This document shows positions 1 through 20,119 of a stretch of 20,119 nucleotides of DNA, piece by piece. The translations under genes were made by a program, and so were the position numbers. The notes beneath the pieces were generated by a model. The model did no database searches. It worked only from the letters and a program-made list of their open reading frames with translations, and had not been told where the DNA came from. The DNA is from a virus, in IMG/VR virus record IMGVR_UViG_3300027770_000317, positions 1 to 20,119 of that record. One strand, 5' to 3'. Positions within the stretch are counted from its first letter, which is position 1. Every line of letters begins with the position of its first letter.

Positions 1-468
1 ATCGTTAGTGATCCAGCGAACTACGGAACGCTTGCTAGAAGCATCGGAGCCCCTGGTTTTGGTGGCCTTAGCGTCACCAACGGCGACGGCGTAGCCGGAA
101 ACCCAAGTCTGTCGATTGATTTTGCTAACTTGGATATGTATACCCCACTTTTGTCTGACCTCTTGATGTTCGGTAAAGTTGCTGACGGTGGTGCTCCTCG
201 CGCTGTAACCATTTCAGACTTGGCCGCACTTATCGGGCCAGGCGCGTATGGTTATGCTGAAACTTGGGATAACGACGAAACTTCGATTGTTATTACGCAC
301 AACCTTGGTTCGGAAGATATCATGGTTCAGCTCTATGATGTTGCAACCAAAGACTCGATCATGATTGACCAGATGTACCGCGTTAACGGAAACAGCATCC
401 AATTGCTTGCTTCAGAAGCACCGCCATCTGGTACGGGCTGGCGCGTTCTCGTTCAAAAAATTGCTTAA
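1..468 (+). CDS. Tail-fibre-like structural protein, C-terminal part (5' end outside window)
   Basis: The frame is open from base 1, so this is the 155-residue C-terminal part of a longer protein. The first part is Gly/Asn/Ser-rich (GFGGLSVTNGDG) with short repeats like those of phage fibre shafts. The last ~75 residues form a small domain containing HNLGSEDIMVQLYD and ending in GTGWRVLVQKIA. The HN-(L/F)-G-(S/T)-x-(D/N)-(I/V)-M-V-Q-(L/I)-Y-D pattern recurs at the end of the next gene, so the two proteins are paralogues at least over their C-termini. This kind of C-terminal module is common at the tips of phage tail fibres and baseplate appendages, where it may contact the host surface. The receptor cannot be told. 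Confidence is good for a virion appendage, low for the exact role. Confidence 0.7.
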   Translation: MVSDPANYGTLARSIGAPGFGGLSVTNGDGVAGNPSLSIDFANLDMYTPLLSDLLMFGKVADGGAPRAVTISDLAALIGPGAYGYAETWDNDETSIVITHNLGSEDIMVQLYDVATKDSIMIDQMYRVNGNSIQLLASEAPPSGTGWRVLVQKIA

Positions 469-496
469 TAAATTTAATTAAAAGGAAGGAAAACAA

Positions 497-1252
497 ATGC
501 CTGCTACTCCGTCAAAAATGAAAATGTTTGGATCATTTCAACGTCTCGTTTCTATTTTGTTCCGCAAAAATGGCTACGATCAAACACTTCTTCCGAATCA
601 GACAGTTACCTACACTGCCGATCGAGTTATCGAACTTCCGGCAGTTGATGTTGATTGTGCATTGATTTCGGAGGCGCAAGTCGCCGAAGGCTATCAGCCG
701 CTTGCGGAAATCTTGACAGGCGTTACTTCCGGTATCGATCCTACAGCAATTGGTGTGATGGTTGTTCGGGTAAACGGAACTCAACTTCCGGGTTTGCGCT
801 ATATTGCTGCGACCGGAAACGGCGGTTTGGCGGTTTCTGACGGCAGTGGATATACCGGAGACATTTCTCTTAATTTGGCCTTCAACAATCTGTCGATTAG
901 CTTTGATCCTTTGGAATTAACAGACAAATTCATCTGGGGCGACGTTAGCGACTCCGAAAATCCAAAACAAGCGACCTTGCAACAATTGTCTGATTTGATC
1001 GTTCCCGCGCCGGTTGTTTCTGGAATGTATTTTAGCTGGACTACGGGCGACACAAAAACCTGTGAACATAATTTCGGAACTAAAAATGTGATGGTTCAAA
1101 TTTATGATTATTCCGGTCGAACGGTTTATGTTGATGATGTTCTTCGCTATGACATAAACACTGTCATTTTGTCGGGTATTGGTTTTGAAAACCCGGTTGA
1201 TGGGCCTTGGACGGTTCTTATTACGAGCGGTGCAGGCTTTGTAGCTGGCTGA
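497..1252 (+). CDS. Tail-fibre-like protein, paralogue of the upstream gene
   Basis: A 251-residue protein starting at ATG behind a strong ribosome binding site (AAAGGAAGG). A basic N-terminal ~30 residues is followed by a Gly/Ser/Thr-rich middle (TGNGGLAVSDGSGYTG, then SLNLAFNNLSI) that parallels GFGGLSVTNGDG and PSLSIDFANL of the preceding protein. The C-terminal domain has HNFGTKNVMVQIYD and WTVLITSG, matching HNLGSEDIMVQLYD and WRVLVQKIA upstream. It lies 28 bases after the first fibre gene and before a clear terminator, so it probably closes the late tail operon. Likely a virion appendage or adhesin of the tail. Two paralogous tips in tandem suggest two receptor-binding specificities, which is an inference. 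Confidence 0.7.
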   Translation: MPATPSKMKMFGSFQRLVSILFRKNGYDQTLLPNQTVTYTADRVIELPAVDVDCALISEAQVAEGYQPLAEILTGVTSGIDPTAIGVMVVRVNGTQLPGLRYIAATGNGGLAVSDGSGYTGDISLNLAFNNLSISFDPLELTDKFIWGDVSDSENPKQATLQQLSDLIVPAPVVSGMYFSWTTGDTKTCEHNFGTKNVMVQIYDYSGRTVYVDDVLRYDINTVILSGIGFENPVDGPWTVLITSGAGFVAG

Positions 1253-1272
1253 TTTATTCCGGTGAGATACTG

Positions 1273-1309
1273 AAAGGGACTAGATTTTTTTCTGGTCCCT
1301 TTCTTTTTT
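1273..1309 (+). terminator. Rho-independent terminator after tail-fibre genes
   Basis: A 12-bp stem (AAAGGGACTAGA with TCTGGTCCCTTT, one G-U pair) encloses a six-T loop and is followed by C and a run of six T. It lies directly behind the tail-fibre gene. The next gene begins at the end of the T-run, so it must be expressed by read-through or from another start of transcription. Confidence 0.85.
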
Positions 1310-1324
1310 ATGGCGGTCAAAAAA

Positions 1325-1603
1325 ATGGAATTGATAAAATCATTTATTGATAACCTACTCTTTCCGGTTGCGGGGTCTCTTTTAGGCATGACGTTCGTAA
1401 CGATTCGGCAAATTTTGAGGCAAATCACAGACCTTTCAATTTCAATAAAACTGCTTCAACAAGAAATTAGTTTCGAAAATAAAAAGCAAAATGATACGAT
1501 TGAAGATCACGAAATTAGAATCCGCGATATAGAACTATCAAAAATAGGGTGGATCAATGGCCGACATAAAAGAAAGCAAAGAACTTCTAGTCTCGTTGAT
1601 TAG
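1325..1603 (+). CDS. Small membrane protein with coiled coil, possible lysis protein (holin or i-spanin-like)
   Basis: About 92 residues. One predicted transmembrane helix lies near the N-terminus (LLFPVAGSLLGMTFVTI). It is followed by a charged, heptad-like region (ISIKLLQQEISFENKKQNDTIEDHEIRI) and a basic tail. The order of N-terminal anchor then coiled coil resembles inner-membrane spanins and some holin-like proteins, and the position after the tail fibres suits a lysis gene. No diagnostic motif supports either name. An in-frame ATG at 1310 sits at the end of the terminator T-run and has no Shine-Dalgarno. The ATG at 1325 has GGCGG nine bases upstream and is preferred, though the choice is uncertain. 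The 3' end overlaps the next gene by 47 bases. Confidence 0.6.
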   Translation: MELIKSFIDNLLFPVAGSLLGMTFVTIRQILRQITDLSISIKLLQQEISFENKKQNDTIEDHEIRIRDIELSKIGWINGRHKRKQRTSSLVD

Positions 1604-1817
1604 CGCAGTCGATGATTTCTCTAAAATTATGGCAGATGGGAAGGTCAGCCTTCTCGACCTGCGATACGTCCCAAAATTGATTTCCGATCTAAGGCCAGGA
1701 TTTAGTGGCTTGGACAAACTCAGGGAAGAAGCGTCCGATTACGACGCGGAAGAACTGAAAGAACTGGCGAATCTGGGCATGGAATTAGCAATGAAATTGA
1801 TGTCCAAGATTTCCTAG
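1557..1817 (+). CDS. Small acidic helical protein of unknown function
   Basis: An 86-residue protein with a good ribosome binding site (AGGGTGG, 5 bases before ATG). It appears almost entirely helical and is acidic at the C-terminal half (KLREEASDYDAEELKELANLGMEL). The central stretch ADGKVSLLDLRYVPKLISDL reads like an amphipathic helical pair. There is no signal peptide or membrane helix. It overlaps the preceding membrane-protein gene by 47 bases and is the last gene before a terminator and a tRNA, so it belongs to the same late/lysis transcript. I do not recognise the family. Confidence 0.65.
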   Translation: MADIKESKELLVSLISAVDDFSKIMADGKVSLLDLRYVPKLISDLRPGFSGLDKLREEASDYDAEELKELANLGMELAMKLMSKIS

Positions 1818-1857
1818 TTTATACTTAATTTTGCCGGTCAGCTTTTTTGCGCGGCAA

Positions 1858-1882
1858 CGGGGGATTGAATCCCCCGATTTTC
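1858..1882 (+). terminator. Stem-loop terminator before the tRNA
   Basis: A perfect 8-bp stem (CGGGGGAT with ATCCCCCG) has a short loop and is followed by ATTTTC. It sits 41 bases after the last gene of the rightward late operon and two bases before the tRNA acceptor stem. The T-run is short, so termination may be partial. It could also form the 5' boundary of the tRNA transcript. Confidence 0.55.
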
Positions 1883-1883
1883 T

Positions 1884-1959
1884 TGCGTCGTAGCTCAACT
1901 GGCAGAGCGCGTGACTGTTAATCATGAGGTTGTAGGTTCGAACCCTGCCGACGCAGCCA
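1884..1959 (+). tRNA. tRNA-Asn (anticodon GTT) with encoded CCA
   Basis: A complete cloverleaf can be drawn: 7-bp acceptor stem TGCGTCG/CGACGCA without mismatch, D stem GCTC/GAGC, anticodon stem CGTGA/TCATG with one G-U pair, anticodon loop CTGTTAA giving GTT, and T stem GTAGG/CCTGC with one T-G pair and loop TTCGAAC. The discriminator G at 1956 fits bacterial asparagine tRNAs, and CCA follows at 1957-1959, so the 3' end is genomically encoded. Phage tRNAs usually supplement host decoding, here of AAC and AAU codons, and tRNA genes are also frequent integration sites. No attachment-site duplication is visible in the window. Confidence 0.95.
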
Positions 1960-1960
1960 G

Positions 1961-1991
1961 AAAAAAACCCGGCACTGCCTGAGCAATGCCG
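1961..1991 (-). terminator. Terminator of the minus-strand protease operon
   Basis: On the minus strand, the stem CGGCATTGC/GCAGTGCCG (9 bp with one mismatch) is followed by GG and a run of seven T. It lies 47 bases beyond the stop of the papain-like protease gene and directly against the 3' end of the tRNA, so the convergent units are separated here. Confidence 0.75.
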
Positions 1992-2038
1992 AGCCTTTCC
2001 GAAAACAAACATCGACCGATCAAGGTCACTGTTTGCTT

Positions 2039-2851
2039 TTACAGTAGATCACCTGCAACAACATATCCAGCTTCTTCGCCGATGTTCGCGCATCCGAATT
2101 TAATCAGAGCGTGGCCTTTATTTCCCCATTCCTGACCCCAAGAATTGCCCATGATCCATTGATCTTCAAACGTCCAGCCGACGACAACAACCATGTGATT
2201 TGTCGCTTCATTGTCGCATCCTTTACCTTTGATTTCTCCGGTTGCTCCAGACCAGCCGGTATTGCCAACAGCCACGGTCACAAAGGCAGAACCGTAATTA
2301 AGGATGGCTGATTTGATTTGTTCGACGGTCGGCTGTTTTTCTTCAGAACCAAGCAATTTCATTTTTACAGCCTTGGCAGCTTTAGGCAGTTTTTTACACC
2401 TAAGACTTTTTGCGGCATACGGCCAGGATTCTTCGGAGGCGATTCCTTTTAACAGAAATTTTGCCGATTCCATAAAACCGCCTTCGCACTTGTAGGCTGA
2501 AGTTTCGCAGGAAACCATTTCTTGCTCTGACAAATCAAGTACGTTGCCGCTAGATTTTGCGAGTGAAATTTCTAGGGCGCGAGTCGCAGCAAATGCCCAA
2601 CATGAGCCACAATTGCCTTGGTCCCTAATTTCCGGCATCGCTTGCACTTCACGCGAATCAAACGAAAGAGGAAGATCATCGGCGTTAACGGCTTTGTTGT
2701 CGTAGGGGATTGCGTTGATGTCGAACCGACGGCCAAGATATCCAGTTCCCTTGATACCAGAAACGGTATTGATTTCTGGCCGACCGATGATTTTATAACC
2801 GTATGCTGGAAACGAAACCATAAAAAGCGATGCGATAAAAAATTTAAGCAT
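2039..2851 (-). CDS. Secreted papain-like cysteine protease (peptidase family C1A)
   Basis: A 270-residue protein with a Sec signal peptide (MLKFFIASLFMVSFPAYG, cleavage near residue 18), a short pro-segment of about 45 residues, and a full C1A catalytic domain. The oxyanion-hole Gln78 and nucleophile Cys84 lie in RDQGNCGSCWAF, catalytic His219 in NHMVVVVGW, and Asn236 in NSWGQEWG. LSEQEMVSC and CEGGF, with their disulfide Cys residues, also match the family. All catalytic residues are present, so it should be active after export, cleaving proteins in the periplasm or outside the cell. A C1A protease is unusual in a phage, and the family is otherwise typical of eukaryotes and scattered bacteria. 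The start has AAAGGA nine bases upstream and overlaps the LysR-type gene by 8 bases (ATGCTTAA), so it is translationally coupled. It is the last gene of the operon. Confidence 0.93.
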   Translation of the reverse strand: MLKFFIASLFMVSFPAYGYKIIGRPEINTVSGIKGTGYLGRRFDINAIPYDNKAVNADDLPLSFDSREVQAMPEIRDQGNCGSCWAFAATRALEISLAKSSGNVLDLSEQEMVSCETSAYKCEGGFMESAKFLLKGIASEESWPYAAKSLRCKKLPKAAKAVKMKLLGSEEKQPTVEQIKSAILNYGSAFVTVAVGNTGWSGATGEIKGKGCDNEATNHMVVVVGWTFEDQWIMGNSWGQEWGNKGHALIKFGCANIGEEAGYVVAGDLL

Positions 2852-3119
2852 TGACGATATCCTTTATTTCTTCGAGCGTGTTTAAAGATTGAACAGACTT
2901 CGCGCAAGCGGCAATTCCAAACGCGGTCAGTTTGACATAACGACCGTCACGTTCAATGATTTTTTTACCTAATGCGCCTTCTATTTTTTTTATGCGTTGT
3001 GAAATAGAAGGTTGCGACAGATGAACCGCTAAGGCGATGTTGCCAATTTTTGTTCCACGATCATTATATAAAATCCTCAATATATATAAATCGACAATAT
3101 CCATTAGGGCAAAATTCAT
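2844..3119 (-). CDS. LysR-type DNA-binding protein, HTH domain only
   Basis: A 91-residue protein with the LysR-family winged HTH over most of its length: DIVDLYILRILYNDRGTKI, then ALAVHLSQPSISQRIKKIEG, then LGKKIIERDGRYVKLTAFG. Full LysR regulators are ~300 residues. The inducer-binding domain is absent, and the stop falls where the linker helix would end. The start chosen is ATG in a TAATG overlap with the upstream stop, with GGAGG 11 bases before it. A longer frame starting at TTG (3137) would place its start codon on that ribosome binding site and is rejected. It lies between a secreted protein and the protease gene in one operon and so probably regulates this operon, perhaps through the inverted repeat at 4018-4050, which is an inference. 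Confidence 0.88.
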   Translation of the reverse strand: MNFALMDIVDLYILRILYNDRGTKIGNIALAVHLSQPSISQRIKKIEGALGKKIIERDGRYVKLTAFGIAACAKSVQSLNTLEEIKDIVNA

Positions 3120-3814
3120 TATTGTGCGTCCCTCCAAATGTTTCTGGCGATCGGCGGCGCAATCTTTTTATCGACGACCCTTTCGACGACTTCGCAAATT
3201 GGCGTGCAAGCAAAAGCAATAGGACCAATTCCATAAGTCCCGACGGCGCAAACGGTATAGGCCGACCAATAGCTGACTACACCGGCCAGGCCGTGATGTT
3301 CCCATTTAAATTTAGTCGATGGATGACCCGCAAAATGATCGAGGTATTCGTCTTCAGGATATGACGCTGGATCGAAGACGACCGGAACGGCGTGATTAAA
3401 AATGTACATATCGTGGGCATGAAAAAACTTGCACCAATCTTGGCCGATTTTTTCCTCAACCGTATTGTGAACGTTTTCTAGCCATAACCAAAGAGGATCA
3501 TAGTCGCCGATTTCTTTTGTGCAATATGAGACAGAACAGAAAACGGCTGTTTTATAATGTGATTTATATTCGATTAATATTTTTTCCGCGTAGTCATGGT
3601 GTTTGAATTTCTTAAGCACCTTAGCAGTATTGCCAATCATGGCTTCAATTGCAGAATCAGTCTTTCGAGCAAAAGCGTCACGGTCGCTGAAAGCAGGCGA
3701 CATTTTTTTGACAAATGATTCAGCCATATCGTAATCGGATTCGGTCAGCCGACCGTTATCTTGGGCGAATGAAGTGGTCGAAAAAAAAAGCAGAACAAAG
3801 ACAAGTCGCAGCAT
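3119..3814 (-). CDS. Secreted protein of unknown function, partner of the protease operon
   Basis: A 231-residue protein with a clear Sec signal peptide (MLRLVFVLLFFSTTSFA, then QD). The mature part is rich in aromatic residues, His and Cys: FCSVSYC, QDWCKFFHAHDMY, KWEHHGL. A more hydrophobic C-terminal segment (GLAGVVSYWSAYTVCAVGTY) contains CAVGTYGIGPIAFACTPIC, which could be a membrane-associated or disulfide-linked region. The paired Cys residues suit an oxidising periplasmic location. The ribosome binding site is GAAAGGT. The gene runs into the LysR-type gene through TAATG. I recognise no family. Its context points to a protein that acts with, inhibits or is matured by the protease. Confidence 0.75.
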   Translation of the reverse strand: MLRLVFVLLFFSTTSFAQDNGRLTESDYDMAESFVKKMSPAFSDRDAFARKTDSAIEAMIGNTAKVLKKFKHHDYAEKILIEYKSHYKTAVFCSVSYCTKEIGDYDPLWLWLENVHNTVEEKIGQDWCKFFHAHDMYIFNHAVPVVFDPASYPEDEYLDHFAGHPSTKFKWEHHGLAGVVSYWSAYTVCAVGTYGIGPIAFACTPICEVVERVVDKKIAPPIARNIWRDAQ

Positions 3815-3862
3815 TAGTGGACCTTTCTACGGTTTTTTATCAATTCATAAAATCTTTGCTTG

Positions 3863-4003
3863 TTACTTTTTTTTTGCGGATTCTATTTCTATGACGCATT
3901 TTTTTTCGTCGTCGCCAGACAGGTCTTTTTTGACATCGAGAAATAATTTCACGGATTCATAAATTACTCTGGCAATCGAAAGGGACCAAACCAACCAAGA
4001 CAT
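3863..4003 (-). CDS. Small 46-residue protein at the head of the minus-strand operon
   Basis: The short frame begins with ATG preceded by GGAGGTGTAGTT, one of the best Shine-Dalgarno sequences in the window, and ends in TAA. The product has a hydrophobic, Trp-containing N-terminal helix (MSWLVWSLSIARVIYESVKL) and a charged C-terminus (DVKKDLSGDDEKKC, ending AKKK). It looks like a small membrane-associated peptide. It is 48 bases upstream of the secreted-protein gene in the same direction, and starts 15 bases from the inverted repeat at 4018-4050, so it is probably the first gene of the operon. The reading is supported by the ribosome binding site and position only. Function is unknown. Confidence 0.6.
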   Translation of the reverse strand: MSWLVWSLSIARVIYESVKLFLDVKKDLSGDDEKKCVIEIESAKKK

Positions 4004-4017
4004 AACTACACCTCCAG

Positions 4018-4050
4018 CGTGATAAAGTTATCTGTGTTCATTTTATCACG
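4018..4050. promoter_or_regulatory. Inverted repeat between divergent transcription units, possible operator
   Basis: Perfect 9-bp arms CGTGATAAA and TTTATCACG are separated by 15 bases. They occupy most of the 61-base gap between the minus-strand operon (start 4003) and the plus-strand early operon (start 4065). The arm spacing and dyad fit a binding site for a dimeric regulator, and the LysR-type protein encoded in the minus-strand operon is the obvious candidate. I cannot place convincing -35 and -10 elements. A leader-RNA hairpin is the alternative reading. Confidence 0.5.
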
Positions 4051-4064
4051 GTTTAGGAGGCTCC

Positions 4065-4346
4065 ATGATTACCGTAACCGGAACGATTACCCGTGTCATC
4101 GGGCCGACTTCTTTTGCCGTATCTGCCTATAACGAGGCAGGCACCTTTTTTTATTTTGTTTCGCTTTATAATGTTGTTGCGCGTGATCCCAACGCCTGCG
4201 AAAATTGGTGTTCGGAAAATCTAATCGGTCAGGATGTGATTTGTTTTGTTCACGAAAAAAACAGATCGGGAAGATTAACTGCTGAAGTCGAATTTGAAGG
4301 CGGCGATGTCGGCGAATTACTCGTAGCGCAGGGGATGGCAGATTGA
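4065..4346 (+). CDS. SNase-like OB-fold protein, apparently without the nuclease site
   Basis: A 93-residue protein behind an excellent ribosome binding site (TTAGGAGGCTCC). It begins with a beta-rich stretch (ITVTGTITRVIGPTSFAV) and ends with GRLTAEVEFEGGDVGELLVAQGMAD. This resembles the end of the staphylococcal-nuclease domain, where a (G)R..AEV strand is followed by ..LV..G.A. The usual GDT and R.....PE catalytic motifs of SNase are not evident, and the domain is shorter than the ~130 residues of active members. The name is therefore structural: a possible nucleic-acid-binding OB-fold protein. It is coupled by TTGA to the M15-like peptidase gene. It is first in the rightward operon and next to the putative operator. 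Confidence 0.6.
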   Translation: MITVTGTITRVIGPTSFAVSAYNEAGTFFYFVSLYNVVARDPNACENWCSENLIGQDVICFVHEKNRSGRLTAEVEFEGGDVGELLVAQGMAD

Positions 4347-4720
4347 TTTCGCGGGAAGAAATTTTAAAAGGCCGCGACATTTTGTTTCCGATTGACGGAA
4401 CCATGGAACAAAATTTAGGCGGTCTTTTGCGTTCGATAAATTTGCTCCGCGACATCTGGGGATTTCCCATGATTGTAACGAGCGGATACCGACCGAGACA
4501 ACTTAATTGCGCGGTCGATGGCAGACCGAAATCCAGGCACCTAACCTGTGAAGCCTGCGACATTGCAGACCCCGACGGATCGTTAGGCCGCTGGTCCGTC
4601 AACCACGTTGAGATTTTAGAAGCCTGTGGTCTTTGGATCGAGAATCCTGAATACACAAAGGGATGGGTCCATTATCAAATTCAACCGCCAAAATCCGGCA
4701 ATCGAATTTTTACGCCGTGA
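4343..4720 (+). CDS. M15-like peptidase, probable endolysin (cell-wall peptidase)
   Basis: A 125-residue single-domain protein. The zinc-peptidase pattern of family M15 is visible: VTSGYRP (residues 45-51), S64-x-H66 followed seven residues later by D73 in SRHLTCEACDIAD, and a late H110 in GWVHYQ. H66, D73 and H110 fit the three metal ligands. Such proteins cleave peptide bonds in the peptidoglycan stem (D-Ala-D-Ala carboxypeptidase or L-Ala-D-Glu endopeptidase). In phages they serve as endolysins and, at this length, need a holin for export. There is no signal peptide. The start is TTG inside TTGA, overlapping the previous stop, with GCAGGGGATGG upstream. An ATG-initiated alternative would cut into the domain. 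Cys68 and Cys71 near the metal site are unusual. Confidence 0.75.
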   Translation: MISREEILKGRDILFPIDGTMEQNLGGLLRSINLLRDIWGFPMIVTSGYRPRQLNCAVDGRPKSRHLTCEACDIADPDGSLGRWSVNHVEILEACGLWIENPEYTKGWVHYQIQPPKSGNRIFTP

Positions 4721-5037
4721 AGTCCCACCGATCGAAACTTTACCTTGATTTTATCAGGAATCAGCCTTGCATCGTTTCCGGCTCGGATTACGGCGTAGTG
4801 GCTCACCATGTTCGAATTTTAGGCAACGGCGGCACCGGACTAAAGCCTAGTGATTTTCTAACCGTTCCCCTGACACACGAACACCACATGGCTTTACATT
4901 CAGGCGGCGAAAGGTCGTTTTATAAAAAGCATAATATTGATATTAACAATTCAATAAAATGTTTTTTACTATCATTTTTAGAATCCTTCCCAACAAATTC
5001 CGACGTTATTGAATCCCTCGACTACATTTCTTTGTAG
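4717..5037 (+). CDS. HNH-like putative endonuclease
   Basis: A 106-residue protein with the arrangement of small phage HNH-type proteins: YLDFIRNQPCIVSGSD, then VVAHHVRILGNGGTGLKPSD, then TVPLTHEHHMALHSGGERSF. HH, the GTGLKPSD loop and THEHH...LH are diagnostic of this group, in which the histidines bind the catalytic metal. The first knuckle, usually two cysteines, has only one here (PCIVSGS), so the structural zinc site may be degenerate. The start is GTG overlapping the preceding TGA as GTGA. An upstream in-frame ATG at 4663 lies inside the peptidase gene and adds non-conserved sequence. Position before the recombination genes suggests DNA repair, recombination or a packaging-related cut. 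Confidence 0.75.
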   Translation: MKSHRSKLYLDFIRNQPCIVSGSDYGVVAHHVRILGNGGTGLKPSDFLTVPLTHEHHMALHSGGERSFYKKHNIDINNSIKCFLLSFLESFPTNSDVIESLDYISL

Positions 5038-5139
5038 ATTTTTTGTTTTTATCTTCTTTATTCTTGTTTATTTTTACTGTTCAGTCTGGTATACCCATCC
5101 CATGAGTTAGCCACAAGAAAACATGGAGCATAGGAAAAC

Positions 5140-5472
5140 ATGAAAACCGAATACTTGGTCAGACTGAAAAAAGAAATGAAGTTAAAGGATGGCGGCTTGT
5201 TGCCGGTAGGAACGTCTGGAGTGATTACATTCCCCAATCCAGCGGAAAGCAAAAACGGAACACTCTGCTTTTTTAATTCCGGCGACGAAACCCACAAAAT
5301 CGAAACTCGAAAACTAGATATTTATTTTGGTTATCGAATCCCCTCCGAAACGACAATTAGAAAATGGATGTCGGATTGCCTATGCAAAACGGTGACAGGG
5401 AAAACCGTTGAACCTGACGGTTACGGCGATGACAATAGCCCGTCATGGTTACTGGCTCTGGAGGTCATTTAA
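5140..5472 (+). CDS. Unknown early protein
   Basis: A 110-residue soluble protein, ATG start with ATAGGAAA upstream, following a 102-base AT-rich gap that may hold a promoter. The first half looks like beta strands (EYLVRLKKEMKLKDGGLLPV, then GVITFPNP, then LCFFNSGDE, then KIETRKLDIYFGY), reminiscent of a small SH3/KOW-like barrel. The second half is TIRKWMSDCLCKTVTGKTVE and a Gly/Asp-rich segment. It is followed two bases later by the RecE-like nuclease gene, so it belongs to the recombination operon. I do not recognise a family. Confidence 0.7.
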   Translation: MKTEYLVRLKKEMKLKDGGLLPVGTSGVITFPNPAESKNGTLCFFNSGDETHKIETRKLDIYFGYRIPSETTIRKWMSDCLCKTVTGKTVEPDGYGDDNSPSWLLALEVI

Positions 5473-5474
5473 TA

Positions 5475-6347
5475 ATGATTAAATGTAACACTGTTTCCGC
5501 GATCGAGAAATTACTGGAAACTAGCAATCATATTGGACCGATTGATTGCCCGGAAGAAGTCTATAGGGCAAGTCCAGGCGTCAGTCAGAGCGATTTAAAA
5601 AAGTTTGAGATGTCACCGGCCAAAGCCGTTTGGGAAATGGAACACCCGTCGAAACCTAGCGAAGCGATGGAACTAGGATCGGCAATCCATTGCGCTTTAC
5701 TTGAGCCGGATTTGTTCGATAAAAAATATATTCTTAAACCAAAATTTGATCGGCGAACAAAAATAGGTAAACAAGATGCGATTGATTGGGAGGCGGCGAA
5801 CTTTGGGAAATCGGGACTCGAACAAAACGAAATGGACGTTGTTGACCGGCTGGCCGCTCGTTTTTTTGACGACGATTATTTTCGAAGGTTTTTTAAGGGC
5901 GGCAAAAAAGAATCGTCGTTTTGGTCAAAGGATTCCGAAACAGGAATAATCAAGCGGTGCAGGCTCGATAACTATAACGACGAAATGTGTTTTCTTGTCG
6001 ATTTAAAAACTACTATGTGCGCCTATCCCCCGGTTTTTGAGCGCGATATCGGCAAATACAAATATCACATCCAAGCGGCGTACTATACCGACATCGTGCG
6101 CGAGGTCACTGGTCACGGCTGGCCTTTTGTAATCGTGGCTGTTGAAAAAACAAAAGACTGCGACATATCCGTTCACCTCATTTCCGACGCGGCAATTTGT
6201 CACGGGCGAGAAATGTATAAACGCTATCTTAGGCAGTACGCGCACGTTAAAAAAACAAACGTCATAGAGGGATACGAGAAAAATATAAATGTTTGGGATT
6301 TGCCAAAATGGGCCGACTTTAACTTTGAAAACAATTTTGATTTTTGA
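5475..6347 (+). CDS. RecE/exodeoxyribonuclease VIII-like PD-(D/E)XK nuclease
   Basis: A 290-residue protein, a RecB-type nuclease close to the C-terminal domain of RecE (exonuclease VIII). Motifs in order: SQSDLKKFEMSPAKAVWE near residues 37-54, GSAIHCALLEP with the conserved His (about residue 72), CRLDNYND, then FLVDLKTT with catalytic D176 and K178, and QAAYY (Q200 and Y204). It degrades the 5' strand of double-stranded ends and feeds the annealing protein encoded next. The start chosen is ATG at 5475, with GGAGG 10 bases upstream and directly after the previous stop. A longer frame from 5445 has no such site. The 3' end overlaps the ERF gene by TTGA. Confidence 0.9.
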   Translation: MIKCNTVSAIEKLLETSNHIGPIDCPEEVYRASPGVSQSDLKKFEMSPAKAVWEMEHPSKPSEAMELGSAIHCALLEPDLFDKKYILKPKFDRRTKIGKQDAIDWEAANFGKSGLEQNEMDVVDRLAARFFDDDYFRRFFKGGKKESSFWSKDSETGIIKRCRLDNYNDEMCFLVDLKTTMCAYPPVFERDIGKYKYHIQAAYYTDIVREVTGHGWPFVIVAVEKTKDCDISVHLISDAAICHGREMYKRYLRQYAHVKKTNVIEGYEKNINVWDLPKWADFNFENNFDF

Positions 6348-7012
6348 AAATGGAACAAATGAAAATATATAGCGCAATCAATAACATCATGGGCGAAATC
6401 GGCGGCATCGCAAAGAACAAAAGAAATCAAGCACAAGGCTATTCGTTCCGGGGGATAGATGACGTTTATCTTGCAGTTCAGCCATTGCTCGCAAAATATA
6501 AAGTTTTTACGGTTCCGCGAGTAGTAGATAGCAAAATGGAATTAAAAGAGACGAACCAAGGCAAGGCTATAATCTATCGGATTCTAGTAATCGAATATGA
6601 TTTTATTTCCGCTGAAGACGGTAGCAGGATCACGGCAACGGTTATCGGCGAGGGAATGGACAGCGGGGACAAGGCATCAAACAAGGCGATGTCAGTGGCT
6701 CACAAATACGCAATTCTCCAGGTCTTTGCCGTTCCCACGGAAGAACCTAAAGACCCAGAAAATGATTCCCATGAAATTGTCGTGAAGAAAAAAACCGCTG
6801 AAAAAGAATTGCCAAACAAAAAAGTGACGAAAGAAAAGTTACAGCAAGTGGTCGCGGCGTTTGATTTAGTAAACGTGCCGGTTCCTGACCTAGAATCTTA
6901 TGTCGAAAAATCATTGGGCGATTTTGATACCGACGACCTCGAAAAACTAAGGCCAATGTTGGCCGAACTAAAAACAAAAAAGCAAAAACAAAAAATTGAG
7001 GCGGCGGTCTAA
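6344..7012 (+). CDS. erf: ERF-family single-strand annealing protein
   Basis: A 222-residue protein with ERF-superfamily signatures: YSFRGIDDVYLAVQPLLAKY (33-52), the central beta strands AIIYRILVIEYDFI, and GEGMDSGDKASNKAMSVAHK followed by YAILQVF (102-128). ERF proteins bind single-stranded DNA and anneal complementary strands, working with a 5'-3' exonuclease, here the RecE-like protein one gene upstream. The C-terminal third is Lys-rich and low in complexity (residues ~145-167 and the last 15) and probably disordered. The most upstream start is TTG in a TTGA overlap. An in-frame ATG two codons later (6350) and another at 6359 are equally possible, since no start has a clear ribosome binding site. 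Confidence 0.9.
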   Translation: MKMEQMKIYSAINNIMGEIGGIAKNKRNQAQGYSFRGIDDVYLAVQPLLAKYKVFTVPRVVDSKMELKETNQGKAIIYRILVIEYDFISAEDGSRITATVIGEGMDSGDKASNKAMSVAHKYAILQVFAVPTEEPKDPENDSHEIVVKKKTAEKELPNKKVTKEKLQQVVAAFDLVNVPVPDLESYVEKSLGDFDTDDLEKLRPMLAELKTKKQKQKIEAAV

Positions 7013-7731
7013 TGGTTCGAATTGTCATAGAGGATTCGGCATGGTCCGATCCTAGACTAAAGCGACTTGCTGCTTATTTAAAAACATCGACCGATCATGC
7101 TTTAGCAAAATTGTTGAGGCTGTGGCACGCCAGCCAAAGCGAAGGTCTGTGCGAATGTGACGGCGAAAGTTTAGCAATTTGGTTTGAGTTGAATGAACAA
7201 GGGTCATTTTCAGAATTAGAAGATTTGATTATTTGTCTTTTGAAGGCGAATTACCTCGAAGATAACAAAGGTCGATTTATCATCAAGGGGAACCGCGAGG
7301 CGTTAGAAAGCGCGGAAAAACGCAGCGCAAAAGCAAAAACAGCGTCCAGTGGCCGGTGGACTAAGAAAAAAATCGAAGGCGTGAACGAAGTGATTGCCCA
7401 TTACGTTTGGTGTTTTAGGGAAAAATTCAGCGGGAAATCGCCGGTAATCACAGCCGTCGAAGCCGGTGCAGCTAAGAATCTTGTGAAAAATCTAGGAGTC
7501 GATAAAGCCAAGGAAGCCGTCGAAGGATATTTTTTATTAAAAGATGCCTATCATTTTAACAGACTTTATCCGCTCCAAGACTTGCAACAGGCGACAATAC
7601 TTAATAAGATTGGTGTAACGGAACATACCGGAATTAATATTAATCAGTCTATGGCAAGGCAAATTGAAAAAACAGAAAACAACAGATCAGCCGGTAAACT
7701 ATGGCTGGCCGAAATTGAGGGGAAGGTTTGA
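7012..7731 (+). CDS. Phage replication protein (replisome-organiser-like)
   Basis: A 239-residue protein. The N-terminal ~100 residues follow the pattern of phage replication-initiation proteins: WSDPRLKRLAAYLKTSTDHA, LAKLLRLWHASQSEGLCE, LIICLLKANYLEDNKGRFII, and a basic stretch AEKRSAKAKTASSGRWTKKK. The last is the frequent R(S/A)xKAxxA(A/S)xxRW element of this group. The C-terminal part (HYVWCFREKFSGKSP, YHFNRLYPLQDLQQA) resembles helicase-loader-interacting tails. The expected role is origin binding and recruitment of the replicative helicase. It starts in TAATG, sharing one base with the ERF stop, and ends overlapping the next gene as TTGA with AGGGGAAGG just before it, so the block is translationally coupled. 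Confidence 0.7.
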   Translation: MVRIVIEDSAWSDPRLKRLAAYLKTSTDHALAKLLRLWHASQSEGLCECDGESLAIWFELNEQGSFSELEDLIICLLKANYLEDNKGRFIIKGNREALESAEKRSAKAKTASSGRWTKKKIEGVNEVIAHYVWCFREKFSGKSPVITAVEAGAAKNLVKNLGVDKAKEAVEGYFLLKDAYHFNRLYPLQDLQQATILNKIGVTEHTGININQSMARQIEKTENNRSAGKLWLAEIEGKV

Positions 7732-8300
7732 CGACGCCAGAACAAAAATTCATCGAGGCTCTGACCGGCGTAGCTGAACTGTGCGCGGTTCCCCTAACCA
7801 GGAACATAATCGGACTATATGCGGCGGCACTAGGGCCATACGGATTCGACAACGCGGCGATGGCTTTGACCCGTCTGGCTGTGGATTGTAGGCCAAATTA
7901 CGGATTCCCTACAATCCGGCAATTGCTCGAAATTCTCGATCCAAAAAAATTCTCGGTTCTCGACGACGAAAACGAGGCGTCAATGGCCGCTTCATTGATT
8001 TCCGGCGCGGTTGCTCGCCTTGGGTATACGGCCAGGCCGGAAGCAATCCTCGAAAAAATTGGTAGCCTTGGGGTCGAAGTGGTCAGGCTTAATGGCGGTT
8101 GGTCCCAAGTCTGCCATGACCTAACGGATTTTAATTTATCGACCATGAAAGCCCAATGGCGGCGGGAAGCATTGGCCGTGATCCAGCGTCGTAAAATGGG
8201 CTATGGCGATTCCGTTCCGCGACTTCCCGGCGAGACTGCAAACGGGGAAACCCAAGCACTACTTGCTGAACTATCGGCAAAAGTAACGATGATAAAATGA
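7728..8300 (+). CDS. Probable replication-associated protein (helicase-loader-like)
   Basis: A 190-residue protein starting with TTG in TTGA. The strong GAGGGGAAGG directly upstream supports that start. The N-terminal ~70 residues (LYAAALGPYGFDNAAMALTR, then NYGFPTIRQLLEIL) match the helical pattern of small helicase-loader or inhibitor domains of the phage gp39 type: Y...L..Y......A...L.......FP.I..LL. The middle and C-terminal parts, including WRREALAVIQRRK, appear helical without recognisable motifs, and no Walker box is present, so it is not a DnaC-type ATPase. Position directly after the replisome-organiser-like gene is the main support for a role in replication initiation. Confidence 0.6.
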   Translation: MTTPEQKFIEALTGVAELCAVPLTRNIIGLYAAALGPYGFDNAAMALTRLAVDCRPNYGFPTIRQLLEILDPKKFSVLDDENEASMAASLISGAVARLGYTARPEAILEKIGSLGVEVVRLNGGWSQVCHDLTDFNLSTMKAQWRREALAVIQRRKMGYGDSVPRLPGETANGETQALLAELSAKVTMIK

Positions 8301-8306
8301 GGAATT

Positions 8307-8507
8307 ATGACTACAGAGGCAGAAATCAGAGACGACCAAAGAACTAGGCCGCGACAACTGAATCCTGACGAAATCGTCTGGCTCAGGAAACGTCTTAGAG
8401 AAAAAAAATTCTCTCAAAAATGGATTACGGCCATAGAATATTATCCGTTGCAGTCTAAACCAACCAAAGCGATACTTTACGGAATGATAATAGCTCTGCA
8501 AAACTAA
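8307..8507 (+). CDS. Small basic protein of unknown function
   Basis: A 66-residue protein with ribosome binding site ATGAGGAATT before ATG, separated by 6 bases from the preceding gene and coupled by TAATG to the VRR-NUC gene. It is rich in Arg and Lys (QRTRPRQLNPDEIVWLRKRL) and probably helical. The shape suggests a small nucleic-acid-binding or regulatory protein, but no motif supports this. Its place in the replication/recombination operon is clear. Confidence 0.65.
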   Translation: MTTEAEIRDDQRTRPRQLNPDEIVWLRKRLREKKFSQKWITAIEYYPLQSKPTKAILYGMIIALQN

Positions 8508-8896
8508 TGAAGGAAAGCCAGCTTCAATTGGCCGTGACGAAGTGGCTGACCTACCATAGAATCGTTTGGTGGCGTATGCCTCTGGGCGCGATAATTCATA
8601 GTGTCGGCGGAAAACAGATTTTTCGAAAAAATCCCTTAAAAGGGTTCCCGGACATTGCCGGAATATGCCAAGGAAAAGAGCGCGGTAGATTTTTTTCCCT
8701 TGAGTTAAAATCTGATTCTGGCCGCATGACCTTAGAACAAAAACACTGGCAGAATGAAATCATATCAGCCGGTGGATTTCATGCAGTCATCAAGTCAATC
8801 GACGACTTGGAATCAGTCATGGTTGAATGGGGTGAACACTCCGGAAAATTCTTGGTTGGTAAAAATAAACATTTACCCGAACGTAAAAATAAGTAA
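8507..8896 (+). CDS. VRR-NUC domain nuclease
   Basis: A 129-residue protein, the typical size of stand-alone phage VRR-NUC proteins. The PD-(D/E)XK core is intact: KGFPDIAG (D49), FFSLELKSDSG with E66 and K68, then LEQKHWQNEIISAGGFHAVI as in the family (..Q..w...l...Gg...vv.s.dd). VRR-NUC enzymes cut branched DNA and act as Holliday-junction resolvases. Here it would resolve intermediates made by the RecE-like nuclease and ERF annealing protein. It starts in TAATG. It is the last gene before the structured non-coding segment. Confidence 0.88.
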   Translation: MKESQLQLAVTKWLTYHRIVWWRMPLGAIIHSVGGKQIFRKNPLKGFPDIAGICQGKERGRFFSLELKSDSGRMTLEQKHWQNEIISAGGFHAVIKSIDDLESVMVEWGEHSGKFLVGKNKHLPERKNK

Positions 8897-8900
8897 AATG

Positions 8901-9013
8901 AAACCCGATCTAAAAAAGCAGAGTTGAGGTGCTTTCGATAGAACGGGTTTCGGTGCTGGAGGACACGATTTGGAAAATACCAAATTCCTTCCAATACTGT
9001 CAAGCCAGGGCGA
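8901..9013 (+). ncRNA. Putative structured non-coding RNA, 5' segment
   Basis: No credible gene lies between 8897 and 9056, but the strand folds well. One arm is a long hairpin with 7-bp base AAACCCG/CGGGTTT (8901-8907 with 8944-8950), then ATC/GAT, then AAAGCA/TGCTTT closing a 9-base loop. A second domain has ATTTGG/CCAAAT (8968-8973 with 8980-8985) within a GGA..TCC helix reaching to about 8994. It ends in the 18-base repeat that recurs at 9797-9814 behind the next gene. I read it as the first part of an RNA continued at 9798-10250. It could instead be an independent leader. The strand is inferred from the neighbouring genes. Confidence 0.5.
8996..9013. repeat. 18-base direct repeat, left copy, flanking the PAPS-reductase-like gene
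   Basis: ACTGTCAAGCCAGGGCGA, which matches the copy at 9797-9814 at 16 of 18 positions. The invariant core is GCCAGGGCGA. The two copies bracket the PP-loop gene and lie at its junctions with the structured segments. Confidence 0.65.
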
Positions 9014-9056
9014 ATAAACGTCAAACATTTAATATTAAGACGTAACGAAAATAAAC

Positions 9057-9797
9057 ATGGATAAAGCAACAAAAAGAGTTGTTTGTTGGTTTTCAGCTGG
9101 TGTTACCAGTGCTGTTGCGGTCAAACTTGCAAAAGAACAAGGTCCGGTAACAATTGCCTATTGTGACACCGGCGCAGAACACGTTGATAATTTACGTTTT
9201 ATTGCCGATTGCGAAAAATGGTTTAATCAAAAAATAATTATACTTCGTTCAAAAAAGTACGCCAGCGTTTGGGAGGTTTTTGAAAAAACCAGATATTTGA
9301 GCGGCGTTAATGGCGCAAGATGCACTACCGAAATGAAGAAACTAGTGCGACGAAACTTCGAAGACTTAAATAACGATTTACAGGTTTTCGGATTTGACGC
9401 TACCGAGAAAAAACGCGCAGATAAATTTTTAGCAAATAATCCAGAAGTAACCGCATGGTTTCCTTTAATAGAGCAAAACTTAACAAAACAAGACTGCATA
9501 GACAAAATATTAAGCGCAGGCATAAATATTCCTGAAATGTATAGACTTGGTTACAAGAATAATAATTGTATTGGATGCGTTAAAGGCCAGGCTGGTTACT
9601 GGAATAAAATTAGACTTGATTTCCCGGAAGTGTTTGACCGTATGGCGAAACAAGAGCGCGAACTAAATGCCGCAATTTGTAAAAGTTATGCAAAAGATGG
9701 GAAAAGAAAAAAGGTTTTTTTGGATGAATTGCCGTTAGATATGGGCCGCTATGAATCCGAAATTGAAATTAAATGTGGCTTAATTTGTGGGGAATAA
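9057..9797 (+). CDS. PAPS-reductase-like PP-loop protein (adenine nucleotide alpha-hydrolase family)
   Basis: A 246-residue protein. The N-terminal PP-loop is present in a modified form (WFSAGVTSAVA, residues 11-21, in place of the usual SGGxxS), followed by TIAYCDTGAEH (family pattern: D/N-T-G), GARCTTEMKK with Cys89, and GFDATEKKRAD. A second half holds NNNCIGCVKGQAGYWNK (Cys171, Cys174) and a C-terminal CGLIC (Cys240, Cys244), which could form a metal or Fe-S site. Phage members are often named phosphoadenosine phosphosulfate reductase, but real PAPS reduction is doubtful. Nucleotide or tRNA thiolation, or DNA-modification chemistry as in DndC relatives, is equally possible. No clear Shine-Dalgarno precedes ATG. 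The codons are richer in A and T than those of the neighbours, and the gene sits between repeats inside a structured segment, all suggesting later insertion. Confidence 0.82.
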   Translation: MDKATKRVVCWFSAGVTSAVAVKLAKEQGPVTIAYCDTGAEHVDNLRFIADCEKWFNQKIIILRSKKYASVWEVFEKTRYLSGVNGARCTTEMKKLVRRNFEDLNNDLQVFGFDATEKKRADKFLANNPEVTAWFPLIEQNLTKQDCIDKILSAGINIPEMYRLGYKNNNCIGCVKGQAGYWNKIRLDFPEVFDRMAKQERELNAAICKSYAKDGKRKKVFLDELPLDMGRYESEIEIKCGLICGE

Positions 9798-9814
9798 CTG
9801 TTAGGCCAGGGCGA
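9797..9814. repeat. 18-base direct repeat, right copy
   Basis: ACTGTTAGGCCAGGGCGA, beginning at the last base of the PP-loop stop codon and matching 8996-9013 at 16 of 18 positions. This copy also forms part of a 6-bp hairpin (TTAGGC with GCCTAA at 9826-9831), which the left copy cannot form locally. Confidence 0.65.
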
Positions 9815-10250
9815 TCAACCAAAAAGCCTAAAAACTATGGGATTCGATTTCAAAATACCTGAAATCGACAACGTTGCGGTAATGGCCGCGAGGGTAATCC
9901 AGTCGTCGGTAAAAAGATTTGGTCTTCGGACCATTGGGGAACCTTGATCGACGGATTAAATGCTTGGGGAGAAATCCAAGCGACTTAGACTATAGCTCTC
10001 CAATCGGGAGGGTGCTTTGCGGGACGCGGTAACGCTAGTTGCAAAGTAGATTGTGGGTTCTTACCAAGTATCTGTTGAGCATTTTGAGAAAAAAATTTCC
10101 AAAATATTCCTTAGATATTTAGTCAGACCCCATAATTGAGTGAAGGTCCGAGTAGCCGGTCAGTGATACCGGGCAATCCCTACGTCTTGAGTAAGCAGGC
10201 TCATGCGTAAGTAAGAGGGAAGAACCCGACTATTGCGTAAAATTAGTAAT
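9798..10250 (+). ncRNA. Putative large structured non-coding RNA, 3' segment
   Basis: The ~500 bases between the PP-loop gene and the HTH gene contain no plausible coding frame but many consecutive helices: TTAGGC/GCCTAA (9801, 9826); TCGATTTC/GAAATCGA, 8 bp (9844, 9861); GCGG/CCGC (9876, 9886); ATCC-GTCG with CGACGGAT (9897-9956) enclosing TGGTC-TTCG-GACCA, a UUCG tetraloop; GCTTGG/CCAAGC (9962, 9976); CTCTCC with GGAGGG (9996-10012); CTTTGC/GCAAAG (10015, 10041) enclosing GCG-GTAA-CGC, a GNRA tetraloop; ATTTTG/CAAAAT (10081, 10100) with an inner GAAA/TTTC; GTAG-CCGGT/ACCGG with CTAC (10152-10183). UUCG and GNRA loops on well-paired stems are marks of a conserved folded RNA. Candidates are a giant phage RNA (the GOLLD and ROOL kind) or a group I intron core. 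I cannot assign the family. Confidence 0.6.
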
Positions 10251-10294
10251 TAAGGTTCAATAAGCGAACACAACAAAAAAGGAAAAAACACTTT

Positions 10295-10546
10295 ATGTTA
10301 AACACGCAACAAGCTAGAAGCTACCTTGCAGTGTCGATGAGTACGATTCACAAATGGGTAAAGAACGGTGAAATCCCCTGTCATCGGCTGGGCAGAAATT
10401 GGCGGTTCTACAAAGAAGAACTCGATCAATGGGTGCTTAATGGTGGGGCCGCTTATAAGTATGACGACAAAAAAATTGAGGAACTGAAAAATGAACAAAG
10501 CAATCCTGATGGGCAGACTGGGAACGGACCCGAAACCGATTGGTAA
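10295..10546 (+). CDS. Excisionase/MerR-like HTH protein (helix-turn-helix 17 type)
   Basis: An 83-residue protein with the compact winged HTH of the excisionase family: MLNTQQARSYLAVSMSTIHK, then WVKNGEIPCHRLGRNWRFYK, then EELDQWV, covering residues 1-47. The rest is a polar, probably disordered tail. ATG is preceded by AAAGGAAAAAACACTTT. Such proteins act as Xis, repressors or activators. No integrase is visible in the window, so a regulatory role is as likely as excision. The last 56 bases overlap the start of the SSB gene in another frame, which is long for this otherwise compact genome. Confidence 0.82.
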   Translation: MLNTQQARSYLAVSMSTIHKWVKNGEIPCHRLGRNWRFYKEELDQWVLNGGAAYKYDDKKIEELKNEQSNPDGQTGNGPETDW

Positions 10547-10844
10547 AAACGGAAAATCCATCGTTGCGTTTTCCGTAGCTACAAGCGCAGGTAAAGATCG
10601 GACTACATGGCATAACGTAAAAGCCTTCGACGCTCTGGCCGATAGCGTTCAGAAGTATATGGCAAAAGGTCGCCAGGTTCTAATTGAAGGCACAATCAAT
10701 AACTACGAATACGATAAAGACGGTGAACGCCGTTACGGGTCGGAAGTCGTAGCGCAGCGAATCGAGTTTGTCGGAGATCGTGGACCAAAATCAGCCGATG
10801 AAAATACGGTATCCGATACGGTGTCGGAGGATTGTCCGTTTTGA
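10491..10844 (+). CDS. ssb: Single-stranded DNA-binding protein
   Basis: A 117-residue SSB with the OB-fold from the first residue: MNKAILMGRLGTDPKPIGKN, FSVATSAGKDRTTWHNVKAF, YMAKGRQVLIEGTINNYEYD and AQRIEFVGDR. The short acidic tail ends in SEDCPF, matching the C-terminal (D/E)-x-(I/x)-P-F tip that recruits partner proteins. SSB protects single strands during phage replication and works with the RecE-like/ERF recombination pair. The ATG is certain, with GAGGAACTGAAAA upstream, even though it lies inside the HTH gene. The segment coding for the C-terminal tip also carries the GGAGG that probably serves the following small gene. Confidence 0.96.
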   Translation: MNKAILMGRLGTDPKPIGKNGKSIVAFSVATSAGKDRTTWHNVKAFDALADSVQKYMAKGRQVLIEGTINNYEYDKDGERRYGSEVVAQRIEFVGDRGPKSADENTVSDTVSEDCPF

Positions 10845-10963
10845 ATTTCTTTTTTAGTTTTTTAAAGTCACTGTTTAAAAATCAGACAAATGACGATTTG
10901 CCGAAATATTTGCCGCTTTTGCTAAAGCGAATTGACGAAAGAAAGAAAAATGAAACCGTATAA
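10841..10963 (+). CDS. Small 40-residue protein coupled to SSB
   Basis: A short frame starting at TTG in the TTGA overlap with the ssb stop, with GGAGG 10 bases upstream inside ssb. It ends in TAA at 10961. The product is MNFFFSFLKSLFKNQTNDDL followed by PKYLPLLLKRIDERKKNETV, a hydrophobic, Phe-rich N-terminus and a basic C-terminus. This start architecture is the same as for three clearly real genes in the window (4343, 7728, and probably 6344), which is why I accept it. Function is unknown. It could be a small membrane-active or SSB-regulating peptide. Confidence 0.45.
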   Translation: MNFFFSFLKSLFKNQTNDDLPKYLPLLLKRIDERKKNETV

Positions 10964-11225
10964 CCATATTGCATCGTTGCAGTCTTCGGTGAACGAAATT
11001 GAAGAAAGCCTTGCAAGTTTTGAATCTTCGGTAAAAGAAATCGAAGACAGAATGGCCGATTACGAAGAAAACCTTGACGAAGCCGTTGCAGACATCGCCA
11101 GCGACATAAACGAAATGCGCGCGACACTCCAGACATATCAGGCCGAACACGATCAATTTTTGAAACTGGCAGAGGTAATCCTATCCAGGCTCGACGGATC
11201 GTATAACCCGATTCACGGAGCCTAA
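10950..11225 (+). CDS. Coiled-coil protein of unknown function
   Basis: A 91-residue acidic protein, almost wholly coiled coil: IASLQSSVNEIEESLASFES, then SVKEIEDRMADYEENLDEAV, with hydrophobic residues at heptad spacing, followed by DINEMRATLQTYQAEHDQF. SLQSSVNEIEESL and SFESSVKEIEDRM form an internal repeat of 14 residues. The chosen ATG has AAAGAAAG upstream. A TTG six codons earlier would also be in frame but is less likely. It overlaps the preceding small gene by 14 bases. Function unknown. The shape suits a dimeric scaffold or regulator. Confidence 0.7.
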   Translation: MKPYNHIASLQSSVNEIEESLASFESSVKEIEDRMADYEENLDEAVADIASDINEMRATLQTYQAEHDQFLKLAEVILSRLDGSYNPIHGA

Positions 11226-11226
11226 C

Positions 11227-11547
11227 GTGGAAAATCAAAACTTCGAATGGGCAGAAATTTTGTGGGTAATGGCAAGAGATATTACAAATCATAAATTAGG
11301 CGCAATTGTTGCATCTAATAAAGATTTGGATGGGATGTCAAAAGTCAGTCTAACTTTGTTTTCAACTTTTGCTTGCATTGCCATAAACGCGGATAAGCTA
11401 ATAAAAGATAAAAAAAATAAAACATTAGTAATCTATGATGGCGAGAATGATCTTGTGCAGTCGCTTGAACTTCTTAAAAATCATTTTGACGATAATGTGC
11501 TTTCCAAGGTGAAATTCATAAAGAAAAGTCCGAGCGAAATAAACTAA
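11227..11547 (+). CDS. Unknown soluble protein
   Basis: A 106-residue protein with GTG start supported by CGGAG seven bases upstream. Visible segments: a polar N-terminus (FEWAEILWVMARDITNHKLG), a hydrophobic helix (MSKVSLTLFSTFACIAINAD), a Lys-rich linker (KLIKDKKNKT) and an alternating strand-helix region (LVIYDGENDLVQSLELLKNH). There is no signal peptide. It ends in a TAATG overlap with the next gene, so the two are co-translated. The family is not recognised. Confidence 0.65.
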   Translation: MENQNFEWAEILWVMARDITNHKLGAIVASNKDLDGMSKVSLTLFSTFACIAINADKLIKDKKNKTLVIYDGENDLVQSLELLKNHFDDNVLSKVKFIKKSPSEIN

Positions 11548-11786
11548 TGACAAAAAAAATTGCAAATTATGATGATTATTTTGATTTTTTTGAACACCAT
11601 ATAAATTCTATGTGGCCGGAAAAAAAGCCGTATTCGATAAAACAACTCTCAAGTCAAACAATATCAATCCTAAAATCATACGCATTGGACACAGGGCTTT
11701 TAAAACCCGCTCATGTCCGGATGCACTTAGACCGTTTTTTGTCCGAACTGGCGACTTCTGAAGCCATTGTTGAAATTGATAAATAA
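11547..11786 (+). CDS. Small unknown protein at the end of the rightward early operon
   Basis: A 79-residue, predominantly helical protein (YDDYFDFFEHHINSMWPEKK, then YSIKQLSSQTISILKSYALD). It begins in TAATG after the preceding gene and is the last gene of the rightward unit. Its final 76 bases overlap, on the opposite strand, the end of the leftward gene 11711-11956, so the two genes run into each other tail to tail. Function unknown. Confidence 0.65.
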   Translation: MTKKIANYDDYFDFFEHHINSMWPEKKPYSIKQLSSQTISILKSYALDTGLLKPAHVRMHLDRFLSELATSEAIVEIDK

Positions 11787-11956
11787 AGTTTTTGAATGTC
11801 TTTAAAGTATTTTTTTTCTTTGGCGGTCGCTTGTACGCTTCCCTCAAAGTCAGGATCGTAATGATAAAGATCGTTCATTAAAATGTCCAAGGCGTTTTCT
11901 AAAATATACAATTGAGTTTTAGTAAACAATGGTTTGATTTTGTTTTTTGTTGTCAT
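11711..11956 (-). CDS. Small helical protein, last gene of the minus-strand operon
   Basis: An 81-residue protein with a strong ribosome binding site AAGGAAACC before ATG, of the same form as the other three genes in this leftward operon. The first 45 residues look helical (LFTKTQLYILENALDILMND) with an acidic aromatic stretch (LYHYDPDFEG). The tail is Lys/Ser-rich (SEVASSDKKRSKCIRT) and is encoded in the segment that overlaps the opposite gene. No recognised family. Confidence 0.65.
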   Translation of the reverse strand: MTTKNKIKPLFTKTQLYILENALDILMNDLYHYDPDFEGSVQATAKEKKYFKDIQKLYLSISTMASEVASSDKKRSKCIRT

Positions 11957-11974
11957 TGGTTTCCTTGTTGCGGT

Positions 11975-12247
11975 TTAAATATCGTCGCGAAACATTGAGC
12001 GGGGAAAATTAGTTCTGTTGGCATAACCAAATTTGATTGACCCGATTTTATTTCTTGCTGGCGAAAGTTGTTCTCGAACGGATTCAACTTTATCGTGAAA
12101 TTCAGAGTCGAATTTATTTAAAACTCGGACTTGAGCATGATTTTCTTCAATTTCTTTTTTTAATGCCATTACGGATTCCATTAGTTTATTAAAGTTTTTT
12201 TCAATGTTTTTTGCCAGTTCGTTTCGAATATGTACTCTGGTCGTCAT
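11975..12247 (-). CDS. Coiled-coil protein of unknown function
   Basis: A 90-residue protein with AAGGGAACCGACA before ATG. The N-terminal 60 residues form a probable coiled coil (ELAKNIEKNFNKLMESVMAL, then KKEIEENHAQVRVLNKFDSE). The C-terminus is basic with aromatic and Asn residues (IKFGYANRTNFPRSMFRD). It overlaps the preceding gene of the operon by 47 bases. Function unknown. Confidence 0.65.
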   Translation of the reverse strand: MTTRVHIRNELAKNIEKNFNKLMESVMALKKEIEENHAQVRVLNKFDSEFHDKVESVREQLSPARNKIGSIKFGYANRTNFPRSMFRDDI

Positions 12248-12413
12248 TGTCGGTTCCCTTCGTGCTGGCTTTCATAAGATCGTTGTACAATTCCTCGACT
12301 TCGTCTTGAGTCACTATGAAGTTTGATAAAAACGCGCCATCCCTCAAAGCGTCCAGCTGTTGTTGCGTGTCAAAGCCGTCTAAACTGGCTTTAAGGGTTT
12401 TAATTGTGTTCAT
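12201..12413 (-). CDS. Small unknown protein
   Basis: A 70-residue protein beginning MNTIKTLKASLDGFDTQQQL with ribosome binding site AAAGGGAAACAAA. The frame is open further upstream to 12518, but that extension lies wholly within the coding part of the preceding gene and has no ribosome binding site, so the ATG at 12413 is preferred. The middle is acidic helical (VTQDEVEELYNDLMKAS) and the end polar and basic (STYSKRTGKKH). It overlaps the preceding gene by 14 bases and the following one by 47. Function unknown. Confidence 0.6.
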   Translation of the reverse strand: MNTIKTLKASLDGFDTQQQLDALRDGAFLSNFIVTQDEVEELYNDLMKASTKGTDNDDQSTYSKRTGKKH

Positions 12414-12723
12414 TTTGTTTCCCTTTCGTCGGCTTGATTTTTGACTGGGCTTTTTTATTTTCAGCATCGAGCGCCGCGATGGCGCGGTTGCAAAGTTCTT
12501 CAAAATCATGGCCGACAAAATCTAAATCTGACCTAGGCAGTTCACGGCTTTCGTGATCGGACAACCTGATTTTAAAAAAGGTGTCGTCTGCCGGGTTCAG
12601 CTCATTGCCTCGGACGATGTAATACGACCCGCCAATATGGCGAAACGATTTCAAATTCGGACCAAGAACCTCGCGGGCTTTTTCCACCACGCGGTAAAAG
12701 TGGTTTTCAGGTATCGTTTTCAT
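12400..12723 (-). CDS. First gene of the minus-strand operon, unknown function
   Basis: A 107-residue protein. An alpha/beta N-terminus (NHFYRVVEKAREVLGPNLKS, then FRHIGGSYYIVRGNEL, then FFKIRLSDHESRELP) is followed by a helix (DFEELCNRAIAALDAENKK) and a Lys-rich tail. Directly before ATG is a run of eight G followed by AACC, which must serve as the Shine-Dalgarno. Variation of this homopolymer could alter translation. It heads the leftward operon of four small genes lying between the early and packaging modules, a common site for phage regulators, but no DNA-binding motif is evident. Confidence 0.65.
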   Translation of the reverse strand: MKTIPENHFYRVVEKAREVLGPNLKSFRHIGGSYYIVRGNELNPADDTFFKIRLSDHESRELPRSDLDFVGHDFEELCNRAIAALDAENKKAQSKIKPTKGKQNEHN

Positions 12724-12821
12724 GGTTCCCCCCCCGTTTATAAAGACGTATCGGCACGTTTTCGAAAAACTTTAGAAAAATCTTGTAATTCGTTGAAATC
12801 ATTAATATTTAATTGGATGTG

Positions 12822-12846
12822 GTTGCGCTTGCTTGCGAATCGCAAC
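12822..12846. promoter_or_regulatory. Inverted repeat in the divergent gap before the terminase genes
   Basis: Arms GTTGCG and CGCAAC lie 13 bases apart, in the 150-base gap between the leftward small-gene operon and the rightward packaging operon. It is followed at 12852-12872 by a tandem copy of GGGGATAAAC, the second copy of which forms the ribosome binding site of terS. The gap probably holds divergent promoters and this may be an operator. No convincing -10/-35 pair can be placed. Confidence 0.35.
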
Positions 12847-12873
12847 ATCATGGGGATAAACGGGGGATAAACT

Positions 12874-13314
12874 GTGAAAAAGAGACAAAAAATAACCGAC
12901 GGCTTGTATCCAGGCGACGATGTAATTCCAAAGCCGTTGCCTATGGGCCGCAAGCAAATCGAAATTGATATGGAACAATTAGAAAATTTGGCAAAACTTA
13001 GGCCGTCGCTTGCGGATTGCGCGGCGTTTTTTAAATGCAGCGAAGACACTATTACGCAAATTATAAAACGTAAATTTAATAAAACATTTACGGTCTTTAT
13101 TAATGAACAGGTTGCTCATACAAAATCGGAGTTATTACAAAAAGCATTAAGTGAGGCTTTCCGCGAAACGCCGAATACAAAAATGTTGGATTTGTGCCTG
13201 AAAAATTATTGCGGCTGGAGCGACAAAATCGAAAACGGAATCCACGGCCAGGTCGCAATTTCTCATGCTCCAATCGTTGTTTTTGCATTGGACGGTAATG
13301 ACGACAACGAATAA
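12874..13314 (+). CDS. terS: Terminase small subunit
   Basis: A 146-residue protein starting at GTG with CGGGGGATAAACT upstream. Residues ~45-69 (LADCAAFFKCSEDTITQIIK) form a homeodomain-like HTH. They are followed by a helical oligomerisation region and NTKMLDLCLKNYCGWSDK (101-118), which matches the N-T-K-M-(L/I)-x-x-x-(L/G)-K-N-x-x-G-(W/Q)-S-D-K signature of small terminase subunits. TerS recognises the packaging site on the phage genome and delivers DNA to TerL. It overlaps the TerL gene by 17 bases, as in many phages, and opens the late packaging operon. Confidence 0.88.
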   Translation: MKKRQKITDGLYPGDDVIPKPLPMGRKQIEIDMEQLENLAKLRPSLADCAAFFKCSEDTITQIIKRKFNKTFTVFINEQVAHTKSELLQKALSEAFRETPNTKMLDLCLKNYCGWSDKIENGIHGQVAISHAPIVVFALDGNDDNE

Positions 13315-14500
13315 AATAAAAATAACTGTCCCAAAAAAATACAGGACTTTAACGAAGCCTAACCGCTACCACGTTTTTTATGGCGGTCGAGGGTCGGCGA
13401 AATCGCATAGCGTTGCGAGGTATTTAGTTTGTCGCGCCTTGGAAAAGAAAACCAAATTCCTTTGCACGCGGGAATTTCAGGTTTCTATTGGTGACTCGGT
13501 TCACAAGCTACTATCAGACGTTATCGCGGATAGCGGATTGTCGCCATGGTTCCGGGTAAAGAATCAGGAAATCGAATGTCATAACGGCAGTTCGTTCATT
13601 TTCAAAGGACTTGCCCATAATATAGACAGTATTAAAAGTATCGAAGGCGTTGATGTTTGCTGGGTCGAGGAAGCCGACAAGGTTAGCGCAAAATCTTGGG
13701 ACATCCTGATACCGACTATCCGAAACCCTGACAGTAAAATCATCATCACGTTCAATCCCTGTTTTGACAACGACCCGACGTTTCAGCGGTTCATTGTGTC
13801 GCCCCCACCGGAAGCGATTGTTCAAAAAGTTAGCTGGCTAGATAATCCGCATTTTCCTGAAATCCTTCGCGGAGAAATGGAACACTGCAAGGCGACCGAT
13901 TACGATAAATATCTTCATATTTGGGAAGGCAATACCCTTTCATATTCCGACGCTTTGATTTTCAAAGGAAAATATTTTGTCGAGGATTTCGAGGCCGGTT
14001 CAGGCGAACATTTCCGTTTCGGTGCGGATTGGGGATTTGCCAAGGACCCCTCGACGCTTGTTAGGTGCTTTGTTCGTAATGAAAATTTATACATTGACCA
14101 TGAAGCCTATGGGCATGGGGTCGAGTTGACCGAGCTACCCGAATTTTTTAGATCGGTTCCAGAAAGCACAAAATGGAAGATTCTGGGCGATTGTGCAAGA
14201 CCGGAAACAATCTCATTCTTGAAAAACTTGAACTGGAATATCGAGGCCGCGCCAAAATGGTCTGGCAGTGTTGAGGATGGAATTGAATTCATCCGGTCGT
14301 TCAAAAAAATTATCATTCATCCAAGATGTAAAAACACTTTGGCCGAATTTTCTTCATACAGGTATAAAGTAGACAAGCGCACCGATGAAATTCTTCCAGT
14401 TGTTATGGATGAACAGAATCACATTATTGACGCAATCAGGTATGCTCTAAGCAATCTAATCAAGCGAAAAACCACAATCTATGATTCTGGATTTTTCTAA
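13298..14500 (+). CDS. terL: Terminase large subunit (PBSX-like)
   Basis: A 400-residue protein. The ATPase domain shows Walker A GGRGSAKS (residues 29-36), Walker B VCWVEEAD (120-127) and the coupling motif TFNP (151-154). The nuclease domain has the acidic residues in FGADWGFAKDPS (Asp244), LGDCARPE (Asp298) and HIIDAIRYAL (Asp378). This composition is that of the PBSX/P27-type large terminases that package by a headful or site-specific mechanism. The start is the ATG at 13298 with GGACGG upstream, which removes 11 non-conserved residues of a longer frame starting at 13265 inside terS. It is complete and followed 18 bases later by the portal gene. Confidence 0.96.
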   Translation: MTTTNKIKITVPKKYRTLTKPNRYHVFYGGRGSAKSHSVARYLVCRALEKKTKFLCTREFQVSIGDSVHKLLSDVIADSGLSPWFRVKNQEIECHNGSSFIFKGLAHNIDSIKSIEGVDVCWVEEADKVSAKSWDILIPTIRNPDSKIIITFNPCFDNDPTFQRFIVSPPPEAIVQKVSWLDNPHFPEILRGEMEHCKATDYDKYLHIWEGNTLSYSDALIFKGKYFVEDFEAGSGEHFRFGADWGFAKDPSTLVRCFVRNENLYIDHEAYGHGVELTELPEFFRSVPESTKWKILGDCARPETISFLKNLNWNIEAAPKWSGSVEDGIEFIRSFKKIIIHPRCKNTLAEFSSYRYKVDKRTDEILPVVMDEQNHIIDAIRYALSNLIKRKTTIYDSGFF

Positions 14501-14518
14501 GAACGGGAATAAAACAAA

Positions 14519-15901
14519 ATGGCGCGACCAAAAAATAAAGAAACGCAAACCGCTCGAATGAATAGCCTCAGCGATTTCGTGGAAGGTGTCGCAGGCGGTG
14601 GACTAGGATTTGGCGCGGAACTAAGCCAAGCGAATACGCTCGCATGGAATAACCGTTGGTCATCCGTTACCCTTAATCGTTCGCTTATTACAGAATTGTA
14701 TCAGGAGCATGGCATTGTCCAGGTTCTAACGGATCAGCCGGTTGACGACGCATTGCGCGGCGGTCTAACGATCACCTGCGATGAATTTGACGACGTTGAC
14801 TTGAAAAAATTGACCCAGTATATTGATGAAAACAATATCTTGCTGACTTATGCTCAGGCCGTAAAATGGGGAAGGCTCTTTGGTGGCGGAGCCGTCATCA
14901 TTAATTCCGGCCAGCCTACAGACAAGCCTTTGCAAATTGAAAAAATCACTCCTGAAACAGAACTAGAATTTTACGCAGCCGACCGTTGGGAAATGTCCTA
15001 TATGCCGGCAGGTATGGGCGCACTTGATCAGTTTGAAAAAGACGACAGGGAATGTCCCTTCAACTACTACGGCCACAAACTTCATAAGTCGCACGTTCTA
15101 AAACTCAACGGCAAGGCCGCGCCTTCCCTGATTCGTGGTCAATTCGGAGGTTGGGGAGTCAGCGAACTAGAGCGACTTGTCAGGCCGTATAATGCGTTTT
15201 TGAAACATCAAAACGTGATTTTCGAATTGATGGACGAATCAAAAGTCGATGTGTTCAAGATTCAGGGTTTCAATTCCGCTATTGCATCCCGCGATGGGGC
15301 GCAGCTAACCGCTCGAAGAATCGCGGCGGCGGCAAAAATCAAAAACTATCAAAACGCATTGGTCGTCGATAAAGAAGACGAATACGAACAAAAGGTAATG
15401 TCGTTTGGTGGTCTGTCCGAAATCTTACAGCAAATCAGAATCGACCTTGCATCGGAGTGTCGTATGCCGATGACTAAGCTGTTCGGCATTAGTTCAGCCG
15501 GATTCAATTCCGGTGAAGACGACATCGAGAATTACAACGCGATGATCGAGACGGAAATCAGATCAAAAATTAAGCAGGGTTTGCTGCTTATGCTCAAACT
15601 TTCTTGTCAAAAAGTGTTTGGATTCGTGCCGGAATCAATCGGGTTCGAATATAAACCACTACGCATGATGACGAATAAAGAAGAATCGGAAATGAAAACC
15701 GCTGCTTTGTCTAGGTGTCTTGAGGCTATGCGCTCTGGACTTCTAACAGCTAAAGGGTGCGTCGAACAAATCAACGCCAGCAAAGTTTTCCCGGTCGATG
15801 TGAATGAGAACGAAGCGATTGAGCAAGACGAAATGGACGATATGGCAGTAGGGACAAAAGATGTCGAGGCCGAATCCCAAGGCGGTTACGACGCGGAATG
15901 A
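14519..15901 (+). CDS. Portal protein, DUF1073 type
   Basis: A 460-residue protein directly behind terL. The N-terminal half carries the DUF1073 portal pattern: ITELYQEHGIVQVLTDQPVD, then DALRGGLTI, AVKWGRLFGGGAVI, then FYAADRWEMSY and later SSAGFNSGEDDIENYNAMIE, the last being typical of portal crown/stem regions. The protein forms the dodecameric ring through which DNA enters and leaves the head. The C-terminus is acidic (NENEAIEQDEMDDMA). The N-terminal domain family is also listed under the name anti-CBASS Acb1-like, but this gene is a portal by position and length. It overlaps the MuF gene by ATGA. Confidence 0.88.
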   Translation: MARPKNKETQTARMNSLSDFVEGVAGGGLGFGAELSQANTLAWNNRWSSVTLNRSLITELYQEHGIVQVLTDQPVDDALRGGLTITCDEFDDVDLKKLTQYIDENNILLTYAQAVKWGRLFGGGAVIINSGQPTDKPLQIEKITPETELEFYAADRWEMSYMPAGMGALDQFEKDDRECPFNYYGHKLHKSHVLKLNGKAAPSLIRGQFGGWGVSELERLVRPYNAFLKHQNVIFELMDESKVDVFKIQGFNSAIASRDGAQLTARRIAAAAKIKNYQNALVVDKEDEYEQKVMSFGGLSEILQQIRIDLASECRMPMTKLFGISSAGFNSGEDDIENYNAMIETEIRSKIKQGLLLMLKLSCQKVFGFVPESIGFEYKPLRMMTNKEESEMKTAALSRCLEAMRSGLLTAKGCVEQINASKVFPVDVNENEAIEQDEMDDMAVGTKDVEAESQGGYDAE

Positions 15902-16905
15902 GAAAAATACTAAAACCAATAGAGCCTAAAAACGCATGGTCAGCCGCTTTGCAGAAATGCCTAGAAGCCGCGATCAAAGAAGTTATTTATGACCCGTTGA
16001 TAACCGACTTCGAAGAAACGGTTTCGGAGAACGCAAAAACATCGCCGCTCATCGAAGCGATTAAAAAAGGAACAGTGAACTACCGGGGCGACAAATTCCA
16101 GGCTAAAAAATGGAACGCGACGTTATCAAGGGAATTGAAATCTATCGGCGCGAAGTGGCTTGCGAAAGGTAACGCTTACGTCCTTCCGTTGCCAAGGATG
16201 CCTACAGATTTGGCCGTCGCAGTCACGGCAAGCCAAGCCGTCGACAAAACAATTCTCGAGAAATTCCTGCAAAAAATTTCTGATATGCCAAAGGCCATGC
16301 TCGAAAAAATCAAGGTTCTTGACCTTGAGAAATATTCGTCCAAGGTGTCAAATAAGACTTCCGCTGCTTTTAAAAAAACGGTTCTCGATGTCATGGCGGT
16401 TCAGCCAAACTTAACGCAAGAGCAACGAATTTATGTCGATGAGGCATACGTTACTACCGTAACGAAGCCAATTCTAACAACGTTGGACAAGAAATTCCGT
16501 GAAAACATCGACAAAAGTCTTCTTTATTTCGCCGAAGAAGAAGTCGTTAAACTCCGCCAAATGGTTGAAGGTCATGTGTTCGCAGGGAAACCACGGTCAG
16601 AATTAATAAGGGAAATTGAGGGTCGCCTCGACATCAGCTACACTAGGGCAAAGTTTATAGCTAGACAAGAAACGGCACTTTATACAGCGCAATTAAAAGA
16701 ATCGCAGTATCGAGCCTCTGGCATCAAGAAGTATAAATGGATGACGGTTGGGGATGGCGCAGTCAGACATGATCATAAGATTTTGAATCGTCGCGTGTTT
16801 GATTGGATTAATCCGCCAATAGTCGATGAGGCTACCGGAAGGCGCGGTCATCCAGGGGAAGATTTTAATTGCCGGTGTACGGCATCACCAATAGTGGAGT
16901 TTTAA
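15898..16905 (+). CDS. Minor head protein, MuF-like (phage Mu gpF domain)
   Basis: A 335-residue protein coupled by ATGA to the portal. The C-terminal ~100 residues are the MuF domain: ARQETALYTAQLKESQYRAS, then KYKWMTVGDGAVRHDHKILN, WINPP, GHPGEDFNCRCTASPIV with the paired Cys325 and Cys327. The first 240 residues are helical and Lys-rich and probably contact the portal and DNA. MuF proteins sit inside the head at the portal vertex and are sometimes ejected with the DNA. No toxin or enzyme fusion is present at the C-terminus. The gene ends just before a run of small tagged proteins. Confidence 0.9.
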   Translation: MRKILKPIEPKNAWSAALQKCLEAAIKEVIYDPLITDFEETVSENAKTSPLIEAIKKGTVNYRGDKFQAKKWNATLSRELKSIGAKWLAKGNAYVLPLPRMPTDLAVAVTASQAVDKTILEKFLQKISDMPKAMLEKIKVLDLEKYSSKVSNKTSAAFKKTVLDVMAVQPNLTQEQRIYVDEAYVTTVTKPILTTLDKKFRENIDKSLLYFAEEEVVKLRQMVEGHVFAGKPRSELIREIEGRLDISYTRAKFIARQETALYTAQLKESQYRASGIKKYKWMTVGDGAVRHDHKILNRRVFDWINPPIVDEATGRRGHPGEDFNCRCTASPIVEF

Positions 16906-16906
16906 A

Positions 16907-17179
16907 TTGAATACTTTTGATCCAAAAAACTGTCGATATTCGAGCCAGTGGCGAACGGATAATGCAACGAAGAACGATTGGTTTAAAATGATTGATACCA
17001 TTATGTATATGTGGGATCGAGTTGATGACAAAACGTTGCGCGGTCATGTGGCCCCCGATAGATATTTTGAATTAGAAAACGCGGTAAAAAAAATGGGCGG
17101 CGCAATTATAGAAAAAAAATTAGACCTAATCGCCGGTAAAGAATGGGTAAAAATTAGAGAGCCGAAAGGATTAAAATGA
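16907..17179 (+). CDS. Tagged small head-region protein A (N-terminal NTFDPKNCRYSS tag)
   Basis: A 90-residue protein starting at TTG with GTGGAG nine bases upstream, one base after the MuF stop. Residues 1-20 (MNTFDPKNCRYSSQWRTDNA) are the shared tag also found at 18807 and 19098. The body (MIDTIMYMWDRVDDKTLRGH, then YFELENAVKKMGGAIIEKKL) is helical and unrelated to the other tagged proteins. The tag is conserved in the DNA as well: 22 bases at 16923-16944 differ by one base from the copies at 18323 and 19117. The location between the minor head protein and the prohead-protease gene suggests a protein packed in or attached to the head. Function unknown. Confidence 0.75.
   Translation: MNTFDPKNCRYSSQWRTDNATKNDWFKMIDTIMYMWDRVDDKTLRGHVAPDRYFELENAVKKMGGAIIEKKLDLIAGKEWVKIREPKGLK
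16923..16944 (+). repeat. Tag-coding repeat, copy in protein A
   Basis: 22 bases coding for the core K-N-C-R-Y-S-S of the shared tag. It differs from the copies at 18323-18344 and 19117-19138 by one base (CGATAT instead of CGGTAT). Confidence 0.8.
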
Positions 17180-17679
17180 ACTGGCATCCAACTTTCAAAT
17201 GTTTTGTCGATTCTGGGTTAGCTCAAAACGCATTAGAAATACAGCCTCATCCTAAAGAGGTTGCGGATTTGGACGACGAACAAATTAAAAAAGTTAAAGA
17301 TCGTTTTAAAGAACAGCCTAAAAAATATGACTTAGATAAAATGGCAAAAAAAATTGCCGACCTAGAGCAAAATCTCAAAGCCGTAAAGTTAAAGGGAACG
17401 CCGGAACAATATCGCAAATTACAAGACGAACTAGAAAAATTTAGTCGTCAATATCAGTCTGTTTACAAAAACGAGCCAAAGATATCACAAAATTGGACCC
17501 AGTGGGCTTTAGACAAACAATTCAAAACTCGATTTAAAGAATTGAATTATTGCAAAATTCCGCCAAATCAATGGTCTTTTGTTTCGACGGAAACCAATCA
17601 ACCAATTGGTATGAGGTATGCGTCAAAAGTTGAATTGCTTGCCGACCTTGATCGTTTCGCTCGCGAATATGGGTTATAA
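17176..17679 (+). CDS. Unknown head-region protein with coiled coil
   Basis: A 167-residue Lys-rich protein starting with ATG in an ATGA overlap with the preceding gene. Residues ~28-98 are strongly helical and heptad-like (DDEQIKKVKDRFKEQPKKYD, then LDKMAKKIADLEQNLKAVKL, then YRKLQDELEKFSRQYQSVY). A C-terminal domain follows (YCKIPPNQWSFVSTETNQPI, then RYASKVELLADLDRFAREYG). It carries no N-terminal tag, unlike its neighbours. The sequence is not recognised. Its position suits a capsid-internal or scaffold-like protein. Confidence 0.7.
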   Translation: MNWHPTFKCFVDSGLAQNALEIQPHPKEVADLDDEQIKKVKDRFKEQPKKYDLDKMAKKIADLEQNLKAVKLKGTPEQYRKLQDELEKFSRQYQSVYKNEPKISQNWTQWALDKQFKTRFKELNYCKIPPNQWSFVSTETNQPIGMRYASKVELLADLDRFAREYGL

Positions 17680-17680
17680 A

Positions 17681-18640
17681 ATGCCGACCTATTTAGACTT
17701 AACAAAAAATCGTTATAGCTCCAGGCACGTTGTCGAGAACGCAAAAGACCCGACATCAACTAACGAAGGATTCAAAGGATTTGATGACCCTTGGAAGGTG
17801 ATGTCACCGGAAGACCGAAAGGAAGCCAATCGTTTGTTTAAGCTGACCATGAAAGCCTTTGCTTGTTCACCGAAACAAAAAGAGCTTTCCGACCAATTAC
17901 AAAAGATCCTCTCCAAATACGGTATCGGCGCTGAAATAAAACGTAACAGCGAATACCGGATGGATAATGATTCCGCATGGACTTTGTCGGCTATACGGTC
18001 GATTACAACAAAAGAACAGTTTGCCGAGGCTGTAAAGTGGTTTGTAAAAACCATGAAAGACGGGAATAGATTGACAGAAAGCCAGCACGAAGCAATCAAA
18101 GGAACGCTTGAAGACAAGGCCGAAAAACTTGGTTTGTCGGTGCGCGATTTAAACAGAAAGAACAATTCAAAAATCCCTAAAACTCAGGCCGAGTATGCTC
18201 TCGAAGTAAAAAAACTTGAGGACGAAGGATTAACTACGTCTGATGCTCAGGGCGAAGTTGATGCTAGGCTTATGTCGGCAGGGTACGACGTTAATACATT
18301 AAAAAAAATCGACAAAAAATTAGCAAAAAACTGTCGGTATTCGAGTCAGTTTGCCCATCGATTTAAAGTTAACGAATCCATAAAAGAGTCTCGCGAGAGG
18401 GGCTTTAACGATGCAATGCTGGCTGTTTCAAACGTTCTGCAATCATGCAAATGGAAAATACAAAGCAAAAAAATAAAGCCTCCGTATGCTACTTTGATTT
18501 GTGTTCCAGAAACCGAACACAGCGAACCTATGCGGTTTGTTAGTAACAAAATAAATAGTATATTTGTTGACGCGAAGGTAAAATCTTTGTCTCAAACCTT
18601 CAAAGCAGAAATCGAAATAATTATAAGTCCACTAGGATAA
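17681..18640 (+). CDS. Multi-tag head-region protein B (three tag-like elements)
   Basis: A 319-residue protein. ATG at 17681 directly follows the previous stop. A longer frame from 17618 would add 21 residues lying inside the previous gene. The N-terminus carries a variant tag (K9-N-R-Y-S-S14, then VVENA). A partial tag, KRNSEYRMDND, occurs at residues 87-97, and a full core, AKNCRYSSQF, at 215-224. The last is coded by the same 22 bases as in the gene at 19098. The segments between the tags differ: an acidic helical part, a helical repeat-like part (LTESQHEAIKGTLEDKAEKL), and a C-terminal alpha/beta domain (RGFNDAMLAVSNVLQSCKWK, ending FKAEIEIIISPLG). It reads as several tagged proteins fused in one chain. 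Function unknown. Confidence 0.75.
   Translation: MPTYLDLTKNRYSSRHVVENAKDPTSTNEGFKGFDDPWKVMSPEDRKEANRLFKLTMKAFACSPKQKELSDQLQKILSKYGIGAEIKRNSEYRMDNDSAWTLSAIRSITTKEQFAEAVKWFVKTMKDGNRLTESQHEAIKGTLEDKAEKLGLSVRDLNRKNNSKIPKTQAEYALEVKKLEDEGLTTSDAQGEVDARLMSAGYDVNTLKKIDKKLAKNCRYSSQFAHRFKVNESIKESRERGFNDAMLAVSNVLQSCKWKIQSKKIKPPYATLICVPETEHSEPMRFVSNKINSIFVDAKVKSLSQTFKAEIEIIISPLG
18323..18344 (+). repeat. Tag-coding repeat inside protein B
   Basis: 22 bases identical to 19117-19138, here in the middle of a coding region and in the same reading frame (K-N-C-R-Y-S-S). An internal copy in frame argues for fusion or duplication of a tagged gene. Confidence 0.85.
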
Positions 18641-18652
18641 GAAGAATAAAAA

Positions 18653-18823
18653 ATGAATCGCGTCATGGAACAAAATATTGCCGAAAACTATGTGTTAAAA
18701 TTGGTCGTCGCAGCTTGCGAAGCTAAGGCCATTGACGAGATGTATTTAAGTCAAATAGTTGACGCTTTGATCGAGGCCGGTTGCGAAATAAATTTAGGGG
18801 ACGGATATGAACAACACCTTTGA
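18653..18823 (+). CDS. Small 56-residue protein between tagged genes
   Basis: A short frame with ATG preceded by AGGATAAGAAG, 12 bases after the stop of protein B, ending TGA 17 bases inside the next gene. The product (MNRVMEQNIAENYVLKLVVA, then EAKAIDEMYLSQIVDALIEA, then GCEINLGDGYEQHL) is a compact helical protein with no tag. It fills an otherwise empty 166-base gap, and the GGGGACGG of the next gene lies within it. Coding is likely, function unknown. Confidence 0.6.
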   Translation: MNRVMEQNIAENYVLKLVVAACEAKAIDEMYLSQIVDALIEAGCEINLGDGYEQHL

Positions 18824-19091
18824 CCCAAAAACTTGCAGGTTTTCGAGTCAATACCGGATGGATAATGGCAACGAAGAAATCAGACAAAAACTTGTTTCTA
18901 TTGTTACGCAATATGACCAGAAACAAGAAAAAAAAAGCAAAAGTTATAATCCTTACGCTTTGGCTCAAATGTTAGAATCCGCCAATGCCATCGCAAGTTT
19001 GATTCAAAAAGGAACGCCGGTCGATCAAGCTATCGACGAATATTTTTTGGATAGACTAGCCGATTTTGTAAAATCAAAAATGAGGAAATAA
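18807..19091 (+). CDS. Tagged small head-region protein C
   Basis: A 94-residue protein with AGGGGACGG before ATG. Residues 1-20 (MNNTFDPKTCRFSSQYRMDN) are the shared tag. The body is helical and Lys/Gln-rich (NEEIRQKLVSIVTQYDQKQE, then YNPYALAQMLESANAIASLI, then PVDQAIDEYFLDRLADFVKS). It has no similarity that I can see to the bodies of proteins A or D. It lies six bases before the next tagged gene, so they are co-expressed. Function unknown. Confidence 0.75.
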   Translation: MNNTFDPKTCRFSSQYRMDNGNEEIRQKLVSIVTQYDQKQEKKSKSYNPYALAQMLESANAIASLIQKGTPVDQAIDEYFLDRLADFVKSKMRK

Positions 19092-19097
19092 AAAACA

Positions 19098-19556
19098 ATG
19101 AACAACACTTTCGACCCAAAAAACTGTCGGTATTCGAGCGAGTATCGGATGGATAATGCTAACAACGAAACCGCTAATCCAAATAAATTAAAAGAACGAA
19201 TGTCAGTTCGTCTGAAATCTAACCCGTCTCAAACCGGAAAAATCAGATATTTTACCGATGACGGCGGAATAACAAAAGCGGTTGTCCTATGGGATAACGA
19301 CCCTACTTTCAAATTGGATGATTTAGCTTCTCTTGATTCTCTGATTGCTAAAAACGGAAAAACTAAATCAGCGGAAAACTCGCGCAAAACAAAAACAGAA
19401 ATTCAAAAAATGAGCATTGCGGAAATTTTGCAGGCCATAAGAACAAAATCATTGACCTATGCTGAAGTTGATGACGCCTTAGAAGAAATAAAAGAATTTT
19501 CTAAACTAGATCGTATTGGGGACGCATTAGCAAAAGACGACTTAAAAGGAAAATAA
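19098..19556 (+). CDS. Tagged small head-region protein D
   Basis: A 152-residue protein. ATG is preceded by GAGGAAATAAAAAACA. Residues 1-20 (MNNTFDPKNCRYSSEYRMDN) are the shared tag. Two parts follow. A small beta-rich segment (KIRYFTDDGGITKAVVLWDN) is flanked by SNPSQTG and PTFKLDDLASL and resembles an SH3-like fold. A helical C-terminus follows (MSIAEILQAIRTKSLTYAEV, then DDALEEIKEFSKLDRIG). It ends one base before the DUF2213 gene. Function unknown. Confidence 0.75.
   Translation: MNNTFDPKNCRYSSEYRMDNANNETANPNKLKERMSVRLKSNPSQTGKIRYFTDDGGITKAVVLWDNDPTFKLDDLASLDSLIAKNGKTKSAENSRKTKTEIQKMSIAEILQAIRTKSLTYAEVDDALEEIKEFSKLDRIGDALAKDDLKGK
19117..19138 (+). repeat. Tag-coding repeat, copy in protein D
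   Basis: 22 bases identical to 18323-18344, coding the tag core K-N-C-R-Y-S-S. The protein C copy near 18826-18848 is more diverged in DNA (ACTTGCAGGTTTTCGAG) but keeps the protein pattern. Confidence 0.85.
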
Positions 19557-19557
19557 C

Positions 19558-20119
19558 ATGGCCGAAATGACCGTAGGCAAAACGATTCGTATGCCTTGTA
19601 TGCGGCGGGGACTTGTCGCCTATCCAGACGAAACAATTCTTGTCCCTCAAAATGCTCTTGAAGCTATGTCGGCAACGGCTTTCGGTATACCCGTCACAAT
19701 TGAACATCCAGGCCAGCCGATTGATTCGGAGTCGCTTAAAGAAATTAAGGTCGTCGGTCGCGTAGCGAAATTTGACTATGAATCAAATTCTGATTTGTGG
19801 TTTGCGGATTTTGTTGTCGATGACGACGAAGCCGTAAAGCTACTTCAATCCGGTTGGGGTGTCTCAACGGCTTGGTACGCGAACGATTATACGAATGGCG
19901 GCACATATAATAATGTTCCGTATGACCGGGAATTAGTTTCCGCGAAGTACGAACACCTCGCCATTGTCAAGAATCCCCGTTATGAAATGGCCGTTGATCC
20001 GGTTTTCATGAATTCAAAAGAAACTGATACTAGACAACCAACAGATGATATTAGTACCATTACGGTTAATTCTCATTCCAATACCCTTGGGGGCATAAAG
20101 ATGTTTGCGAAAATCTGGC
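19558..20119 (+). CDS. DUF2213 prohead-protease-like protein (3' end outside window)
   Basis: 187 residues of a longer protein. ATG has AAAAGGAAAATAAC upstream. The fold pattern of DUF2213 is visible: RRGLVAYPDETILVP near the N-terminus, IPVTIEHPGQPID, VVGRVAKFDYES, LQSGWGVSTAWYAN, then GGTYNNVPYDRELV and YEHLAIVKNPRYEMAVDP. The His in IEHPG, the Ser in GVSTAW and the His in YEHLAIV are candidates for the catalytic set of capsid maturation proteases. From about residue 160 the sequence is Thr/Ser-rich and begins a probable scaffold tail (GGIKMFAKIW) as in protease-scaffold fusions. It would process scaffold and perhaps the tagged proteins encoded just upstream. Confidence 0.82.
   Translation, partial: MAEMTVGKTIRMPCMRRGLVAYPDETILVPQNALEAMSATAFGIPVTIEHPGQPIDSESLKEIKVVGRVAKFDYESNSDLWFADFVVDDDEAVKLLQSGWGVSTAWYANDYTNGGTYNNVPYDRELVSAKYEHLAIVKNPRYEMAVDPVFMNSKETDTRQPTDDISTITVNSHSNTLGGIKMFAKIW

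Follow-up and report, generated by a model that had tools for sequence, protein, structure and literature searches.

Bacteriophage lysis is usually pictured as the work of a holin, a peptidoglycan hydrolase and a spanin, and proteases of the papain family (C1A) typically carry an inhibitory propeptide of the I29 type, which is not obligatory. A C1A protease in a phage is already known, as the phage peptidase family PHROG 16701 and in the Thermoanaerobacterium phage THSA-485A. In baculoviruses, the gene of the C1A protease V-CATH lies antiparallel to that of a polysaccharide hydrolase, CHIA, and the CHIA partner retains and chaperones the V-CATH pro-enzyme; once set free as the cell dies, the protease breaks down the structure of the host (PMC9965964).

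Here we analysed the 20,119-nt IMG/VR virus record IMGVR_UViG_3300027770_000317 (positions 1 to 20,119, the whole of it referred to as the window), a virus of bacteria with terminase, portal and head genes and an early gene block. Its minus strand carries, from 4003 to 2039, four ORFs in the order 46-aa peptide, 231-aa protein, LysR-type helix-turn-helix (HTH) protein and C1A protease (Table 1). The initial annotation of this DNA, made from the sequence alone, had described four coupled genes. All four ORFs proved to be real and the last three are probably translationally coupled because of their overlaps (TAATG is common to the stop of the 231 gene and the start of the HTH gene, and 8 nt are shared by the end of the HTH gene and the beginning of the C1A gene); the 46-aa gene, however, is separated from the 231 gene by a gap of 48 nt, close but without overlap. 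Homologues of every gene of the operon occur in other phages, arranged in the same way or similarly, which goes beyond chance; the nearest relative is the contig L096. Nonsynonymous divergence between the window and L096 is well below synonymous divergence: pN and pS are 0.32 and 0.75 for the C1A gene and 0.37 and 0.78 for the 231 gene, where the synonymous differences are saturated, so that the pN/pS ratio is only a bound.

Table 1. Coordinates of the operon and of neighbouring features in the window.
Feature	Position	Strand	Basis or remark
Two late genes: 97 aa (TM + coiled-coil) and 86 aa	1310..1817	+	conserved on that side in L096
tRNA-Asn (GTT), convergent with the operon	1884..1959	+	same place in L096
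Intrinsic terminator closing the operon (double hairpin followed by T7)	1963..2036 (bounds approximate)	-	folding energy
270-aa C1A papain-like cysteine protease, predicted to be exported	2039..2851	-	Peptidase_C1 E 1.4e-42
91-aa stand-alone LysR-type HTH protein	2844..3119	-	HTH_1 E 1.1e-9, no effector domain
231-aa protein, predicted to be exported, six Cys	3119..3814	-	ORF and homologues
46-aa membrane peptide	3863..4003	-	ORF and homologues upstream of a 231-family gene
Inverted repeat CGTGATAAA-N15-TTTATCACG	4011..4057	.	between the divergent genes; may be an operator
Divergent 93-aa gene, weakly SNase-like	4065..4346	+	below Pfam cut-off
M15-type endolysin, second of the divergent genes	4343..4720	+	Peptidase_M15_3 E 9.5e-12; phrog_894 endolysin E 7e-15

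The sibling contigs L003 and L004 stop short of the operon. Elsewhere, adjacent genes following the MuF-like head gene (window 16907-19556, L004 13790-15110) share, almost unchanged, the leader MNNTFDPKNCRYSSxYRMDN, which was seen on at least three genes in the window and four in L004; it is unusual for otherwise dissimilar proteins encoded next to head genes to have such an N-terminal tag in common. In L003 the gene of the terminase small subunit is preceded by two genes (4734-6514), one of them oxygenase-like by eye, and the window carries three small minus-strand genes in their place. The early block of the window also includes a PAPS-reductase-like gene (9057-9797) with weak NCBIfam matches.

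The protease domain was recognised by the Pfam model PF00112 above its cut-off and also matched PHROG 16701. The oxyanion Gln78 and the catalytic Cys84, His219 and Asn236 are invariant across 14 phage homologues, and all six papain disulphide cysteines are present (C81-C122, C115-C152 and C212-C254, paired by papain numbering from the comparison with cathepsin K), which fits an oxidising compartment. The structural model had a pTM of 0.82, and Foldseek matched it to cathepsin K with an E-value of 1e-17. The start is signal-peptide-like and is followed by a pro-region of about 42 aa before the mature domain, mostly of low confidence in the model (pLDDT below 50 at residues 9-26 and 37-46) and probably disordered; no Pfam match to Inhibitor_I29 was found in the protein. 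In these features the protease is intact, and the initial annotation was borne out in its claims of a complete Gln-Cys-His-Asn set and of a phage operon combining such a protease with a second secreted protein, both of which have signal-peptide-like starts. The outcome that it had itself named as damaging, stray decayed host fragments or a dead protease, does not agree with this sequence evidence.

A search with a two-row C1A profile gave 38 viral and 80 genome loci; among the viral ones, L114, L116, L118, L121, L122, L125, L129 and L132/L133 were left out as giant-virus- or cellular-looking. The match in L002 from the single-sequence scan (56% over 25 residues) was dismissed as chance, that contig having no C1A. 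The best viral relative was the protease of L096, 52% identical over its full length, and the best sampled cellular protein was 39% identical. In a tree of 145 C1A domains the window grouped with L096 and L097 with a support of 0.96, and L098, L106 and L110 joined them at 0.94 with no cellular member inside, which places the protease of the window in a phage-only clade, the deeper nodes of the tree being weak. THSA-485A (two copies) was the only annotated phage with a C1A relative among 50,697 phage records, so that the protease is a rare cargo, in keeping with its earlier description as not usual for a phage. The other four matches were in unannotated gut contigs, and the two that we read (H1 and H5, that is L011 and L012) were set aside, since their rRNA-methyltransferase-like and other housekeeping genes make them resemble pieces of bacterial genomes rather than phages.

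An endolysin gene neighbours the C1A gene in several phage lineages, about four. An Amidase_2 endolysin lies directly beside the C1A gene in L099, L103, L107 and L108, which form one lineage, and also in L110, whereas in L097 one 73-aa gene separates the two; in the isolated phage THSA-485A a GH25 lysozyme directly precedes the protease, and in the window the M15 endolysin is located two genes from the operon. Protease and endolysin share a strand in L099, L103, L107, L108, L110 and THSA-485A; the operon of the window, in contrast, diverges from the M15 gene and belongs neither to its transcription unit nor to its direction. The repeated position of C1A relatives beside genes that dissolve cell walls suggests that the protease probably helps to break the outer layers of the host at release. 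L214 (6631-8406) has adjacent genes for a C1A protease and a trypsin-like S1 protease, which converge with a gene of the 231 family. We also observed a secreted protein encoded directly after the C1A gene in L099 (6337-7158), L103 (7066-7866), L104 (7115-7693) and L107 (4714-5520). Zinc-site motifs of the form HEIGH...EGEAD/EGQAD are present in those of L099 and L103 and only in degenerate form in that of L104, and a Pfam scan of these three gave nothing significant; the protein may represent a further exported hydrolase, of unknown family, in the lysis regions of phages.

The 231-aa protein starts like a signal peptide (...TTSFA/QDNG, by eye) and matched no Pfam, NCBIfam or PHROG family over the cut-off. 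A single-sequence search found no relative in annotated phages, in plasmids or in the genome scan; the homologue in the same operon of L096 was matched with an E-value of 1e-64, and profile searches added L117, L135, L136, L214, L217, L218 and L219, so that the family is present in nine phage contigs, the window and eight others. The AF2 model is all-helical (pLDDT 79, pTM 0.81) with hydrophobic, Gly-rich C-terminal helices. Foldseek against the PDB returned nothing below an E-value of 0.3, and the best VIA match (Z 5.8, helical membrane proteins) was discarded because it is at the noise level for helical bundles. With no Pfam, PDB or annotated-phage match, the protein founds an undescribed family. 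Across 31 sequences of the family, G103, N140, H160, F161, C189 and C203 are invariant and D104, H105 and D135 nearly so; the conserved Asp, His and Asn residues together with C189 and C203 could be a catalytic or metal site.

The membrane peptide is encoded directly upstream of the 231 gene in eight of the nine phage loci. By eye, the 46-aa peptide has a hydrophobic N-terminus and a charged tail, and its relatives measure 64-73 aa. A C1A gene is next to the 231 gene in four of the nine loci, in the same direction in L096 and in the window (in the latter with the HTH gene between them) and convergent in L117 and L214. A search of a defence-system library gave no match for the protease, the 231 protein or the peptide and, for the LysR-type protein, nothing beyond weak HTH matches; a module composed of a membrane peptide, a 231 protein, a stand-alone HTH and an optional exported protease was likewise not described in the libraries or in a limited literature search.

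For the HTH gene the likeliest start is the ATG at 3119, which follows GGAGG and gives 91 aa, with a longer TTG frame from 3137. No effector domain was found in these 91 aa, nor in relatives of 106-115 aa, so the earlier view of the protein as a truncated LysR HTH held. Its assignment as the private regulator of the protease had to be abandoned. A stand-alone LysR-type HTH gene neighbours the 231 gene in six of the nine phage loci, in the same direction in the window and convergent in L135, L136, L217, L218 and L219, and in these last five no C1A gene is adjacent (in L136, none was found in 40.0 of the 40.6 kb); conversely, the LysR gene is missing from the otherwise equal operon of L096. The HTH gene thus accompanies the 231 gene and not the protease.

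Outside phages, a 231-family gene was found in 26 of 368 Bdellovibrionota genomes (E-values down to 1e-39), with chromosomal-looking surroundings in the regions that we read, and no credible match was obtained in 398 Pseudomonadota genomes. In 14 of the 26 genomes the gene adjoins a subtilase (S8) gene, which is downstream on the same strand in 13 and upstream in one (G293); the S8 class of the 13 was confirmed by Pfam in four and assigned by a home-made profile in the rest. As each Bdellovibrionota genome has 4-16 S8 genes, such adjacency would be expected by chance at about 1% or less per locus. The 13 genomes, however, fall into a single clade in the tree of the 231 family, and the independent events may therefore number as few as two, one old event and that of G293, and 12 of the 26 genes have no adjacent S8 gene. 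In two pairs that were read, the catalytic Asp segment of the subtilase comes directly after the signal peptide; the G293 subtilase has a long pro-region. With this adjacency in 14 of 26 genomes, the family occurs again and again beside exported proteases, and these belong to more than one class. The initial annotation had suggested that the second secreted protein may be an inhibitor, chaperone or substrate: its part as a protease partner gained support from the adjacency to exported proteases of two classes, and inhibitor, chaperone, enzyme and substrate are all candidate roles.

The constancy of the membrane peptide and the 231 protein (8/9 phage loci), set against the optional C1A (4/9), leaves room for the view that the effector is the 231 protein itself. 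It would then be an exported enzyme or a membrane-active protein for which the peptide may serve as a holin-like partner, and the C1A protease would mature it or add damage. The near-invariant D104, H105, D135, N140 and H160 with C189 and C203 resemble an active or metal site, and the Gly-rich hydrophobic helices would suit such a role. No catalytic fold was recognised, however, and the recurrent neighbourhood of exported-protease genes speaks for a role linked to proteases; we hold this explanation to be unlikely.

The operon ends in a terminator with a folding energy of -43.8 kcal/mol for the segment 1955-2042 (z -6.5), a stability that no sequence among 200 shuffles reached, and a promoter scan gave matches at chance level. 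The inverted repeat upstream of the operon is a possible operator but was rejected as a conserved one, being absent in L096 and L135. The divergent 93-aa gene was not accepted as a true SNase, as it is under the cut-off and does not match the SNase of L103; at this position upstream of the 231 gene, L218 and L219 have a clear SNase-like gene, and L096 and the window a homologue or weakly SNase-like one. The tRNA-Asn as a simple attachment site was dropped, since L096 has a divergent tRNA-Asn (52/76 identical) in the same syntenic place; between it and the C1A gene, L096 also has an 87-aa gene (2169-2432), absent from the window and without a Pfam match. Homologues of one or both late genes occur near the 231 gene in L135 and L217-L219 and near the C1A gene in L097, L106 and L110.

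The direction of the operon is the reverse of that of the late genes both in the window and in L096, and with its own terminator in the window it looks more like an independently expressed accessory unit than like a piece of a late lysis operon; this reversed orientation is the chief objection to reading it simply as the latter. It keeps in play a role in superinfection exclusion or surface remodelling, in which exported C1A and 231 proteins, expressed early from a promoter belonging to the operon, would cut or mask surface receptors of the infected cell and so keep out competing phages. The presence of a small DNA-binding protein in the operon agrees with this, as does the position of the 231 unit at the end of an early-type gene run with SSB-like genes in L135, L136 and L217. 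Such a role would leave unexplained both the endolysin adjacency in about four lineages and the link of the 231 family with subtilases, and we consider it improbable.

The initial annotation had also offered lysogenic conversion. Under this reading, expression from a prophage would supply the host with one more secreted protease, to be used in feeding or predation. The accessory-type architecture would suit this, and related secreted C1A proteases are encoded in 71 of the 368 Bdellovibrionota genomes. Those inspected, however, are in ordinary chromosomal surroundings, and the chromosomal 231 and C1A copies that were read have no phage structural genes around them. Tyrosine integrases, the class covered by our search, were found in just two (L097 and L098) of 21 related records and not in the other 19, the window among them, many of them 30-51 kb long although they may be fragments, and no integrase or repressor was seen in the window; this speaks against lysogenic conversion, which we regard as very unlikely. 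The large terminase subunit was 55% identical to that of Nitratiruptor phages and 49% to that of Bdellovibrio phage phi1422, with a strong match in only one of the 368 Bdellovibrionota genomes. The Nitratiruptor phages are nearer than phi1422, and TerL did not decide the host. In favour of a host within Bdellovibrionota are the 231-family genes in 26 of the 368 genomes as against no credible match in Pseudomonadota, the related secreted C1A proteases in 71 of them and the TerL identity to phi1422; we would put the odds only slightly above even.

The best reading of the locus, with a probability of roughly 45%, is that the C1A protein is an envelope protease acting around lysis and the 231 protein its exported helper. 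The core would be the membrane peptide and the 231 protein, to which the phage of the window has coupled the C1A protease and the small LysR-type HTH protein, making up a movable accessory module. Both exported proteins would pass through Sec to the periplasm and form their disulphides there, and the protease would cut envelope or periplasmic proteins left by the muralytic endolysins and so speed escape around lysis. The 231 protein would fold, restrain or target the protease, and the HTH protein may regulate the unit of membrane peptide and 231. The pro-region of about 42 aa without I29 in the phage C1A, and the catalytic Asp directly behind the signal peptide in the two 231-S8 pairs that were read, fit a helper acting in trans. 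Against this reading stand, besides the orientation of the operon, the five of nine phage 231 loci without an adjacent C1A gene, the 12 genomic 231 genes without a neighbouring S8 gene, the single clade to which the 13 genomes belong, the conserved Asp, His and Asn residues, which could make the 231 protein an enzyme in its own right, and the uncertain host. A wider version, which we find rather doubtful, would make the 231 protein a general exported helper of proteases that have little propeptide and come from unrelated classes (papain-type enzymes in phages, subtilisin-type ones in Bdellovibrionota), taken up by phages of these bacteria into a lysis-associated protease module.

The recurrence of an exported papain-type protease next to the endolysins of several phage lineages suggests that envelope proteins, too, are digested by some phages. 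A family without a described fold that adjoins exported proteases of two catalytic classes offers a testable prediction. If the hosts are Bdellovibrionota, the locus bears on how phages leave predatory bacteria, a matter on which, to our knowledge, little is known.

Compared with the C1A proteases of MEROPS (papain/cathepsin L-K, PF00112), the protease of the window has the same fold, the same Gln-Cys-His-Asn set and the same three disulphides, with 38% identity to cathepsin K; it differs in the lack of I29, in its pro-region of about 42 aa, in its bacterial signal peptide and in belonging to a phage-only clade. The 'peptidase C1A papain' of THSA-485A is likewise a phage C1A and directly follows a GH25 endolysin gene, but it is 28% identical, comes from a Firmicute phage, has no signal-peptide-like start that we could see and has no annotated 231-family neighbour. 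As in LysR-type regulators, the winged HTH is N-terminal in the 91-aa protein (HTH_1 E 1.1e-9), which, unlike a full LTTR, has no effector-binding domain and accompanies the 231 gene rather than the protease. For the 231 model, the only clear structural match was an uncharacterised phage protein in BFVD, A0A6J5PGL6 (E 9e-13, 37% identity). The pairing of V-CATH with CHIA belongs to an insect virus, where the partner is a chitinase, and is thus a functional parallel to the exported protease and its putative helper, not a relationship.

Follow-up and report, generated by a model that had tools for sequence, protein, structure and literature searches.

Between the VRR-NUC-like nuclease gene and the HTH/excisionase-like gene of this phage the + strand probably encodes a large structured non-coding RNA that stands alone, measures about 550 nt, belongs to a family outside Rfam and consists of a 5′ domain (about 8897-9013) and a 3′ domain (about 9815-10250) that fold separately. 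The region is structured, has no coding signal and is conserved in a relative phage, where it occurs in a form free of any ORF. The DNA analysed, here called the window, is a virus record of 20,119 bases, i.e., a 20-kb fragment. The stretches at 8897-9013 and 9797-10250 are one RNA interrupted by an ORF at 9057-9797, a relationship that the preliminary description had missed.

The locus and its uninterrupted form in relatives

Along the + strand, an Erf-like recombinase gene is followed by two unknown genes, a small ORF, the VRR-NUC-like nuclease, the RNA region, the HTH/excisionase-like gene and SSB. A single clear gene, the ORF of the PAPS-reductase family, is found between the nuclease and HTH genes. 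The sole tRNA of the window is a tRNA-Asn (1884-1959), 7 kb from the RNA region. Beside it is an ORF on the − strand (2039-2851) that, by its motifs, we take to have the look of a papain-type (C1) cysteine peptidase. The main features of the locus are as follows.

8507-8896, + strand: VRR-NUC-like nuclease gene, complete (PF08774, E 3e-4, under the family cut-off; phrog_93, 1e-10)
About 8897-9013, + strand: 5′ domain of the RNA, immediately behind the stop codon of the VRR-NUC gene (98% identity to L087/L093; z −3.87 for 8897-9056)
8996-9013, + strand: 5′ copy of a near-direct repeat, ACTGTCAAGCCAGGGCGA (single copy in the relative)
9057-9797, + strand: PAPS-reductase-family ORF in the hinge of the RNA (PF01507, 2.6e-8; phrog_424, 3e-58)
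9797-9814, + strand: 3′ counterpart of that near-direct repeat, ACTGTTAGGCCAGGGCGA (identical to the 5′ copy at 16 of 18 positions)
About 9797-10250, + strand: 3′ domain of the RNA (z −5.67; 82-84% identity to the relative, with similarity clear up to about 10236)
10295-10546, + strand: HTH/excisionase-like gene, complete (PF12728, 1.4e-14)

Whether viral contigs were searched with the nuclease or with the HTH protein, the matches were the same two contigs (L087 and L093), in which these proteins are 89% and 96% identical to their counterparts, respectively. The nuclease and HTH genes of both contigs are about 575 nt apart, and the PAPS-reductase ORF is absent from between them. In an alignment, 8897-9013 and 9797-10250 together correspond to one unbroken block in L087/L093. 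These two contigs do not differ over the RNA stretches compared and were therefore counted as one sequence, the relative.

An 18-nt near-repeat lies at both edges of the insert in the window, versus one copy in the relative. This arrangement suggests either that the ORF was gained with duplication of the hinge or that recombination between the copies removed it from the relative. No helix of probability >0.22 spans the insertion point in the relative. The insert would therefore sit in a hinge, with a domain folding separately on either side, which fits the intact pairing of the window RNA after the split.

Since one RNA part precedes the ORF and the other follows it in the window, the two might also be taken for untranslated regions of a PAPS-reductase mRNA, structured to protect or control it. 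We regard this as very improbable. The RNA persists in the relative, where the ORF is missing, and only 3 of the 45 PAPS-reductase loci examined (80 were fetched) have an ORF-free stretch of at least 200 nt within 1 kb. One of these three, L077 from another phage, was folded, and its stretch downstream of the PAPS-reductase gene folds like shuffled sequences (z −0.54). A general pairing of PAPS reductase with flanking RNA was also rejected, although an ORF-free stretch of L077 just upstream of the PAPS-reductase gene (2687-2976) folds more stably than shuffled sequences (z −3.08). An Rfam search of L077 and L038 gave no match.

Elsewhere in the window, several small ORFs in 16907-19556 start with an almost identical peptide, M(N)NTFDPKNCRYSSQ.RMDN, a further internal copy of which occurs in 17618-18640, and the region cross-matches repeats in a relative contig. 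These small ORFs appear to share an N-terminal tag.

Folding, covariation and coding potential

Both parts of the RNA are more stable than dinucleotide shuffles. The z-score is −5.67 for 9798-10250, with none of 100 shuffles as stable, and −3.87 for 8897-9056, with none of 200 as stable. When the + strand was scanned in 200 windows of 200 nt, the RNA windows were among the lowest (−4.12, −3.43, −2.90, and −2.76), and windows inside the ORF between the RNA parts were near 0. The lowest value of the scan (−4.97) belongs to 1201-1400, which covers the end of the ORF at 497-1252 and the gap before 1310; this stable fold is perhaps a terminator. The helices of the RNA are as follows.

8900-8951, + strand: hairpin GAAACCCG/CGGGTTTC, by folding, with inner helices 8909-8912/8939-8942 and 8915-8920/8930-8935
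9844-9868, + strand: 9-bp hairpin TCGATTTCA/TGAAATCGA, by folding
9895-9958, + strand: helix TAATCC.GTCG/CGACGGATTA around an invariant internal loop and the UUCG hairpin 9920-9933, by folding
9961-9982, + strand: hairpin with 2 two-sided compensatory changes (GCTTGG/CCAAGC versus GTTCGG/CCGAAC), from the consensus fold with the relative
9995-10013, + strand: hairpin GCTCTCC/GGAGGGT, by folding
10013-10048, + strand: hairpin with 4 two-sided compensatory changes and an inner GCG-GUAA-CGC (10026-10035), from the consensus fold
10049-10137, + strand: helix GATTGTGGG/CCCATAATT around hairpin 10066-10120, by folding and alignment to the relative
10156-10172, + strand: 3′ hairpin CCGGT/ACCGG, by folding
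10181-10209, + strand: 3′ hairpin TACGT..TGAGT/GCTCA..GCGTA, by folding

The dense series of helices reported in the preliminary description, at least for those it named, is present in this fold. Its UUCG tetraloop on TGGTC/GACCA is found at 9920-9933 and is unchanged in the relative. Its GTAA tetraloop on GCG/CGC is present in the window, but the corresponding hairpin of the relative reads GCGG-GAAG-CCGC, and therefore the GNRA loop itself is not conserved. Hairpin 10066-10120, with 3 two-sided changes, exceeds its counterpart in the relative by 32 nt.

The preliminary description had proposed a search for homologous intergenic regions with covarying base pairs, and both were found. Covariation here refers to two distinct sequences only, the window and L087/L093. 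To avoid circularity, pairs were taken from the fold of the window RNA alone and then scored on the relative. By this measure 141 pairs are unchanged, 9 change on both sides with pairing kept, 7 change on one side, 4 are broken, and 15 are gapped, so that 4 of the 20 variable ungapped pairs break. In 2000 re-dealings of the 51 substitutions over like bases, two-sided changes averaged 0.66 (maximum 5) and broken pairs 18.5 (minimum 10). The reverse test, in which the relative was folded and the window scored, gave 10 two-sided changes, 3 one-sided changes and 7 broken pairs. All 15 variable pairs stay intact in the consensus fold of the two sequences, a test that is partly circular. Covarying base pairs, by which a structured non-coding RNA is recognized, are thus present between the two sequences.

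The RNA of the window is 90% identical to that of the relative over 536 ungapped columns. Its first 240 nt are about 98% identical, with 95-100% in each 40-nt block, compared with 71% at the third codon positions of ten flanking genes. Together these comparisons clearly point to selection that preserves the folded RNA.

No coding signal was found in the region. Only one stretch of at least 100 nt in the window, 9795-10249, is without stop-free segments of 60 codons in every one of the six frames, and 8897-9013 is covered by chance frames only, which agrees with the earlier view that these segments lack plausible genes. Four frames of the relative gave no convincing protein family match, and a 38-aa frame had no match in phages. 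A 36-codon frame at 9837-9947 (MGFDFKIP...) looked protein-like by eye and was rejected, with no match beyond chance in phages, PHROGs or Pfam. Over its 111 nt there is one change between the phages, a replacement, and no silent changes; at 71% third-position identity, about ten silent changes would be expected. The earlier proposal of a large folded non-coding RNA is therefore borne out by stability, two-sided covariation, conservation far above synonymous sites, and the lack of both a coding signal and a family match.

A long structured 5′ leader acting in cis on the downstream HTH-SSB genes, e.g., as a riboswitch, attenuator or translational control element, is a rather unlikely alternative to a stand-alone RNA. 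The RNA shares its strand with the HTH gene and comes immediately before the start of that gene at 10295, a position that is conserved in the relatives. However, usual leaders are far shorter than about 550 nt with many hairpins, and similarity to the relative drops about 50 nt before the HTH start. There is also no terminator-like site at its 3′ end. Promoter- and terminator-like sites are no more frequent than by chance, which speaks against a stand-alone RNA.

Searches for further homologues and known families

We did not find a third lineage in pattern and protein scans of viral contigs or in scans of genome contigs. The pattern GTAAGCAG..CGTAAGTAAG and the patterns CATAATTGAGTGAAGG, CGACTTNGACTATAG, and CCTAAAAACTATGGG each hit the two relatives and chance matches only among viral contigs. 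Pattern scans of genome contigs gave 0 matches in one and 13 chance matches in the other. A model of 163 positions of the 3′ domain (R1) found nothing in 398 genomes of the phylum of a Colwellia MAG, 298 genomes of the phylum of a Nautiliaceae MAG, or the 5 genomes behind chance loci, and the VRR-NUC protein had no relative in 369 genomes. A BLASTN (word 11) against phages and plasmids returned the PAPS-reductase gene or chance matches only. The RNA is absent from NrS-1, WC36-2 and phi1422, and from the compared DNA of four terminase relatives (L094-L097). Two candidates were rejected: a weak match in L075/L076 is the reverse of a 124-codon frame resembling a repressor, and a match in L112 is inside a long coding frame. 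With no third lineage, the structure is drawn from two sequences.

The covariance-model check against Rfam that the preliminary description had named also yielded no family. At gathering scores, Rfam 15 found nothing in the whole window apart from the tRNA-Asn at 1884, and at E values up to 10 the RNA region and the continuous relative gave chance-level matches only. The same tool found the T4 nrdD group I intron, our positive control, at 105 bits. The GOLLD covariance model had no match at E≤10 in three records, a search that lacked a true GOLLD as positive control. The ROOL model had no match in three records, but its control genomes gave none either, so that this result is weak alone. The lack of an Rfam match upholds the earlier suggestion of a possible new class, a claim drawn from two distinct sequences. 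A literature search found no paper on this RNA among titles and abstract openings.

An ORF within a structured RNA is intron-like, and a self-splicing or self-cleaving ribozyme, e.g., a much altered group I intron with its ORF in a peripheral loop, was also considered. On a reading by hand, GACTA (9988-9992) and TAGTC (10120-10124) resemble a group I P7. In the relative, however, one end of this P7-like helix is an A-G mismatch, and Intron_gpI had no match at E≤10 in the window or the relative, although the T4 intron was readily detected. The VRR-NUC and HTH genes are both complete and therefore no exon is split. The inserted ORF is not a homing endonuclease. We judge a ribozyme to be distinctly unlikely.

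Proposed role and comparison with known RNAs

As a stand-alone RNA, the element would be transcribed together with the replication/recombination gene block, and the transcript would fold into a stable RNA. It may act in trans as an RNA scaffold, as has been proposed for GOLLD and ROOL, an analogy and not a homology. The PAPS-reductase gene would be an accessory gene in the hinge between the domains, with neither domain broken.

A more speculative view, possible but doubtful, is that this is a new ornate RNA class whose hinge is a cargo slot, either empty or holding a whole enzyme gene. The loaded form would be mRNA and large structured RNA in one molecule, which perhaps encloses its own message or serves it as a scaffold, in the way that GOLLD may enclose its linker tRNAs. 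The RNA occurs in both an empty and an ORF-carrying form, and thus the linker/cargo idea is directly testable. Few classes of very large phage RNA are known, and their functions are open. The present RNA is shorter than many GOLLD RNAs, and two genomes suffice to name its helices.

The likeness to GOLLD and ROOL raised in the preliminary description holds in kind, as a large, ornate, phage-borne RNA, but not in homology, for which the models gave no support. Like a group I intron (RF00028), the element is a phage RNA that is structured and contains an ORF; unlike one, it has no model match, splits no gene, and carries an ORF that is not an endonuclease. ROOL (RF03087) is also a large phage-borne RNA and is of similar length (model of 574 positions), but there is no model match and the RNA here is away from any tRNA island. 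ROOL is a very abundant transcript that forms a homo-oligomeric cage. GOLLD and ROOL are both reported to form cages of unknown use, and many GOLLD members are >800 nt (PMC12286853), as against about 550 nt here. GOLLD (RF02032) also differs in the lack of a model match and in its location near tRNA islands, whereas the one tRNA of this 20-kb fragment is distant. There is also a likeness between the two as large ornate phage RNAs that carry something within: the GOLLD linker is reported to carry tRNAs at times (PMC12286853), and the hinge of the RNA in the window carries a protein gene.

Follow-up and report, generated by a model that had tools for sequence, protein, structure and literature searches.

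Unrelated small proteins encoded between the MuF and protease genes of a phage clade bear interchangeable N-terminal tags that probably target them to the capsid

Why should neighboring small genes of one phage begin with nearly the same stretch of codons when their products have nothing else in common? The question is raised by the window, the whole 20,119-base stretch of viral DNA analyzed here, in which such genes lie between those for a MuF protein and a prohead protease. A preliminary description, made from the letters alone, took the common N-terminus for a portable label that brings diverse cargo into the prohead. The features of the locus are listed below; an arrow marks a predicted cut or junction.

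13304-14500, plus strand: terminase large subunit, context (Pfam Terminase_3, E 1.2e-41)
14519-15901, plus strand: portal protein, context (Pfam Phage_portal_3, E 7.3e-57)
15898-16905, plus strand: MuF head-morphogenesis protein, bordering the array on its left (Pfam Phage_Mu_F, E 5.8e-15)
16907-16963, plus strand: type-1 tag MNTFDPKNCRYSSQWRTDN, predicted cut DN↓A
16907-17179, plus strand: tagged ORF, 90 aa, TTG start, orphan basic body
17176-17229, plus strand: type-3 tag MNWHPTFKCFVDSGLAQN, predicted cut QN↓A; same N-terminus on other bodies in L004 and L007
17176-17679, plus strand: ORF of 167 aa with the type-3 tag; body common to L087 (E 1.1e-32)
17681-17740, plus strand: type-2 tag MPTYLDLTKNRYSSRHVVEN, predicted cut EN↓A
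17681-18640, plus strand: mosaic tagged ORF, 319 aa; one stretch of it stands alone as a tagged protein in L004
17942-17969, plus strand: internal tag remnant KRNSEYRMDN, inside the 17681 ORF
18326-18352, plus strand: internal tag remnant KNCRYSSQF, inside the 17681 ORF
18653-18823, plus strand: untagged acidic 56-aa protein, conserved in the L004 array (90% nucleotide identity)
18807-18866, plus strand: type-1 tag MNNTFDPKTCRFSSQYRMDN, predicted cut DN↓G
18807-19091, plus strand: tagged ORF, 94 aa
19098-19157, plus strand: type-1 tag MNNTFDPKNCRYSSEYRMDN, predicted cut DN↓A
19098-19556, plus strand: tagged ORF, 152 aa
19558-20118, plus strand: N-terminal part of a DUF2213 head-maturation protease, bordering the array on its right (Pfam DUF2213, E 9.8e-9; phrog_530)

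The ORFs at 16907, 18807 and 19098 start as previously described, with a type-1 consensus M[N]NTFDPKNCRYSSxYRxDN, and the ORF at 17681, which begins MPTYLDLTKNRYSSRHVVENAKD, does carry a variant, a second dialect of the form LDLTKNRYSS...EN. Two features go beyond the earlier account: the 17176 ORF, absent from its list, has a third interchangeable N-terminus (MNWHPTFKCFVDS...QN), and the 17681 protein is a mosaic: two tag remnants lie inside it, and across 62 residues it matches a tagged protein of L004, a related contig (E 1.4e-33). Searched against the window, the 19098 protein picks up the tag of 18807 (76%, residues 1-25, E 2.5e-9), that of 16907 (76%, residues 3-23, E 2.9e-7) and nothing else. 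Once the tags are removed, no window body matches another, as the preliminary description had it, and sequence searches of Pfam, PHROGs and the PDB gave no significant function for the bodies.

The tag was found in four other viral contigs, which belong to the same clade wherever the portal gene is covered. Across the five clade contigs, whose portals, where present, are 71-97% identical to the window's, many genes carry it, always (where covered) in the interval that the DUF2213 protease closes off. There are four type-1 tagged genes in L004, whose portal is 97% identical, and two tagged genes in L007 (MNTYNPxSCRYSSQW). Type-2 genes occur as a run of four in L008 (LDLTKNRYSSQW) and a set of three in L087, the latter immediately 5′ of its protease-scaffold, decoration and capsid genes. 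The type-3 N-terminus of 17176 sits on different bodies in L004 and L007. The bodies are mostly dissimilar, the exception being three L004 paralogues with a common C-terminal helical domain, so the search for further tagged N-termini returned not close copies with similar bodies but the opposite, more contigs with different ones. For one L004 tagged protein, AF2 predicted folded C-terminal helices behind 76 N-terminal residues of low confidence, and Foldseek found no match to the L004 three-helix model at E <= 0.001; the AF2 model of 19098 alone was poor.

Outside this clade, a pattern search of 84,980 genome species gave 29 matches, none of which was confirmed, tblastn of 50,697 cultured phage records gave no match, and among 2.9 million viral contigs only the four clade contigs were found. 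A search for DUF2213 across two phyla (395 and 291 genomes) matched only the starting genomes, and we found no report of the tag in the open-licence literature. One clade member, L023, has an empty site, its protease frame beginning 11 bases past MuF. Because more distant relatives (L011-L018 and L110) have untagged genes in the MuF-protease interval, where covered, this interval is a general insertion spot. By eye, the cassettes there in L011, L012, L013, L014 and L110 (portals ~55-58% identical) are methyltransferase- or glycosyltransferase-like.

Tags and bodies are exchangeable. The window's 17176 tag (MNWHPTFKCFVDSGLAQN↓A) and a tag of L087 (MLDLTKNRYSSQWRADN↓A) stand before the same body (E 1.1e-32), which thus has dialect 3 in one phage and dialect 2 in the other, joined in both at N↓A. 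This common body is under purifying selection (pS 0.73, pN 0.17, pN/pS about 0.23). The untagged 18653 gene is kept in L004, yet the cargo behind the next tag differs. Between phages, the three N-terminal dialects and the bodies change places at a single junction, usually N↓[A/S/G]. The acidic product of that untagged gene (window 18653-18823, L004 9076-9240) has 54-56 aa and a pI of about 4.1-4.2, and in both contigs its gene overlaps the start of the next tagged gene, the one whose body differs; it is possibly a chaperone or partner.

The junction is recurrent: N[ASG] occurs 4-15 residues past the core in 18 of 20 tagged N-termini, as against 7.7% of 12-residue body windows. Four of the tagged N-termini (L004 8790 and 9230, L007 4556 and 4852) do not have the usual RxDN or its following A/S/G and instead have N[GSA] at +9/+10; the exceptions are L008 3910, with N↓D, and L004 7804, with no N[ASG]. 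Across 65 DUF2213 proteins, N[AS] is also 2.8-fold enriched in the scaffold tails (323 vs 113±9), but since the portal (1.7-fold) and the protease domain (1.55-fold) are enriched as well, we treat it as supportive only and not as a clean cleavage signature. These sequence patterns suggest that the DUF2213 protease probably cleaves after Asn (N↓A/S/G), removing the tag. In the window itself the contig ends before the protease's scaffold domain; the window (20118) and L004 (10254) stop at the same codon (..GGIKMFAKIW), the protease-scaffold boundary, which is probably an assembly break.

We consider it likely that the tag acts as a capsid-targeting propeptide at the N-terminus, bringing cargo into the prohead before the protease removes it. 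The tag would dock newly made cargo on the scaffold or capsid within the assembling prohead, the DUF2213 protease would then cut after Asn (N↓A/S/G) to release the body, and the freed body would remain in the head and might be ejected with the DNA. By analogy with the T4 internal proteins, the fast-turnover bodies would fit host-directed or counter-defense cargo.

The capsid-targeting sequence (CTS) of phage T4 follows the pattern M-K-x-aromatic...I-x-E, with aromatic residues at positions 4 and 7 and I-x-E at 8-10. The window tags (MNNTFDPKNCRYSS...) are unrelated to that peptide, having an RYSS core instead, and their junctions have no L/I-x-E but N↓[ASG], in phages whose protease belongs to the DUF2213 family. 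In T4 the first 10 residues of IPIII serve as the targeting signal, with positions 4, 7, 8 and 10 important, and gp21 cleaves after L/I-X-E (PMC9026906). What the T4 CTS, borne by IPI-IPIII and Alt, has in common with our tags is a short N-terminal peptide on proteins whose mature regions diverge, a prohead protease in the phage, a short cleavage motif at which removal is predicted, and cargo that varies greatly among relatives (PMC9026906, PMC3012670); here too the same short N-terminus stands on unrelated, fast-changing bodies. The present genes differ, in addition, in being arrayed between MuF and the protease, in having several dialects in one clade and in that their packaging is a prediction. 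The N-terminal 30 residues of phage P1 DarB similarly suffice to bring a reporter into the capsid, although the P1 Dar proteins have no common N-terminal consensus (PMC9024508), whereas the label here is common to many proteins. MuF polymorphic toxins are likewise MuF-adjacent variable phage proteins, but here the variable proteins are separate genes, and the MuF domain lies at the C-terminus of the 335-aa MuF protein (residues 220-329, Pfam) with no toxin domain C-terminal to it. As proposed, the system works like the T4 CTS with its internal proteins and like the P1 DarB signal, yet lies outside the T4 family by both sequence and protease.

An independent lineage offers a parallel. The MuF-protease interval of L046, whose portal is 42% identical, has three genes in a row that start MKFSLEKGKELYGSIANA, MKEFKEKFSIQKGQDNYGSIHNA and MKSHFSLKNGRKRYGSESVTNA and differ in their bodies. 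These N-termini carry KGKELYGS, KGQDNYGS and NGRKRYGS (motif KGKxxYGS), and the C-terminus of the DUF2213 protease-scaffold, conserved in this group as xRGKxRYGSxK, ends ARGKARYGSN in L046. When six head and packaging proteins were scanned with the L046/L094 tags, the scaffold C-terminus matched best (17.2, vs 10.5 for the next protein); with columns shuffled as a control, 4/600 shuffles reached the score (1/600 for the L046 tags alone). The scaffold motif pattern had eight plus-strand matches outside proteases and none on the minus strand. The motif is clade-limited, since three cultured phages with related portals do not have the RYGS scaffold end. A cultured relative, Bdellovibrio phage phi1422, does have it, with nothing inserted between its MuF and protease genes. 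A pattern for further L046-type tags matched no contig. Two small ORFs between terminase and portal contain scaffold-like sequence, ARGNKRYGKE at the very C-terminus in L050 (2918-3100) and IGKARYGRR internally in L081 (9663-9953).

The window's own tag was also considered as a copy of the scaffold C-terminus, with p 0.0005 at first, and failed once all head proteins were searched: 46/200 shuffles then reached the score for type 2, and the resemblance of type 1 is lower still. The best match of the combined tag profile is instead NFDxTNNRYVLxNYDE, a segment near the C-terminal side of the MCP (seen in the L087 capsid protein and the MCP alignment), with 0/200 shuffles reaching the score (7/200 and 32/200 for the dialects), and this segment outscores the scaffold C-terminus for the window-clade tags. 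Because the window-clade comparison is not significant and the MCP segment scores higher, the apparent mimicry of the scaffold, read from motif resemblance, is claimed for the L046 lineage only. That lineage is likened to the window clade by analogy and not through homology of their tags.

One body of L046/L094 belongs to PHROG 7595, a small protein present in many phages, though not found in the window, and gives a reference point with T4-like phages. In L046/L094 it follows the scaffold-like tags as ...YGSIHN↓AEYQGKKV and ...YGSVEN↓AEYQGKKV, and in the T4-like phage C48C1 it follows a T4-type sequence, MKKFKQYIDEG...ELTE↓AEYQGKKV; HTVC008M has ...LEE↓AEFQGKKV, Flavobacterium phage immuto has LDE↓ and Melnitz has MME↓. 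In untagged phages the body starts MAKYQG or MATYKG. We take the C48C1 N-terminus (MKKFKQYIDEG) to fit the T4 targeting pattern; it is the only targeting-like N-terminus found in ~126 of the 156 kb of that genome. Because the body starts at the same residue in every phage context compared, the L046 tag stands where T4-like phages put a targeting propeptide. In Roseobacter phage CRP-6, gp55 (L129 2435-3124), encoded a few genes upstream of the capsid gene, has a PHROG 7595-like domain N-terminal in a longer protein that is prohead-protease-like by eye.

The cargo proposal of the preliminary description thus gains indirect support from the position of the genes, the scaffold-like tags of L046 and the T4-type body junction, packaging itself being inferred. 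A broader scheme is more tentative, and we would not be surprised if it proved wrong: DUF2213 phages may load interchangeable cargo by using copies or equivalents of the scaffold's capsid-binding peptide as a removable label, the labels would diverge into dialects, and cargo would move between families, even to T4-like phages, changing its label at a fixed junction.

The docking partner could differ from the scaffold, as the best match of the combined profile to the MCP segment indicates, and one might go further and suppose that the tag docks on the portal, MuF or a host target and that the proteins, unpackaged, do their work in the infected cell or at the neck. The position beside MuF is compatible with this, as is the MCP match (0/200 shuffles), but we think it unlikely, since it leaves unexplained the recurrent N↓[ASG] junction, the body found behind T4-type sequences at the same join, and the L046 tags that copy the scaffold C-terminus.

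If the tag were mainly a DNA element, serving either as a block of homology at which cassettes are exchanged or in translation initiation, with the peptide incidental, exchange at the tag (as where the 18653 gene and its junction are kept in L004 and the cargo is not) and the fusion of 17681 with its internal tag remnants would be readily explained. The codons largely refute this reading, which we regard as very improbable. In the nine-codon core of the type-1 tags, pN is 0.026 and pS 0.727, the nine core codons of the L004 copies differ only synonymously (pN 0.00, pS 0.74), and the serine codons of the type-2 tags alternate between the AGC and TCN families. Within the tag, nucleotide identity is 0.79; it drops to 0.33 upstream and to 0.28-0.30 past the tag. 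Neither the synonymous sites nor the sequence upstream of the start, which is unrelated, shows conservation. The tag is thus under strong purifying selection at the peptide level, with near-saturated synonymous sites. The similarity in DNA that the preliminary description had remarked on is real, but it is a by-product of the conserved peptide, and any recombination there may be incidental. It is scarcely credible that the genes are decaying tandem duplicates of one ancestor whose N-terminus is the last recognizable part, since, although the three L004 copies with their common helical domain are true paralogues, the ORFs are intact, the 17176/L087 body is under purifying selection between phages, and the same body bears different tags.

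Selection on the peptide, together with the tag swaps, the four further contigs and the differing bodies, gives the portable-label reading good support. If the tag is indeed a targeting propeptide, capsid targeting would have evolved independently in these phages; its consensus is explicit, its cleavage rule (N↓A/S/G) is predicted, and the label swaps form a natural record. The phages' choice of packed proteins would become directly testable, the packaged proteins of uncultured phages could be listed from sequence, and the label of ~20 residues could be used to load proteins into capsids.

Two further observations concern neighboring genes. In L079, the same translated stretch, RHRREHFVRRSYCMTDQ, precedes the ORFs at 8746-8964 and 9267-9497, a 5′ element repeated within an insert between portal and MuF. 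In the window, positions 2039-2851 on the minus strand, opposite to the phage genes, encode a papain-family peptidase-like product with a signal peptide.
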